Shown piece after piece: positions 1 through 64,000 of a DNA stretch of 64,000 nt. The translations under genes were made by a program, and so were the position numbers. Source of the stretch: Candidatus Methylopumilus sp. Its GTDB lineage: Bacteria > Pseudomonadota > Gammaproteobacteria > Burkholderiales > Methylophilaceae. Positions within the stretch are counted from its first letter, which is position 1, and each line of letters starts with the position of its first letter. The stretch covers positions 62,001 through 126,000 of the forward strand of contig JAHEEA010000030.1 of assembly GCA_024640945.1 (NCBI GenBank), read 5' to 3'. The notes below the pieces were generated by a model. That model had not been told where the DNA came from. It made no database searches and saw nothing but the letters and a program-made list of their open reading frames with translations.

Positions 1-17
1 GTAAGTAGCTCAGCATA

Positions 18-1700
18 TTAATTCGCGCTCATTTCATTACGTCTGTAAGGTTTTGGTATATACCACTCATATGAGTTATGACCGATCCCTGCAGGAGGAG
101 CTGGATTATCGATACCTTTAATTCTTTTATGCATGGTTGGCAATCCATAACCTGCGTAAAGGTAAACAATAGGGCTATCTTCAAGCAATATTTCTGCAAA
201 GTCATGATAGATCTTCATGCGCTTGTCAGGGTTAAGTTCTAGTCGTCCTTTTTCTAACAAATAATCTACCTTTTTGTTTTGATATCCAATAAAGTTAAAT
301 TGCCCTGGTGCTTGTTGGGAAGAGTGCCAAATGTTGTATTGGTCAGGTTCAACACCTAAGCCCCAGCCTAAAAGTACGACATTGAAATCACCAGTTTTGA
401 TGAATCGACTAATGAATGTTGCCCATTCAACGACACGTATTTTGACGTCGATTCCAATTTCTTTGAGTCGACGCTGAATAAGCACAGCGCTCATTTCACG
501 TTCTTTATTCTGATTGGTCAGAATTTCAAATGCCAAAGGCTTACCATCTTTATCTAAAATTCCATCACCGTCATGGTCCTCGAAGCCAGCCGCTTTAAGT
601 AATTCGATAGCTTTCTGAGGATTGTATGCATATGGTTTTAATTTCGGATTGCTCCAACGTGTGCCAGGTTTGTAGGGCGATGCGACAGGTAGTCCTAGAC
701 CTAGCAATACACCATCAATAATTTCTTGTTTGTCGATGGCATAGTTAATTGCTTTTCTCACACGAATATCGTCAAAAGGCTTATGTTTTAGATTGAATCC
801 AAGATAGGTGTAGCTATTTCCTAACTCTTTATACAGAGAAAATTTCTCATTTAAATCTGGTCTTGCAGGAAAAATACGAGCGTATTGAATTGAATTTAGG
901 CTCATAGAATCGATATTGTCAGCCATGAGCTCTAAAAATTGAGCGGCTCGGTCAGGAATGATTCTGGATACCAAGCGATCTATGTTGGCTTGGCCTTGAG
1001 TGGCATTTTCATTGCGGCTTAAAGAAATACTCTCACCACTTTTCCATTGATCAAGTTTGTAGTAATGGCTGCCAACCGGATTGCGCGCAAATGATGATGT
1101 GTTGATGTCTTGATTTTGTAGTAAATGTTTTGGAAGAATGTGTAAGCCTGACCATGAATCTAGCGCAGGTGCATAGGGTTGTGCGTAGGTGACACGAAAA
1201 GTATTTTTGTCAGGCGTTTCAGCTTTTATGACTAGTTTGTAATCGGCACCATAAGGTGTACGTGTATTGTCATTAGTAACTGTTTGCCAGGTAAACATGA
1301 CATCGTTACTCGTGAGTGGCTCACCGTCTGCCCATTTTAGATTCGGTTTTAAGTGAAAAGTGATTGTTCTCTGATCGGGAGAAATCTCCCAGTTTTGTGC
1401 TAGCTCGCCAGTTAGCTCTAAATTTTTATCGTACTTAAGTAAGCTATTGAAAATATTTGACGCAATCGCGGATGCTGACGATTCGCCTGCAATCATTGCT
1501 ATTAAGCCGCTAGGTTCACCTGATAGCGCATCAATCATGGTGCCACCTTTTTCAATCGGTGCCGTTGGATTGTAATCAATATGATCTGTTGACTGCTTCT
1601 GGTCGCAAGCGCTCAAGGTCATGATAATCAGAAGGCCAGCTAAGCTTGAATAAGCAATGTGTTTAAAACTTTGTGATTGGTATTGCTTGCAGTTAAACAA
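18..1700 (-). CDS. Peptide/oligopeptide ABC transporter substrate-binding lipoprotein (SBP_bac_5 type)
   Basis: 560-aa ORF; lipoprotein-like N-terminus (LLIIMTLSACDQ) and DppA/OppA-like motifs (NWEISPDQRTITFHLKPNLKWADGEPLTSNDVMFTW). Confidence 0.9.
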   Translation of the reverse strand: MFNCKQYQSQSFKHIAYSSLAGLLIIMTLSACDQKQSTDHIDYNPTAPIEKGGTMIDALSGEPSGLIAMIAGESSASAIASNIFNSLLKYDKNLELTGELAQNWEISPDQRTITFHLKPNLKWADGEPLTSNDVMFTWQTVTNDNTRTPYGADYKLVIKAETPDKNTFRVTYAQPYAPALDSWSGLHILPKHLLQNQDINTSSFARNPVGSHYYKLDQWKSGESISLSRNENATQGQANIDRLVSRIIPDRAAQFLELMADNIDSMSLNSIQYARIFPARPDLNEKFSLYKELGNSYTYLGFNLKHKPFDDIRVRKAINYAIDKQEIIDGVLLGLGLPVASPYKPGTRWSNPKLKPYAYNPQKAIELLKAAGFEDHDGDGILDKDGKPLAFEILTNQNKEREMSAVLIQRRLKEIGIDVKIRVVEWATFISRFIKTGDFNVVLLGWGLGVEPDQYNIWHSSQQAPGQFNFIGYQNKKVDYLLEKGRLELNPDKRMKIYHDFAEILLEDSPIVYLYAGYGLPTMHKRIKGIDNPAPPAGIGHNSYEWYIPKPYRRNEMSAN

Positions 1701-1721
1701 AATTAGGCCTTTATTTTTTAA

Positions 1722-3293
1722 CTAACGTTTCTTGCTCTTTTTATTAGAGCTCTTTTTCACAGAAGATTTATTCTGTCCGCTTTTTTCGACAACGTTTTTT
1801 TGATTTTGTTTACTTGAGGCCTGATTTTTTTGCTTAGACTTTTGAGATTCTGGCGCAGGGACTTTTAGTGTTTGTCCAATTTGGATTTCACCGCTGTCTA
1901 ATTGATTTAATTGCATCAATGTATCAATGTCCGTTTTATATAAACGTCCCAGCGAAGCTAAGGTCTCTTTGGGTTTGACGATGTGATCTTTTGTGTTGCC
2001 ATTCGTTGGCTTGTTAGATGCTGAAGTGGAGTCGGTGCTATCGTTTATTGTGTTGTCACCGCTGCTAGGAACTAAAATAGACTGTGATCCGCCTGATTTT
2101 CCTTTGGGTTGTAGGCCATTCACTTCTCTTAGTTGATTAACGTCAATGCCGAATTTCTTAGCAATTTTATCCATACGCTCACCATTTTTCATGTGATAAG
2201 TTTGCCAGCTAACAAGAGGTTTGTTGTAGTTTGCTAAATTTGCTTTGAATGTATTCGCGGCAGACACAGGGAGTAGGATTTCGTGAGCGTTACCATTCTC
2301 TGTGATGACTGGCCTGTTGTATTCTGGATTTAAAGATGAAAATTCTTCAAATGAAATTTCAGCTAATGATGCAGCAAGCTTTGCATCAATTTGTTCTGGT
2401 GCTATTACTTTGCTGAAATAAGGGCGGTTGGGAATCTTTTCAATATTCAGTCCGAATTGTTCGGGCTGGGTCATGATGTTTTTGATTGCTTGTAATTTCG
2501 GTACGTAATTTCGAGTTTCTGCAGGTAAAGGAAGGCTAGCGTAGTCTGTCGGTAGTCCTTTTCTGCGGTTTTTATCAATTGCACGCTGTACGGTACCTTC
2601 GCCAGCATTATAGGCTGCAAGTGCTAAATCCCATGTTCCAAACATGACATGTAGTTTTTGTAAGTAAGTGAGGGCGGCATTAGTTGCAGCTGTAACGTTG
2701 CGTCTGTTATCTACCCACCAATCTTGTTTTAAACCGAAATTCTTGCCTGTGGCTGGCATGAACTGCCAAATGCCAGAAGCCTTGGAAACCGAATTGGCTT
2801 GGGGGTTGAAAGCACTTTCAACCATGGGCAGAAGTGCGATTTCACTGGGCATACCACGCTTCTCAACTTCGACTACGATATGGTAAAGATAGCGTTGGCT
2901 ACGACCTATCATGCGTTTGACATAGTCTGGACGCGCTGCGTACCAAGCCTCATGATTCTTGGTGAAGTCGGATTCAACTTGCGGCATGTTGTAACCGCTG
3001 ATGATGCGTTGTCTTAAGTCTGGAGCTGAATTATCCGTCTGCTCGCTATTTTCAATATCCGGTAAATAGCTGTGTGCAGGATCTGTTTTTAACGTAGGGC
3101 TGATGTTGAATGTCGGATCGATCAAATCCTTGTTGATGTTGTTTGGGCTGTCGAGAATAACGATGTAATCGCCTTCCAGATTGGTTTCAGCGCACACATT
3201 GATGGCAATGAAGGTGTGCGAGAAAAGTAATATGAGTAGTGCTGACTTTAGGGTCATGCAGGACTTTCTTTTTTGAAGCGATAAACCTGTCAA
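1722..3293 (-). CDS. mltD: Membrane-bound lytic murein transglycosylase D with LysM domains
   Basis: SLT motif (GIWQFMPATGKNFGL, AAYNAGEGTVQRAI) plus C-terminal LysM-like repeats. Confidence 0.9.
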   Translation of the reverse strand: MTGLSLQKRKSCMTLKSALLILLFSHTFIAINVCAETNLEGDYIVILDSPNNINKDLIDPTFNISPTLKTDPAHSYLPDIENSEQTDNSAPDLRQRIISGYNMPQVESDFTKNHEAWYAARPDYVKRMIGRSQRYLYHIVVEVEKRGMPSEIALLPMVESAFNPQANSVSKASGIWQFMPATGKNFGLKQDWWVDNRRNVTAATNAALTYLQKLHVMFGTWDLALAAYNAGEGTVQRAIDKNRRKGLPTDYASLPLPAETRNYVPKLQAIKNIMTQPEQFGLNIEKIPNRPYFSKVIAPEQIDAKLAASLAEISFEEFSSLNPEYNRPVITENGNAHEILLPVSAANTFKANLANYNKPLVSWQTYHMKNGERMDKIAKKFGIDVNQLREVNGLQPKGKSGGSQSILVPSSGDNTINDSTDSTSASNKPTNGNTKDHIVKPKETLASLGRLYKTDIDTLMQLNQLDSGEIQIGQTLKVPAPESQKSKQKNQASSKQNQKNVVEKSGQNKSSVKKSSNKKSKKR

Positions 3294-3375
3294 TCTTAGC
3301 TAAGTTTAACGCTGTCAGTCAAGCAAGAATCTATTTAAAAATATTGATTTATCTTTATGATTTTAATTGATTTTT

Positions 3376-4128
3376 TTAGAAATTATTTCTCATGTTTCTG
3401 AGGGTTTTAAAAACTGTAATTGTATCAGACGCTTGGAGTCCTAAAGCTGATGCAATGGTTTGATCTTCGCATCTTAAAAAAGGGTTGGTTTCTTTCTCCA
3501 GCCCGATTGAGCTAGGTAATGATGGTGTGTTAGATGCCCTCACTTTCTTAGTGAGGGTAATGCGATTGATCAATGCTGGATTTTTTGAATCAACTAAACT
3601 AGCAAACCTGAGGTTGTGTTCTGTATATTCATGAGCACAATAAACTAGCGTTTCATCTGGCAAGGCTGCAAGTTTTTGTAATGAATTGAATAGCTGTTCG
3701 TAAGTCCCTTCAAACAATCTTCCACAGCCGCCCCCAAATAAAGTGTCGCCACAAAATAAGTGATTTAAGCCATAATAAGCAACGTGTCCGTTAGTGTGTC
3801 CTGGAATGTCCAGAACGGATAGATTGAGTTTTAGATTTGGCAATTGAATCAAGTCGTTTTCACGAACAGCTTGGTGCGGAAAGTCAAAAGATTCATTTGC
3901 TGGCGCAAAAACCTGAGTTTGAAACTCTTTCAGTAGATTCTGAACTCCGCCGATGTGATCGTTGTGGTGATGAGTAATTAAAATTGCATCTAAAGTGAGA
4001 TTTTCTTTTTGAAGTGTTGATATGACTGGCGCTGCATCACCTGGATCAACAACTGCAACATGGTTGCCGTTTTGAATCATCCAAATGTAGTTATCTTGGA
4101 ATGCTGGAATGGGTGTAATTTTTACCAT
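3376..4128 (-). CDS. gloB: Hydroxyacylglutathione hydrolase (glyoxalase II)
   Basis: THHHNDHIGG metallo-beta-lactamase motif; divergent from the methyltransferase-rnhA-dnaQ cluster. Confidence 0.95.
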   Translation of the reverse strand: MVKITPIPAFQDNYIWMIQNGNHVAVVDPGDAAPVISTLQKENLTLDAILITHHHNDHIGGVQNLLKEFQTQVFAPANESFDFPHQAVRENDLIQLPNLKLNLSVLDIPGHTNGHVAYYGLNHLFCGDTLFGGGCGRLFEGTYEQLFNSLQKLAALPDETLVYCAHEYTEHNLRFASLVDSKNPALINRITLTKKVRASNTPSLPSSIGLEKETNPFLRCEDQTIASALGLQASDTITVFKTLRNMRNNF

Positions 4129-4176
4129 GTGTTAGCGTAACATTTTATTGAGTGTTTTTATATTCGCGGATTGCGC

Positions 4177-4899
4177 ATGACAGAAAATCAACAGTACTTT
4201 TTAAATGGAGCGCTTGGTGAATACCTCAAATCAGAAGAGCAGGCATTATATGATGCGGCTGTTACTGATTTGTTCGGATTTAATGCATTGCAATATGGGA
4301 TGTTAGAGCTGGATTTGCTGCGTGAATCCCGCATTCCTTATTGCTTGAAAGCTGATGTTGGTTCTGGAAATTTTCAGGCGGAAAGTCCTTTTTTACCACT
4401 CCCTGCTAGTAGTTTAGATTTGCTGCTTTTGCCGCATGCTTTAGATTTTAGTGATTTTCCTCAGCAAACATTACGAGAAGCTGAGCGAGTTTTAGTGCCA
4501 GAGGGGTATGTTGTACTAACAGGCGTTAATCCACTTAGCCTATGGGGATTACGGCGTTTCTTGCAAAGAAAGTCTAACTGTTCAAATCAGCAAAATTTAT
4601 GGGCAGGACAGTCTTTTGGTATTTTACGTATCAAAGACTGGTTGAATTTACTGGGATTCGAGATAGTTAGCACGCATTTTTCTTGTTATCGCATGCCTGT
4701 GCAAAATCAAATTTGGTCTAAACGTTTAGCTTTAGACGTTTTGGGCAGAAGGTGTTATTCGCACTTCGGTGGTGTGTATTGTATTGTTGCTAAAAAACGT
4801 GTCCTCGGAATGAGGATCATCAAGCCAAACTGGAGTAAAGTTAAATTAAACTCTAAGTTTGTAACAACGACATCTCAAAAAGATGAATTGTGTAAATAA
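4177..4899 (+). CDS. SAM-dependent methyltransferase (type 11-like) next to gloB/rnhA
   Basis: ORF 4171-4899, likely ATG at 4177; [37 protein letters not shown]. Confidence 0.8.
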
Positions 4900-4940
4900 A
4901 ATTAATCTGTATTTGTGATAAGAAAATAATTAAAAGACTG

Positions 4941-5393
4941 ATGAATAAAGATCAAGAAATTGTTGTTATTTATGCCGATGGTGCGTGTAAAGGCAATCCT
5001 GGCCCTGGAGGTTGGGGTGCTTGGATTAGGATGGGGGAGCATTCTAAAGAGTTATGCGGTGGTGAGCCCATTACCACTAATAATCGTATGGAATTAATGG
5101 CGGTCATTAAAGCGTTAGAAGCGCTTAAACGTAGTTGCCCAGTGAAAATATACACAGACTCTGTTTATGTTCAAAAAGGAATGAGCGAGTGGTTGACGAG
5201 CTGGAAGGCAAGAGGTTGGCGAACAGCCGATAAAAAGCCTGTTAAGAATGACGATTTATGGCGACAATTGGATACGCTAGCCCAGCAGCATCAAATTGAA
5301 TGGTTGTGGGTTAAGGGACATGCTGGAGATTTAGGAAATGAGCGTGCTGATGAGTTAGCCAATCGAGGTGTAGCTCAAGTGATGCAAGGTTAA
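4941..5393 (+). CDS. rnhA: Ribonuclease HI
   Basis: [19 protein letters not shown] ... [17 protein letters not shown] ... [18 protein letters not shown]. Confidence 0.98.
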
Positions 5394-5415
5394 TGGATTA
5401 TTAATAGAGATAAAG

Positions 5416-6132
5416 ATGATGAGACAAGTTTTTTTAGACACTGAGACAACGGGGCTTTACCCAGCGCAAGGTCACCGTATTATTGAAATTGCAGCAGTGG
5501 AAGCCATTAATCGTCGTGTGACAAATAATCATTTCCATGTTTATTTAAATCCCGACCGTGAAATCGATGCTGCTGCACAAGAAGTGCATGGAATTACGTT
5601 GGAGTTTTTGCAAGATAAGCCACGTTTTAAAGACGTGGTAGATGAGTTTTTGGATTTTGTAGCCGATGCCGAATTGGTTATTCATAACGCACCTTTTGAT
5701 GTGGGTTTTCTGAATTCAGAGTTGGGTAAGATTGATAGGCAAAATCTTGAAAAAACTTCAGGCAATATCATCGATACCTTGAAGATGGCTAAAGAAATGC
5801 GCCCTGGACAACGTAACAATCTAGATGCGCTTTGCCGTCATTTTGGTATTGATAATTCTAAACGAACCCTTCACGGTGCTTTGTTGGATGCTGAGTTACT
5901 CGCTGATGTTTATATGTCGATGACTCGGGGACAGGAAAGTTTAATGATGGACTTGGCTGAAGAGTCTGTTGTGGAGCAAGACTTAAGCCTAGACGTTGAG
6001 GCGCGAACAATAAAAGTGTTAGCTGCCTCGCCCGACGAGTTAAGTGCTCATCAGGAATATATTGAGGGCTTAAATAAAAATGGAGATTGTGTTTGGCAAT
6101 CTTTAGAAGGTAGAACCCAAGAGGGGAATTAG
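5416..6132 (+). CDS. dnaQ: DNA polymerase III epsilon subunit
   Basis: FLDTETTGLYPAQGHRIIEIAAVE exonuclease motif; follows rnhA. Confidence 0.97.
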   Translation: MMRQVFLDTETTGLYPAQGHRIIEIAAVEAINRRVTNNHFHVYLNPDREIDAAAQEVHGITLEFLQDKPRFKDVVDEFLDFVADAELVIHNAPFDVGFLNSELGKIDRQNLEKTSGNIIDTLKMAKEMRPGQRNNLDALCRHFGIDNSKRTLHGALLDAELLADVYMSMTRGQESLMMDLAEESVVEQDLSLDVEARTIKVLAASPDELSAHQEYIEGLNKNGDCVWQSLEGRTQEGN

Positions 6133-6569
6133 GCTAAGGCATCAGCCCAGCTGTTAGGTGTTTCGTATAATCGAACGCGTTCAAGTTTCAGGTGGTTTCC
6201 ATACACATCTTGATATTGCATATTCAAAATTCTGAAAGCTTCTGCAGCCATATTTTCAGCAGTAGGCACGCTATTCATAATCACGGTTTTATGATTAGGT
6301 AGTGAGTTTAAGAAATTCAGTATTTCTGAATCACCTTTGTAAACTAAGAAAGCGTGATCCCAAACGTCGACAATCGTTTTCTTTGCAATGGCTTTAACAT
6401 CCGAAAAATCCATCACCATTCCATTATCCGAAGAGTTTTCTTGTTGAATGATATCGCCAGACAAGGTGATCTCCATCGCATAGCGATGGCCGTGTAGGTT
6501 GCGGCACTGGCTTTTATGGCAGGGAATGCGATGGCCAGAGTCGAATTCTAATCGGGTGGTGATTTGCAT
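6129..6569 (-). CDS. queD: 6-carboxytetrahydropterin synthase (6-pyruvoyl tetrahydropterin synthase family)
   Basis: FDSGHRIPCHKSQCRNLHGHRY motif. Confidence 0.9.
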   Translation of the reverse strand: MQITTRLEFDSGHRIPCHKSQCRNLHGHRYAMEITLSGDIIQQENSSDNGMVMDFSDVKAIAKKTIVDVWDHAFLVYKGDSEILNFLNSLPNHKTVIMNSVPTAENMAAEAFRILNMQYQDVYGNHLKLERVRLYETPNSWADALA

Positions 6570-6613
6570 AGGGCGAGATTATAGCACTTTAAAGAATAAG
6601 CCTAACATCAGCT

Positions 6614-7501
6614 TTATTGGCCTATTTCTTCTGTCATTGCTTGGTAAAACGCTAGTCTTACAGGTGAGACTTTGCCATTCTCAACGGCGCTAATCACGGC
6701 ACAGTCAGGTTCGTGTATGTGTTTACAGTTATTAAAACGGCATTTTCCTAAGAAAGGCCGGAATTCAATAAACGCATGTTCTAACTCTTCTATATTCAGG
6801 TGGTTAAGCCCAAACTCTTGTAAGCCTGGCGAATCAATTAAATCGCTATCCGAATCCAAATGATATAGATGTGCTGCTGTAGTTGTGTGTTTTCCGCTGT
6901 CGAGAACTGTTGAGACTTCCTGAGTGCGAACAGCTGAGTTTGGTAATAAGGCATTGACGATAGTTGACTTACCCATGCCAGATTGCCCAACTAAAACACT
7001 GGTTTGATTTTTTAGCCATTGCTTCAATGGTGCAATATCATTTTTGGCAGATAGGGGCTGAACTTGGTAGCCTAAGTTTTGATAAACAGAGAGTAGCTGC
7101 ATTGCTTCTGTGTTGTCAGCTAAATCACATTTGTTTAAAACGATGAGTGGTTTGATATTTGCAGCTTCAGCGGCGATTAGACATCTATTTAAGAGCGCTT
7201 CGTAAAAACTGGGTGTTGTTGCCAATACAATAATAACTTGAGTAACGTTTGAAGCAAGTGTTTTGGTTTTATAGGCATTGCTACGAAACAAAAGACTGCT
7301 ACGTGGATGTAGTTTTTCGACGACCCCTTCATGCGTGTCCGTCATCTTAACTTCAACTCGGTCGCCGCAGGCTAAATCATTCTTTTTACCGCGAGTCACA
7401 CAGCTTATTTGTAATCCATCTGCAAGTTCAACGCCATAACGTTTGCCATATGCAGCGACGACTAACCCTTGTTGCAAAGCTTCCTTCTTAATTTGATTCA
7501 A
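6614..7501 (-). CDS. rsgA: Small ribosomal subunit biogenesis GTPase RsgA
   Basis: Circularly permuted GTPase motifs (GQSGMGKSTIVNALLP), C-terminal CRFNNCKHIHEPDCAV. Confidence 0.95.
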   Translation of the reverse strand: MNQIKKEALQQGLVVAAYGKRYGVELADGLQISCVTRGKKNDLACGDRVEVKMTDTHEGVVEKLHPRSSLLFRSNAYKTKTLASNVTQVIIVLATTPSFYEALLNRCLIAAEAANIKPLIVLNKCDLADNTEAMQLLSVYQNLGYQVQPLSAKNDIAPLKQWLKNQTSVLVGQSGMGKSTIVNALLPNSAVRTQEVSTVLDSGKHTTTAAHLYHLDSDSDLIDSPGLQEFGLNHLNIEELEHAFIEFRPFLGKCRFNNCKHIHEPDCAVISAVENGKVSPVRLAFYQAMTEEIGQ

Positions 7502-7505
7502 GCGA

Positions 7506-7829
7506 TTACTTTTCGAAATGGTAATAGGTTTTATTAAGGTAGCTGGCGACGTTTAATTCTTCGTCTTCAAACCATTTTATGCCTAGCATTGTGTTGCAAT
7601 TGCGAATCTGAGCAAGTAGGCCCCGTGACGTTTTTACTAAACGGTTTTCACGAGTGTATATGGCTGAGCCGTTACCACCAAATCTGTCAGCGTGGCATTG
7701 AATACAATTTTTATCCACTAAGGCTTTACCAGCCGCAGAATCGCCGCCAGCATATGGCTCAGCGTTTGCGTTACTCGCGATAAATATTGTGAGTACTATG
7801 CTGAATAAAAAAAGATAAGCTTTTTGCAT
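7506..7829 (-). CDS. Small periplasmic c-type cytochrome
   Basis: Likely start MQKAYLFLFSIVL with signal peptide; heme motif CIQCH. Confidence 0.8.
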   Translation of the reverse strand: MQKAYLFLFSIVLTIFIASNANAEPYAGGDSAAGKALVDKNCIQCHADRFGGNGSAIYTRENRLVKTSRGLLAQIRNCNTMLGIKWFEDEELNVASYLNKTYYHFEK

Positions 7830-7839
7830 GTAATTGATT

Positions 7840-9090
7840 TTAGCTTTTAAATTGCGCCAGTTTGCTGATTCTAATGCTTGCGGGCGGGTGTGAATCATAA
7901 AATGCAGAGTGTAGCGGGTCTGGCGTCAATGTCGAAGCATTATCACGATATAGTTTAACCAAAGCTTCAATTAAGTGTTTTGAGCTGGCGTGTGTTGCTG
8001 CATATGCGTCAGCTTCAAACTCATTCTTGCGTGAGTAGTTTGCCATGATAGGTCGTAATACAAACAAAAAGACGGGGCTAACTAATAAAAATAGAATTAA
8101 TGCCATATAGTTACTGACTTCAGTTACTCCTAGTCCATTATAAAACCAAGTTTGTTGTGATATCCAACCAAGTAGAGCAAGTCCCAGGAAGCTGACGGTA
8201 AACAACATAGCGATTCTTTTGATGACATGGTGATGTTTAAAGTGGCCGAGTTCATGCGCAAGTACTGCCTCTATTTCATCTTCATTTAAGCGTTCGAGTA
8301 AAGTGTCGAAAAATACCACCCGTTTACTTGAGCCAAAGCCCGTAAAATAAGCATTGCCATGGCTGCTCCGTGCAGAGCCATCCATGACAAATAGACCCTG
8401 TGACTTAAATCCGCACTTGGTGAGTAATGTTTCAATTTTTGTTTTAAGACTACCATCTTCAAGCGGTGTGAATTTATTGAAGATAGGCGCAATAAACGTT
8501 GGATAAACTGCAAGCATTAGTAGGTTAAATGCGCTCCAAACCGTCCAAAGATATAGCCACCAGTAGTCACCGGCACCTTCCATTAGCCAAAGTGCAGCAA
8601 ATAAAATAGGTGCGCCCAAAACTGCGCCTACTAAGCTCTGTTTTAACATGTCGCTAAAGAACATTTGGCGCGTCATTTTATTGAAACCAAAATGTTGGTC
8701 TACAACAAAAGTTTTGTAGTAATCGAAAGGCAAGTCAATAATACTGCTAATCATTAATGCAGTTGCAATGACTGATGCGCCTCGAAACATTTCTTGTGAC
8801 GGTAATAGATTACGCCAAATTTCATCAATCGCTTGTAGCCCACCACCGAGGGTTAGCATTAACAGTAGTAATGCCTGAACTGTACTCTCTGCAATCATGA
8901 GTTTTGTTTTGGCTGAAGAATAGTCAGCTGCCTTTTGATGAGCTTCCAGGCTGATATCTTTGATAAAAGCTTTAGGCACTTCATGGCGATGAGCTTGCAT
9001 AAAGCTGACATGACGCCTACCGAGCCAAATTCGCGTGAGCGTGGTTAAAATTAGTAAGCTAATAAATAAAGTGCTGAGTGTCGTTGACAT
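7840..9090 (-). CDS. M48 family metallopeptidase (Ste24-like)
   Basis: HELGH zinc motif and multiple TM segments. Confidence 0.92.
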   Translation of the reverse strand: MSTTLSTLFISLLILTTLTRIWLGRRHVSFMQAHRHEVPKAFIKDISLEAHQKAADYSSAKTKLMIAESTVQALLLLMLTLGGGLQAIDEIWRNLLPSQEMFRGASVIATALMISSIIDLPFDYYKTFVVDQHFGFNKMTRQMFFSDMLKQSLVGAVLGAPILFAALWLMEGAGDYWWLYLWTVWSAFNLLMLAVYPTFIAPIFNKFTPLEDGSLKTKIETLLTKCGFKSQGLFVMDGSARSSHGNAYFTGFGSSKRVVFFDTLLERLNEDEIEAVLAHELGHFKHHHVIKRIAMLFTVSFLGLALLGWISQQTWFYNGLGVTEVSNYMALILFLLVSPVFLFVLRPIMANYSRKNEFEADAYAATHASSKHLIEALVKLYRDNASTLTPDPLHSAFYDSHPPASIRISKLAQFKS

Positions 9091-9188
9091 GGTTGTTTGA
9101 TTTTTCAGTTAAACTGTACACATTATAGAAGCATAGCTTGGTAGAAGGTTCACCAATCTCAGTTTATTACTCAAATTTAATGGAAATC

Positions 9189-9740
9189 ATGATGGCAAAT
9201 CCCAATGACAATTTAATCTGGCTAGATATGGAAATGAGTGGCTTGTTGCCAGATGCCGATCGTATTTTAGAATTGGCTGTTGTCGTTACAGATGCCGACT
9301 TAAATGTTATTGCAGAGTCTCCAGTGCTCGTAGTTCATCAATCTGATGCTGTTCTCGATGGGATGGATGCATGGAATAAAGGAACGCATGGTCGTTCAGG
9401 ATTGATTGAAAAAGTGAAAACTTCAACAATAGACGAGGATGCGGCAGCGGAGATTATGTTGGCTTTCTTGAAGCAACACGTGCCTGCGGGCAAGTCGCCA
9501 ATGTGTGGCAACTCTATTTGTCAGGATCGACGTTTTATGGCCCGCTACATGCCTGATTTAGAAAAGTATTTTCATTACAGAAATCTTGATGTCAGCACTT
9601 TCAAAGAGCTGGCCCGTCGCTGGAAGCCTGCGGTGTATTCGGGATTCAAAAAAGCTAGCCGACATGAAGCGTTAGCGGATATTTATGAATCAATCGATGA
9701 GCTTAAATACTACCGGGAGCATTTTATTAAGCTTGATTAA
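9189..9740 (+). CDS. orn: Oligoribonuclease
   Basis: [31 protein letters not shown]. Confidence 0.97.
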
Positions 9741-9760
9741 GCTTGATTATGAATTTAAGG

Positions 9761-9788
9761 TAAAAAAATGGGTGCAACTGGTGCACCC
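9761..9788 (-). terminator. Intrinsic terminator, minus strand
   Basis: GGGTGCACCAGTTGCACCCATTTTTTT on the minus strand (7-bp perfect stem, T7). Confidence 0.8.
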
Positions 9789-9827
9789 TAAAGGAGGAGA
9801 AAAGCAGCTTAGGAGTAAGCTCGCTTT
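9762..9827 (-). ncRNA. Candidate small RNA with anti-Shine-Dalgarno motifs
   Basis: Minus-strand RNA: hairpin AAAAGCgAGCTTA-CTCC-TAAGCTGCTTTT (loop CTCC), linker CTCCTCCTTTA, then terminator hairpin GGGTGCA-CCAGT-TGCACCC followed by A and T7; no convincing ORF. Confidence 0.6.
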
Positions 9828-9834
9828 TATATAA

Positions 9835-9849
9835 GCATTTAGCGTGCCA
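9835..9849 (-). promoter_or_regulatory. Sigma54-like -24/-12 promoter for the candidate sRNA
   Basis: Minus strand TGGCACG-CTAA-ATGC: GG-N10-GC spacing as in TGGCACG-N4-TTGC; predicted start falls at the 5' arm of the first hairpin. Confidence 0.5.
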
Positions 9850-9959
9850 GCTTCTTTTTTGCGTTTGGTGAGCTTTAAAAACGATGTGAAACTCATAGTT
9901 AACTTGTTAATTAATAATGTTTTTAATCTTTAATCTTGAATGAACAAAAGGGAACTTGA

Positions 9960-10343
9960 ATGGGGTGGACTGCTTTTTTTTCTGTGGGATTAGGTGCCGC
10001 AATTGGTGCATGGCTAAGATGGCTGCTCAGTTTAGGGCTTAATGCAGTATTCCCATTACTTCCACTTGGAACTTTGGTAGCTAATATGGTTGGTGGCTAC
10101 TTGATGGGTTTGGCCATGGGAATCATTGCGTTGGGTGGCATGGTCAGCCCAGAGTTGCGTTTGCTAGTCATCACAGGATTTCTTGGAGGCTTAACTACTT
10201 TTTCAACGTTCTCAGCAGAGTCTGTTAATTTATTTTCAAGAGGTGAATATGGCTGGGCTTCTATGCATTTGTTGAGCCATTTATTAGGGTCTCTTCTAAT
10301 GACAGGTCTTGGTTTATTAACTGTTCAATTGTTAAAACAATAA
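9960..10343 (+). CDS. crcB: Fluoride ion transporter CrcB/Fluc
   Basis: LGTLVANMVGGYLMG ... TGFLGGLTTFSTFSAE. Confidence 0.95.
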   Translation: MGWTAFFSVGLGAAIGAWLRWLLSLGLNAVFPLLPLGTLVANMVGGYLMGLAMGIIALGGMVSPELRLLVITGFLGGLTTFSTFSAESVNLFSRGEYGWASMHLLSHLLGSLLMTGLGLLTVQLLKQ

Positions 10344-10344
10344 T

Positions 10345-11682
10345 ATGAGCCTTAGATTAAGACTGAATTTACTGATTACTGCACTATCGTTAGCATTTAT
10401 GCTGGCTTCAGGCCTGGTGATTGTAAATGACGCACGTACTTCAATTAAAGAGCGAGTCGAAGCAGCCTCTCGTGTTACGGTTCAGTTATTAGATACGGTG
10501 ATTGTTAGCTCAGCGCTTAATCCTAGTTTGGGTAATACTACTGATGTATTGAATGCATTTTTACGATCTTTAGGTTATGTAAGAAGCAGTCAAATTACGC
10601 TATATGACATTCGCGGTAATGTCATGTATGAGTCACCACCTTCCCGTTATCGCAGTGAAATTCATCCACCTCAATGGTTCGTTAAAATGGTTGAGCCATC
10701 ACCTGAGGTGGTTCAAAGACCTGTGCGTTATGGCCTTTTAATCGTTAAATCAAGTGCTGCTGGCTCTATACGTGAGGCATGGCGAGGTGTTAGTCAGCTA
10801 ATGTGGATAGGCTTCGGCTTCTTTTTGCTACTCAATATTATGGTGTATTGGTTGCTTAGTTATTCATTACGTCCAGTAAATGACATTTTAGGCGCAATTA
10901 ACCGTATGGAGCAGGGTGATCTAACTGTCAGGTTGCAACCGATTAAGCTTCCTGAATTTGATCGTATTGGAAATAGCCTTAATCGGATGGCTGAGTCTTT
11001 GGAAGCTGAGCGGCAATTGGAAGAGAATAGGCAGTTAACGCAACTCATTCAGACTCATATTGAAGATGAGCGAAGAAGCCTTGCGCGTGAATTGCATGAT
11101 GAATTAGGTCAATACGTGACTGCAATTAAAACTTTTGCAGTTGGTATTGCTAATAAAACAGAAAGCAAAATGCCAGATGTTGCTTCTAATGCGCAAACAA
11201 TTGTTGCTGCTGCTAATCACATTTATGATGGGATGCATAACATCATTCGACATCTTCGACCGGGTGCGCTGGATAATCTTGGATTGTCAGAAACATTGCG
11301 CGATGCAGTGAATCATTGGCAAGCCAGTAACCCTGATATCCATTTTAATTTGAACTTGTCAGGTAATTTAGATGCCTTAGGGGAGTCTTTGAATATTAAT
11401 TTTTATCGAATTGTGCAGGAGTCAGTAACAAACGCCTTGCGTCATGCCAAGGCTTCGCGTTTAGATATTAATTTAATGCAAGCTAAAAATGGCGATGTGG
11501 TTTTAAACATTAAAGATAACGGCGTTGGGATGGAGAGTTTGGATGTTGATCAAACCCAACATTTTGGATTATTGGGAATGCGTGAGCGAACCCAAGCTTT
11601 GCACGGCACATTTAGTGTGGATTCTGCGCCTCAAAAAGGCACTTCTATTACAGTTAGCATTCCTAAGGAATATATTGCATGA
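10345..11682 (+). CDS. Sensor histidine kinase, NarX/HPK7 family with HAMP domain
   Basis: HAMP followed by DERRSLARELHDELGQYVTAIKT and HATPase motifs. Confidence 0.92.
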   Translation: MSLRLRLNLLITALSLAFMLASGLVIVNDARTSIKERVEAASRVTVQLLDTVIVSSALNPSLGNTTDVLNAFLRSLGYVRSSQITLYDIRGNVMYESPPSRYRSEIHPPQWFVKMVEPSPEVVQRPVRYGLLIVKSSAAGSIREAWRGVSQLMWIGFGFFLLLNIMVYWLLSYSLRPVNDILGAINRMEQGDLTVRLQPIKLPEFDRIGNSLNRMAESLEAERQLEENRQLTQLIQTHIEDERRSLARELHDELGQYVTAIKTFAVGIANKTESKMPDVASNAQTIVAAANHIYDGMHNIIRHLRPGALDNLGLSETLRDAVNHWQASNPDIHFNLNLSGNLDALGESLNINFYRIVQESVTNALRHAKASRLDINLMQAKNGDVVLNIKDNGVGMESLDVDQTQHFGLLGMRERTQALHGTFSVDSAPQKGTSITVSIPKEYIA

Positions 11683-12320
11683 GTACACCTATTAACGTTT
11701 TACTGGTTGATGATCACGCAGTCGTCCGTATGGGTTTTAAGATGTTGCTGGAGTCAGCTGCGGATATTAAGGTCGTTGCGGAAGCTGAAAGTGGTGAGCA
11801 AAGTATCAAGATGTATGTAGAACATAAGCCTGACGTTGTTGTGATGGATATCACAATGCCGGGGATTGGTGGCATTGAAGCGATTGATAGAATCATGGCT
11901 AAAGATAATTCAGCACGAATTTTAGTGCTATCTGCGCACGAGGATTCTGTTCATCCAAAACGCGTACTAAATGCCGGTGCAATGGGTTATCTAACTAAGA
12001 GAAGTGCGGCGGAAGAGTTAATAAAAGCGATTCGTATGGTGGCAAGCCGTAAAATGTATTTAGAGGCGAGCATTGCCCAACAAATGGCTATTCAGCAGTT
12101 AAATGGTGAGAAAAACCCTGTGGATGTGTTGTCTGACCGTGAGTTTGAAGTCTTTATGTCTCTGGCTAAGGGGCAAACGACTAATGAAATCGCTGAGATT
12201 TTGAGTTTGTCACCACGTACCGTTGGGACGCATTTGTATAATATTAAGCAGAAGCTAAATGCAAATAATTCAGCAGAGATTGCCTTGATTGCAATGCGTT
12301 CAGGCTTGATAGATCCTTGA
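11679..12320 (+). CDS. Response regulator, NarL/FixJ family
   Basis: REC domain (VVMDITMPGIGGIEAI) plus LuxR-type HTH; overlaps the kinase gene by 4 nt. Confidence 0.93.
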   Translation: MSTPINVLLVDDHAVVRMGFKMLLESAADIKVVAEAESGEQSIKMYVEHKPDVVVMDITMPGIGGIEAIDRIMAKDNSARILVLSAHEDSVHPKRVLNAGAMGYLTKRSAAEELIKAIRMVASRKMYLEASIAQQMAIQQLNGEKNPVDVLSDREFEVFMSLAKGQTTNEIAEILSLSPRTVGTHLYNIKQKLNANNSAEIALIAMRSGLIDP

Positions 12321-13181
12321 TTAGCTTTTATTTCGTGCGTTGGCAACGACGCTCATTACGCCACTACTAATAATCATAATTATCGCGAGCCAGCGCTCAG
12401 CTGACAGCAATTCATTCCAAATTAATATTCCAAATAAGCTCGCTAAAACAACAGTGCTGTAAGCTAGACTACCTACAACAAGTGGGTTTCCTGTGCGATA
12501 TGCACGCGTCATTGCAAGTTGTGCGATGGTGGCACATAAACCTAGGCCTATGAGTGTGGGGGCGTCTTGCCAGGTAATGGAATTGAAATGGTGAATCAGC
12601 ATCCATGCGCCGCCACCTATTGTGCAAACCAATGAGAAGTAAAAAACTGTCCGCCAATCAGGCTCTCCAGCACGGCCAAGTTGGGTGACATGGACGTAGA
12701 CTAGTCCAGCTAATAAGCCAGAAAGCAGTCCTAATCCACCCGCCAATAGTTCACCATGATGAATGCTGGGTTTGAGTAGTAACGTAACCCCAAGAAATCC
12801 TGTCATTAGTGCAACGATTAGAATTTTCCGTGGCTTTTCTTTGAGGGCAAAAGTTAAGATGGCTGCCATTGCAAGGGGAGATGTGTAATTAAGAGTGATT
12901 GAGGTTGCAAGCGGCAGTTGTCCAATCGCATAAAAGAACATGACCATCGAAATAAATCCAATAATGGATCTCGACATTTGTTTGCTAAGGTAAGGCGTTT
13001 TTAAAGAAAGTTTTTTTATTTTCACATAAGAGAAAATAAAAACTAAGCCAAATAGTGAGCGGTAAAAGACCAGTTCAGCGCTTGAGAATTTGATTGAGGC
13101 GATCTTAACTAAAACGCCCATAATTGCGAAAAAGAATGCTGCAACCAGCATCCATAAACTACCGAATTTAAATTGATTCAC
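12321..13181 (-). CDS. EamA/DMT family transporter
   Basis: Multiple TM segments; EamA-like repeats. Confidence 0.88.
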   Translation of the reverse strand: MNQFKFGSLWMLVAAFFFAIMGVLVKIASIKFSSAELVFYRSLFGLVFIFSYVKIKKLSLKTPYLSKQMSRSIIGFISMVMFFYAIGQLPLATSITLNYTSPLAMAAILTFALKEKPRKILIVALMTGFLGVTLLLKPSIHHGELLAGGLGLLSGLLAGLVYVHVTQLGRAGEPDWRTVFYFSLVCTIGGGAWMLIHHFNSITWQDAPTLIGLGLCATIAQLAMTRAYRTGNPLVVGSLAYSTVVLASLFGILIWNELLSAERWLAIIMIISSGVMSVVANARNKS

Positions 13182-14284
13182 AGGTTCGGTTCTAGTTGCT
13201 TACGCAACCATAAGTGGAAGTGCTCTAAGCCGGTTTCCATTGGGTGTTGATAAGGCCCACGTTCATCAAGGTTGTTAGCAAAAAGTGCTTTACGGCCGTC
13301 ATGCATGCGTTGGCAAATTTCCTTGTCTTCTATGGCTGTTTCTTCATAAGCAGCTTGTTGTGCTGCAATATATTCGCGTTCAAATAACACAATATCTTCT
13401 GGATAGTAGAATTCAACGACATTGCTACATGCATCTACCCCTCTAGGGATAATATGCGAGACAACAAGCACGTTGGGATACCATTCAATCATTAAGAATG
13501 GATAGTACACCATCCAAATTGCACCTGCTTTAGGTAATTGATGGCCTTGGTATTGTTTGACTTGGTTTTGCCAAGATTGGTAAATAGCTGAGCCGGTTTT
13601 ACTATTGGGCGGTTTGTAGCCAACTGTCTGAACACTGTATTCATCCCCGAATTCCCACTTAAGTGCATTGCAGTCGACAAATTGATTGAGTCCAGGGTGG
13701 AAGGGGCCAACATGGTAATCTTCCAAATAGACTTCAATAAAGGTTTTCCAGTTGAAGTTGTATTCTTCCACCATGACACGATCAAGCATGTAGTTAGTGA
13801 AATCAAAGTCTTGTTTGCAACCTAGCTTTGCCAAGTCTTGCGCAATATTACGTTGACCCTCAAATAGCAGACCATTCCAGCTTGTTAGCTTGCTCGAGTT
13901 TAAGTGTAAGCAGGGATTTTCACTAAAATGAGGTGCTCCTAGCAATTCACCATCTAGATTGTAAGTCCATCGATGTAGTGGGCAAACGATATGTTGTGTA
14001 TGCCCTTTGCCATTAAGCATAAGTGCTTGCCTATGGCGACAGATGTTGCTGGTGAGGTTGATACCTTGTTGCGAATGAACCAGTGCTTTTGCGTCTTGCA
14101 TCCACGCCAAGGTATAAAAGTCGCCCTGGTTGGGGGTCATTAATTCATGCCCGACATATTTGGGAGCATTGGCAAATAGTGTTTTCTGCTCCAACGTATA
14201 AATCGCTGGATCCGTATACCAAGCTACTGGCAATTGCGACGTGGCTTGCTGATTGATGGGTGTATTAGTGACAGATAACATCAT
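13178..14284 (-). CDS. Aromatic ring-hydroxylating dioxygenase alpha-subunit-like protein (Rieske)
   Basis: Rieske CRHRQALMLNGKGHTQHIVCPLHRWTY; overlaps the DMT transporter by 4 nt. Confidence 0.85.
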   Translation of the reverse strand: MMLSVTNTPINQQATSQLPVAWYTDPAIYTLEQKTLFANAPKYVGHELMTPNQGDFYTLAWMQDAKALVHSQQGINLTSNICRHRQALMLNGKGHTQHIVCPLHRWTYNLDGELLGAPHFSENPCLHLNSSKLTSWNGLLFEGQRNIAQDLAKLGCKQDFDFTNYMLDRVMVEEYNFNWKTFIEVYLEDYHVGPFHPGLNQFVDCNALKWEFGDEYSVQTVGYKPPNSKTGSAIYQSWQNQVKQYQGHQLPKAGAIWMVYYPFLMIEWYPNVLVVSHIIPRGVDACSNVVEFYYPEDIVLFEREYIAAQQAAYEETAIEDKEICQRMHDGRKALFANNLDERGPYQHPMETGLEHFHLWLRKQLEPNL

Positions 14285-14487
14285 GCTAACAATTAAATCT
14301 GAATTTCTATTTATTTTTTAAAATTAATGGCTTGTATTGAGTGGCTTGAAAGCTGCTTCATGCCATTTTCTGGCAGGGTGTGAATTTTGCCTTAACCTTA
14401 ATTTTTTTCAAGTTAATTTTATATTAAAACGACTTATTTGTTGCTTGATTCGCAATGAGATTTTCCTAGGTGAGGGGTGCTTAAATC

Positions 14488-14516
14488 TTGCTAAAAATGG
14501 CATTTTGAGATAATCT
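14488..14516 (+). promoter_or_regulatory. Putative sigma70 promoter upstream of argD
   Basis: TTGCTA-17 bp-TAATCT. Confidence 0.4.
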
Positions 14517-14546
14517 CGAGGCTAATTAATTATAAATTTATTATTT

Positions 14547-14572
14547 GGCGGCTAACCCGCCTTTTCTTTTTT
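14547..14572 (+). terminator. Intrinsic terminator-like hairpin in the argD leader
   Basis: GGCGGCTAACCCGCCTTTTCTTTTTT on the plus strand, about 45 nt upstream of argD. Confidence 0.55.
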
Positions 14573-14615
14573 AAGAGCGCCAAAAGCGTTTCAATGAGTT
14601 TTGAGTAGAACCCAC

Positions 14616-15794
14616 ATGTCACATTTGATGAATACCTACGCTAGGCAACCTGTTAGCTTTGTAAAAGGCGAAGGGGTCTGGCTATATGATGCTGAAGGCA
14701 ATCGTTATTTAGATGCTTTAGCTGGCGTTGCGGTAAATGGTTTAGGTCATGCGCATCCTAAATTGGTTAAGGCGATTAGCGAACAAGCCGCTAAATTGAT
14801 TCATGTATCCAATGTTTATCACATCAATGAGCAAGAGCAGCTTGCTGATAAGTTATGTGAAATTTCTGGCATGGATAAAGTGTTTTTCTGTAATTCAGGT
14901 TGTGAGGCAAATGAAGCTTCAATTAAATTGGCGCGTTTGTATGGTCACAACAAAGGAATTAAGAATCCAGAAATTATCGTCATGGAGAAATCATTCCATG
15001 GTCGAACCTTAGCGACTTTGTCAGCTACTGGGAATCGTAAGACACAGGCAGGCTTCGAGCCACTGGTGAGCGGTTTTGTTCGTGTTCCATTTGATGATGT
15101 TGAAGCAATCAAGCAAGTTGCAGCACGCAATCCTAATGTCGTTGCTATTTTGGTGGAGCCGGTTCAAGGTGAGGGCGGGATTAATATTCCACATGATGCT
15201 AAAGGCTATTTAGAGCAATTACGTGGGATTTGTGATGCTAATGGCTGGTTGTTGATGTTAGATGAAGTGCAAACAGGCATTGGCCGTACGGGTACTTGGT
15301 TTGCATTTCAGCATACTAATATCGTGCCTGATGTAATGTCTCTGGCTAAAGGTTTGGGTTCAGGTGTTCCTATCGGTGCTTGCGTAGCTAAGGGTGTTGC
15401 AGCAGAGACTTTCACCTACGGTAAGCACGGTTCAACTTTTGGTGGTAATCCATTAGCGACGGCTGCTGGCTTTGCTACATTGAAAACAATTCAAGAAGAT
15501 GATTTACGTGCCCATGCTGAAGCAATGGGCGATATCATCTGTAATGGTTTACGTAGCGCGCTTGTTGGTGAAAGTGGCGTAACAACAATTCGTAACGCTG
15601 GCTTGATGATTGGTATTGAGCTTGATCGACCATGTGGTGATTTAGTTAAGCGTGCCTTAGCAGAAAAACTGTTAATCAATGTCACTGCCGATAAGGTGGT
15701 GCGTTTATTACCTCCACTTGTGATTAATCAAGCTGAGGCTGAACAATTAGTCGCTATTTTAGCTAAGCTGATTAAGCAGTTTTTAAACGAATAA
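14616..15794 (+). CDS. argD: Acetylornithine aminotransferase
   Basis: Class III aminotransferase motifs (LMLDEVQTGIGRTGTWFAFQH); followed by argF and argG; ATG at 14616 preferred over TTG at 14601. Confidence 0.95.
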   Translation: MSHLMNTYARQPVSFVKGEGVWLYDAEGNRYLDALAGVAVNGLGHAHPKLVKAISEQAAKLIHVSNVYHINEQEQLADKLCEISGMDKVFFCNSGCEANEASIKLARLYGHNKGIKNPEIIVMEKSFHGRTLATLSATGNRKTQAGFEPLVSGFVRVPFDDVEAIKQVAARNPNVVAILVEPVQGEGGINIPHDAKGYLEQLRGICDANGWLLMLDEVQTGIGRTGTWFAFQHTNIVPDVMSLAKGLGSGVPIGACVAKGVAAETFTYGKHGSTFGGNPLATAAGFATLKTIQEDDLRAHAEAMGDIICNGLRSALVGESGVTTIRNAGLMIGIELDRPCGDLVKRALAEKLLINVTADKVVRLLPPLVINQAEAEQLVAILAKLIKQFLNE

Positions 15795-15833
15795 TATTTG
15801 TAATTAAAAAAATCCAAATTTTTGGTAAACAAC

Positions 15834-16751
15834 ATGTCTATTAAACACTTTTTACAATTTAATGATTTATCGCGTGACGAACTCAATTATATATTTGATC
15901 GTGCGTTATGGATTAAGGCTCAATTTAAAGCCTACCAACAGTATTGGCCTTTATCTGATCGTACTTTGGTGATGATTTTTGAAAAAGCGAGTACCCGTAC
16001 ACGCTTATCATTTGAAGCTGGCATGCAGCAATTGGGTGGTTCCGCAATATATTTAAATACGCGCGACTCACAATTGGGGCGTGGTGAGCCTGTAGAAGAT
16101 GCTGCACAAGTTATCTCTCGTATGAGTGACATCGTGATGATTCGTACTTTTGAGCAAGAAATTATTGAGCGCTTTGCAGCTAACTCACGTGTGCCAGTGA
16201 TTAATGGCTTAACCAACGAGTACCACCCTTGCCAAATTTTAGCTGATATCTTGACTTTTATTGAGCATCGCGGCCCGATTCAAGGTAAGACAGTGGCATG
16301 GATTGGTGATTCCAATAACGTATGCAATACCTGGCTGCAAGCTGCAGAAGTGTTAGATTTTAACGTTCATGTTTCTACACCTCCAGGATATGAAGTTGAG
16401 CCTGAACGCGCTAACTTATATGGCGACAGTCATTACGAAGAGTTCGCTGATCCGATGGAAGCGGCGCGCGATGCGGACTTGGTGACTACAGATGTTTGGA
16501 CATCGATGGGCTTTGAAGCTGAAAACGAAGAGCGTATGCGTGACTTCGCTGATTGGCAGGTTGATGCTGACATGATGCGCGTTGCGAAGAGTGACGCACT
16601 TTTTATGCATTGCCTTCCAGCGCACCGAGGTGAAGAAGTTTCTGCGGATGTGATTGATGGTAAACACTCAGTTGTTTGGGATGAAGCTGAAAATAGATTG
16701 CATGTGCAAAAGGCACTCATGGAGTACCTTTTGTTGGGGCGGATTAAATAG
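15834..16751 (+). CDS. argF: Ornithine carbamoyltransferase
   Basis: EKASTRTRLSFEAGMQQLGG ... MHCLPAHRGEEV. Confidence 0.96.
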   Translation: MSIKHFLQFNDLSRDELNYIFDRALWIKAQFKAYQQYWPLSDRTLVMIFEKASTRTRLSFEAGMQQLGGSAIYLNTRDSQLGRGEPVEDAAQVISRMSDIVMIRTFEQEIIERFAANSRVPVINGLTNEYHPCQILADILTFIEHRGPIQGKTVAWIGDSNNVCNTWLQAAEVLDFNVHVSTPPGYEVEPERANLYGDSHYEEFADPMEAARDADLVTTDVWTSMGFEAENEERMRDFADWQVDADMMRVAKSDALFMHCLPAHRGEEVSADVIDGKHSVVWDEAENRLHVQKALMEYLLLGRIK

Positions 16752-16800
16752 CATAAGCTATTTCGGCGTAGGCTAACCTTTAGGTTAAGCGAGAGCGGCC

Positions 16801-16867
16801 GAAGCCAGAATCGCCCAATGTGCAAAAGGCGCTAATGGAGTACCTATTGCTTGGGCGTGTTAAGTAA
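16801..16867 (+). pseudogene. Remnant of a second argF 3' end
   Basis: GTGCAAAAGGCGCTAATGGAGTACCTATTGCTTGGGCGTGTTAAGTAA encodes VQKALMEYLLLGRVK*, matching the argF C-terminus (VQKALMEYLLLGRIK*) with mostly synonymous differences; upstream GAAGCC-AGAATCGCC also aligns with gaps. Confidence 0.85.
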
Positions 16868-16906
16868 TTATACAAACAAAAATTTTGGGATCAGGAAAAA
16901 GAAGTA

Positions 16907-18130
16907 ATGAGTGATATTAAAAAAGTAGTGTTGGCATATTCAGGCGGTCTTGATACTTCCGTCATCTTGAAATGGCTTCAAGATGAATATAAATGCGAAG
17001 TAGTGACATTTACTGCTGACTTGGGTCAGGGTGAAGAGTTGGAACCTGCTCGTGCTAAAGCCACCGCAGCTGGTGTTAAAGAGATTTACATCGATGATGT
17101 GCGTGAAGAGTTCGTGCGTGATTTTGTTTTTCCTATGTTCCGTGCAAATACCGTATATGAAGGCGAATACTTATTAGGCACTTCAATTGCGCGACCGCTC
17201 ATTGCGAAACGTTTAATTGAAATTGCGAATGAAACGGGTGCTGATGCGATCTCTCATGGCGCAACAGGTAAAGGTAACGACCAAGTACGTTTTGAATTAG
17301 GTGCTTATGCACTTAAACCTAATATTCATATTATCGCGCCATGGCGTGAGTGGGATTTGCTTTCACGTGAAAAGCTTTTAGCTTACGCAGAAAAACATGG
17401 CATTCCTGTTGAGATGAAACATAAGCAGGGTGGCAGTCCATATAGTATGGATGCAAACTTATTGCATATCTCTTATGAAGGTCGTCATTTAGAAAACCCA
17501 GCGGCTGAAGCTGAAGAAGATATGTGGCGTTGGACAGTTTCGCCAGAAAAAGCGCCTGATGCAGCTGAGTACTTGGATATTGAGTATGTGAATGGTGATC
17601 CTGTTGCTTTAAATGGTCAAAAAATGAAGGCGCATGAAATCTTGGCGCAATTGAACGCGGTTGGAGGTAAACACGGAATTGGCCGTTTAGATTTGGTTGA
17701 GAATCGTTACGTGGGCATGAAATCACGTGGATGTTACGAAACGCCAGGCGGTACAATTTTATTGAAAGCGCACCGTGCGATTGAATCAATCACTTTAGAT
17801 CGTGAAGTTGCGCATCTGAAAGATGATTTAATGCCACGTTACGCCAGCATGATTTACAACGGTTATTGGTGGAGCCCAGAGCGTTTGGCTTTGCAAACAC
17901 TAATTGATCACACACAAAAAACAGTGAATGGCTGGGTGCGCTTGAAGTTGTACAAAGGCAATGTCATCGTGGCTGGACGTGATTCAAAAACAGACTCATT
18001 GTTCGATCCTAATATCGCAACTTTTGAAGATGATAAAGGCGCTTATGATCAAAAAGATGCAGCTGGATTTATTAAGTTGAATGCTTTGAGATTACGTATT
18101 GCTGCAAATTTGCATCAGAAAAAACGTTAA
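16907..18130 (+). CDS. argG: Argininosuccinate synthase
   Basis: [18 protein letters not shown]. Confidence 0.98.
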
Positions 18131-18179
18131 TTTATTAAATTAACAAAATAATATAACCCATTAAATTTAAGGAAATATC

Positions 18180-18491
18180 ATGGCTCAATTTGATAATGTT
18201 AGCGTTAAGAAAAAAGCAAACGTTTATTTCGACGGTAAATGCGTTAGCCACACAGTTTTGTTTCCTAACGGTACTCGTAGCACGATTGGTGTGATTTTCC
18301 CGGGCACGCTGACATTTAACACAGCGGCACCGGAGTTAATGGAAATTAATTTGGGTGTTTGCAAAGTTCGTCTTGCTGGCGAAACAGAATGGAAAACTTA
18401 CAGCGCAGGTGAGAAATTCACGGTGCCAGGTAACTCTTCATTTGATATTGAAGTGCTTGAAACACTCGATTACGTTTGTCATTTTGAATAA
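18180..18491 (+). CDS. ppnP: Pyrimidine/purine nucleoside phosphorylase (DUF1255)
   Basis: Size plus [31 protein letters not shown]. Confidence 0.88.
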
Positions 18492-18504
18492 TTAAGAGGT
18501 CGAT

Positions 18505-18999
18505 ATGCCATCTTTTGATATTACTTCTGAAGTTGATATGGTCGCGCTAAAGAATGCGATTGATGTTGTTGGTCGTAGCATTACTAACCGTTACGACTTT
18601 AAGGGCACAAGCGCTAACGTAGAGCTAAACGAGAAAGATAGTTTAATGACTTTGTTTGGTGATTCTGATTTTCAATTAGATCAAATCAAAGACATTTTAT
18701 TGCCAGCGATGGAAAAGAAAGAAGCGGATAGTGCTAAGCGCCTTGATCATCAAGATGTGCAGAAGATTTCAGGTAATAAAGTAAAGCAAGTCCTAAAGAT
18801 TAAAGATGGCATTGATACTGAACTCGCAAAGAAGATTGTTAAGTTAATTAAAGACAGCGGCGTTAAGGTGCAGGCAAGCATTCAGGGCGATACTGTTCGT
18901 GTGGTTGGTGCTAAACGTGATGTCTTGCAAGATACGATTGCTCACGTTAAGAAATCGGTAACGGATTTCCCTTTGCAGTTTGGTAATTTTAGAGATTAA
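18505..18999 (+). CDS. yajQ: YajQ family nucleotide-binding protein
   Basis: MPSFDITSEVDMVALKNAID ... NRYDFKGT. Confidence 0.93.
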   Translation: MPSFDITSEVDMVALKNAIDVVGRSITNRYDFKGTSANVELNEKDSLMTLFGDSDFQLDQIKDILLPAMEKKEADSAKRLDHQDVQKISGNKVKQVLKIKDGIDTELAKKIVKLIKDSGVKVQASIQGDTVRVVGAKRDVLQDTIAHVKKSVTDFPLQFGNFRD

Positions 19000-19022
19000 T
19001 TTTTGATATTGTTAGAAGTTGA

Positions 19023-20435
19023 ATGAGCGCAAAAACCCTTTACGATAAGTTGTTTGATTCCCATGTTGTGACCGAAGAAAACGGCACAGCATTAATATAT
19101 ATCGACCGTCATTTGGTGCATGAAGTGACTAGTCCGCAGGCTTTTGAAGGTCTGCGTCTAGCTGGTCGTAAGCCCTGGCGTAAAGACTCAATTGTGGCTA
19201 CTGCAGATCACAATACGCCAACTAATGGTTGGGAAAAAGGCTTGGATGGTATTGCCGACCCTATTGCCCGCATTCAAATTGAAACATTAGATAGCAATAT
19301 CAAGGAATTTGGTGCAAAAGCCTACTTCCCATTCATGGATAAAGGCCAAGGCATTGTTCACGTGATGGGCCCTGAGCAGGGTGCAACTTTACCTGGTATG
19401 ACTGTCGTTTGTGGGGATTCTCACACCAGTACTCATGGCGCATTCGGCGCTTTGGCGCATGGCATAGGCACATCAGAAGTTGAGCATGTCATGGCAACTC
19501 AATGTCTAGTCCAAAAGAAATCTAAGGCGATGTTGGTGCGCGTTGATGGCAAGCTTGGCCGTGGCGTGACAGCTAAAGATATTGCATTAGCCATTATCGG
19601 TAAGATTGGAACAGCAGGTGGTACAGGCTATGCCATAGAGTTTGGCGGTAGTGCAATCCGTGCATTAAGCATGGAAGGGCGTATGACGCTATGTAATATG
19701 GCGATTGAAGCTGGCGCTCGTGCTGGTATGGTGGCCGTTGATGATACGACGATTGATTACATTAAAGGCAGGCCTTATGCGCCTAAAGCTGATCAATGGG
19801 ATGCTGCGGTTAACTACTGGCGTACTTTGGTAAGTGATGACGGTGCAAAATTTGATTCAACGGTGACCTTGCAAGCTGAACAGATTCAGCCGCAAGTGAC
19901 TTGGGGGACATCTCCCGAGATGGTCGTTGGTATTGATGGTGTTGTACCTGACCCAACTAAAGAAGTTGATGCAACTAAACGTGGCAGTATGGAACGTGCA
20001 TTGCAATACATGGATTTAAAAGCCAATACGCCGATGAGCGCTATTGCAATTGATAAAGTGTTTATCGGTTCTTGTACTAATTCTCGTATTGAAGATTTAC
20101 GCGCAGCAGCACTTGTGGCTAAAGGCAAAAAAGTAGCAGCGAATGTTAAGTTGGCATTGGTTGTTCCAGGCTCAGGCTTAGTTAAAGCACAAGCGGAAGC
20201 AGAAGGCTTGGATAAGATATTTAAAGAAGCGGGTTTTGAATGGCGTGAGCCAGGATGCTCTATGTGTTTGGCAATGAACGCTGATCGTTTGTCGCCAGGC
20301 GAGCGTTGTGCATCAACTTCTAACCGTAACTTTGAAGGTAGACAAGGTCAAGGTGGGCGTACTCACTTAGTGAGTCCTGAAATGGCAGCAGCAGCGGCTG
20401 TTGCAGGTCATTTTGTTGATGTACGTTCATTATAA
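19023..20435 (+). CDS. leuC: 3-isopropylmalate dehydratase large subunit
   Basis: Aconitase-family motifs; [27 protein letters not shown]. Confidence 0.98.
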
Positions 20436-20446
20436 GGGCTAAGAAG

Positions 20447-21085
20447 ATGCAAGCATTTAATACTTTGAATGGCTTAGTTGTTCCGCTTGATAGAGCGAAC
20501 GTAGATACTGATGCAATCATTCCTAAACAGTTTTTAAAATCGATTAAACGTAGTGGCTTTGGACCAAATGCATTCGATGAATGGCGTTATTTGGATCATG
20601 GCGAACCAGGGATGGACAATAGCAAACGTCAGCTAAATCCTGATTTTGTCTTGAATAAATCTCGATACCAAGGTGCTTCTGTTTTACTGGCACGTGAGAA
20701 TTTTGGTTGTGGTTCCAGTCGTGAACATGCGCCATGGGCGCTTGAGGATTACGGTTTTCGCGTGATTATTGCCCCTAGCTTCGCTGATATTTTCTTTAAT
20801 AACTGTTTTAAAAACGGTATGTTGCCCATCGTTTTGGATGCTGCGAGTGTTGATCATTTATTCAAGGAATGTGAAGCAACAGAAGGCTATCAATTAAAGA
20901 TTGCTTTGCAAGAGCAAACAATTACAACACCTGGTGGCCAAGTATTTAAATTTGATGTGGATGCTTTCCGTAAGCATTGTTTATTGAATGGTTTAGACGA
21001 CATCGGCTTAACGATGCAGCACCAAGATAAAATCAAAGCTTTTGAAGCGCAGCATCAAAAAGCTCAGCCATGGTTATTTAATTAA
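20447..21085 (+). CDS. leuD: 3-isopropylmalate dehydratase small subunit
   Basis: [14 protein letters not shown] ... [16 protein letters not shown]. Confidence 0.98.
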
Positions 21086-21111
21086 AAATTAGTGAAATTA
21101 GGAAAAAGCAG

Positions 21112-22167
21112 ATGAAGATTGCAGTATTGCCAGGTGATGGCATTGGTCCAGAAATTGTTGCACAGGCTGTTAAAGTATTAAACGCTTTAAACATTGGCTT
21201 GAAAATGCAAGAAGCGCCTATTGGCGGTGCTGGCTATGAAGCAGCTGGTGATCCACTACCTGCAGAAACGCTGAAATTGGCAAAAGAAGCGGATGCTGTT
21301 TTGTTAGGTGCTGTGGGCGATTGGAAATACGATACTTTGCCTCGTGATATGCGTCCTGAGCGTGGTTTGTTACGCATTCGTAAAGAACTTAATTTGTTTG
21401 CTAATTTACGTCCTGCCTTGCTTTATCCAGAACTCGCTTCAGCATCAACATTAAAGCCAGAAGTGGTTGCTGGTCTAGATATTATGATTGTGCGTGAATT
21501 AACAGGTGATATTTACTTCGGTCAGCCACGTGGTATTTCAACTTTGCCTAACGGTGAGCGTGAGGGTATTAATACCATGCGTTATTCAGAATCTGAAATT
21601 CACCGTATTGGTCATGTTGCTTTCAGTATTGCGATGAAGCGTAATAAAAAAGTATGTTCAGTGGATAAAGCAAACGTGCTTGAGACAACTGAACTATGGC
21701 GTCAAGTGATGATTGAAATCTCTAAAGATTACCCAGAGGTAGAGTTGAGTCATATGTACGTTGATAACGCAGCAATGCAGTTGATTCGAGCGCCTAAACA
21801 GTTTGATGTCATGGTGACAGGAAATATTTTCGGTGACATCTTGTCAGATGAAGCTTCTATGTTGACTGGTTCTATTGGCATGTTGCCTTCAGCATCTCTT
21901 GATGCTAACAACAAAGGCATGTACGAGCCTAGCCATGGCTCAGCCCCTGATATTGCGAATCAAGACATTGCTAATCCATTAGCAACGATTCTTTCAGCTG
22001 CCATGATGCTTCGTTATAGCTTTAATGATGAAGCGAATGCACTACGTATTGAAGATGCCGTGAAGAAAGCCTTAGCGCAAGGTTACCGTACCGCAGATAT
22101 TTACACTGAAGGTACTAAGAAAGTTAAATGTAGTGAAATGGGCGATGCAGTTGTTGCAGCCTTATAG
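21112..22167 (+). CDS. leuB: 3-isopropylmalate dehydrogenase
   Basis: [12 protein letters not shown] ... [14 protein letters not shown]. Confidence 0.98.
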
Positions 22168-22178
22168 GAAATAAAAAA

Positions 22179-23291
22179 ATGTTAAAAGTTGGTTTTATTG
22201 GTTGGCGCGGTATGGTGGGCTCAGTGCTCATGCAACGTATGTTGGAAGAGAATGATTTTTCACGTATCGAACCACAGTTTTTTACTACATCACAAGTAGG
22301 TGGTGCGGGTCCTAAAGTGGGCAAAGATACTCCTGCGTTAAAAGATGCAAAAAACATATCTGAACTAAAGCGCATGGATGTGATTGTCTCTTGCCAAGGC
22401 GGTGACTATACAACCGAAGTTTTTCCAAAGTTACGCGCAGAAGGTTGGCAAGGACATTGGATTGATGCAGCTTCTACATTACGCATGGAAAAAGATGCGG
22501 TCATTATTCTTGATCCGGTCAATATGCATGTGATTAAAGATGCGATTCATAAGGGTGGTAAAAACTGGGTAGGTGGTAACTGTACTGTTTCATTGATGTT
22601 GATGGCTCTTAATGGCCTATTTAAGGCTAACCTGGTTGAGTGGGCGACTTCCATGACTTACCAAGCTGCATCAGGTGCTGGTGCACAAAACATGCGTGAG
22701 TTACTCAAGCAAATGGGCTCAGCTAATCAATCAGTTTCCAACTTGCTTGCAGATCCTGCATCAGCAATTCTAGATATTGACCGAACTGTAGCTGCGATGT
22801 TGCGTGACGACACATTTCCAACTTCGCACTTTGGTGCGCCTTTGGCAGGTAGTTTAATTCCTTGGATCGATAAAGACCTAGGTAATGGCCAAAGTAAGGA
22901 AGAGTGGAAGGGTGGTGCTGAGACTAATAAGATTTTAGGTACAGAAAACAATCCTATCGTGATTGATGGTCTATGTGTACGTATTGGAGCAATGCGCTGT
23001 CACTCGCAAGCCTTGACCATCAAGCTTAAAAAAGATGTGCCACTAGATGAAATCAACGATATGTTGGCAAAGGCTAACCAATGGGCGCAAGTAATTCCAA
23101 ATGAGCGTGATATCACAGTAAAATCTCTCACACCTGCAGCCGTTACGGGGACGCTGAACACACCAGTTGGTCGCTTACGAAAAATGGGCATGGGTGGTGA
23201 GTATCTGTCAGCATTTACAGTGGGTGATCAGTTGCTTTGGGGTGCCGCAGAGCCATTAAGGCGCATGTTAAATATTTTGGTTGAAGCTTAA
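22179..23291 (+). CDS. asd: Aspartate-semialdehyde dehydrogenase
   Basis: [17 protein letters not shown] ... [13 protein letters not shown]. Confidence 0.97.
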
Positions 23292-23323
23292 TTGCTTAAA
23301 CTTAAAGTTTAAAAGGACTGTTT

Positions 23324-25020
23324 TGTATCAACGTTTAAAACAATGGTTGTTGGTAGTAAGCATGTTAAGCATGCCATTAGCCCTGCACGCCGCAGAGCTA
23401 GGCAAGTTGCATGTGATTTCTGCAATCGGCCAGCCTTTAAACGCTGAGATCGAATTAATTGATATCGCTGAGGGTGAGTTTGATACTTTGTCTGCTGTGG
23501 TAGCAGGTGATCAAGCTTATGCTTCACTTGGCTTAAGCAAACCAAGCTTTTACGATCAAATTGTTATTCAAGCAGCAAAAAACTTAAATGGCTTACCTGT
23601 GTTAGTAATTAGTAGCTCACAGTCTATTAACGAGTCTTTCCTAAATATACTGATTCAATTAAGTGGTTCGCATACTCAGATTGTGCGTGAATATGCCTTA
23701 TTGCTCGATCATCCTATTCCAGCAGAACAAGAGGTAGCATCTCCGTCGGTAGATGTGCCTCAGCCAATTGTTCAAGAGAATGAAAATGAGAACGTAAGCC
23801 CAGCTCAGGATTATTACCAAGTTTCTAAGGGTGAAAGTCTAGTTGCCATTGCTCAGAAAGCAGGTTACGAGGCTGATTTAAATAAAGCTATTCTTGCTTT
23901 GTTTAAAGCTAACCCACACGCTTTTAACGCCAAAAATATTAATGGCTTAAGGCAAGGAGCAAAACTACACATACCATCAGCAGCTGAGGTGATGGCAATT
24001 GACGCGGCTAAAGCCTATCAGTTTGTTGTAGATCAAAATGCAAATTGGGAAACTTATCAAGCGAAGCTTGCTAAGCTAGCGCTTGATGAGGCAGCGGTTG
24101 ATAATGAGCCGCATCAACAATCAAGCGCAGGTAAATTAAGCTCTGAAAATAAAGCAACCGAGTACAAGGCAATTGCTGTGGCTGATGCTGGCAAAGATGT
24201 CGTCAAGCTTTCTAAAGCTGCTATTGGCTCTCAAGATCAAAGTGTACAAGACCGTTTAAATGCATTGCAGGATGAAATAGCAGCGCATGAAAGCAGCATT
24301 CAAGAATCAAATAAAAAGACGCAGGCATTAGAAAAACAAATATTGGAAATGCAGCATTTGTTGTTAATTAAGAATCAAACGATTCAGCAATTACAACAAA
24401 ACCCTGGCGCATCTGTTTCAGTGGGCACGGAACAGGCTAATGATTCATGGAAAACAAAAAATCGCGCGAAAATTCTTTGGGTGGCATTGTTTGCGGTGGT
24501 TTTAGTTCTTGCTGCAATGACTTATTTGAGGGTAAAACAAAAGCGTGAACATCAACGCTTGTATCAATCATTAGAAGACTTTAATCGTTTGAATGCTTCT
24601 TTTTCAGCGCGACCAGCTGCAGCTGATAAGTCGGTTGCGGATCAAGCGGAGCCTTCTGATGAGGTGGCAAGTCTCAAGACATTAGATTTAATTAAAAGTA
24701 TTGATTTTGATTTGTCTAAATCAACCCCTGTCCAAGATGAGCCTAAGGCGATTGTCACTGAGCTTAATTTGGCGGATATCAATCTGGATTTTAATCCCAA
24801 GCCTGTTGAACAAAAGCCTGTTGCTAAAAAATCACCTGCTAAAAAGGTTGTTGCTAAAGCGTCCCCAAGATCTGATATCGATATGCAGTTAGATTTGGCA
24901 GCGACTTATATTGATATGGGTGATAAGAAACGTGCGCGTAAGTTGTTGCAAGAAGTCGTTCAGGAAGGCCTTGAGGAGCAGAAAAAGCGTGCCCAAGAAA
25001 TATTAACTAGGCTTGCTTAA
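23324..25020 (+). CDS. fimV: FimV-like protein with LysM domain and C-terminal TPR/FimV motif
   Basis: N-terminal AAELGKLHVISAIGQPLNAEIEL; C-terminal LDLAATYIDMGDKKRARKLLQEVVQEG; probable TTG start near 23324. Confidence 0.85.
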
Positions 25021-25037
25021 TGAGCAGTTTTAATTAT

Positions 25038-25067
25038 TTAGCCGGGCCTGCGTGTCCGGCTTTTTAT
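25038..25067 (+). terminator. Intrinsic terminator after fimV
   Basis: GCCGGgcctgcgtgtCCGGCTTTTTATT. Confidence 0.7.
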
Positions 25068-25079
25068 TAGGTGTAGGTT

Positions 25080-25733
25080 TTGCACTTTCATCCAGTCACT
25101 AAGATTCTTGGTTTAATACTGATTGCTATTGGCGTTTATCAATTAAGCCCAATACAGATGGTCTTGTTAGCACTGTGCTTGCTTGCTGCAATGCTATTGC
25201 ATAGCGTCAAGCAGTGGTTCCCTATGCTTAAGCGCATGCGTTGGTTGTTTCTTTCTATGTTTTTAATTTATGCATTTAATACCCCAGGCGAGTTTGTTCG
25301 AGATTGGCCGCTAAGTGGTTGGGTAGATTGGTCTCCTACCTATGAAGGTCTGCAAGCAGGTGGTCTACAGCTTGTTCGTTTAATGATGATGTTGGCTGGT
25401 GTTGCATTAATGATGGCAACCACCCCGATTCCTTCCATGATTGAAGGCTTTTATGTTTTATTGAAGCCCTTGCAATACATTGGAATGAATCCTGAACGTT
25501 TTGCGGCGAGGTTATGTTTGACATTGCATTACATTGAGTTGAATAACTTACAACGAGATCGTCAGTCAGCTTCGCATTCAAATTGGCAGCAGTTTTTGAA
25601 TATGGATCTTGATAAGATTGATACCTCTTCGAATTTAAAAGTGATTACCTTGGAAAACCACCGATTAAGCTACTTAGATTTCCTGGCATTGTTTGTGATG
25701 TGTGCTTTGTTGATTTGGAAATGGCAAGCCTAA
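25080..25733 (+). CDS. CbiQ/EcfT-like transmembrane protein
   Basis: Hydrophobic protein with CbiQ-type layout (LIYAFNTPGEFV, RLMMMLAGVALMMATTPIPSMIEGFYVLLKPLQYIGMNPERFAARL). Confidence 0.65.
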   Translation: MHFHPVTKILGLILIAIGVYQLSPIQMVLLALCLLAAMLLHSVKQWFPMLKRMRWLFLSMFLIYAFNTPGEFVRDWPLSGWVDWSPTYEGLQAGGLQLVRLMMMLAGVALMMATTPIPSMIEGFYVLLKPLQYIGMNPERFAARLCLTLHYIELNNLQRDRQSASHSNWQQFLNMDLDKIDTSSNLKVITLENHRLSYLDFLALFVMCALLIWKWQA

Positions 25734-25734
25734 G

Positions 25735-26517
25735 ATGAGAATTGCGTTAGGGATTGAATATGACGGCAGTCATTTTTGTGGATGGCAAACGCAATCTACT
25801 GGCTGCGGCGTTCAAGATAGGCTAGAGCGTGCTCTCTCGCAATTGGCGCAACATGAAGTTTCTGTTGTCGCAGCAGGGCGAACTGACACAGGCGTTCATG
25901 CGCTATCTCAAGTAGTTCATTTTGATACGGAAACAGATCGGCCTGATAGCGCTTGGGTCAGAGGGGTTAACGCTCATCTACCGCCTTTTGTAAGGGTGTT
26001 GTGGGCACAACCAGTTAACGATGATTTTCATGCTAGATTCTCAGCCCGAGGCCGTCATTATCAATTCCTATTATTTAATCATGCCGTAGCGCCTGCGGTG
26101 ATGTCTGGTAAGTCCAGTTGGTTTCATTTGCCATTGGATGTTGAGAAAATGGCGGGGGCTGCTCAATATTTAGAAGGTGAGCACGATTTTAGTGCTTTTC
26201 GGGCAGCTGAATGTCAAGCAAAGTCACCGATAAGAAACTTATACCGAGCAAGTATAGTCAAGCATAGTGATTATCTGGTGTTTGATTTTTCAGGTAATGC
26301 TTTTTTGCATCATCAAGTACGAAATATGGTGGGGGCATTGGTTTATGTAGGTAAGGGCAGTTATTCGCCTGACTTTATTAAAACCTTGCTGGCATCTAAA
26401 GATAGAACAAAATCACCACCGACATTCTCTCCCGACGGGCTGTATTTAACTGGCGTTGATTATGAGGATGCTTGGGGCTTACCGCCAACTAGACGGTATT
26501 TAAATTTTTTAGCTTAA
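25735..26517 (+). CDS. truA: tRNA pseudouridine(38-40) synthase
   Basis: LGIEYDGSHFCGWQTQ ... AAGRTDTGVHALSQVVHF. Confidence 0.97.
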   Translation: MRIALGIEYDGSHFCGWQTQSTGCGVQDRLERALSQLAQHEVSVVAAGRTDTGVHALSQVVHFDTETDRPDSAWVRGVNAHLPPFVRVLWAQPVNDDFHARFSARGRHYQFLLFNHAVAPAVMSGKSSWFHLPLDVEKMAGAAQYLEGEHDFSAFRAAECQAKSPIRNLYRASIVKHSDYLVFDFSGNAFLHHQVRNMVGALVYVGKGSYSPDFIKTLLASKDRTKSPPTFSPDGLYLTGVDYEDAWGLPPTRRYLNFLA

Positions 26518-26580
26518 GTGAACAAAAACGTAACTAAGCTGTGACAGTTTAAGGGCTTTCGGTTACGCTATTGTCTTTCG

Positions 26581-27219
26581 ATGGATGGTTTATTTGTGCG
26601 TACACGAGTGAAAATTTGCGGGATTACCCGAGTTGAAGATGCGCTGATTGCTGTTGCTCAGGGTGCTGATGCGATCGGATTGGTGTTTTATCCGCCGAGC
26701 CCACGTTATGTCACGCCAGTGCAAGCTGCAGAGATCGTGAATGCGCTACCTGCTTTTGTTACGGTGGTTGCACTATTTGTGGATGCGAGTAGAGCTGATG
26801 TTGAAGCCGTGTTATCTCAGGTTAGTATTGATTTAATCCAGTTTCATGGCCAAGAATCGGCAGATGAATGTCGTCAATATGGTAAGTCATATATGAAGGC
26901 AATTCGCGTCAAAGGTGACACAAATTTGGTACAATATGAGGCTGAGTATTCAGATGCTAAAGCCTTGCTATTAGACGCTTACGCAGAAGGTGTGCCGGGT
27001 GGAACAGGGCAAGTGTTTGATTGGACTATCATTCCTAAAAATCTTAGCAAGCCTATTGTATTGGCCGGCGGCTTAGATGCGGGAAATGTGGAGCAAGCGA
27101 TTCGCCAGGTTAAGCCATACGCAGTAGATGTCAGCGGTGGAGTGGAGTTTAAAAAAGGGATTAAAGATGCAGCTAAAATAGCTGCATTCATGCGAGGAGT
27201 AAGTAATGCAATTGTATGA
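26581..27219 (+). CDS. trpF: Phosphoribosylanthranilate isomerase
   Basis: [36 protein letters not shown]. Confidence 0.97.
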
Positions 27220-28408
27220 TATGCCGGATGAACGTGGTCACTTTGGTCCTTATGGCGGTATTTTCGTCGCAGAGACTTTGGTTGAAGCGCTTGAAGAATT
27301 ACGCGTCATGTATGAAAAGTATCGTTATGACGAAGAGTTTTTGGCTGAGTTTGCACACGATCTTAAACATTTCGTTGGTCGCCCAAGCCCAATCTATCAT
27401 GCAAAACGCTGGTCAGATAAAGTGGGTGGCGCTCAGATTTACTTAAAGCGTGAAGATCTTAATCATACTGGCGCTCACAAGGTCAATAACACAGTTGGTC
27501 AGGCGCTATTAGCTAAGCGTATGGGTAAGCCTCGTGTGATTGCTGAAACAGGTGCTGGTCAGCACGGTGTTGCAACAGCAACCATTGCAGCACGTTTAGG
27601 TCTTGAATGTGTTGTTTATATGGGTTCTGAGGACGTCAAGCGTCAAGCGCCTAACGTTTATCGTATGAAGTTATTAGGTGCAACCGTTGTGCCTGTGGAA
27701 AGTGGCTCTAAAACTCTTAAAGACGCGCTTAATGAAGCCATGCGTGATTGGGTGACTAACATTGAAAACACTTTCTACATTATTGGTACTGTGGCTGGTC
27801 CGCATCCTTATCCAATGATGGTGCGCGATTTCCAAGCGGTGATTGGCGTTGAAGCTAAAATCCAAATGAAAGAAATCGTGGGTCGTCAACCAGATGCAGT
27901 GATTGCATGTGTGGGTGGTGGTTCAAATGCAATGGGTATTTTTTACCCATACATCAATGAAGAAAATGTACGTTTGATTGGTGTTGAAGCTGCAGGTCAT
28001 GGCTTAGAAACAGGTAAGCATGCTGCGCCATTAACAGCCAATAGCGCGGTTGGTGTATTGCACGGCAACCGTACTTACTTAATGCAAGATGAAGATGGTC
28101 AAATTATCGAAACGCATTCGATTTCTGCAGGTTTGGATTATCCAGGTGTTGGTCCTGAACATGCTTGGTTGAAAGATACTAAACGTGCTGAATATGTTGC
28201 TATTACTGATGATGAAGCCATGGCTGCTTTCCATGGTTTGTGTCTTACAGAAGGCATTATTCCAGCTTTGGAATCAAGTCATGCCTTGGCTTATGCTGAA
28301 AAGCTCGCAAAAACAATGAGTAAAGATAAAATCTTGCTTGTTAATCTCTCAGGTCGCGGTGATAAAGATATGAATACCGTTGCTCAACTTTCTGGAATTA
28401 CGCTCTAA
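27206..28408 (+). CDS. trpB: Tryptophan synthase beta chain
   Basis: [28 protein letters not shown]. Confidence 0.98.
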
Positions 28409-28411
28409 TTT

Positions 28412-29212
28412 ATGTCACGCATTCAAACTACTTTTGAAAATCTCAAACAATCAGGCAAAAAAGCCTTAATCCCATTTATTACGGCGGGTGATCCTCATCC
28501 TGACAAAACCGTTGAAATGTTGCATTCGCTTGTTAAAGCTGGCGCTGATTTAATTGAGTTGGGCGTACCATTCTCAGATCCAATGGCAGATGGCCCAGTG
28601 ATTCAGCGCGCCAGTGAGCGTGCTTTGGTTCATAAGGTTGGCTTGCGTAAAGTGTTGGCGCTAGTAAAAGAGTTTCGTCAACAAGACCCTAAAACGCCGA
28701 TTGTGTTGATGGGTTACGCTAATCCAATTGAAGCCATGGGCGTTGAAAAATTTGCTGATGCTGCTAAAGATGCTGGCATTGACGGCGTATTGACGGTGGA
28801 TTATCCACCTGAAGAATCAATTGAATTTAACGCGATGTTAAAAGCCCGTGATATTGACCCTGTGTTCTTGTTGTCTCCAACAACAGAAGCTTCTCGTGTA
28901 GATGTCATTGTTAATCAAGCGAGTGGTTTTGTTTACTATGTTTCACTCAAGGGCGTGACAGGCTCTAAGAATCTAGATATTGATGAAGTTGCTGGTCGTG
29001 TTGCTGAGATTCGTACACTGACAACATTGCCTATTGGTGTAGGTTTTGGTGTGCGCGATGCTGCAACAGCTAAAGCCGTTGCAAAAATTGCTGATGCCGT
29101 TGTTGTTGGAAGCCGTATGGTACAGACTGTCGAGAGCTCTACCCCAGATAATGTGGTCGCAAATTTAGCAGCGCTGACTGCAGAGCTACGTCAAGCAATT
29201 GATAGTCATTAA
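28412..29212 (+). CDS. trpA: Tryptophan synthase alpha chain
   Basis: [26 protein letters not shown]. Confidence 0.98.
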
Positions 29213-29245
29213 TTCTGATATTTTCAGAAAAATAAGGAATACATT

Positions 29246-30112
29246 ATGAGTTGGTTAAAAAAGATTCTTCCACCGAAAATCAAACGTGTGATTGGGCCAA
29301 GCAAAAAGAATGTGCCTGAAGGCTTATGGAGTAAGTGTCCTAAATGCGACTCAGTTCTTTATCGTACAGATTTAGAAGCAAACGCAGAAGTTTGTCCTAA
29401 GTGTGAATATCACAACCGTATTTCGGCAAGAGAAAGATTGGATTTTCTTTTGGATGAAAAAGGTCGCAAAGAAATCGGTGCTGACGTTCAACCAGTTGAC
29501 CCATTGAAGTTTAAAGACACCAAAAAATACGCTGACCGTATTAAAGCTTCACAAAAAGAAGTGGGTGAAACAGATGCGCTTATCGTGATGAAGGGTAGCA
29601 TTAAGAATGTTCCGGTAGTAGCTGCATCTTTTGAATTTAAATTCATGGGCGGTTCTATGGGGTCTGTTGTTGGCGAGCGTTTTGTTCGTGGCGTTCAAGA
29701 GGCTATTAAGACTAAATCTGCTTTTATTTGTATCTCTGCAAGCGGTGGTGCACGTATGCAAGAAGGTCTTTTTTCTCTCATGCAAATGGCAAAAACCAGT
29801 GCTGCCCTTACTAAATTAAGTGAAGCTGGCTTGCCATATATTTCTGTATTAACTGACCCAACCATGGGTGGTGTGTCAGCAAGTTTTGCGATGTTGGGCG
29901 ACATTATTGTGGCTGAGCCTCAAGCTTTGATTGGCTTTGCTGGTCCACGCGTGATTGAGCAAACAGTGCGTGAAACTCTACCTGATGGTTTCCAACGTGC
30001 TGAGTTCTTAGTTGATCATGGTGCTGTTGATATCATTATCGATAGACGCCAAATGCGCGATAAATTGTCAGTATTAATTGCAGGTTTAATGAAACTGCCT
30101 GTTGCTGCGTAA
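29246..30112 (+). CDS. accD: Acetyl-CoA carboxylase carboxyltransferase beta subunit
   Basis: Zinc ribbon [29 protein letters not shown]. Confidence 0.98.
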
Positions 30113-30185
30113 GTGTGATGGGCGTAAACCCATCACCTATTACTTTTAGTTCTTCATTCATCTACACAGGGTTTTACTTCTACAC

Positions 30186-31475
30186 GTGTCCCCAATTGAG
30201 CAAATGCCAACCAACCTCGCGGCTTGGCTAGATTACATTGAGGCTTTACACCCTAAGTCCATTGCTATGGGTTTAGATCGTGTTAACGAAGTAAAGCAGC
30301 GATTAAATCTAAACCCTCAATTTCCTATTGTGATTGTTGCCGGAACCAACGGCAAAGGCTCGACTTGTGCCATGCTTGAGCATATTTATCACGCAGCTGG
30401 TTATCGAGTCGGTACTTATTCTTCTCCACATTTGTTGCGATATAACGAGCGTGTACGCTTAAATTCTCAAGAAGTGAGTGATGAGGATTTAGTGAAGGCT
30501 TTTGTTGCGGTTGAGCAGGCGCGTCAAGATACTGAACTGACCTATTTTGAGTATGGCACCTTAGCTGCGGTTTGGCATTTCATGCAAAAACAAGTGGATG
30601 TCGCCATATTGGAAGTAGGTTTAGGCGGTCGTTTAGACGCTGTTAATGTCTTTGAGCCTGATTGCACAGTGGTCACCAGTATAGACCTCGATCACATGGA
30701 ATTTCTTGGAAATACACGTGAATGCATTGGAGCAGAAAAAGCGGGTATTTTTAGGGCTAACATTCCTGCGATATGTGGAGATGAAAATCCACCACATTCC
30801 ATCATTGAATATGCCAATAAGATAGGTGCGCCACTTAAGCTGATAGGCCGAGATTTCAAGGTGGAGCCTGATGCAACGTCTTGGACATATCGTGCATCGC
30901 AATATTCGATTGAGCGCATGCCAATGCCAGCTTTAATTGGTGATTTCCAACTCAATAATGCGGCTTGTGTTTTAACTGCTATTCAATCACTTCAACATTT
31001 ATTGCCTGTGCAAGTTGATGCTATTGAAACAGGTCTAAAAATAGTCAAGCTTGCTGGTCGTTTTCAATCATGGTCTAACAATCCAGACATTATCTTGGAT
31101 GTCGCGCATAACCCACATGCAGCAAAATCTTTAGCAATTAATCTTAAACAGTCACGCCATCAAGGTAAGACCATTGCGGTCTTTGCGATGTTGGCTGATA
31201 AAGATATTACAGGGGTGATACAAGCACTCTCTGGGGAAATCGATGCTTGGTATGTAGCGACGATTGATAATGTCAGGGGTTCAAGTGCATCCAGCCTTTC
31301 TAAAATGATTGTTGTTACGCTACCGAGTGCTGAAATAAAAATATTCAATCAAGTCGTCGATGCCTTTCATCAAGCCTGTATTGATGCCAATGAAAATGAT
31401 AGAATTATCACATTAGGCTCATTCTTCACGGTGGCTGAAGTCATGCAAGATTTGCAAACTAAAAAAACAAAATAG
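30186..31475 (+). CDS. folC: Folylpolyglutamate synthase/dihydrofolate synthase
   Basis: VAGTNGKGSTCAMLEHI; accD-folC-SPOR-cvpA-purF synteny. Confidence 0.95.
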   Translation: MSPIEQMPTNLAAWLDYIEALHPKSIAMGLDRVNEVKQRLNLNPQFPIVIVAGTNGKGSTCAMLEHIYHAAGYRVGTYSSPHLLRYNERVRLNSQEVSDEDLVKAFVAVEQARQDTELTYFEYGTLAAVWHFMQKQVDVAILEVGLGGRLDAVNVFEPDCTVVTSIDLDHMEFLGNTRECIGAEKAGIFRANIPAICGDENPPHSIIEYANKIGAPLKLIGRDFKVEPDATSWTYRASQYSIERMPMPALIGDFQLNNAACVLTAIQSLQHLLPVQVDAIETGLKIVKLAGRFQSWSNNPDIILDVAHNPHAAKSLAINLKQSRHQGKTIAVFAMLADKDITGVIQALSGEIDAWYVATIDNVRGSSASSLSKMIVVTLPSAEIKIFNQVVDAFHQACIDANENDRIITLGSFFTVAEVMQDLQTKKTK

Positions 31476-31486
31476 GGTGATAAACA

Positions 31487-32161
31487 ATGGCGCAAGATAA
31501 GTTGCAATCACAAGACGAACAAGAGATTCAGTTCAAAAAACGTGCAAGAAGACGTTTAGTTGGATCAATTGCCTTGGTTTTATTCATGATTGTTGCGCTA
31601 CCCATGGTGCTTGAAGATCGAAGCGCCCAAACACCTAAAACACCTGTCGCGATTTCTATTCCTAGCCAAGACGGCGAAGCTTTTGTGCCTAAAGCTGAGC
31701 CTGTTGCACCTGCGCCTGAGCCTGAGCCACAAGCTCAGCCGGAGCCAGTGCAGGTGGCGCCGGAGCCAGTAGTTACCGCACCAGAGCCAGCACCTGTTGT
31801 TGAAGAAAAGCCTAAGCAAGAAGCGCCAAAGAAAGAAGCTGAAGCTAAACCAGCTAAAGTTGAAGCCAAACCGGAGCCAGTAAAAACACCTAAAAAAGAA
31901 GAGAAGAAACCAATGCCTGAAAAAGTAAGCGGTAATTACTTTATTCAAATTGGCGTGTTTTCAGATCCTGAAAAAGTAAAGCAAATGCAAGCAAAGTTAA
32001 GCGGTGCTGGCTTAAAATCTAACGTTGATTTGATTGATACACCAAAAGGGCAGAAGTCACGTTTAAGAGCTGGCCCTTACAGCAATAAGAGTGATGCTGA
32101 AGATAAGCTTGCTAAAGTAAAATCTTTGGGTTACTCAGATGCGCGAGTCGGTAGTAATTAA
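31487..32161 (+). CDS. SPOR domain protein (DedD-like) with Pro/Glu/Ala-rich linker
   Basis: One TM segment, PEPEPQAQPEPVQVAPEP linker, C-terminal SPOR. Confidence 0.85.
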   Translation: MAQDKLQSQDEQEIQFKKRARRRLVGSIALVLFMIVALPMVLEDRSAQTPKTPVAISIPSQDGEAFVPKAEPVAPAPEPEPQAQPEPVQVAPEPVVTAPEPAPVVEEKPKQEAPKKEAEAKPAKVEAKPEPVKTPKKEEKKPMPEKVSGNYFIQIGVFSDPEKVKQMQAKLSGAGLKSNVDLIDTPKGQKSRLRAGPYSNKSDAEDKLAKVKSLGYSDARVGSN

Positions 32162-32652
32162 TGACCATTTTTGACTACATTGTTTTAACAATTCTCGGTC
32201 TTTCGATTCTGATTGGCGTCATGCGCGGTTTATTGCGTGAAGTTTTATCTATTGCCGGTTGGGTCGCTGCGTTCTTGGTGGCTAAATTCTATACAGCCCA
32301 ATTATCACCATTATTACCACAGGCAATTTCTTCTGATTCTTTGCGCTATATCGCGGCTTTTATCGTTTTGTTTTTATCCACTTTAATCATTACCAGTCTA
32401 TTAGCAATGGCACTGTCTCAAGTATTTAAGGCAACAGGCTTGGGTTGGATTGATCGTATTTTTGGTGCTGTATTTGGTGTTGCACGTGGCCTAATGATTG
32501 TTGGTGTATTTGTCATGTTGAGTGGATTAACCGAGTTCCCTAAAAAATCTAGTTGGAGTGCTGCAATGTTTAGCGCATCTTTAGAAGCAATGGTGATGAG
32601 TGCTCGACCTTGGATGCCACCAGTTATAGCCGAGCATATTAAGTACGAATAA
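32161..32652 (+). CDS. cvpA: CvpA family protein
   Basis: Membrane protein between SPOR gene and purF; FDYIVLTILGLSILIGVMRGLLREVLSIAGWV. Confidence 0.9.
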   Translation: MTIFDYIVLTILGLSILIGVMRGLLREVLSIAGWVAAFLVAKFYTAQLSPLLPQAISSDSLRYIAAFIVLFLSTLIITSLLAMALSQVFKATGLGWIDRIFGAVFGVARGLMIVGVFVMLSGLTEFPKKSSWSAAMFSASLEAMVMSARPWMPPVIAEHIKYE

Positions 32653-32724
32653 GCAGCACACGATTAAAGTGTGTCGCATTAGTGTTTTTAGAATGTAAGT
32701 TTTTTTTAAAAGGCCTTAAAAATA

Positions 32725-34266
32725 ATGTGTGGAATTATCGGTATTGTCGGTAAAAACCCTGTTAACCAATTGTTGTACGATGGTTTGCTTGTATTGCAAC
32801 ATCGAGGTCAGGATGCGGCAGGGATAGTCACCTGTAATGGCAATACTTTTTACATGCATAAGAACAATGGCTTGGTGCAGGATGTGTTCCAAACACGTCA
32901 TATGCGTAGCTTGCAAGGTAATGCAGGTATCGCTCATGTGAGATATCCAACTGCAGGATCATCGTCAGCAGCGGAAGCGCAACCTTTTTATGTGAATTCT
33001 CCTTTTGGTATCGTGCTTGGACATAACGGCAACTTAACCAACTCTGCGCAGTTAAAACAAGAAATGTTCCGCCAAGACTTACGCCATATCAACACCAATT
33101 CTGATTCTGAAGTATTGTTGAATGTATTGGCTCATGAAATTGAGCAAACAGCAAAAAGTGCGGTGCTGAATTCAGACATGATTTTCGATGCAGTTGCTGG
33201 CGTACATCGTCGTGTTAAAGGCGCTTATGCAGTTGTCGCGATGGTAGCAAACTTTGGTTTGATTGCTTTCCGTGATCCAAATGGCATTCGTCCTTTGGTG
33301 ATTGGTAAATCGCAAACTGAAAAGGGTGTTGAATATATCGTTGCTTCTGAAAGTGTGGCGCTTGATGTGCTGGGTTTCACTTTAGTGCGTGATGTAGAAC
33401 CTGGTGAGGCTGTGTTCATTGATATGGATGGTAACTTCTCATCACGCCAATGTGCACCGAATGCTAAGCTCAACCCATGTATTTTTGAATACGTGTATTT
33501 AGCACGTCCAGACTCACTAATCGACAACGTGTCTGTTTATCAAACGCGTTTGCACATGGGCGAGAGCCTTGCTGAAAAGATTAAACGTGAGTGGAGTCAT
33601 CTACAAATCGATGTCGTGATCCCAATTCCAGATACCAGCCGTCCAAGTGCTGTTCAATTAGCTAATGCGCTGAATCTGACTTATCGTGAAGGCTTTATTA
33701 AGAATCGCTATATCGGCCGTACTTTTATTATGCCTGGCCAAGCGCTACGTAAAAAATCTGTGCGCCAAAAGCTCAATCCAATTGGCATGGAATTTAAAGG
33801 TAAAAACGTATTGTTAGTGGATGATTCTATTGTTCGCGGTACAACTTCACAGCAAATCGTACAGATGGCGCGTGATGCAGGTGCGAATAAAGTGTTCTTT
33901 GCTTCTGCGGCACCACCAGTTCGCTTCCCTAACGTTTACGGTATTGATATGCCTAGCCGTGATGAATTACTTGCAACAGGCCGTACTGATGAAGAGATTT
34001 GTAAAGAAATTGGTGCAGATGCGCTGATTTATCAAGATCTTGATGATTTGGTGAAAGCCGTTCAATTAAGCAATCCTAAAATTGAAGTATTCGATTGCTC
34101 ATGTTTTGATGGCAAGTACGTAACTGGCGATATTGATGAAGCGTATTTAAACGCGATCGAGTCTGCACGTGGCGATGTTCAGCAAGCGAAGCGTCCTGCT
34201 AATTCCATTACCCAAATGGATTTGAATTTAGTGAATACTAAAGAGCACGAGGAAGAGGCTAGTTAA
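32725..34266 (+). CDS. purF: Amidophosphoribosyltransferase
   Basis: [10 protein letters not shown]-terminal nucleophile; [21 protein letters not shown]. Confidence 0.98.
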
Positions 34267-34318
34267 ACCATTTCCTCCTGCCAGCTTGACGATAGCAAGC
34301 TTGAGGGATAACATGGTT

Positions 34319-34395
34319 ATGCGCTGATTTGAGTTGCTGAAAAGCATAGCTCAGCTTGCGGGCGCTAAATAAATTCAGCTAAAGCGAGTGCTAGT
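34319..34395 (+). promoter_or_regulatory. SAM-II-like riboswitch upstream of metZ
   Basis: GCGC-TGATTTGAG ... CTTGC-GG-GCGC-TAAATAAATTCA-GCTAAA: P1 GCGC/GCGC plus the conserved UGAUUUGAG, CUUGC, UAAA and GCUAAA segments expected for SAM-II; directly upstream of metZ. Confidence 0.7.
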
Positions 34396-34400
34396 AAAGC

Positions 34401-34437
34401 AAACCCGTTTTAGCCTAATCGCAAAACGGGTTTTTTT
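34401..34437 (+). terminator. Intrinsic terminator between riboswitch-like element and metZ
   Basis: AAACCCGTTTTagcctaatcgcAAAACGGGTTTTTTT. Confidence 0.85.
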
Positions 34438-34438
34438 A

Positions 34439-34454
34439 TGTCTCATATGAGACA
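34439..34454. promoter_or_regulatory. Perfect 16-bp palindrome upstream of metZ
   Basis: TGTCTCATATGAGACA, 15 nt before the metZ ATG. Confidence 0.5.
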
Positions 34455-34469
34455 AGCAAAGGTAATGAG

Positions 34470-35684
34470 ATGGCAACAGATATCGATTTAAATGGCTTCG
34501 ACGAGAGTGCATGGCACCCTGAAACTCTAGGTGTGCGTGCGGGTAACCAAATGACAGAATTTGGTGAAAACTCAGAGGCATTATTCCTAAACTCAAGTTT
34601 CCGCTTTAAAAGCGCAGCGCAAGCAGCAGCTCGCTTTGGTGGCACCGAGCCTGGGAATATCTATTCTCGCTTCACCAATCCAACTGTAAGCATGTTTCAA
34701 GACAAGCTGGCTGCTTTAGAAGGCGCTGAGCAATGTGTTGCAACATCAAGTGGCATGTCTGCTATTTTGGCTTGTGTGATGGGTCTATGTAGCGCTGGCG
34801 ACCATATCGTTGCTTCACGTAGTATTTTCGGTACCAGCGTTCAGCTTTTCAGCAACATTCTAAAGCGCTGGGGCTTGGAAGTAACTTTTGTATCGCTAAC
34901 GGATGTGAGTGCTTGGCAGGGCGCGATTACGCCAAAAACAAAACTATTTTTTGTTGAAACGCCTTCTAATCCTTTGACTGAAGTTTGTGATATTCCAGCC
35001 TTGGCTAAAGTGGCACATCAGGCAGGTGCTTTATTGGTGGTGGACAATTGTTTCTGCACACCGGCGATTCAACGTCCATTAGCTTTGGGTGCGGATATTA
35101 TTATTCATTCTGCGACTAAATATATCGATGGCCAAGGTCGCTGCCTAGGTGGTGCAGTATTAGGGTCTAAAGTACACATGGAGCCTGTTTATGGATTCTT
35201 GCGTACTGCAGGCGTCACCATGAGTGCTTTTAATGCTTGGGTGTTCCTAAAGGGCCTTGAGACATTGTTTATTCGGATGGAAGCACACGCTAAAAATGCT
35301 TTAGCCTTAGCAACTTGGTTAGAAGCGCAGCCACAAGTGGCACGTGTTTATTACCCAGGGCTAAAATCACATCCGCAGCATGCGCTTGCAATGAAGCAGC
35401 AATCGAGTGGCGGTGGCATTGTTACTTTTGAAGTCAAACCACAAGCAGGTCAGACTGAACAAGAAGCCGCTTGGGCATTGATTGATGCGACTAAGTTAAT
35501 TTCTATTACGGCTAACTTGGGCGATGCTAAGAGTACGATTACGCATCCAGCAACAACTACGCATAGCCGTGTGACGCCTGAAGCGCGTGCGGCGGCGGGT
35601 ATTGTTGATGGCTTGGTGAGAATTGCCGTTGGATTGGAACATATTGAAGATTTAAAAGCTGACTTAGCACTGCTAACAAAGTAG
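34470..35684 (+). CDS. metZ: O-succinylhomoserine sulfhydrylase
   Basis: Cys/Met PLP family; NIYSRFTNPTVSMFQDKLAALEGAE, IIIHSATKYIDGQGRCLGG. Confidence 0.93.
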   Translation: MATDIDLNGFDESAWHPETLGVRAGNQMTEFGENSEALFLNSSFRFKSAAQAAARFGGTEPGNIYSRFTNPTVSMFQDKLAALEGAEQCVATSSGMSAILACVMGLCSAGDHIVASRSIFGTSVQLFSNILKRWGLEVTFVSLTDVSAWQGAITPKTKLFFVETPSNPLTEVCDIPALAKVAHQAGALLVVDNCFCTPAIQRPLALGADIIIHSATKYIDGQGRCLGGAVLGSKVHMEPVYGFLRTAGVTMSAFNAWVFLKGLETLFIRMEAHAKNALALATWLEAQPQVARVYYPGLKSHPQHALAMKQQSSGGGIVTFEVKPQAGQTEQEAAWALIDATKLISITANLGDAKSTITHPATTTHSRVTPEARAAAGIVDGLVRIAVGLEHIEDLKADLALLTK

Positions 35685-35702
35685 CTTAGTGATTGCGGTA
35701 AT

Positions 35703-35732
35703 AAAAAAGGGGCTATTAGCCCCTTTTTTATT
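35703..35732. terminator. Bidirectional intrinsic terminator between metZ and dienelactone hydrolase gene
   Basis: AAAAAAGGGGCTATTAGCCCCTTTTTTA. Confidence 0.9.
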
Positions 35733-35756
35733 TGTAACACGTCTTTCTTGCTTTTC

Positions 35757-36494
35757 TTATCTCAATGTACGACCAAACATTTGTAAGGCTAATTGATAAC
35801 CAGTGGCAGCCAATTGCGGGTCATAACGTTCGCCTTCGTCACGCATGAAAGCGTGTTGGCCGTTGAATTCATGCCATGTAAATTTAAGATCAGTAGCGTT
35901 TAACTTGTTGTAAACATCTACGCGACCAGCGGTTGGAATGTGTGGGTCTTGTTTACCCCAAATCATCAGTAGTTCACCTTTGATTTTGTCTAAATTTTCC
36001 ATGCTGTGTTGACCAGGTTTATTTGGAATCACTTGTGTATGTAGGTCAGTTGCATAGAAGCATGCAGTTGATTTAACTTCAGCTTGCAGCGCTGCACGGA
36101 AAGCTAAATGGCCGCCGATACAAAAGCCCATCGCACCAATATCGCCAGTGCACCAAGCTTGTTTCTTAACAAACTCAATCATCGCTTGATTATCTGTATC
36201 GTAGCCCTGAACATCTTTGGCTGCTTTATCTGCATTACCTTTATCGCGACCTGCATCATCGTAGCCAAGCACAGTACCGATTGGATTGAGTTCATGGAAC
36301 ACCTCCGGTACTAACACTGCATAGCCATGGCCAGCCATAAAGCGAGCAGCACGTTCAATCGGGCCCGTTTGTTGGAAGATTTCAGAGTAAAACAAAATTG
36401 CTGGATAGCGACCTTCGCCAGCAGGACGGTGCACATAAGTGCGCATCACGCCGGTAGGGGTTGGTAAATCAACAATATGACTTTGAATATTCAC
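35757..36494 (-). CDS. Dienelactone hydrolase family protein
   Basis: GAMGFCIGGHLAFRAAL nucleophile elbow with Cys; C-terminal GQHAF. Confidence 0.9.
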   Translation of the reverse strand: MNIQSHIVDLPTPTGVMRTYVHRPAGEGRYPAILFYSEIFQQTGPIERAARFMAGHGYAVLVPEVFHELNPIGTVLGYDDAGRDKGNADKAAKDVQGYDTDNQAMIEFVKKQAWCTGDIGAMGFCIGGHLAFRAALQAEVKSTACFYATDLHTQVIPNKPGQHSMENLDKIKGELLMIWGKQDPHIPTAGRVDVYNKLNATDLKFTWHEFNGQHAFMRDEGERYDPQLAATGYQLALQMFGRTLR

Positions 36495-36641
36495 AACGAG
36501 CTCCTCAGCAACTTGATTGGTGCGTAATGGTTTACGCTAATTTAATTGAGCCGACATTCTACAATATTTCAGCGCTAGCCTCATCTTGAAAATGCCTCGT
36601 CGATATCAAAGAATATTGGTCGCTTCAGGTATAATTCAAGC

Positions 36642-38012
36642 ATGTTAGAAACCATCACATTGATTGTTGCTTTACTTTGCCTTGCCTTGCTGCTTTGGCT
36701 ATTGCGCCAGCTTAATCATCGGCAAGATGAAGCTATTTTGCCTGCGCTTGAGGAAAAGCACAGAGCCATGCTGCTTGATTTAAATGACGGCCTAAATAAA
36801 TTAGGCGATCGTTTAAATGCTGCTTCTAATGAATCTGGTGAAAGACTCCGCGCTGCTGTTGCTTTGGAGTTGGCGCAAACGCGAGAGGCCATGCAGGCAT
36901 TGCAGTTAGCGCAAACAGCAAGCCTTGCACAAACCCGTGAAACAGTCCTTGAAAAGCTACATATCACCTTGGCCGAGCAGGGCAAGGCTGAACAAGAGTT
37001 GATTCAAGCGACCATGCGTAATGCCACGCTACAGTTAACGGCGACGATTGAAGGCTTAAGTAAAGTCGTCGATACCCGCTTGGAAGAGATTAGTGGCAAG
37101 GTTTCTGAACGTTTAGATGAAGGTTTTAAGAAAACCAATGATACTTTTGTGCGTGTCATGGAGCGTTTAGCCACCATTGATAAAGCGCAAGAAAAGATTG
37201 ATGGCCTTACTAGCAATGTCGTGAGTTTGCAGGCCTTATTAGGTGACAAACGTTCGCGTGGCGCTTTTGGTGAAGTGCAGCTAGAAGCCTTGGTGCGTAA
37301 TGTGATGCCTAATGATGCTTACGCCATGCAATACGTCTTGCCGAATGGCACGCGTGTTGATTGCGCTTTATTCTTACCTGAGCCTACTGGTATGGTGGCG
37401 GTGGATTCTAAATTTCCGCTTGAGAATTACCATCGCATGTATGAAATCGGTATTAGTGAAACGGATAAGCTCTCAGCGCAACGTCAATTTAAAGCGGATA
37501 TTAAAAAGCACGTAGATGACATTGCCAGCAAATACATTATTGCCGATGTGACTTCTGATGGCGCAGTGATGTTTATTCCTGCAGAAGCAGTGTTTGCGGA
37601 AATTCATGCTTACCATCCAGATCTCGTTGATTACGCCATGGCTAAGCGTGTGTGGGTGGTTTCTCCAACCACATTAATGGCTGTACTCAATACAGCACGT
37701 GCAGTATTAAAAGATGTAGAAACCCGTAAACAAGTCCATATTATTAAAGACGAATTGGGTAAATTGGGTAAAGAGTTTGGTCGCTTTGATACGCGCATGA
37801 AGAAATTAGCCGATCATATTCGTCAGGCGCATGAAGATGCCCAAGATGTTCAAACGACGAGTCAGAAGATTTCACGCAGATTCTCACAAATTGAACGTGT
37901 TGAATTGGCTGGGGAGGCTGAAACGTTAGCATTGCCAATGGATGAGCTGGATGATCTGACTAATACCTTAGCAAGCAACCCAGTGGCTCAATTAGGAGAA
38001 GACCATGAGTGA
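36642..38012 (+). CDS. rmuC: DNA recombination protein RmuC
   Basis: Coiled-coil N-terminus then SRGAFGEVQLEALVRN ... VDSKFPLENYHRM. Confidence 0.95.
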   Translation: MLETITLIVALLCLALLLWLLRQLNHRQDEAILPALEEKHRAMLLDLNDGLNKLGDRLNAASNESGERLRAAVALELAQTREAMQALQLAQTASLAQTRETVLEKLHITLAEQGKAEQELIQATMRNATLQLTATIEGLSKVVDTRLEEISGKVSERLDEGFKKTNDTFVRVMERLATIDKAQEKIDGLTSNVVSLQALLGDKRSRGAFGEVQLEALVRNVMPNDAYAMQYVLPNGTRVDCALFLPEPTGMVAVDSKFPLENYHRMYEIGISETDKLSAQRQFKADIKKHVDDIASKYIIADVTSDGAVMFIPAEAVFAEIHAYHPDLVDYAMAKRVWVVSPTTLMAVLNTARAVLKDVETRKQVHIIKDELGKLGKEFGRFDTRMKKLADHIRQAHEDAQDVQTTSQKISRRFSQIERVELAGEAETLALPMDELDDLTNTLASNPVAQLGEDHE

Positions 38013-38211
38013 AGAGATGGGTGCAGGTGAAAGCGTTGTGATTATGTTAGTCCAACAATATGCGGCTAAATTTGGCATTACTTTTAGTTCTAGTTTGATG
38101 AACGATGAAAAGCATAAACAAAAACTTATTCAGCTCATGGGGCAGGCCGTCAGCGGTAAGCGCGGCGCAGTCACCGATTCTGATGTGCTAGGCGAAGATG
38201 AAGTGTATTAA
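38005..38211 (+). CDS. Hypothetical protein, 68 aa
   Basis: ORF overlapping the rmuC end and ending just before moaD. Confidence 0.6.
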   Translation: MSEEMGAGESVVIMLVQQYAAKFGITFSSSLMNDEKHKQKLIQLMGQAVSGKRGAVTDSDVLGEDEVY

Positions 38212-38213
38212 TA

Positions 38214-38474
38214 ATGAGTTTGATTAAAGTATTTTATTTCGCGCGATTAAAAGAGTCATTGAACTACTCAACCGAAGAGATTGAGTTGCCATCCGATATT
38301 GAAACAATCGCTGAGTTAAAAGTTTTGTTGGCGCAACGTGGTGAAACTTGGGCTAATTTATTTTCAGATAAACAGACTGTTCGCGCTGCCATTAATCATA
38401 CATTAGTTGATAACGATGCCAGAATTAAGTCTGGTGATGAAGTTGCATTTTTTCCACCTGTAACAGGTGGTTAG
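38214..38474 (+). CDS. moaD: Molybdopterin synthase small subunit
   Basis: Ubiquitin-like fold size, C-terminal FFPPVTGG. Confidence 0.95.
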   Translation: MSLIKVFYFARLKESLNYSTEEIELPSDIETIAELKVLLAQRGETWANLFSDKQTVRAAINHTLVDNDARIKSGDEVAFFPPVTGG

Positions 38475-38496
38475 TTTATTTATTTAAAGTAAATTA

Positions 38497-38952
38497 TTGG
38501 TGAGAATTTCCGTTCAAACAGAAGACTTTGATGCCGGCGCCGAGCTTACTCAAATGCGTTTAGCGCATCCAGAAGTGGGCGCTTTAGTTTCTTTTGTTGG
38601 GCAAGTGCGTGATTTGAACGATGGTGCCATGGTTTCGGGAATGCATCTCGAGCATTATCCTGGTATGACTGAAAAAGCTTTAGCTGCAATTGCGAATAAA
38701 GCCATGCAGCGCTGGGAATTCGCAGATGCTCTGGTGATTCATCGTTATGGTGACTTAAAGCCACTCGATCAGATTGTATTGGTAGTGGTGGCATCCGCAC
38801 ATCGTCAAACTGCTTTTGCAGCTTGTGAATTCATCATGGACTATCTGAAAACGGAAGCGCCGTTTTGGAAAAAAGAAAGCACGCCAGAAGGTGAACGCTG
38901 GGTTGATGCTAAAGAAGTCGATGAGGCAGCTAAAAACCGCTGGAATCGCTAA
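38497..38952 (+). CDS. moaE: Molybdopterin synthase catalytic subunit
   Basis: LVSFVGQVRDLNDG ... FWKKESTPEGERWVDAK; GTG start. Confidence 0.95.
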   Translation: MVRISVQTEDFDAGAELTQMRLAHPEVGALVSFVGQVRDLNDGAMVSGMHLEHYPGMTEKALAAIANKAMQRWEFADALVIHRYGDLKPLDQIVLVVVASAHRQTAFAACEFIMDYLKTEAPFWKKESTPEGERWVDAKEVDEAAKNRWNR

Positions 38953-39007
38953 TTGCGGGTTTGTAAATTTAAGTGTTATTAAAATTAATTAAATAATAAG
39001 AATATCC

Positions 39008-41203
39008 ATGTCATATCAATTAAACGCTAAGCAGCTCAATATCAATTTGCAGCCAAAGGACTTTAATCTTAAAGATAGTTCTGAGCTGATTAAGTCTATT
39101 GATCTAACAGCGTCACGTCCGTGGGTTGGTCAGGCAGAGGCTAAAAAAGCGACTGAATTCGGTCTGAGTGTCTTTAAAAATGGCTTCAATGTTCTTGTGT
39201 TGGGTGAGTCTGGAAGTGGGCGCCAGTCACTAGTTTGGGATGTTGTACAAAAAACCATGCAGGCAAGAGATGCCGCGCCAGATTTAGTTTTGCTTTACCG
39301 TTTTGATGCCCCGGAAAAGCCACTCCCAATTTATTTAAAAGCAGGGCAAGGCAAACAGCTACGCGCTGCAATGGATGGCTTTATTCGTTTCATGCTCAAA
39401 GAAATTCCGCCTTTGTTAGGCGAATCCGCTGCTGAAAAGAAAGATACAGGCGCGGCGAAGATTGAAATCGAAAAAATCATTGATGCGCAGTGCATTAATC
39501 TGGTTGAGATGTTAATCGCTGATGATGCTGAGCAAGCACATTCGCCTGAACTCAAGAAGTTTGCACGCTACTTAAGTGCCTTAAAACAAGACGCTATGGA
39601 AAACATTGAGATTTTCCAGCAAGCCACAGCAGCGAACAGCGACGAAGGGTTAATTGAAAGTTTCTTAGGGCGTTATCGCGTTAATTTGATGGTGGATAAC
39701 GGTTTAAATCCGCAAGGTTCTCCAGCCATTTACGATGAAGATCCAACCTTCAATTCTTTATTCGGCGGTTTTGAGAGTGCTGATAGCGGTAGCAACACTG
39801 CTGACTTCATGCGTCTTCGTGCCGGTAATGTCTTGCGTGCGCATGGCGGTACTTTATTGCTGCATTTGCGCGACATTAATGCAGACCAACAAAGTGGAAG
39901 TCAGATACTAGAAAAGCTCCATCGTTTCTTGCGTAACGGCACCTTGCAGATTGAAGAGCAGAGCGGTGCGCCAGGGCAAAGTATGAGTAGCCATTTTGCG
40001 CCAGAAGCCCTTGCAGCTGATGTGAAGCTGATATTGATTGCGACGCGTGAAGAGTATTACGCCTTGCAAGCAGAGCTTCCCGAATTTGCCCGTTACTTCC
40101 AGATTAAAGTCGATTTTGTAGAAAGTATGCCTGCGATTACTGAGGCGTATCAACAAATCACAGGTTTAATTGCTAGGTGGTGTGAGCAATACCAATTGCC
40201 TCATGCGGCGAGTGATGCATTAGTCAGTTTTGTGCGCTTTATGCAGCGTCATATTGATGACCAAACACGGATTAGTACCCAGTTCTCATTGCTGGAACGA
40301 TTGCTATTTGAGTCTGCAGTCATTACCCAAGCAAGAGGCGCCAAGCTTATTCAAGCGGCCGATGTTAAAGCTGCGATGGATGCCCGTTATGCAAGACATA
40401 ACTGCCCGGAGCGTCAATTGCGTGAATCGATTGTGGATGGTGAAGTGATGATTAATATCACCGGCGCCGAAGTGGGGCAGATTAATGGGCTCACACATAT
40501 TGATTTAGGTGACATGAGCTTTGGTTCGCCTATCCGTATTTCCGCACGTTGTTTTGCTGGCGATGAAGGCGTGATTAACATTGATCGTGAAGTGGCGATG
40601 ACGGGCCCTAACCACGATAAAGGCTTGATGATTTTACGTAGTTGGTTATCGGCAACCTTCACCAAACTCACGCCGCTATCGCTCACTGCGTCACTGGTGT
40701 TTGAGCAAGAATATCATGGTGTTGAAGGCGATTCTGCTTCATGCGCTGAGCTATATTCGTTGCTATCAGCTTTATCAGGCGTTGCGATTAAGCAAGGGAT
40801 TGCAGTGACGGGTGCGATGAATCAGCACGGTGAAGTGATGGCAATTGGCGGCGTGAATGAGAAGATTGAAGGTTACTTCCGCATCTGCCAAAAGATAGGC
40901 TTGGATGGCACGCAAGGCGTCATTATTCCTAGTCGCAATCTTGCACATTTGTTATTGGATGACGAAGTGGTTACTGCTGTAGAAAAAGGTTTATTCAATA
41001 TTTACGCGGTGAGTAATGTTGCCGAAGGCATGTCTCTTCTGACTGGCATGGCCGCTGGCCGCATGGTGGATGATGCCTATGAAGCTGGAACGGTATTGGG
41101 ATTGGCGCAACTTCATTTAGAAATGTTCCGTTTATCATATCAACACAATCAACCTATTCAACTCGTGGCGCCTAAGCCTCAAACAATAAGGGAGTTATTT
41201 TGA
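39008..41203 (+). CDS. Lon-family ATP-dependent protease (YcbZ/LonP-like)
   Basis: P-loop-like GESGSGRQS; Lon proteolytic Ser ([11 protein letters not shown]) and Lys ([11 protein letters not shown]). Confidence 0.9.
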
Positions 41204-42366
41204 AAATTGCAATTGCTGGTACTGGTTATGTAGGGCTCTCAAATGCTGTGTTATTGGCGCAGCATCATGAGGTGGTTGCCCTTGATATTATCCCTGAGAA
41301 AGTCGCGCAGCTTAATAACAAACAGTCCCCAATTGAAGACAAAGAAATTGAAGATTTCTTAAAAACGAAATCACTCAACCTTAAAGCTACACTTGATAAA
41401 AAAGCCGCTTATGAAGGTGCTGATTTTGTCGTGATTGCAACACCCACAGACTACGATGAGAAGACTAATTACTTTAATACCTCATCCATAGAAGCGGTTA
41501 TTCAGGATGTGTTGGCCATTAATCCAAATGCGGTGATGGTGATTAAATCTACAGTTCCTGTGGGCTACACCACAAACATTCGTGAGCGATTTAAAACAGA
41601 CAACATCATTTTTTCACCAGAATTCTTACGTGAAGGGCGTGCCCTTTATGACAATCTTTACCCATCTCGCATCGTGATTGGTGAGCGCTCTAAGCGTGCT
41701 GAAGTTTTTGCAGGCTTGCTTAAAGAAGGCGCCATTAAAAAAGAGATTGAAGTGCTCTTTACGGATAGCACTGAGGCTGAAGCTATTAAGTTATTCGCGA
41801 ATACTTATCTCGCCATGCGTGTGGCTTACTTTAATGAGCTTGATACCTATGCCGCCAGTCATGGCCTAGATACCAAACAAATCATTGATGGCGTGTCATT
41901 AGATCCGCGTATTGGCGACCACTACAACAACCCATCGTTTGGCTATGGCGGTTATTGCCTACCTAAAGACACCAAGCAGCTCTTTGCAAACTATCAAGCT
42001 GTACCTCAGAACTTGATTCGCGCGATTGTTGACTCTAATTCCACGCGTAAGGATTTTATTGCCGATAGTATCTTGAAGTTAAACCCTAAAGTAGTCGGCG
42101 TGCATCGTCTTATCATGAAGGCCGGTTCTGATAATTTCCGTGCATCGAGTATCCAGGGCGTCATGAAGCGTATTAAAGCCAAGGGCATTGAGGTGATTGT
42201 CTACGAGCCCGTGCTCACTGAGCCTGCTTTCTTTAAGTCTCGCGTGGTGAATGACCTAGCACAGTTTAAAAAAGAGGCCGATGTAATTGTGGCCAACCGC
42301 GTGACGGATGACCTGCTGGATGTTGCGGCTAAGGTTTATACCCGCGATCTATTTGGTCAAGATTAA
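41200..42366 (+). CDS. ugd: UDP-glucose 6-dehydrogenase
   Basis: [19 protein letters not shown] ... [15 protein letters not shown] start overlapping the previous stop. Confidence 0.93.
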
Positions 42367-42372
42367 ACCGCA

Positions 42373-42774
42373 ATGGCTGACGATTTAAAGGATGGGAAGT
42401 GCCGCTTAGATAAATGGCTGTGGGCCGCCCGCTTTTTTAAGACACGCAGCCTAGCTACGGATGCGATTGATGGCGGCAAAGTTTATGTCGATGGTGACCG
42501 CGTAAAACCCGCAAAAGAAGTACGTGTGGGGCAGGTGCTCTATATCCGCCGTAAAGAGTTGGATATGGAAGTCACGGTTAAGGCCTTATCGGTCACGCGC
42601 AAGGGTGCACCAGAGGCGGCATTGCTCTATGAAGAGACACCTGAGAGTGCGGCCAAGCGTGAAAACGCGGCGGTGACTAAAGAGGCCGACCACGCCAAAC
42701 GTGAGCGCGGCGCAGGGCGCCCGACTAAGCGTCAGCTGAGGGACATTAAGAAGTTCACGGGGATTGCTTATTAG
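42373..42774 (+). CDS. hslR: S4-domain RNA-binding protein (Hsp15-like)
   Basis: RLDKWLWAARFFKTRSLATDAIDGGKVYVDG. Confidence 0.92.
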   Translation: MADDLKDGKCRLDKWLWAARFFKTRSLATDAIDGGKVYVDGDRVKPAKEVRVGQVLYIRRKELDMEVTVKALSVTRKGAPEAALLYEETPESAAKRENAAVTKEADHAKRERGAGRPTKRQLRDIKKFTGIAY

Positions 42775-42948
42775 GGCACGGTAAATGGTATTAGCGGGCC
42801 TGTTTATTTCGCTGAAAAGGGATTTGTATTATTCCCTTTCCGATACAGTTGGTTACGATAAAGTGAAGTGTTATTTTTCAAAAAACCTTGAATAAATGTG
42901 TTGCATAATAACTTGCCTTTTAGGCTTAACAATGTTCGTGGGTGATGG

Positions 42949-43393
42949 ATGCGACCGATTAAATTTTTTTGCTGCTAACCTTGCTGGTCGGCTGCGGTGA
43001 TACCGGGCACAACTTTGCCATGAGCCATGATCCCATCGGCGGGGGGCTCGTCACCAACCTTGGCCCGCCGAGCAACCTGGGGACAAAGGACGCCCTGGGA
43101 CGCTGGACGGTCGCAAGGCTCACCACGCTTCAATTTAGTGAGGACCTGCCATCAAGCTTCACGCTAGTACTTGACGTCCGCCATGCTAATCTGCGCTACC
43201 ACAAGAAGCCGTTCTTGGTCTCGGCGGGTGGGCAGAAGATTGACTTCGTTGGCTACAAGGACCCCGTCAGTACCAGTTCCTGTTCGAGGGCATCCCCGCC
43301 GGCACCAGCACTATCAAGATCGAGTCCTTGGACTTTAGCGAGGCCAGCCCCGAGGGTCTCTTCATAGAGCGCCTCTCGATAGAGTCGGGTTAG
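42949..43393 (+). pseudogene. Frameshifted small lipoprotein gene
   Basis: ATG at 42949 (MRPIKFF...) joins lipobox LLTLLVGCG if the T7 run at 42964-42970 were T8; a second single-base loss in the CCCC run at 43262-43265 separates KDP from QYQFLFEGIPAGTSTIKIESLDFSEASPEGLFIERLSIESG*. Confidence 0.75.
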
Positions 43394-43530
43394 TAGAGTA
43401 TCTGTATCCTCTGCCAGATGCTCTAGTTGGGATTTTTTCCTGACCATTGAATCTATAAAACTTCTCTTGATGCGTTGTGGGGGTATAATAGTTACTACTT
43501 TGATAATTAAATATCAGGCTAGTTTTAGAC

Positions 43531-44475
43531 TTGAAGCATACGAACAGTAAAAACAATCCTAAGGTAGTCGCCATCCTGATGGCAACCTACAACGGTGAGC
43601 GCTTCCTTGCCGAGCAGCTCGATTCCATTGCAGCTCAGACACACACTAGTTGGCGGCTGATTGTTAGTGATGATGGATCGACAGACGATACCCTTGGGAT
43701 CTTAAAAGCCTACCAGAAGCGATGGGGTGCAGATAAGATTGAGCTGCGCAGTGGTCCTTGCCAGGGCTTTGCAATTAACTTTCTGACCCTTGCCACGGAT
43801 AATGAAATCAAGGCTGATCTCTATGCGTTCTGCGATCAGGATGATGTCTGGCTGCCAACAAAGTTAGCCGTCGCAGTTGAGTGGTTCGAGTCGCTGGATA
43901 ATATTACACCCAATGCTTACTGCGGACGTACCCATTACGTAACAGAGCAGCTTAAGTCACCTGGTCTTTCACCGCACTTTGTTTTTCCTCGATCATTCCG
44001 TAATGCTCTCGTACAAAGTATTGCTGGCGGCAATACCATGGTCTTTAATCAGGCCGTTAAGAATCTAATAGAATTTGCCGGGTTAGTAGACGTAGTTTCT
44101 CATGACTGGTGGCTTTACATAGTCGTGGCGGCGGTGGGTGGGCGAGTTTACTATGACGAGGTGCCTCAGATCCTATACCGACAACATCCCGGCGCCTTGG
44201 TCGGCGCGAATGATTCGACCATTGCGCGTTTCGACCGCATTTTCTGGTTGATCCAGGGTCGATTTAGGGATTGGAATGATCGTAACATTGTAGCCCTAGA
44301 TTTGGTGCGCCCCTTGATGATTGAAGGCAATCTGGAGATCCTGAATCAGTTCGTGAGGTTGCGTCGCTCGCATATAATTCATCGCTTTAGGATGATTGAG
44401 GTCTGCGGTTTGTATCTGCAGGACTGGCGAGGTACACTAAGCTTATATTTGGCTGCGTTGTTCAATAGAGTTTAG
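43531..44475 (+). CDS. GT2-family glycosyltransferase (rhamnosyltransferase-like)
   Basis: VVAILMATYNGERFLAEQLDSIAAQTHTSWRLIVSDDGSTDDT ... FCDQDDVW. Confidence 0.9.
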   Translation: MKHTNSKNNPKVVAILMATYNGERFLAEQLDSIAAQTHTSWRLIVSDDGSTDDTLGILKAYQKRWGADKIELRSGPCQGFAINFLTLATDNEIKADLYAFCDQDDVWLPTKLAVAVEWFESLDNITPNAYCGRTHYVTEQLKSPGLSPHFVFPRSFRNALVQSIAGGNTMVFNQAVKNLIEFAGLVDVVSHDWWLYIVVAAVGGRVYYDEVPQILYRQHPGALVGANDSTIARFDRIFWLIQGRFRDWNDRNIVALDLVRPLMIEGNLEILNQFVRLRRSHIIHRFRMIEVCGLYLQDWRGTLSLYLAALFNRV

Positions 44476-44488
44476 TGGAAGTGTTTAG

Positions 44489-45568
44489 ATGACAATATTA
44501 GTAACCGGTGGGGCTGGTTTTATTGGCTCCAATTTCGTGCTTGACTGGGTTCTAGGTGACCATCTACAGGAGGGTGAGGCGGTCGTTAATCTCGACAAGC
44601 TCACCTACGCCGGTAACCTCGAGAACCTCAAGCCCATCGAGGGCCATGATGCGCACACCTTCGTGCACGGTGACATCGGTGACCGCGCCCTCGTCAAATC
44701 CCTGTTTGAACAATACAAGCCGCGTGCGGTGATTAACTTCGCGGCAGAGAGCCACGTCGACCGCTCGATCCATGGGCCCGAAGATTTTATAGAGACCAAT
44801 GTGGTCGGCACCTTCCACTTGCTCGAGGAGGTCCGCGCCTACTTCGCGTCACTGGGAGCTTTGGATCAAAACGCCTTCAGGTTCCTGCACGTCTCGACCG
44901 ATGAGGTCTACGGGTCCCTAGGCAGCGACGATCCTGCGTTCACGGAAGGGCATCGGTACGAGCCCAACAGCCCTTACTCTGCATCGAAGGCGGCGTCCGA
45001 CCACCTGGTGCGTGCCTACCACCACACGTACGGCCTGCCTATCTTGACCACCAACTGTTCTAACAACTACGGTCCCTACCACTTCCCAGAGAAGTTGATC
45101 CCCTTGATGATCGTCAATGCGCAGGCGGGTAAAAATCTGCCAGTATACGGTGACGGTCAGCAGGTCCGCGACTGGCTCTATGTCAAGGATCACTGCAGCG
45201 CGATCCGGCGTGTGCTCGAGGCGGGTAGGGTTGGCGAGGTTTATAACGTCGGTGGCTGGAATGAGAAACCTAACATCGAGATCGTGCGGCGGGTATGTGC
45301 GCTGCTCGACGAAATGAATCCGCGTGCGGACGGCAAGAGCTACGCCCAGCAGATCAACTTTGTTACCGACAGGCCTGGGCACGATAGGCGTTACGCGATC
45401 GATGCCAGCAAGATTGAACGCGAGCTAGGCTGGAAGCCGGCCGAGACCTTCGAGACCGGTATCCGCAAGACGGTGGCGTGGTACCTAGAGCACCGTGGCT
45501 GGGTGGACAACGTCCTCTCCGGTAGCTACCGTGACTGGCTTGAAAAAAATTATAGTGTGCGAGGCTAA
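44489..45568 (+). CDS. rfbB: dTDP-glucose 4,6-dehydratase
   Basis: [20 protein letters not shown] ... [15 protein letters not shown]. Confidence 0.97.
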
Positions 45569-45572
45569 TCCC

Positions 45573-46487
45573 ATGAAGATACTCATTACAGGTAAGCACG
45601 GTCAGGTAGGGCACGAGCTCATGCGCAGCCTTGCCCCGATCGGAGAGTTGGTGGGGGTTGATGTGGAGGACTGCGACCTAAGTAAGCCGGCCGCCATTGA
45701 GAGGTTGCTCGCGCACGTCAAGCCAGACCTGATTGTGAATCCTGCCGCCTATACAGCATTGGACCAGGCGGAGTCCGAGGCAAATCTGGCCCACGCGGTC
45801 AATGCGGCAGCGCCGGAGGTGTTGGCCAGGTTCGCGGCAGCTAAGAATATCCCGATCATCCACTACTCCACCGACTGCGTGTTTGATGGTAAAAAGGATG
45901 GGCTGTATACAGAAACAGACAAGGCGAACCCTAGCTCCATCTACGGTAAGACCAAGTGGCTGGGTGAGGCCGCGGTTCGTAACAACGCCCCGAAGCACGT
46001 GATCTTAAGGACTGGCTGGGTCTTCGGTAGTCACGGCGTGAACTTTTTAAAGACAGTGCTCAGGCTTGCCCAGGAGCGCGATAAACTTAGTATCGTGACC
46101 GACCAGGTGGGTTCACCAACCTCAGCCGCCATGCTCGCCGATGTTACAGCCGTGGTCGTTAAGCAATTATTTGAGCCTGGCGCCACCCAAAAGTATGGGA
46201 CCTACCACCTTGTTGCCGATGGAGAGACGAGCTGGCATGGTTACGCCCAGTGGGTGGTGGCTAAGGCGGGTGAGCTGGGGGTTGAGTTTAAGATCAAGGC
46301 GGACGCAATTCGCCCGATCACAACTGTGGAGTACCCGATGCCTGCCCTGAGGCCTGCTAACTCTAGGCTCGATACCAGCAAGGTGATGTCAACCTTCGGG
46401 GTATCCTTGCCGTCTTGGCGTGATGAGGTAACCCAGGTTCTCGAGAAGCTGGTTAATGCAGACGGGACGGTGAGGGATGATGCCTAA
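45573..46487 (+). CDS. rfbD: dTDP-4-dehydrorhamnose reductase
   Basis: Start refined to [37 protein letters not shown]. Confidence 0.95.
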
Positions 46488-47376
46488 CAAACGTAAGGGA
46501 ATTATATTGGCGGGTGGCTCGGGCACGCGGCTCTATCCGGTGACCAAGGTTGTCTCTAAGCAGCTACTGCCGATCTACGATAAGCCTATGATCTATTACC
46601 CGCTGAGTACTCTGATGCTAGCTGGTATTCGTGACGTCCTGATCATCTCCACCCCACAGGATCTACCAAGGTTTGAGGAGCTGTTGGGTGACGGCAGCGA
46701 GTGGGGCATGAACCTGAGCTACGCGGTGCAGCCATCGCCGGATGGCTTGGCGCAGGCATTTATTATTGGGCGCGACTTTGTGGGAAGTGATCCCAGCGCA
46801 CTGGTCTTGGGTGACAATATATTTTACGGTCACGGCCTGGATACCCAGCTGTCTGAAGCTAATTCCCAGGACAGCGGTGCCACGGTTTTTGCCTACCGCG
46901 TGTCGGATCCAGAACGTTACGGAGTAGTGGAATTTGACAATCAGAATCGTGCGGTCTCCTTAGAAGAAAAGCCGGCGGTACCCAAGTCGAATTACGCGGT
47001 CACCGGACTATACTTCTATGACAATGACGTGGTCGATATAGCGGCCAGTATCAAGCCATCAGCGCGTGGGGAGCTTGAGATCACCGACTTGAACAGGGTC
47101 TACCTTGAACGGGGCAAGCTGAATGTGGAGTGCATGGGCCGCGGTTATGCCTGGCTCGACACGGGGACGCACGAGAGTCTGATCGAGGCGAGCAACTTCA
47201 TCCAGGCCATCGAGCACCGCCAGGGCCTGAAGGTCTGCTGTCCGGAAGAGATCGCCTACCGCCGGGGATACATCAACGCCGCCCAATTAGAAAAATTAGC
47301 CGCGCCATTAGCCAAGAACGGCTACGGCCAGTACCTCCAACGCCTCTTATCAGAAAATATCTTGCATGAACGTTAA
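46477..47376 (+). CDS. rfbA: Glucose-1-phosphate thymidylyltransferase
   Basis: [45 protein letters not shown]. Confidence 0.98.
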
Positions 47377-47917
47377 TAAGACAGCAATCCCTGACGTATT
47401 GATCATCGAGCCCAAGGTGTTCGGTGACGAGCGAGGCTTCTTCTTTGAGAGCTTTAACCAAGCCGAATTCGAGGCGACGGTTGGTCGCAAGGTCAACTTC
47501 GTGCAGGATAACCATTCGAAGTCAGCCAAGGGCGTTCTGCGGGGGCTTCACTACCAAAATCCCAACCCTCAGGGTAAATTGGTTAGAGTCACACAAGGGG
47601 AGGTGTTTGATGTGGCTGTTGATATTCGCACAAATTCAAAAACTTTTGGGCGTTGGGTCGGCGAGATTTTGTCTGCCGAAAATAAGAGACAGCTCTGGAT
47701 CCCAGAAGGATTTGCCCATGGATTCTTGGTGTTGTCTGACACAGCTGAGTTTCTTTATAAGACTACAGACTTCTACGCACCTGAATATGAGGGATGTCTT
47801 CGCTGGGATGATCCATTGCTTAGTATTAAATGGCCGCTCAATCAATCGCCTAGGGTCTCATCAAAAGATGAAAATGGGCAATTATTTTCCGAAATTTTTA
47901 AAGTAAAAATAATATAG
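47366..47917 (+). CDS. rfbC: dTDP-4-dehydrorhamnose 3,5-epimerase
   Basis: [18 protein letters not shown] ... [19 protein letters not shown]. Confidence 0.97.
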
Positions 47918-48142
47918 GATGTGAAATAATTTTATATCTGATACTCAGTATGCTCTACATATCTCATTACCGTGGCTGCTCCTGAAGATGGACGCCATCG
48001 ACGTCACCGCATTCGAGTAACTGACTTTCGCAAAACGGACTCATTCTCATTTTGGTGGGGAATGGTGCGCTAATGCCCGTTGTTGAGCAGTTTTATTTCT
48101 GTTGACCTGATGTACAATGACAAAAAATCAAAAAAGAGCGCC

Positions 48143-49273
48143 ATGATTAATATATTTGAACCAAATGTTGGCGATGGCTCTGTTGAGCTTTTGTCGGATG
48201 TTTTTAAGTCTAATTGGCTCGGGAGAGGAACTTACGTTAATGAGTTCGAAACTCTGCTAGCACAAACACTAAAGACCGATAAAAAAAACATCCACACCAT
48301 TGCCTGTTGTACAGATGCCATTTTCGGTGTCTTCGATATTTATGACCTGCCGCCCAACTCGGAAGTGCTTGTGCCATCAATATCCTTTCCAGCGGTCGGT
48401 AGCGCGATAATAGCAGCCCGCTTAATCCCAAAAATTATTGATATTGATTTATCTACAGGTAACGTTAATTTCGATGCGGTCGAAAAACATCTATCTAAAA
48501 AAACGTCAGCAATTTTTGTCACTCACTACGGTGGCATCCCTGTCGACATTCAGAAACTTCGTTCCATCGTTGGGCCAGAGGTGTTGATTTTTGAAGATGC
48601 GGCGTGCGCTTTCGGCACCTCTGTTGATGGAGTAGCTTGCGGTACCGAGGGCGATTTTGGTTGTTGGTCTTTTGATGCAATGAAACTTTTAACATGTGGT
48701 GAGGGCGGTGCATTTTTCATATCGGATCAAGCCAGGATGCTCAAGGCAAAAGAACATTTCTATTTGGGGTTGCCATCTCAAACTAAGAGCGGAATCGATC
48801 GGCAGGCAACCGATTCCAGGTGGTGGGAGTATCAACTTAACTCCCCGGGAAGAAGATCAATCTTTACAAATATTAACGCTGCAATAGGCTTGCCTCAATT
48901 CAGTTTATTGGAAGACTCATTACTTAGAAGAAAAAAAATAAGGGATGCCTATACCGAGACTCTGAATAAGCTAGGTATAGCTTACCTCAAGCAAGATCAA
49001 AATAATGTGAGCTACTCCAACTACTTTTTTACTCTTAGAACAGATAAACGAGATAACCTGGCACAATACCTTAAGGATAACGGAGTCTATTCAACATTTA
49101 GGTACTACCCACTGCATCTAATTGATCTATTTAAGGCGAATGCAAGTGAATGTAAGGTGGCCATGAGTTTTAGTGAAACAGCCTTAAATATCCCCATTCA
49201 TCATGGTATGTCAGACGACGATGTTTCCAAAGTCTGTCAATCCCTGGTCAATTTTTTTGGGGGGGGTGTTTGA
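48143..49273 (+). CDS. DegT/DnrJ/EryC1 family PLP-dependent aminotransferase
   Basis: SNWLGRGTYVNEFE ... EDAACAFGT ... CWSFDAMKLLTCGEGGAF; start refined to ATG at 48143. Confidence 0.9.
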   Translation: MINIFEPNVGDGSVELLSDVFKSNWLGRGTYVNEFETLLAQTLKTDKKNIHTIACCTDAIFGVFDIYDLPPNSEVLVPSISFPAVGSAIIAARLIPKIIDIDLSTGNVNFDAVEKHLSKKTSAIFVTHYGGIPVDIQKLRSIVGPEVLIFEDAACAFGTSVDGVACGTEGDFGCWSFDAMKLLTCGEGGAFFISDQARMLKAKEHFYLGLPSQTKSGIDRQATDSRWWEYQLNSPGRRSIFTNINAAIGLPQFSLLEDSLLRRKKIRDAYTETLNKLGIAYLKQDQNNVSYSNYFFTLRTDKRDNLAQYLKDNGVYSTFRYYPLHLIDLFKANASECKVAMSFSETALNIPIHHGMSDDDVSKVCQSLVNFFGGGV

Positions 49274-49812
49274 CTACAAAATTAAGAATATTGGATGCCA
49301 GGCTTTTTTGGGCGTTTCGATTCCTTGTATATAAGTTCCTTTTAGGAAAGTTGAAGGGAGTAGGCTATATCGGCCGTCCCACTTTTAAAAAAGGATTAAA
49401 AAATCTCTATGTTGATGCTGGTTTTGGATTATTTCCTGGCTGGAGAATTGAGATTCTTGATGGTAAAGTCGTGATTGGCTCTAATTTTAGGGCAGGACAA
49501 AACCTATTCATCAATTGCGGAAGTGAGGTTGTGATTGGTGATGATGTAACCGTATCAGCTAATGTGTTTATCGGAACATCTAATCACATTATATCGAAAG
49601 GCGATATCAGCCCTTTTTCTGATTGGCAGATTGAAGAGAAGCCAGTATCAATAGGGGATAACTGTTTTATTGGGTATGGTGCTGTCATTCTCCCTGGGGC
49701 AGTTCTAGAAAAAGGTTGCGTGGTAGGTGCAAATTCAGTTGTAAAAGGCCACTATAAAGCAGGTACAATCATCGCTCCACCGAAGTCTCAAGCAGTCAGA
49801 AGTAGGTTATGA
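49270..49812 (+). CDS. Left-handed beta-helix (hexapeptide) acyltransferase
   Basis: Hexapeptide repeats VVIGDDVTVSANVFIGTSNHI ... IGDNCFIGYGAVILPGAVLEKGCVVGANSVV. Confidence 0.88.
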   Translation: MTTKLRILDARLFWAFRFLVYKFLLGKLKGVGYIGRPTFKKGLKNLYVDAGFGLFPGWRIEILDGKVVIGSNFRAGQNLFINCGSEVVIGDDVTVSANVFIGTSNHIISKGDISPFSDWQIEEKPVSIGDNCFIGYGAVILPGAVLEKGCVVGANSVVKGHYKAGTIIAPPKSQAVRSRL

Positions 49813-51128
49813 AAATACTTTTTATTGGGCATGATATATCTTATGTTCAATTCTATACCGCCATCACAAAAGAGCTGTCTATAGTCAGTGACATTGAATG
49901 TCACCATATCTACCTAAGGCCTAGTGCTTCAATTTATGCGAAGCTTATTCCCGATATCAAATCTTCTAGTTTATCCCTAAGCAGACTAACAGCAATATTA
50001 AAGCGCAACTATACGACACTATCAGACAAGGTTGATTTTGGATTCTACAAATCTCAGGCTTCTTGCAGAGAAAGATTATTAAAGCTCAACAAAATTTATA
50101 GTGCCTATAAAAATAAATTTTTAACTGAGTTAGCTGACCTCAATAAATTAGATGTCGTAATCTTGCCAGGCGAATATAGGCTGTTCGAGCAAGCCATAAT
50201 AAATGTTTTAACTCAGTATTCACCTCAAACTAGGATTTTGTATTTTGAAGCAGGTCCGCCAGGCTATGTTTACATAGATAGAGATGGGGTTAACGCGAAC
50301 TCATCAATCACACGCCTTAAATTCAGTCAGATTTTAAAAGAGGCAAACAAAGCAAAAACTATAGGGCATAACTTTTACTTGCATCGTCGCATGCCTCTAA
50401 TATTCAAGAATTTACTCTTATGGGTTGACCTTATTTGGTTGTGTTTCGCAAGGTTAACTGGAGGCTTAGGTGATTTGGAAGAGTATTGGTTGGCCGCCTT
50501 TAATGGGTTTCAAAAGATCATCTCTAAGATTACTAACAGATTCGATTTTGGGAGATCCAAGGCCAAATTCTTTAAAGACGATGGACGCATGTATGTGATG
50601 TTTGTTAGTCAAGTTTCAAGCGATGTTAACTCGACTCACTTTGGAGTCGATGACGAAATTATCCACCTTCAACTCTGTGAGTTGTTAAGTGCATCAAGCC
50701 AGATTACTTTACTCTGGAGAAACCATCCGCTAGAAAAAAAAGACAAGCTCTTTAATGAAATTAAAGAGCTTTATCATGACCGCATAATTAATGTTGATGA
50801 AATGTTACTTGATGAGAGTTTGCAATTAGTAAATGGGGTTATTACGGTTAACTCTAATGCTGGTATCGAATCTTTGCTTCAAGGTGTTCCAGTGTATTTG
50901 CTTGGAAAAGCTTATTACCAGTTGATTAAGGGTGTCTCATTAAATATGAAAGATTTTATAACCACCTGTAAAAATAACAAAAAAAGAGGACCTAATAAAA
51001 AAATCATCGAAGACGCTGCGAAGTTTCAAAAAGAATCATTTTTCCCTATTAATTATAGGGGTGGGTGCTATGATGGGGTCTATTTTTTAAGTGATTACCT
51101 CATAAGCATCAAGAATGAATTTAGATGA
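49809..51128 (+). CDS. Capsular polysaccharide biosynthesis protein-like (Capsule_synth/KpsS-like)
   Basis: C-terminal LVNGVITVNSNAGIESLLQGVPVYLLGKAYYQ. Confidence 0.65.
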   Translation: MKILFIGHDISYVQFYTAITKELSIVSDIECHHIYLRPSASIYAKLIPDIKSSSLSLSRLTAILKRNYTTLSDKVDFGFYKSQASCRERLLKLNKIYSAYKNKFLTELADLNKLDVVILPGEYRLFEQAIINVLTQYSPQTRILYFEAGPPGYVYIDRDGVNANSSITRLKFSQILKEANKAKTIGHNFYLHRRMPLIFKNLLLWVDLIWLCFARLTGGLGDLEEYWLAAFNGFQKIISKITNRFDFGRSKAKFFKDDGRMYVMFVSQVSSDVNSTHFGVDDEIIHLQLCELLSASSQITLLWRNHPLEKKDKLFNEIKELYHDRIINVDEMLLDESLQLVNGVITVNSNAGIESLLQGVPVYLLGKAYYQLIKGVSLNMKDFITTCKNNKKRGPNKKIIEDAAKFQKESFFPINYRGGCYDGVYFLSDYLISIKNEFR

Positions 51129-51150
51129 ATTTGAAATATTAAAATTTGCG

Positions 51151-52374
51151 CTAAATGAAAAGGTTGGCGCATGTGAGAAGCGCAATTAGAAAGACGGTTC
51201 TACCTAACCGAAAAAATTTATTCAGCCCTAAATGCAATTTTTTTGCTACAAAGAATCCAAATAATACATAGCTTGTTGCAGATAGTAGAAATAGTGAGGT
51301 TGTTGATGTGTTATTAATAAGTAATTTAGGGGTGTAAATTAGCAGTGTTAAGAGCATAAAAACCAGAGAATAGTAAATTGCTTTCTTTCTTTTTAACTTA
51401 AAACAAATTAGTTGAATATAATTTGGTGTTGAACTAATTAACACCATGCCACTGAGTATGGGTATGAATATACTTTTAATGTCGCTAATGTTGGCTTTTT
51501 CAAAGATAACTGCTGACCAAGCCAGTGTGAACATTAAAACTAAAATAAAAAGTTCTTGTGTGAAGACATGGTTCCAGCCTTGTCGCATGTAATTCATATA
51601 TGTTAGTAAATTGGCCTCCGATTTTGCTTCTTGAATTTTTGATTGATTAAGGGCCGGTATAAGAATAAATAGCGAAATTAGTAAATAAAAGTCTAATTTT
51701 GCAGCATATCCACTTTTGTCAAAAAAATATGCTGCATAAAATGGTGTTCGTGATACTACAACAATACTTAATGATGCGAATATAAATGGAACAGAAGTTT
51801 GAAGCTGCTCAAAAAACTTGCGATAGTTTATGTCAATTTTGGTTCTCGTTATCCATGTTACATATAGGGCATAAATTCCACTCATTATGCAAACAGTTGT
51901 TGCCCAGCTCGTCAGTTCCTGCAGCAGTAATGCAGTGCCGGTTATAATTGATGTTCTGACAATTCGATCATAAACATTAACACTCAAAAAATACTTCCTA
52001 GTATCGCCGCTTGACCTTATGTGGTTTGCAATAACAATCGTACACGCTAGTGTGCATGAAGCCGATATTCCGAAAAATATACTCTGTGTTTTAGGTGTGT
52101 TGGTTAGAGAGATTGCTACAAACAAAAATACAACAAATATAAAAAAATTCAAAACAAGAAGATTCCAATAAAAACCCTTTGAACAATGGCCTTTTTTTAG
52201 TATTGGAGCTCCGTTGTCAAATCCCAGGCAGAGAATGGGTGCAAGATTGTTCATTGTATTTATTATGGCTCTTGCGTTAACGTAAGTATTTATATCTAAA
52301 AGCCTTGATAACAAATAGACTTGAGCTAGTGTTAGGCTGCTTCCAAAAAAAACAGAAACTAGCGCTAGATTCAT
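51151..52374 (-). CDS. Polysaccharide flippase-like membrane protein (Wzx/MOP type)
   Basis: About 12 hydrophobic segments; position in a polysaccharide locus. Confidence 0.65.
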   Translation of the reverse strand: MNLALVSVFFGSSLTLAQVYLLSRLLDINTYVNARAIINTMNNLAPILCLGFDNGAPILKKGHCSKGFYWNLLVLNFFIFVVFLFVAISLTNTPKTQSIFFGISASCTLACTIVIANHIRSSGDTRKYFLSVNVYDRIVRTSIITGTALLLQELTSWATTVCIMSGIYALYVTWITRTKIDINYRKFFEQLQTSVPFIFASLSIVVVSRTPFYAAYFFDKSGYAAKLDFYLLISLFILIPALNQSKIQEAKSEANLLTYMNYMRQGWNHVFTQELFILVLMFTLAWSAVIFEKANISDIKSIFIPILSGMVLISSTPNYIQLICFKLKRKKAIYYSLVFMLLTLLIYTPKLLINNTSTTSLFLLSATSYVLFGFFVAKKLHLGLNKFFRLGRTVFLIALLTCANLFI

Positions 52375-53384
52375 TGGATAGCACTCTTGTTTTTTTGAAT
52401 GAAGATTAGTAAATCATCGACAAATCTTTCTAATGACAGGTAATAATCATCCTCCATATTCAAATCAGTTAAATTTTCTTTTAGCTTGGATAAGTTATCA
52501 GATAGCTGGTTAATTTCTTCTAGATATATGACTCTCTTTCTGAGATTTTCTGGTAAAAACTCAACACTTTTGTTAAAAGATATTAACCAGCACCCTGCTC
52601 TTAGTGCCTCAAATGTTCTGGATGTCAACCCATCTTGGCTATTATGATGGAAATCGATAACTGCTTTAGATTCAAAAAATTTTTTTGCGATTTGCTTTTT
52701 TGTGAATCCTGAAATTGAGAATTTGAATAGATACCTAAGAATGCTTGGATTCTTTAACGATTTTATAACGTAGAGCCATTTTGTGTAATAGTAAGCTAGC
52801 ATTAAAAATGAAAACCCATTATTTTTAAGTATCTTTTCTAGCTTTATTAGTAGTTCTGGTCTGTTAGAGTGAAGTGTGCCACTAAAAATTATGAGTTTTT
52901 TACGACTTTTAATAGGTTGATTAGCACGAAAAGCTCTTTCTGCAAAAAGTGGGATGTACGTGAGCGAGTGATTCTTGCAGTCTGTTGGATCGAAGCTTGC
53001 AACATTTTTAATATTATTGAGTAATGTAAAGCATGATTTTTTATTGCGGAAAGAATCCCAGACGTATAAATGAACCCTAACACCTGCTTTTTTCAAATCA
53101 ATTACAAATGGTTTATTAGCTACTTCTGGTGAAATGAGAATCGCATCAGTAACTTTGTTTGAGATAATCGAGTTAATAATATTATCCAGATGAAGTTTCC
53201 TTTTTTTCTTTAAAAGAAAGCCGAGCTGTAGTCGATATAAAATCTTGGATAAAGTAGTGTTGGAGTGTCTTTCATCAAAAAATGTGCATGAAGTTCCTCG
53301 GCGGTTTATTTCATGAACTATTGCATTCGCGTAGGAAAAAAATTCAGGGCCAATAATTGCAAGTTTATTTTGTTTACTGGTCAT
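52371..53384 (-). CDS. Glycosyltransferase (group 1-like)
   Basis: FHHNSQDGLTSRTFEALRAGCWLISFNKSVEFLPE motif; overlaps the flippase gene by 4 nt. Confidence 0.75.
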   Translation of the reverse strand: MTSKQNKLAIIGPEFFSYANAIVHEINRRGTSCTFFDERHSNTTLSKILYRLQLGFLLKKKRKLHLDNIINSIISNKVTDAILISPEVANKPFVIDLKKAGVRVHLYVWDSFRNKKSCFTLLNNIKNVASFDPTDCKNHSLTYIPLFAERAFRANQPIKSRKKLIIFSGTLHSNRPELLIKLEKILKNNGFSFLMLAYYYTKWLYVIKSLKNPSILRYLFKFSISGFTKKQIAKKFFESKAVIDFHHNSQDGLTSRTFEALRAGCWLISFNKSVEFLPENLRKRVIYLEEINQLSDNLSKLKENLTDLNMEDDYYLSLERFVDDLLIFIQKNKSAIQ

Positions 53385-53470
53385 TTTGTTCTTTCATTAA
53401 ACATTTGTTGATAAACAGATGTATTCTCTCATAACTGTCATTCTTTAATTAATATAAAATCAACCTAACT

Positions 53471-53602
53471 TAGCAGGGGTCGATGATATGAAGGATAAGC
53501 TTGCCTATGACTTCTTCTACATTAAGAACTTTTCGCTGTGGCTGGATTTGCTGATTTTACAAGACCATCAAGACGGTATTGACGGGTTTTGGCTCCCGCT
53601 GA
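53471..53602 (+). pseudogene. 3' fragment of a second sugar-phosphate transferase gene
   Basis: AGVDDMKDKLAYDFFYIKNFSLWLDLLI, then a 2-nt deletion, then YKTIKTVLTGFGSR*; parallels 54814-54945 (AGVGDMKEKLEYDFYYIKHFSLWLDLLIWYKTIRTVLTGFGSR*). Confidence 0.9.
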
Positions 53603-53685
53603 CGCACGCTAATCCCGTTTATCGGCCCGCCGACATCTCGCCCCCGTCGTGATATCATGTGCATAACGGTTTGATTAAGTTACCC

Positions 53686-54945
53686 ATGGCACTGCACATC
53701 AAGAAATCTAATCCCTTCCTGTTCTACCCCTTCGCGCTGGTCGGAGTCCTGCTGGTCTCGTTTGTCCCGCCGCTCCTTGTTCTGGGGTGGGGGTGCTGGG
53801 GCACCACCTACTGGCTTGATACGACGTCGGTCTCCATGGCTATGGATGGCCTGGGCTTCTATGTCGCGGCCCTCATGCTCAGGCGCTTCGAACGCTTCCC
53901 CCAACGTAATCCGGTCGCTTTTATCCTGCCGATCTCGTTTAGTGTCTTCGGCGTTGTGCTCACCCTGGTGCTCATCCTTCGCGCCGCCTACTCGGTGAAG
54001 CTCATCCTGATCGGCCTCCTGCTCACCATCCTGCTGCTCGCGTTCCAGCATCGCTTTAGCCGTCGCAGCCGTCAATTAAACCTGTTTACTGTCCCGGTTG
54101 GTGAAGGTAATCAGTTTAAAAATTCCGACCACTACACGTTTACAAGGCTCGATAAGCCTTTATTACCTGAGGGCGAGGTGGCTGGGGTGGTCGCCGACAT
54201 GCAGTCGGGCCTTATGACCGAGGACTGGCAGCGCTTCCTGTCCCAGTGCGCCCTTAGGCGCATCCCCGTCTACAACGCGATGCAGCTCCAGGAGTCAATC
54301 ACCGGCAAGGTCAACGTGCGCCACCTGATCGAGAATGACTTCGGTGACCTGTCGCCGTCCCTGTTCCATCAGAACCTCAAGCGCCTACTGGACGTCCTAT
54401 TTTTATTGTTGGTCTCCCCAGTCACCATTCCGCTCATCGCCGCCATCACCCTCTGGGTGGTGTTCGATAGCCCCGGTGGCGCATTCTTTATACAGCGCAG
54501 GATGGGCTTTAACGGCGAGTGGTTTAACGTCGTCAAGTTTAGGAGCATGACCGTTAACCACGGCGGTGAAGCCTTCACGGAGGAGGGCGAGAGCCATCGC
54601 ATCACCAGGGTGGGCATGGTGATCCGCAAGTACCGCCTAGATGAGTTACCCCAGTTTTGGAATGTGCTTAAGGGTGAGATGAGCCTCATAGGACCGAGGC
54701 CTGAATCAGAGACGCTTGCAAATTGGTACGACCGCGAGGTACCTTTCTTCCTCTACCGCCACGTCGTTCGGCCTGGGATCTCCGGGTGGGCGCAGGTGAT
54801 GCACGGTTACGCTGCAGGGGTGGGCGACATGAAGGAGAAGCTCGAGTACGACTTCTATTACATCAAGCACTTCTCGCTATGGCTTGATCTACTTATCTGG
54901 TACAAGACGATACGTACCGTATTAACTGGCTTTGGTTCTCGCTAG
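53686..54945 (+). CDS. Undecaprenyl-phosphate sugar phosphotransferase (WcaJ-like, polyprenyl phosphotransferase)
   Basis: RLLDVLFLLLVSPVTIPLIA ... GGAFFIQRRMGFNGEWFNVVKFRSM ... DELPQFWNVLKGEMSLIGPRPE ... VRPGISGWAQV. Confidence 0.93.
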   Translation: MALHIKKSNPFLFYPFALVGVLLVSFVPPLLVLGWGCWGTTYWLDTTSVSMAMDGLGFYVAALMLRRFERFPQRNPVAFILPISFSVFGVVLTLVLILRAAYSVKLILIGLLLTILLLAFQHRFSRRSRQLNLFTVPVGEGNQFKNSDHYTFTRLDKPLLPEGEVAGVVADMQSGLMTEDWQRFLSQCALRRIPVYNAMQLQESITGKVNVRHLIENDFGDLSPSLFHQNLKRLLDVLFLLLVSPVTIPLIAAITLWVVFDSPGGAFFIQRRMGFNGEWFNVVKFRSMTVNHGGEAFTEEGESHRITRVGMVIRKYRLDELPQFWNVLKGEMSLIGPRPESETLANWYDREVPFFLYRHVVRPGISGWAQVMHGYAAGVGDMKEKLEYDFYYIKHFSLWLDLLIWYKTIRTVLTGFGSR

Positions 54946-54947
54946 CT

Positions 54948-55484
54948 ATGCAGGATCCGCAGAGCATCCTCGCAAGTTCTGAGCTGATCTACAGTGAGCT
55001 GGAGGTTACAACCGCGGTTGGGCAGCTTGCGTCAGAAATCACGCAAGTCTTAAGCAAGACTAACCCCGTCGTCATGAGCGTGATGGGCGGGGCGGTGGTG
55101 TTTACTGGCCAGTTGTTGCCCCAGCTTAATTTCCCTTTAGAGTTCGATTACGTGCAGGCCAGTCGCTATCACGGCACCATTGGTCAGGATTTAGTCTGGC
55201 GCGTTGAGCCCAGCGACAAGGTTAGGGGCAGGGTGGTCTTGCTCTTGGACGACATCTTGGATGAGGGCATCACCTTGGCCGAGATTAAGGCTAGGTGTTT
55301 GGCGATGGGCGCCGAGCAGGTATTGGTGGCCGTCTTGAGTGAAAAGATACTCGACCAGGACAAGCCGATTAGGGCGGATTTTGTGGGGCTTGAGTTGCCT
55401 AATCGCTATGTGTTTGGCTGCGGCATGGACGCCTATGGTTGGTGGCGTAACCTTCCATGCATCCGTGCACTCAAGGACAGTTAG
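54948..55484 (+). CDS. hpt: Hypoxanthine-guanine phosphoribosyltransferase
   Basis: PRPP loop VVLLLDDILDEGITLAEI. Confidence 0.88.
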   Translation: MQDPQSILASSELIYSELEVTTAVGQLASEITQVLSKTNPVVMSVMGGAVVFTGQLLPQLNFPLEFDYVQASRYHGTIGQDLVWRVEPSDKVRGRVVLLLDDILDEGITLAEIKARCLAMGAEQVLVAVLSEKILDQDKPIRADFVGLELPNRYVFGCGMDAYGWWRNLPCIRALKDS

Positions 55485-55564
55485 CTTGATTTGATATGTA
55501 TCAACATCAAGCCCTTGCTTAAGCGTATATTGGTAAGCGAAACGTTTGTGATGAGAGGAAAATT

Positions 55565-55891
55565 ATGGCTAAGGCACAGAAGACAACACCTGCTGAGGTG
55601 AGTAAAGAGCAACTGATTGCGGACTTTAAGTTAGTGATTGCGGATGCAGAAGCGTTGATTAAAGCGACAACAGATCAAGGTGATGTTGCATTGGCTAATT
55701 TACGCTCACAGGCTGAGTCATCGCTCGCTAATGCTAAGGGCAAGCTTGCGGAGGCACAGGGCGACTTGATTGAAAAGGGTAAGGCTGCTGCTAAGTCGGC
55801 AGATGAATATGTGCACGAGAACCCATGGAAAGCCATTGGCGTTGCTGCTGGCGTTGGATTGCTTGTGGGCCTGTTGATTGGTAAGCGTTAA
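55565..55891 (+). CDS. DUF883 (ElaB/YqjD-like) membrane-anchored protein
   Basis: ADEYVHENPWKAIGVAAGVGLLVGLLIGKR C-terminus. Confidence 0.92.
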   Translation: MAKAQKTTPAEVSKEQLIADFKLVIADAEALIKATTDQGDVALANLRSQAESSLANAKGKLAEAQGDLIEKGKAAAKSADEYVHENPWKAIGVAAGVGLLVGLLIGKR

Positions 55892-55905
55892 TCTCAAGGG
55901 AGACG

Positions 55906-56319
55906 ATGTTGGCAGAACAATCTGATCATCAAGCCTCTGGCGAAGGTTTACTAGATTCACTTAAGACCTTAACGGCTACTGTGGTGGCGATTGTCTACAA
56001 TCGCCTGCATTTGCTTTCTGCAGATATTGAGATTGCGCGTGAGCGTGTTTTTTCTTTACTCATTACCGTGATAGTTTCACTGTTTTTAATATGCTTCGGC
56101 GTCCTGCTATTAAGCATTTTCATTGTCGTAATCTTCTGGGACACGCATCGTTTGCTTGCGCTAGGCACAGTCACTGGCCTATTTTTAGGTGTGGGTGGTC
56201 TATTACTGATACGCGCAATGAGTGCGATTAAGAAAATGCCTGCTACCTTTGAGGCGAGTTTAGCTGAGCTTGCTAAAGATCACGTTAGATTAACTTCGAC
56301 GGGTGAAGATGAGTCGTAA
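55906..56319 (+). CDS. YqjE-like phage holin family protein
   Basis: Two TM segments following DUF883 gene. Confidence 0.85.
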   Translation: MLAEQSDHQASGEGLLDSLKTLTATVVAIVYNRLHLLSADIEIARERVFSLLITVIVSLFLICFGVLLLSIFIVVIFWDTHRLLALGTVTGLFLGVGGLLLIRAMSAIKKMPATFEASLAELAKDHVRLTSTGEDES

Positions 56320-56596
56320 GCTAGATCAACTTGAGGAGCGGCGCGCTAAGCTTCAGCTAGAGGCTGCATCGCATCGCCAAGTGCTGGCTGGCAATATGCG
56401 CTTTTGGCACCAAAAACTAAAGCTTGTTGATCGTGCACTATCAGGGATTCATTTTTTGCGTCGCCATCCTTTGTTATTGATTGCAGGGGGTGGTTTGCTT
56501 ACATGGCTTAAGCCTGTGGTTATGGCTAGAATCGCCTTGGGTGCTTGGGCTGGCCTTCAGTCCTTAAAGCAGGTGCGTGGCTGGCTCATTAAGTAA
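56303..56596 (+). CDS. YqjK-like protein
   Basis: Third gene of a yqjD-yqjE-yqjK-like set. Confidence 0.75.
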   Translation: MKMSRKLDQLEERRAKLQLEAASHRQVLAGNMRFWHQKLKLVDRALSGIHFLRRHPLLLIAGGGLLTWLKPVVMARIALGAWAGLQSLKQVRGWLIK

Positions 56597-56607
56597 AACA
56601 TTATTTC

Positions 56608-57888
56608 TTATCTTATATAAACCCAAATTAAAATAGTGGCAGCGACGGTCATAAGTGCTGTTGCCATCCATCCTAGTACTTTCGTTTTTGTTCCTATTAC
56701 AAATGTCCCCATGATTGAGGTTTTTGATGCCATGCGCATTAAGGTGATCATAATCGGCACAGCCACCACGCCATTAATCACAGCACTCCATAGCAATGCT
56801 TTAATTGGATCAATCCCGCTAAACACCAAAGCGACACCGAGTAGCGTCGCAATCGAGATGATGGCGTAAAAGTGTTTAGCCGCTGCTGGCTTTAAGCTTA
56901 AGCTGGCTGGCTTATGAATCAGCTCAGCTAATGCATAGGCTGCCGAGCCTGCGAGAACAGGAATGGCAAGTAAGCCTGTGCCTAAAATACCTAATGCGAA
57001 TAATAAAAAGGCAAATTCACCTGCAATAGGTCTGAGTGCCGCTGCAGCTTCAGCCGAGGTTTGAATGTTATGGATGCCTGCAGGAAATAGCGTTGCAGCA
57101 GTTGTTAGGATAATGAAGAAGGCGATAATATTAGAGAAGCCCATGCCAATAAACGTATCCCATTTGATGCGTTTAAGTTGTCTGGTTGCTTGTTCAGGCG
57201 CTTCTATCAGGCTCTTTCGTGATTCACTGGCTTGTATGTCTTCAACTTCTTCACCCGCTTGCCAAAAGAATAAATAAGGGCTGATTGTTGTGCCAAATAC
57301 ACCAACTAATAAAAGTATGTAATCAGCACGAAAGTTAATGTGAGGTAGGAATGTTTCTGTAATGACATTACCCCAATCTACGTTTGATGAGAATACGGTT
57401 CCAACGTAAGTAAATAAAGATAGTGTTAGCCATTTGAGAATCGGTAAATAGCGTTGGTAGGGAATGAAAACTTGGAGTAACAAGCAGCCAAAGCCAATAA
57501 TCACGGCGTAAAAATGCCTGGGCCCACCAATGACTAATTTAACAGCATCTGCCATTGCAGCTAAATCGGCTGCAATATTGATGGTGTTGGCGACGAGCAA
57601 TAAGAAAACTAATGGTAGGGTAATGGCAAGTGGATAATTTAAGCTCATGTTATGAGCTAGTCCACGACCTGACACGGCACCAATTCTAGCGCTAATAATT
57701 TGAATACCGGCCATAAGTGGGTAGGTTAATACTATCGACCATGATAAGCCAAAACCGTATTGGGCGCCTGCTTGGGAATAAGTGGCAATTCCGCTTGGAT
57801 CGTCATCAGCTGCGCCAGTGATGAGGCCTGGGCCTAGTCTTTTACTTAAATTGAAAAGCCGAGATAACTTCATTACGCTGCAAAACAA
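56608..57888 (-). CDS. NRAMP family divalent metal transporter
   Basis: GPGLITGAADDDPSGIATYSQAGAQYGF. Confidence 0.92.
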   Translation of the reverse strand: MFCSVMKLSRLFNLSKRLGPGLITGAADDDPSGIATYSQAGAQYGFGLSWSIVLTYPLMAGIQIISARIGAVSGRGLAHNMSLNYPLAITLPLVFLLLVANTINIAADLAAMADAVKLVIGGPRHFYAVIIGFGCLLLQVFIPYQRYLPILKWLTLSLFTYVGTVFSSNVDWGNVITETFLPHINFRADYILLLVGVFGTTISPYLFFWQAGEEVEDIQASESRKSLIEAPEQATRQLKRIKWDTFIGMGFSNIIAFFIILTTAATLFPAGIHNIQTSAEAAAALRPIAGEFAFLLFALGILGTGLLAIPVLAGSAAYALAELIHKPASLSLKPAAAKHFYAIISIATLLGVALVFSGIDPIKALLWSAVINGVVAVPIMITLMRMASKTSIMGTFVIGTKTKVLGWMATALMTVAATILIWVYIR

Positions 57889-57925
57889 ATGGATGGTGAT
57901 TTATTTTGCATGAGGCATTTTCAGT

Positions 57926-58378
57926 TCAGGTTTTTTTCGCGTTACTGATGACGCTATAAACAGTGGTGCCAATCAGCATGGCGAGTACAAAAATAATGCC
58001 TTGTTTGCTTCCGGCACCAAGTAACAAGAGTCCTGGTCCTGGGCAGATGCCGGCAATGCCCCAGCCTATGCCAAATAAAATACCGCCAAAGATAATTCTT
58101 TGGTCGATATCTTGTTTGGTGGGTAGGTGCATGACACCACCAAGAATGGCAGTGGTGCGTTTTTTAGCGAATGCAAAGGCGACAACTCCAACACCAATAG
58201 CGCCGCCCATGACAAAAATCAATGATGGATCCCATAGGCCTGTAATGTCTAAAAAAGCCAATACTTTGGCTGGGTTGGACATGCCTGCCAATATGAGGCC
58301 TAGGCCAAAAATAATACCAGAACTGAAGGCGAAAAGAATGTGCAGGAGAGGTTTTTTCATTTCAGGCTCCCAATACAT
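57926..58378 (-). CDS. YeeE/YedE-like (DUF6691) transporter half
   Basis: FSSGIIFGLGLILAGMSNPAKVLAFLDITGLWDPSL. Confidence 0.88.
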   Translation of the reverse strand: MYWEPEMKKPLLHILFAFSSGIIFGLGLILAGMSNPAKVLAFLDITGLWDPSLIFVMGGAIGVGVVAFAFAKKRTTAILGGVMHLPTKQDIDQRIIFGGILFGIGWGIAGICPGPGLLLLGAGSKQGIIFVLAMLIGTTVYSVISNAKKT

Positions 58379-58799
58379 GACGCATAATGTAGACCGTCAC
58401 TATACCAGTTAGCATAAAGCTTAATGTGGCAATCAATGAACGCATTGAAAAACGTGATAAGCCGCATATGCCGTGGCCGCTAGTACAACCTGAGCCGTAC
58501 GATGTGCCAACACCAACGAATAGGCCTGCAATGATTAGCCAGAGTACGTTGGTTTCTATAGAGATTTCAATTTCACCTACCCAGACTTGCCAAAGCGCAG
58601 GCGCAGCAATGATGCCCATCACAAAAGCAATTCGCCATAAATTATCGCGAACAATTCCACCATTTAATGCTTGGCCAAGAATGCCGGAGACACCAGCAAT
58701 TCGGCCATTAAACAAAATGAGAATTGCAGCAGCAATACCAATCAGTACGCCGCCAGCAAAGGAGCCGTAAGGAGTGAAATGACTGAGATCGATATTCAT
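58362..58799 (-). CDS. YeeE/YedE family (putative sulfur transport) protein
   Basis: GVGTSYGSGCTSGHGICGLSRFSMRSLIATL. Confidence 0.92.
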   Translation of the reverse strand: MNIDLSHFTPYGSFAGGVLIGIAAAILILFNGRIAGVSGILGQALNGGIVRDNLWRIAFVMGIIAAPALWQVWVGEIEISIETNVLWLIIAGLFVGVGTSYGSGCTSGHGICGLSRFSMRSLIATLSFMLTGIVTVYIMRHVLGA

Positions 58800-58805
58800 G
58801 CTGTT

Positions 58806-59201
58806 TTAATCGTCAGTGTATGGAAAACGAACGTGACCGTAACGCACTACTAAAATTGATAGCGCAATCAGCAAGATGGAGCCTGAAAGTGCAAACATTC
58901 TGTAGGCATCCAACTCTTTAATATCAAGCACTAGGAATCGCGCTAAGGCAATAATGCCGATGTATAGTGGATAGCGTACTGGTAAGTTACCTGAGCCTAA
59001 GTAATGGTTAAGCATAGACATGACTTCTAGGTACAAGAACAGCATGAGCAAGTCACTGACTGCAATCGATTTTGTATCCCAGATGTGTAAGATTTCTTGG
59101 AAAACACCGTAAATTGTGGCTACCGCAATAATGATCAAAACAATTTGACCAACGAGGCCTAGGCTTTTTTGGGTGATTTTTGTAAATTGATTAGGAGACA
59201 T
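58806..59201 (-). CDS. PsiE-like phosphate-starvation-inducible membrane protein
   Basis: LLMLFLYLEVMSMLNHYLGSGNLPVRYPLYIGIIALARFLVLDIKE. Confidence 0.85.
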   Translation of the reverse strand: MSPNQFTKITQKSLGLVGQIVLIIIAVATIYGVFQEILHIWDTKSIAVSDLLMLFLYLEVMSMLNHYLGSGNLPVRYPLYIGIIALARFLVLDIKELDAYRMFALSGSILLIALSILVVRYGHVRFPYTDD

Positions 59202-59334
59202 TTTTTTCCTACAATAAATGAACAGTTTTATTATACCCGAATGATTATAAATGACTTGATTGCATCTATTTCATTTGCTTAATAATGTATATCTCAATTG
59301 ATTTGCGGTTCGCTTTAGTTTCTAATGGTAAGCA

Positions 59335-61239
59335 ATGAAAAATTACAAAGCATTACAAAAAGTTAGACTTACATCCTATTTGGTTTGCGTTTCTTTGCTT
59401 CTATGGCTCTCCTTAAGAGTAACGCTATGGATAGGTTTGGATAAAACGCAGATTAATGTGATTGACCAGTTAAAAGCCTTTGGCCTTGGATTATGGTTTG
59501 ACGTTTGGGCGTTGGCATATTTGGTTTTGCCATTCCTATTTGTGTCTGCATTATTAAGTAATAAATTCAGGCAATCTATGTTTATTCTTGTCATGCGTTG
59601 GGTAGTGGCCTGGGTTGTTGTTGCAGCTTTAATTTTTGGTGTAGCTGCAGAATACCTATTTTGGGATGAGTTCACAGCTCGTTTTAACTTCATTGCCGTG
59701 GATTACTTAATCTACACCAAAGAGGTTATAGGCAATATTCAAGAGTCATATCCTTTGCCTTGGATCTTTTCAGGCATTGCTTTATTTGCATCCCTCATTA
59801 CTTTTGTTGCTAGCCGATACGTTCGTTTTGATGATGACAATCGATCTGCTACAAAAAGATTTCAATTAGCAGTGATCGCTTTGCTTTTGCCTGTGCTTAG
59901 TTATTCAGTTGCACATCTCGATCAAAATCAAGCAACTTCAAATAGTTACACACAAGAGTTAAGCAATAATGGCTTATTCAGCTTAGCAGCTGCAATGCGG
60001 CGTAACGATTTAGATTACAACCGATTTTATAAGACACTTCCTGATGCTGAAGCTAAAGATATCTTAGTCAGCTTGGGCGTACATCAAAAATCAACGCCAG
60101 CAGAAGCTGCAGCAAAACTAGGTCCTTTTATCAAATCACCTAAGAACGTTGTGCTGATTACAGTGGAAAGTTTATCAGCTGAATATGTAGGATCTTATGG
60201 CAATGATGAGAATTTAACGCCTAAGCTAGATAAGCTTGCAAGTGAAGGGTTTAAGTTCGAGCGTTTGTTTGCGACAGGTACGCGTACCGTACGAGGCTTA
60301 GAAGCTTTATCTTTAGGTACGCCGCCAGTTCCTGGTCAGGCAATTGTTAGACGTCCGAATAACGAGCATCTCTCAACTGTGGGGCAGGTATTAAAAAGCC
60401 AGGGCGTTGAGACGCAGTTTGTGTATGGTGGATACGGTTATTTTGACAACATGAATGCGTTTTTTAAGGGTAATGACTACGAAATTTTTGATCGTACTGA
60501 TTTCGACCCTAAAACCATCGTGATGGAAAACGTTTGGGGTGTTGCGGATGAAAGTTTGTTCGCAAACGCTTCAAATAAGATTGATGCATTAACTGCAGCT
60601 AAGAAGCCATTCTTTATGCATGTGATGACGACAAGTAATCATCGTCCATTTACTTATCCTGATAATAGAATTGACATGCCATCTGGCCATAGGCAAGGCG
60701 CTGTTAAGTACACTGATTACGCAATCGGTGAGTTTATTGAGAATGCAAAGACTAAGCCTTGGTTTAATGAGACATTATTCGTGGTGGTGGCAGATCACTG
60801 TGCTTCAGTGGCAGGTAAAACTGAGTTGCCTGTAGATAAATATCACATTCCAATGATCTTTTACGCGCCAGCGCTAATTAAGCCTGGTAAGTTTGAGCGT
60901 TTGGTTAGTCAAATCGATATTGCACCTACATTGCTCGATGTGATGGGGTACAAGGGGCGGGAGTTGTTTTATGGGCAAAATATGTTTGCCGCTAAGCAAA
61001 CAAAACCTCGAGCATTTATTAGTAACTATCAATCTTTGGGGTATTACAAAGACAATCAACTGATTGTGCTTTCGCCTAAGCAGGCGGTGCAGTCTTATCA
61101 GATTGATCCAGTGACCTACGAAGCAACACCAAGTAAGGTGGATGCGAAACTATTAAATGAAGCGATTGCTTATTACCAAACCCCTTCAAATGGCTTTAAA
61201 GCAGGTGAGTTAAAATTCTCACCCGACAGCTTAAAGTAG
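59335..61239 (+). CDS. LtaS-like sulfatase-fold membrane phosphotransferase
   Basis: N-terminal TM segments then NVVLITVESLSAEYVGSYGND ... TPKLDKLASEGFKFERLFATGTRTVRGLEA. Confidence 0.9.
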   Translation: MKNYKALQKVRLTSYLVCVSLLLWLSLRVTLWIGLDKTQINVIDQLKAFGLGLWFDVWALAYLVLPFLFVSALLSNKFRQSMFILVMRWVVAWVVVAALIFGVAAEYLFWDEFTARFNFIAVDYLIYTKEVIGNIQESYPLPWIFSGIALFASLITFVASRYVRFDDDNRSATKRFQLAVIALLLPVLSYSVAHLDQNQATSNSYTQELSNNGLFSLAAAMRRNDLDYNRFYKTLPDAEAKDILVSLGVHQKSTPAEAAAKLGPFIKSPKNVVLITVESLSAEYVGSYGNDENLTPKLDKLASEGFKFERLFATGTRTVRGLEALSLGTPPVPGQAIVRRPNNEHLSTVGQVLKSQGVETQFVYGGYGYFDNMNAFFKGNDYEIFDRTDFDPKTIVMENVWGVADESLFANASNKIDALTAAKKPFFMHVMTTSNHRPFTYPDNRIDMPSGHRQGAVKYTDYAIGEFIENAKTKPWFNETLFVVVADHCASVAGKTELPVDKYHIPMIFYAPALIKPGKFERLVSQIDIAPTLLDVMGYKGRELFYGQNMFAAKQTKPRAFISNYQSLGYYKDNQLIVLSPKQAVQSYQIDPVTYEATPSKVDAKLLNEAIAYYQTPSNGFKAGELKFSPDSLK

Positions 61240-61245
61240 TGCGTT

Positions 61246-61374
61246 TTATTTCTTGGCGTTTTTGTTCATGCTGCTGAGAAAGTAACTGAACAAGAAAACC
61301 ATCATTGCGAGCATAAATACCAAGATGAAAATGGTTAGTTGGCCGGTTAAGGTGTGAAATAAGATGTCTAACAT
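61246..61374 (-). CDS. 42-aa single-TM protein (DUF3149-like), absent from supplied ORF track
   Basis: MLDILFHTLTGQLTIFILVFMLAMMVFLFSYFLSSMNKNAKK* with AAGAGGAG Shine-Dalgarno upstream. Confidence 0.75.
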   Translation of the reverse strand: MLDILFHTLTGQLTIFILVFMLAMMVFLFSYFLSSMNKNAKK

Positions 61375-61469
61375 AATGAGCTCCTCTTAAAGTACGCTTT
61401 AATCTTAGCGCTGCAAGCGGGGCTTAATTTTGATGTAAATCAATTAAATCTAAATGAATACTTGAAATG

Positions 61470-61502
61470 AAAAAAGCCCTGTATTTCTACAGGGCTTTTT
61501 TG
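61470..61502. terminator. Intrinsic terminator
   Basis: AAAAAAGCCCTGTATTTCTACAGGGCTTTTTT. Confidence 0.9.
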
Positions 61503-61506
61503 TATT

Positions 61507-61582
61507 TGGCTCCCCGACCTGGGCTCGAACCAGGGACACATGGATTAACAGTCCATTGCTCTACCGACTGAGCTATCGGGGA
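61507..61582 (-). tRNA. tRNA-Asn (GTT)
   Basis: Minus strand TCCCCGATAGCTCAGTCGGTAGAGCAATGGACTGTTAATCCATGTGTCCCTGGTTCGAGCCCAGGTCGGGGAGCCA; cloverleaf with anticodon GTT and encoded CCA. Confidence 0.98.
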
Positions 61583-61766
61583 ATCGGTGAAGGCGTGATA
61601 ATAAAGGCTTGTCGGCTTTAGGTCAATAAGAAAGCATAAAAAAATTAGCATTTAGTTTTATTTAATTTAATTATTAAATTTGACTAATACAATATATGAT
61701 GTCGGTCGATTATCCTCTCCAACATTGCCCCTAATCAACCAAGGGGCGTACTTCAGCCTGAAAAAT

Positions 61767-63584
61767 ATGCGCCCAACAATCTCCGAAATAAAAGCCCCTA
61801 AAAGTGCGCGTCATCAGAGTGATTGGCAGGTGATTAAAAGTTTAATCCCATATATCAGACCATTTAAAGTCAGAGTGATTGTTACGCTCTTATGTTTGAT
61901 TTTCGCCAAGGTCGCTAATCTTGGTGTGCCTATCGTACTCAAGCAGATTGTCGATGCACTCAGTATTTCAACAACCGAAAAGGCATTGTTAGTAGTGCCT
62001 ATTAGTTTAATTATTGCTTACGGCTTGTTAAGACTATCCGCTTCTTTTTTTGGCGAATTGAGAGAGCTGATTTTTGCTAAAGTCACTGAGAGTGCTGTTA
62101 GGAAAATAGGCTTGCAAGTTTTTAATTACGTCCATGCCTTATCACTTAGGTTTCATTTGTCACGTCAAACAGGTGGCATGACACGCGATATTGAGCGGGG
62201 AACGCGTGGTATTCAATCGCTTATCTCATATTCTCTTTACAGCATTATTCCCACACTCATCGAGCTTCTTATGGTGCTCGGTTATTTCTTTTTTGTTTAC
62301 AACATTTGGTTTGTCGTCGTCACTCTAATTGCACTTACTTTATATATCGTTTTCACGATCGTCGTGACTGAGTGGAGAACAAACTTTAGACGCCAAATGA
62401 ATGACTTGGATTCTAAAGCCAATCAGAGAGCAGTTGATTCATTAATAAATTATGAAACGGTGAAGTATTTTAGTAACGAGCAATTCGAAGCCATTCGATA
62501 TGACGAAAATCTAAAAAAATATGCGCAGGCTGCGATTAAGTCTCAAAAATCTCTAGCCATTTTAAACTTTGGCCAACAAACCATTATCGGTCTTGGTTTG
62601 ATTTGTATTTTAGGGTTATCGAGTTCGGGTGTGCTTAGCGGAAGCATGACCATTGGCGATTTGGTTTTGGTAAATGTATTGATGATACAGCTCTATATTC
62701 CACTGAATTTTCTAGGTGTGCTTTATCGGGAAATGAAGCAGTCTTTAGCAGATATAGACAGAATGTTTAGTTTGTTGGATGTGCCTCAAGAGATTGCAGA
62801 TAAGCCTAATGCCTTTCCTTTATCAATTAAATCTCTTTCACTTGGGCCGCACGTTATTTTCAAGGATGTCTCTTTTTATTACGAGTCAAATCGACAAATT
62901 TTGCATGATGTTTCCTTTGAAATTTTACCAGGTCAGACCACAGCGGTAGTGGGTCATAGTGGCGCTGGTAAAAGTACTTTATCTAGACTTTTGTTTCGAT
63001 TTTATGATGTACAAGGCGGGGCCATTTTATTAGATGGTCAAAATATTAAAGATGTACAACAAAGTACCTTACGCGAAGTGGTAGGGATTGTGCCTCAGGA
63101 TACGGTGCTTTTTAATGACACCATTGGCTACAATATTGCTTATGGCAAGCCAAGTGCGACTCAATCTGAAATTGAATTGGCAGCTAAGTCAGCACAGATT
63201 CATGATTTTATAACTAGCTTGCCTGATGGTTATCAGAGTGCGGTGGGTGAGCGAGGACTGAAGCTTTCCGGCGGTGAAAAGCAACGTGTCGCTATCGCCA
63301 GAACTCTCTTGAAGCATCCCGCTTTACTTATATTTGATGAGGCGACATCTGCTTTGGATTCCGAAACAGAGCGAACTATTCAAAACGAATTGAACGATTT
63401 AGCTCAAAACCGCTCAACCTTAATCATTGCTCACAGACTTTCAACCATTACGCATGCGCATCAGATATTAGTGATGGAAGATGGCAGAATTATTGAGCGT
63501 GGGACCCATGAATCATTGCTTGCGCTGGGTCAGCGATACGCAGAAATGTGGCGAGCACAGCAATCTCAAAGTGTTGCGGCCTAA
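61767..63584 (+). CDS. Atm1/HMT1-type ABC exporter (fused TM and ATPase domains)
   Basis: VVGHSGAGKSTLSRLLFRFYD, LSGGEKQRVAIARTLLKHPALLIFDEATSALD; probable ATG at 61767 within ORF 61680-63584. Confidence 0.92.
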   Translation: MRPTISEIKAPKSARHQSDWQVIKSLIPYIRPFKVRVIVTLLCLIFAKVANLGVPIVLKQIVDALSISTTEKALLVVPISLIIAYGLLRLSASFFGELRELIFAKVTESAVRKIGLQVFNYVHALSLRFHLSRQTGGMTRDIERGTRGIQSLISYSLYSIIPTLIELLMVLGYFFFVYNIWFVVVTLIALTLYIVFTIVVTEWRTNFRRQMNDLDSKANQRAVDSLINYETVKYFSNEQFEAIRYDENLKKYAQAAIKSQKSLAILNFGQQTIIGLGLICILGLSSSGVLSGSMTIGDLVLVNVLMIQLYIPLNFLGVLYREMKQSLADIDRMFSLLDVPQEIADKPNAFPLSIKSLSLGPHVIFKDVSFYYESNRQILHDVSFEILPGQTTAVVGHSGAGKSTLSRLLFRFYDVQGGAILLDGQNIKDVQQSTLREVVGIVPQDTVLFNDTIGYNIAYGKPSATQSEIELAAKSAQIHDFITSLPDGYQSAVGERGLKLSGGEKQRVAIARTLLKHPALLIFDEATSALDSETERTIQNELNDLAQNRSTLIIAHRLSTITHAHQILVMEDGRIIERGTHESLLALGQRYAEMWRAQQSQSVAA

Positions 63585-63652
63585 AACCTTTTACTTAGTT
63601 TTACCTAAATTATTAAACTAACTTTTTAAGATAATTCAATATTACCCAAGCT

Positions 63653-64000
63653 ATGACTCAACTGTTAAATCGTACTATTCTGCTTAATCAAACATCAACT
63701 GAAGCGCTTAGAGATCAAATTCGAGCTTATTTTCATCAAACTGCAGATTTATATGAAAGTTTATTTAAGCTCTTGTCCTGCGATGAAGCTTACTTTGTAA
63801 AGCCTATTGCACTTCGTCATCCGCTCATTTTTTATTACGGTCACACGAATACCTTTTTTGTGAATAAGTTAATTTTAGCTGGCCTAATGACCGAACGTGT
63901 TAACCCCGAAATGGAGTCTATGTTTGCTGTGGGTGTGGACGAGATGGGCTGGGATGATGTTAACGAGAAAAATTACGACTGGCCTAGTGTTGACGCTGTA
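63653..64000 (+). CDS. ovoA: 5-histidylcysteine sulfoxide synthase (OvoA), 5' partial, runs off the window
   Basis: Open frame from ATG 63653: MTQLLNRTILLNQTSTEALRDQIRAYFHQTADLYESLFKLLSCDEAYFVKPIALRHPLIFYYGHTNTFFVNKLILAGLMTERVNPEMESMFAVGVDEMGWDDVNEKNYDWPSVDAV; DinB-like N-terminus as in OvoA. Confidence 0.8.
   Translation, partial: MTQLLNRTILLNQTSTEALRDQIRAYFHQTADLYESLFKLLSCDEAYFVKPIALRHPLIFYYGHTNTFFVNKLILAGLMTERVNPEMESMFAVGVDEMGWDDVNEKNYDWPSVDAV

Follow-up and report, generated by a model that had tools for sequence, protein, structure and literature searches.

The minus strand between orn and crcB in a Candidatus Methylopumilus genome carries what is likely a stand-alone small RNA (sRNA) gene of the Methylophilaceae, driven by sigma54, most likely activated by NtrC, and pairing with Shine-Dalgarno regions. 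It was identified within a 64,000-nucleotide stretch of DNA (the window), where positions 9849-9762 contain, in order, TGGCACGCTAAATGC, a CTCC-loop hairpin, the linker CTCCTCCTTT, and a terminator that ends in seven T residues. The promoter and the RNA structure are well supported by comparative sequence analysis, from which we also infer transcription, NtrC control, and Shine-Dalgarno pairing. All of the elements described in an earlier, sequence-only reading of this DNA are present on the minus strand where that reading had placed them. The features of the region are as follows.

9138..9740, plus strand: orn (oligoribonuclease), convergent neighbour; NCBIfam NF003765, 287.6 bits against a cut-off of 106
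9762..9826, minus strand: predicted sRNA, ~63-65 nt; covariance model R1 match at 9762-9831
9788-9762, minus strand: intrinsic terminator GGGTGCA-CCAGT-TGCACCC-A-T7, also recovered by pattern scan
9799-9790, minus strand: single-stranded linker CTCCTCCTTT, predicted Shine-Dalgarno-pairing seed
9828-9800, minus strand: hairpin 1 from the predicted fold, AAAAGC-g-AGCTTA-CTCC-TAAGCT-GCTTTT, with loop CTCC at 9815-9812
9835..9849, minus strand: sigma54 -24/-12 promoter box TGGCACG-CTAA-ATGC (GG-N10-GC), read directly from the sequence
9960..10343, plus strand: crcB (fluoride exporter), divergent neighbour; NCBIfam NF010792, 147.7 bits against a cut-off of 125

The start of the sRNA is an estimate (9823-9828) derived from the position of the -12 element, and its end is placed at the T-run. 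A 71-nt RNA from this region folds with an energy of -23.3 kcal/mol (z = -5.06), and none of 200 shuffled sequences folds equally well. The genome to which the window belongs has one copy of the sRNA at full strength.

A 99-base query was compared with 120 Methylophilaceae genomes using blastn. Nineteen clear homologues were found in other genomes, and all 20 loci—including that of the window—lie beside orn. The covariance model R1 represents the RNA part only, aligned from after the -12 element and with the promoter excluded; it matches in 124 of 187 Methylophilaceae genomes, in 93 of the 119 good genomes, and in 21 of 24 genera, and the RNA has diverged such that many of these homologues are missed by blastn. 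The conservation among relatives on which the sequence-only reading had staked its proposal is thus found in 124 of the 187 family genomes. The R1-negative genomes, among those listed, are mostly from two streamlined genera (g14 and g16), which keep rpoN and NtrC and yield no sRNA match. Beyond the family, a survey of 399 genomes of the order returned only six weak hits, of which five follow AmtB-like C-termini in one genus and the sixth lies elsewhere; all six lack a sigma54 box. In 399 genomes of the phylum, R1 has no match outside the Methylophilaceae. At the loci in genus g42, of another family of the order (L153-L156 and L158, in five genomes), a CTCCCC motif and a terminator lie directly 3' of the AmtB-like C-terminus; there is no sigma54 box, and these elements are possible sRNAs derived from the amtB 3'-UTR.

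Up to 30 nt upstream of each of 100 homologues was scanned for a sigma54 box using the pattern TGG[CA][AC][CT]N6TGC (TGG-N9-TGC). The box is present in 97 of the 100, with 83 at identical spacing, where about 0.002 is expected per segment scanned, and these 97 cases are not independent events, the homologues being kin. The box constitutes an independent test, since R1 was built without the promoter, and as some weak R1 hits elsewhere lack it, it does not simply follow from the search; the sigma54 box proposed from the single sequence therefore holds its spacing across relatives although it lies outside the search model. Beyond what the pattern demands, TGG is followed by CA in 100% of cases and then by C or T, and TGC is followed by TT in ~97-98%; the box spacer and the DNA upstream of the box are poorly conserved. 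Two features of the functional class of sigma54-dependent sRNAs, a -24/-12 element with GG-N10-GC spacing and a genome that encodes rpoN and an activator, are found here.

Structures and motifs were counted in 96 distinct homologues, in an alignment that was fitted to R1 and so favours structure. Both helices covary, with 99.0% of cells paired and changes on both sides in eight of ten pairs; none of 500 shuffles does as well, and structures slid along the alignment are paired in 33-51% of cells. Changes on both sides are seen in two of the three core pairs of hairpin 1 and in six of the seven terminator pairs (99.4% of terminator cells are paired), and those in the terminator are clear despite the model-fitted alignment, as where 27 and 34 sequences have UA in place of CG. 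A hairpin precedes the terminator in all 96 homologues and has YUCC in its loop in 83; CTCCY is in the unpaired linker in 89, CTCCTCC occurs somewhere in 77, and at least two CTCC motifs are present in 95. The linker in most relatives is CTCCTCCC, where the window has CTCCTCCTTT, and no ATG was found inside the predicted RNA. The two-hairpin RNA with exposed CTCC, as originally described, is thus conserved with compensatory changes.

The gene order around the sRNA differs from that first described. orn is present at all 20 aligned loci and is convergent with the sRNA in nearly all homologues. In nearly all relatives the upstream gene on the same strand ends in a GlgA C-terminus, one of these being a glycogen synthase confirmed by NCBIfam, and crcB is on this side in the window's species and one same-genus species. 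The orn-crcB interval in which the sequence-only reading had set the sRNA is therefore peculiar to a few species, and the conserved order is glgA-sRNA-orn; since the sRNA is still present where crcB replaces glgA, its place beside orn is kept independently of crcB. The terminator, which had been taken as dedicated to this transcript, is present by pattern scan, but in relatives it is also 3' of glgA and there need not serve the sRNA alone.

Additional sRNA-like copies with a sigma54 box were found at L161 (G082:C17), L165 (G171:C12), L166 (G026:C17), L235/L250 (G159:C5), and L169 (G006:C1). These are in unrelated places, in single species, with L235/L250 located behind glnK-amtB, and this suggests a small multi-copy family. 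The window's genome also has a weaker second model match near lysS (L160; G000:C28:27450-27520, plus strand; 37 bits, E 2.5e-5), with a CTCC-loop hairpin and a terminator and without a sigma54 box; it may be a further sRNA that uses an ordinary promoter.

Of 120 family genomes, 115 carry rpoN. In the window's genome just one domain is a strong match to a sigma54 activator (E 2.8e-73; all others E >= 2e-7), and the protein that contains it is NtrC (TIGR01818, 707.8 bits against a cut-off of 558.6), whose gene adjoins that of NtrB. The pattern TGGCAYN6TGCWT has 18 sites in this genome compared with one in the reversed control, most of them within coding sequence; those ahead of genes, besides the sRNA, precede ntrBC, the torF-glnK-amtB operon, and an ATP-grasp operon. 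Perfect GCAC-N7-GTGC dyads are located at -79 of ntrBC and at -67 of the ATP-grasp operon. Upstream of ntrB (L264; G000:C11) the sigma54 box is accompanied by the perfect NtrC dyad TGCACTAAAGTAGTGCA, a likely arrangement for NtrC autoregulation of ntrBC; at L258 (G000:C7:129797-129813, minus strand) a box and the perfect dyad AGCACTTGATTGGTGCG stand before an apparent ATP-grasp gene, so named from the gene's sequence.

In the window's genome, the 250 bp preceding the sRNA contain no canonical NtrC dyad, the torF-glnK-amtB operon of the same genome is likewise without one, and dyads upstream of the homologues are not enriched over shuffles. A perfect dyad is upstream of the sRNA in one same-genus species (L145), and in another species a boxed second copy directly follows glnK-amtB, which points to NtrC control too. 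That the sRNA occurs together with rpoN and NtrC is uninformative because both are near-universal, including in genera without the sRNA, and the window's genome is 96.6% complete, such that another activator could be missing. Taken together, the comparison suggests NtrC control of the sRNA in its own genome as the best inference, and the sRNA is probably switched on when nitrogen is short.

An alternative that we consider unlikely, yet deserving of weight, is that the sRNA is sigma54-dependent but in most of the family has an activator other than NtrC, or responds to NtrC indirectly, with a signal that is not simply nitrogen. The failure to find a conserved dyad upstream would fit this, as would the many more activator-like candidates seen at first look in larger relatives and the role of the upstream neighbour, glgA, in carbon storage; NtrC is, however, the only clear activator in the window's genome, torF-glnK-amtB also lacks a dyad there, and one paralogue of the sRNA lies behind glnK-amtB.

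The remaining alternatives dispense with a trans-acting sRNA altogether. The region could be a bidirectional terminator between convergent glgA and orn with no dedicated transcript, as the element is between convergent genes in most relatives and hairpin 1, read on the plus strand, runs into TTTT and might terminate orn transcription. We regard this as improbable, in that it does not predict a -24/-12 box that keeps its spacing in 97 of the 100 homologues, the conservation of CTCC in both loop and linker, or boxed copies at unrelated loci, and the element persists where crcB replaces glgA. Proximity to orn, with convergent orientation in nearly all homologues, would equally suit a cis-antisense RNA acting on the 3' end of orn mRNA, but conservation is concentrated in the CTCC motifs and the compensated stems rather than in plain complementarity, and boxed paralogues occur away from orn, so that this reading too has little probability. 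Still more remote is a crcB 5' leader or riboswitch, or a small protein gene: the window's species has crcB alongside, and a frame of 49 codons runs through the region, but crcB is on the wrong strand for a leader and absent at most homologues, and a coding function is at odds with the lack of an ATG inside the predicted RNA and with length changes that are not in threes. The fluoride riboswitch, the crcB leader in Rfam, gave no match even at E values up to 10, and the crcB leader reading is refuted by strand and synteny.

For the preferred reading, that of a sigma54-driven sRNA most likely under NtrC, the following mechanism is proposed. RNA polymerase with sigma54 would start at the -24/-12 promoter and yield an RNA of ~65 nt ending at its own terminator; the activator in the window's species would most likely be NtrC, in which case the RNA should rise under nitrogen shortage. 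The loop CTCC and the linker CTCCTCCTTT, which is complementary to Shine-Dalgarno sequences, would base-pair with target mRNAs at the Shine-Dalgarno region, reducing their translation, and the sRNA thus probably blocks ribosome-binding sites on other mRNAs. Predicted linker-mRNA duplexes have energies of -13.1 kcal/mol for glnK, -11.0 for torF, and -10.6 for amtB, which rank at the top against 62 genes of the window (median -5.2); this ranking was drawn up post hoc, Shine-Dalgarno strength confounds it, and the three genes are candidates only. As members of the nitrogen regulon they could close a feedback loop, although these named targets are speculative. The extended Shine-Dalgarno complement, GGAGGAGA-N2-11-ATG, matches no gene in the window's genome, and the looser GGAGGA has 15 hits compared with eight in the reversed control.

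At the gathering score, Rfam 15 yields only a tRNA in the window and no family at the homologue loci, consistent with the distinct sRNA that the sequence-only reading had supposed. Other sRNAs are also transcribed from sigma54 promoters by NtrC-type activators. The Qrr sRNAs of vibrios, which have a sigma54 promoter and an NtrC-type activator (PMC10162802), have the promoter type in common with the Methylophilaceae sRNA, but their sequence is unrelated.

Two rhizobial sRNAs offer closer parallels. MmgR of Sinorhizobium meliloti (alpha-r8; RF00519, suhB) is 77 nt long, is linked to carbon storage, and is raised in expression by NtrC on nitrogen depletion, with control of mmgR through a dyad between its -35 and -10 boxes (PMC8401924). 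It resembles the Methylophilaceae element as a small RNA with a hairpin, a UUUCCUCCCU-type linker, and a terminator, and differs from it in that the mmgR promoter is not of the -24/-12 type (PMC8401924). RF00519 is the most recurrent weak Rfam match at the homologues (22-29 bits, best 29.0, against a gathering score of 41); none of 100 family genomes exceeds the cut-off of 41, the weak hits are scattered over many loci, and membership was rejected. NfeR1 (alpha-r14, 'cuckoo'-type), also of S. meliloti, has a sigma70 promoter and three hairpins that each carry unpaired CCUCCUCCC; it is repressed by NtrC, acts in the nitrogen stress response, and pairs at the ntrB translation start, silencing that gene (PMC10746234). 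Unpaired anti-Shine-Dalgarno motifs are common to both, whereas the Methylophilaceae sRNA has two hairpins, a -24/-12 promoter, and presumed NtrC activation. With one CTCC in loop 1 and CTCCTCC(C/T) in the linker, in place of the three CCUCCUCCC hairpins required, it is not a member of the cuckoo class (PMC10746234), from which it had been thought distinct at the outset. A betaproteobacterial sRNA, NcS25 of Burkholderia cenocepacia, has a 7-nt stretch complementary to a Shine-Dalgarno sequence; ncS25 adjoins a porin gene, is constitutive, and has no upstream sigma54 box (PMC10117139), and it was rejected as a match.

Our literature search found no report of such an sRNA from the Methylophilaceae, a family in which regulatory RNAs seem barely described. 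We class the element as a new sRNA family of a functional kind already known, the sigma54-dependent sRNA; the combination of a sigma54 promoter with anti-Shine-Dalgarno motifs was not met in the sRNA literature compared, and parallels the rhizobial nitrogen-linked sRNAs. A more ambitious reading—a family-wide sRNA driven by sigma54 and NtrC that exerts negative feedback on torF-glnK-amtB, tunes nitrogen against carbon storage, and arose independently of rhizobial MmgR and NfeR1—is offered tentatively and as a doubtful extension. The Methylophilaceae are abundant methylotrophs of freshwater and soil, and conservation in 21 of their 24 genera indicates that the sRNA is probably important to them. 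For a genome that has essentially a single sigma54 activator, the sRNA would provide a compact model for the passage from nitrogen status to translation.

Follow-up and report, generated by a model that had tools for sequence, protein, structure and literature searches.

A putative SAM-II riboswitch with an inserted hairpin and a predicted terminator switch upstream of metZ in Candidatus Methylopumilus

Introduction

SAM-II riboswitches share completely conserved positions at U10–U12, U20–C23 and G42–A47 in the numbering of the 2QWY structure (PMC3764141), and Corbino et al. described in 2005 a promoter just before their P1 stem (PMC1273637). SAM-II elements followed by terminators were noted in 2005 and 2007, beta-proteobacteria included (PMC1273637, PMC2258182). 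In S. meliloti, the SAM-II element of metZ gives rise to a terminated leader, the RZ sRNA (PMC9373788). In beta-proteobacteria, Leyn et al. described in 2014 an orphan metXZ element, composed of a pseudoknot and a terminator and located upstream of metXW or metZ, and placed it before metZ in three Methylophilales (PMC4239095). In addition, Khoo et al. reported in 2012 the candidate Bp2_Cand287, which adjoins purF, metZ and metX (PMC3521395).

Here, we analysed the region upstream of metZ in a 64,000-nt stretch of DNA from Candidatus Methylopumilus sp. (hereafter the window), to which all coordinates below refer unless a relative is named, and compared it with related loci and with the systems described above.

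Results

Organization of the purF–metZ locus

The 203-nt gap between purF and metZ contains a SAM-II-type aptamer at 34320–34388, followed by an intrinsic terminator at 34401–34437. The upstream neighbour purF (32725–34266, plus strand) scores above the cut-off of its curated model. The downstream gene, at 34470–35684 on the plus strand, is the putative regulated gene; it was identified by the curated model NF006003 (698 bits, above the cut-off) as metZ, encoding O-succinylhomoserine sulfhydrylase, as the initial annotation had named it. A Shine-Dalgarno-like AAAGG precedes it at 34458–34462 on the same strand. The order purF–element–metZ is identical in the related locus L081, and the nearest named metZ genes belong to uncultured Methylophilaceae, Methylotenera, Methylophilus, Methylovorus and Methylobacillus.

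A sigma-70-like promoter, TTGACG-17-TAACAT, is predicted at 34286–34314 on the plus strand, from which transcripts would begin approximately with the first base of P1. Promoter matches of at least 9/12 just 5' of P1 occur at 81% of 91 related sites, as compared with 6% of shuffles. At the other end of the leader, a palindrome, TGTCTCATATGAGACA (34439–34454), separates the U-tract of the terminator from the Shine-Dalgarno sequence of metZ; its hairpin is kept in the genus with compensatory changes, such as TGCCTCAAGTGAGGCA in L011. An upstream open reading frame starting from the AUG at 34438, at the end of the U-tract, was considered and rejected, as relatives have AUG, GUG, CUG or others at this place.

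Architecture of the aptamer

The motifs from which the initial annotation recognized a SAM-II pattern are all in place, namely GCGC (34321–34324), TGATTTGAG (34325–34333), CTTGCGG (34355–34361), GCGC (34362–34365), TAAATAAATTCA (34366–34377) and GCTAAA (34378–34383). They correspond to an H-type pseudoknot on the plus strand. Stem P1 is formed by GCGCU (34321–34325) and GGCGC (34361–34365). It is followed by loop L1, GAUUU (34326–34330), the third strand of the putative SAM pocket, which corresponds to G8 and U10–U12 of 2QWY. The pseudoknot stem P2 is formed by the 5' strand CUC-A-GC-UUGC (34350–34359), with UUGC equivalent to U20, U21, G22 and C23 of 2QWY, and the 3' strand GCUAAAGCGAG (34378–34388), with GCUAAA equivalent to G42–A47. 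Its core consists of UUGC (34356–34359) with GC[U]AA (34378–34382), extended by GC:GC and by CUC (34350–34352):GAG (34386–34388). The A-rich loop L3, UAAAUAAAUUCA (34366–34377), has a conserved AAAU pattern and, by analogy with the literature on 2QWY, may be the minor-groove partner of P1.

Each of the 13 completely conserved SAM-II pocket nucleotides is present in the window, at 34328–34330, 34356–34359 and 34378–34383, and all 13 are invariant across 73 related sites (alignment A1). In L1 of the relatives, AUUU is likewise invariant and the G nearly so. P1 is 97% paired among the 73 sequences, double-sided changes occur in four of its six pairs, and variants include GCGUC/GACGC in L081 and CACGUC/GACGUG in Pandoraea. 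Taken together, the P1 and P2 structure carries 55 double changes as compared with 16.7 in shuffles, a value reached in 0 of 500 shuffles, and the signal collapses when the structure is slid. The P2 core pairs are present and invariant in all 73 sequences, so that no covariation signal is possible there; one outer P2 pair covaries (60/73 paired, 52.8 expected, p 0.002). All sequence tests other than the Rfam cut-off thus support the assignment of 34320–34388 as a SAM-II (metA element) aptamer, with SAM as its presumed ligand.

A family-specific model detects the element, which the Rfam model misses

The initial annotation had pointed to a significant match with RF00521 (SAM-II; cut-off 36 bits in Rfam release 15) as its check, and none was obtained: at gathering and permissive thresholds the element scored 10.8 bits (E 5), which is not significant, and the tight stretch alone gave 10.6 bits. 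By comparison, the same core upstream of metZ in L001 scores 45.2 bits, and several more relatives reach 26 to 35 bits. A class-level RF00521 survey of 276 genomes found a site above the cut-off in 25 of them and at E up to 1e-3 in 95. The cut-off was reached by 1 of 41 close relatives and by 3 of 20 related metZ loci, the latter indicating that it is insensitive for this branch.

A covariance model, R1, was built from alignment A2, which comprises 21 sites of relatives outside the window's genus. R1 matches the window at 34319–34389 with 76.8 bits (E 1.9e-20); nowhere else in the 64 kb does its score exceed 11.7 bits. This score, the complete set of pocket nucleotides and the covariation of P1 bear out the SAM-II identity first put forward in the initial annotation. 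In a survey of the family, R1 found the element in 160 of 187 genomes. Among the 80 nearest named metZ loci, 46 have a match, every one on the coding strand, including those of Methylovorus menthalis, Methylobacillus rhizosphaerae, HTCC2181, Nitrotoga, Sedimenticola and Pandoraea. The window's own genome has one good copy, and a search for a second copy there returned chance-level weak matches only (14.1 bits and less). The models for SAM-V and SAM-II long loops (RF01726) did not match the window. Genes downstream of related sites are metZ, metX, metK or metY-type genes of methionine and SAM synthesis. Because homologous metZ-upstream sites reach 45.2 bits and the family-specific model is decisive, the RF00521 miss is, on sequence grounds, a false negative of the Rfam model, that is, a limit of the search model and not a defining molecular feature.

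The same miss could be read as a sign that the element belongs to a separate class, the metXZ element of beta-proteobacteria, unrelated to SAM-II and with another ligand; Leyn et al. called that element novel and found SAM_alpha only in Rhizobiales and Rhodobacterales (PMC4239095). However, every completely conserved nucleotide of the SAM-II pocket is retained, sites of the same family exceed the RF00521 cut-off, and the downstream genes are SAM-II genes, all of which makes such a class improbable. We favour SAM-II, and, judged by genes, taxa and anatomy, the metXZ element is very probably the same RNA as the element in the window. When the literature was searched for links between the metXZ element and riboswitches, the original paper alone was returned.

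A further reading concerns the opposite strand, where the Rfam family RF02424 (Bp2_287) scores 27.2 bits (E 1.6e-4) in the window, below its cut-off of 70 bits. In L081 (1501–1703), RF02424 exceeds that cut-off with 107.5 bits and matches the reverse complement of the SAM-II-type leader at purF–metZ, and in L001 (1485–1601) it matches the reverse strand at the same place at which RF00521 matches the plus strand. These matches might reflect a small RNA transcribed from the minus strand. Such an RNA is hardly to be expected here: reverse-complementing the RF02424 consensus yields the aptamer, it is the plus strand that carries the promoter and U-tract, and the P1 and P2 nucleotides are those of SAM-II on that strand. 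In addition, the published RT-PCR of Bp2_287 relied on oligo(dT) priming and subsequent PCR, a procedure that, as described, leaves the strand unsettled (PMC3521395). Sequence comparison points to a plus-strand SAM-II leader, of which RF02424 very probably represents the antisense strand.

Predicted terminator and antiterminator

The intrinsic terminator, AAACCCGUUUU/AAAACGGGUUU, occupies 34401–34437 on the plus strand, with a stem at 34401–34433, a U-tract extending to 34437 and a folding energy of −14.8 kcal/mol. It starts about 17 nt after GCUAAA and about 12 nt after the end of the P2 arm (34388), farther downstream than the distance of about 6 nt initially given. A simple terminator scan found none in this region because it allowed loops of 3–8 only. 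A terminator had also been taken as a departure from the usual action of SAM-II, which does not apply, as terminators behind SAM-II have already been described (PMC1273637, PMC2258182); the riboswitch class, its presence in beta-proteobacteria and the terminator mechanism are known, and the window is no exception.

The 3' strand of the aptamer is complementary to the terminator. The antiterminator 5' arm GCUAAAGCG (34378–34386, plus strand), which is common to P2, forms nine continuous pairs, one of them G–U, with the 3' arm CGUUUUAGC (34406–34414, plus strand), which doubles as the terminator 5' arm and loop edge. A small hairpin, UGCU-AGUAA-AGCA (34389–34401, plus strand), is predicted to be nested in the antiterminator, and its stem is kept in the genus. 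The antiterminator duplex in the window beats shuffles that keep base counts only (p 0.005). Among 84 terminator-bearing sites, whose non-independence as related sequences inflates the counts, the complementarity is significant at p<0.05 in 71%, and in 98% it covers part of the terminator 5' arm.

Structure predictions agree with an exchange between the two folds. Up to the terminator loop, the predicted fold contains P1, the L1 hairpin and the antiterminator (−31.7 kcal/mol). When GCUAAAGCG is withheld, mimicking the pseudoknot, the antiterminator is absent from the predicted fold; for the full-length transcript, the prediction contains the terminator. The antiterminator is part of the minimum-energy pre-terminator fold at 67 of 82 sites, including 30 of 31 in the family, as compared with 11% of shuffled controls. 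The bases flanking GCUAAA show no significant covariation with the terminator arm (19/47 paired, 16.8 expected, p 0.28), so that the antiterminator rests on strong complementarity and position, not on covariation. The leader combines a terminator with a mutually exclusive antiterminator that shares the switching strand of the aptamer, the arrangement of a transcriptional OFF switch. This mutual exclusion in the predicted folds lends support to control of metZ through the terminator, as the initial annotation had suggested.

Proposed mechanism

We propose, with a probability of about 0.88 based on the sequence analysis, that the element is a SAM-II riboswitch that shuts off metZ through early transcription termination; we infer SAM as the ligand together with the direction of regulation, the use of the promoter and the role of the hairpin. 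The leader would have its own promoter, with transcription beginning at about 34319. In the absence of SAM and with the polymerase past 34414, the segment at 34378–34386 would pair with that at 34406–34414 as the antiterminator, occupying the terminator 5' arm and allowing transcription to continue into metZ. With SAM, UUGC would pair with GC[U]AA of GCUAAA, L1 would lie in the groove and SAM would be clamped. GCUAAA would then be locked in P2 and no antiterminator could form, so that the hairpin at 34401–34433 would arise, transcription would stop at the U-tract and metZ would be off. The inserted hairpin would be an architectural extension, the GAG:CUC base of which competes with the outer CUC:GAG pairs of P2.

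Alternatively, the SAM-II element might act mainly on translation or RNA stability, the terminator being a constitutive brake as reported for S. meliloti metA, where a terminator behind a SAM-II element acting on the Shine-Dalgarno sequence is not predicted to be SAM-controlled (PMC9373788). In some small-genome Methylophilaceae (L121, L122 and L124), moreover, the core stands directly before the Shine-Dalgarno sequence without a terminator. In the window, however, some 70 nt separate P2 from the Shine-Dalgarno sequence, with the terminator in between, and the 3' strand of the aptamer is complementary to the terminator 5' arm. We consider this alternative unlikely and retain transcription termination as the preferred mechanism.

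A hairpin inserted between L1 and P2

The initial annotation had noticed an extra hairpin in the first loop, and this feature holds up. The hairpin GAG...CUC, GAGTTGCTGAAAAGCATAGCTC (34331–34352, plus strand), is a Methylophilaceae feature inserted between L1 and P2; it has a folding energy of −6.7 kcal/mol (z −2.8, p 0.023 as compared with shuffles), and its GAG:CUC base is kept in the family. The spacing between GAUUUG and AGCUUGC is 4–8 nt in most sampled relatives, whereas it is 13–36 nt in most Methylophilaceae. The insert is variable in sequence yet usually folds, with a mean z of −1.9 over 27 inserts, and folding reaches significance for single inserts from the window's genus and from L027, L029, L032 and L033. 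In 21 family sequences outside the genus, the GAG:CUC base is paired wherever both sides have letters, with a single compensatory change, A–U for G–C, in L026.

The CUC segment has two identical GAG partners, one at 34331–34333 in the inserted hairpin and the other at 34386–34388 in P2, after GCUAAAGC. Since the same CUC serves both, the hairpin base and the outer P2 are mutually exclusive. The initial annotation had drawn the pseudoknot as TAGCTC paired with GAG-T-GCTA; its CUC:GAG part is retained, and its UAG part was discarded, as the genus shows UAG, UGG, UUG, UGU and UAA at this place with the supposed partner unchanged.

Variants in relatives

In other relatives, the insertion occurs at a different place. 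L094, L099, L101, L102 and L181–L186, which are Burkholderia-like or Pandoraea, have an insertion in L3 that is mostly foldable as a hairpin. The aptamer therefore has insertion-tolerant sites at the L1/P2 junction in Methylophilaceae and in L3 in Burkholderia and Pandoraea types.

The expression platform also varies. In L121, L122 and L124 (about 1490–1560), where the core precedes metZ without a terminator, the P2 strand runs into GAGGA, the Shine-Dalgarno sequence, and the platform appears to have shifted from transcriptional to translational control. Tandem arrangements, with a terminator-type SAM-II and, after it, another core of the SAM-II or SAM-V-like kind, are found in L120, L125, L128, L082, L085 and L088; in the first three, the second core is close to a Shine-Dalgarno-like sequence. 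A SAM-II core lies directly upstream of metK (SAM synthetase) in L083 (1534–1636), where metK was confirmed, and upstream of metK in L058 and L069, where the gene was called from its first residues. L214 contains two identical aptamer copies (453–508 and 1248–1303) on one strand, about 800 nt apart, both flanked by promoter-like and terminator-like sequences of their own.

Discussion

Our analysis indicates that the curated model hardly detects a whole branch of SAM-II, and it may help to clean up two annotations, those of an orphan methionine element and of an Rfam 'sRNA' family. We also offer a model of the switch at the level of base pairs, which is testable in cultured methylotrophs such as Methylovorus or Methylobacillus. 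We advance more tentatively, at somewhat less than even odds, the combined proposal that CUC swaps between the two GAG segments, through which the inserted hairpin would tune the switch, and that the metXZ element and RF02424 both represent this riboswitch. If this is true, SAM-II would, across the beta-proteobacteria and many gamma-proteobacteria, be a main regulator of homocysteine synthesis.

Comparison with known systems places the element next to SAM-II, also called the metA element or SAM_alpha (RF00521; 2QWY), with which it shares P1, L1, the P2 H-type pseudoknot and all completely conserved pocket nucleotides, as well as the promoter just before P1, a methionine gene and the frequent terminator. 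The element in the window differs by its 21-nt insert between L1 and the P2 core (4–8 nt in most sampled relatives), its short outer P2 CUC:GAG and its score below the Rfam cut-off. SAM-V (the Pelagibacter motif, PMC2704228) and SAM-II long loops (RF01726) share the plan of the pocket, whereas SAM-V has no final 3' pairing.

The S. meliloti metZ SAM-II (PMC9373788) shares metZ and a predicted SAM-dependent terminator that gives a leader of about 100 nt; it differs in being alpha-proteobacterial, and the available part of the report does not mention an L1 hairpin. The metXZ element was published without a ligand and unlinked to SAM-II (PMC4239095). Bp2_287, or Bp2_Cand287_SIPHT (RF02424; PMC3521395), shares the locus type with purF, metZ and metX, and its model matches the reverse complement of the element. 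In contrast to the SAM-II-type leader described here, its annotation is that of a Burkholderia small RNA encoded by the other strand, and its Burkholderia-type members carry the hairpin in L3 and not in L1.
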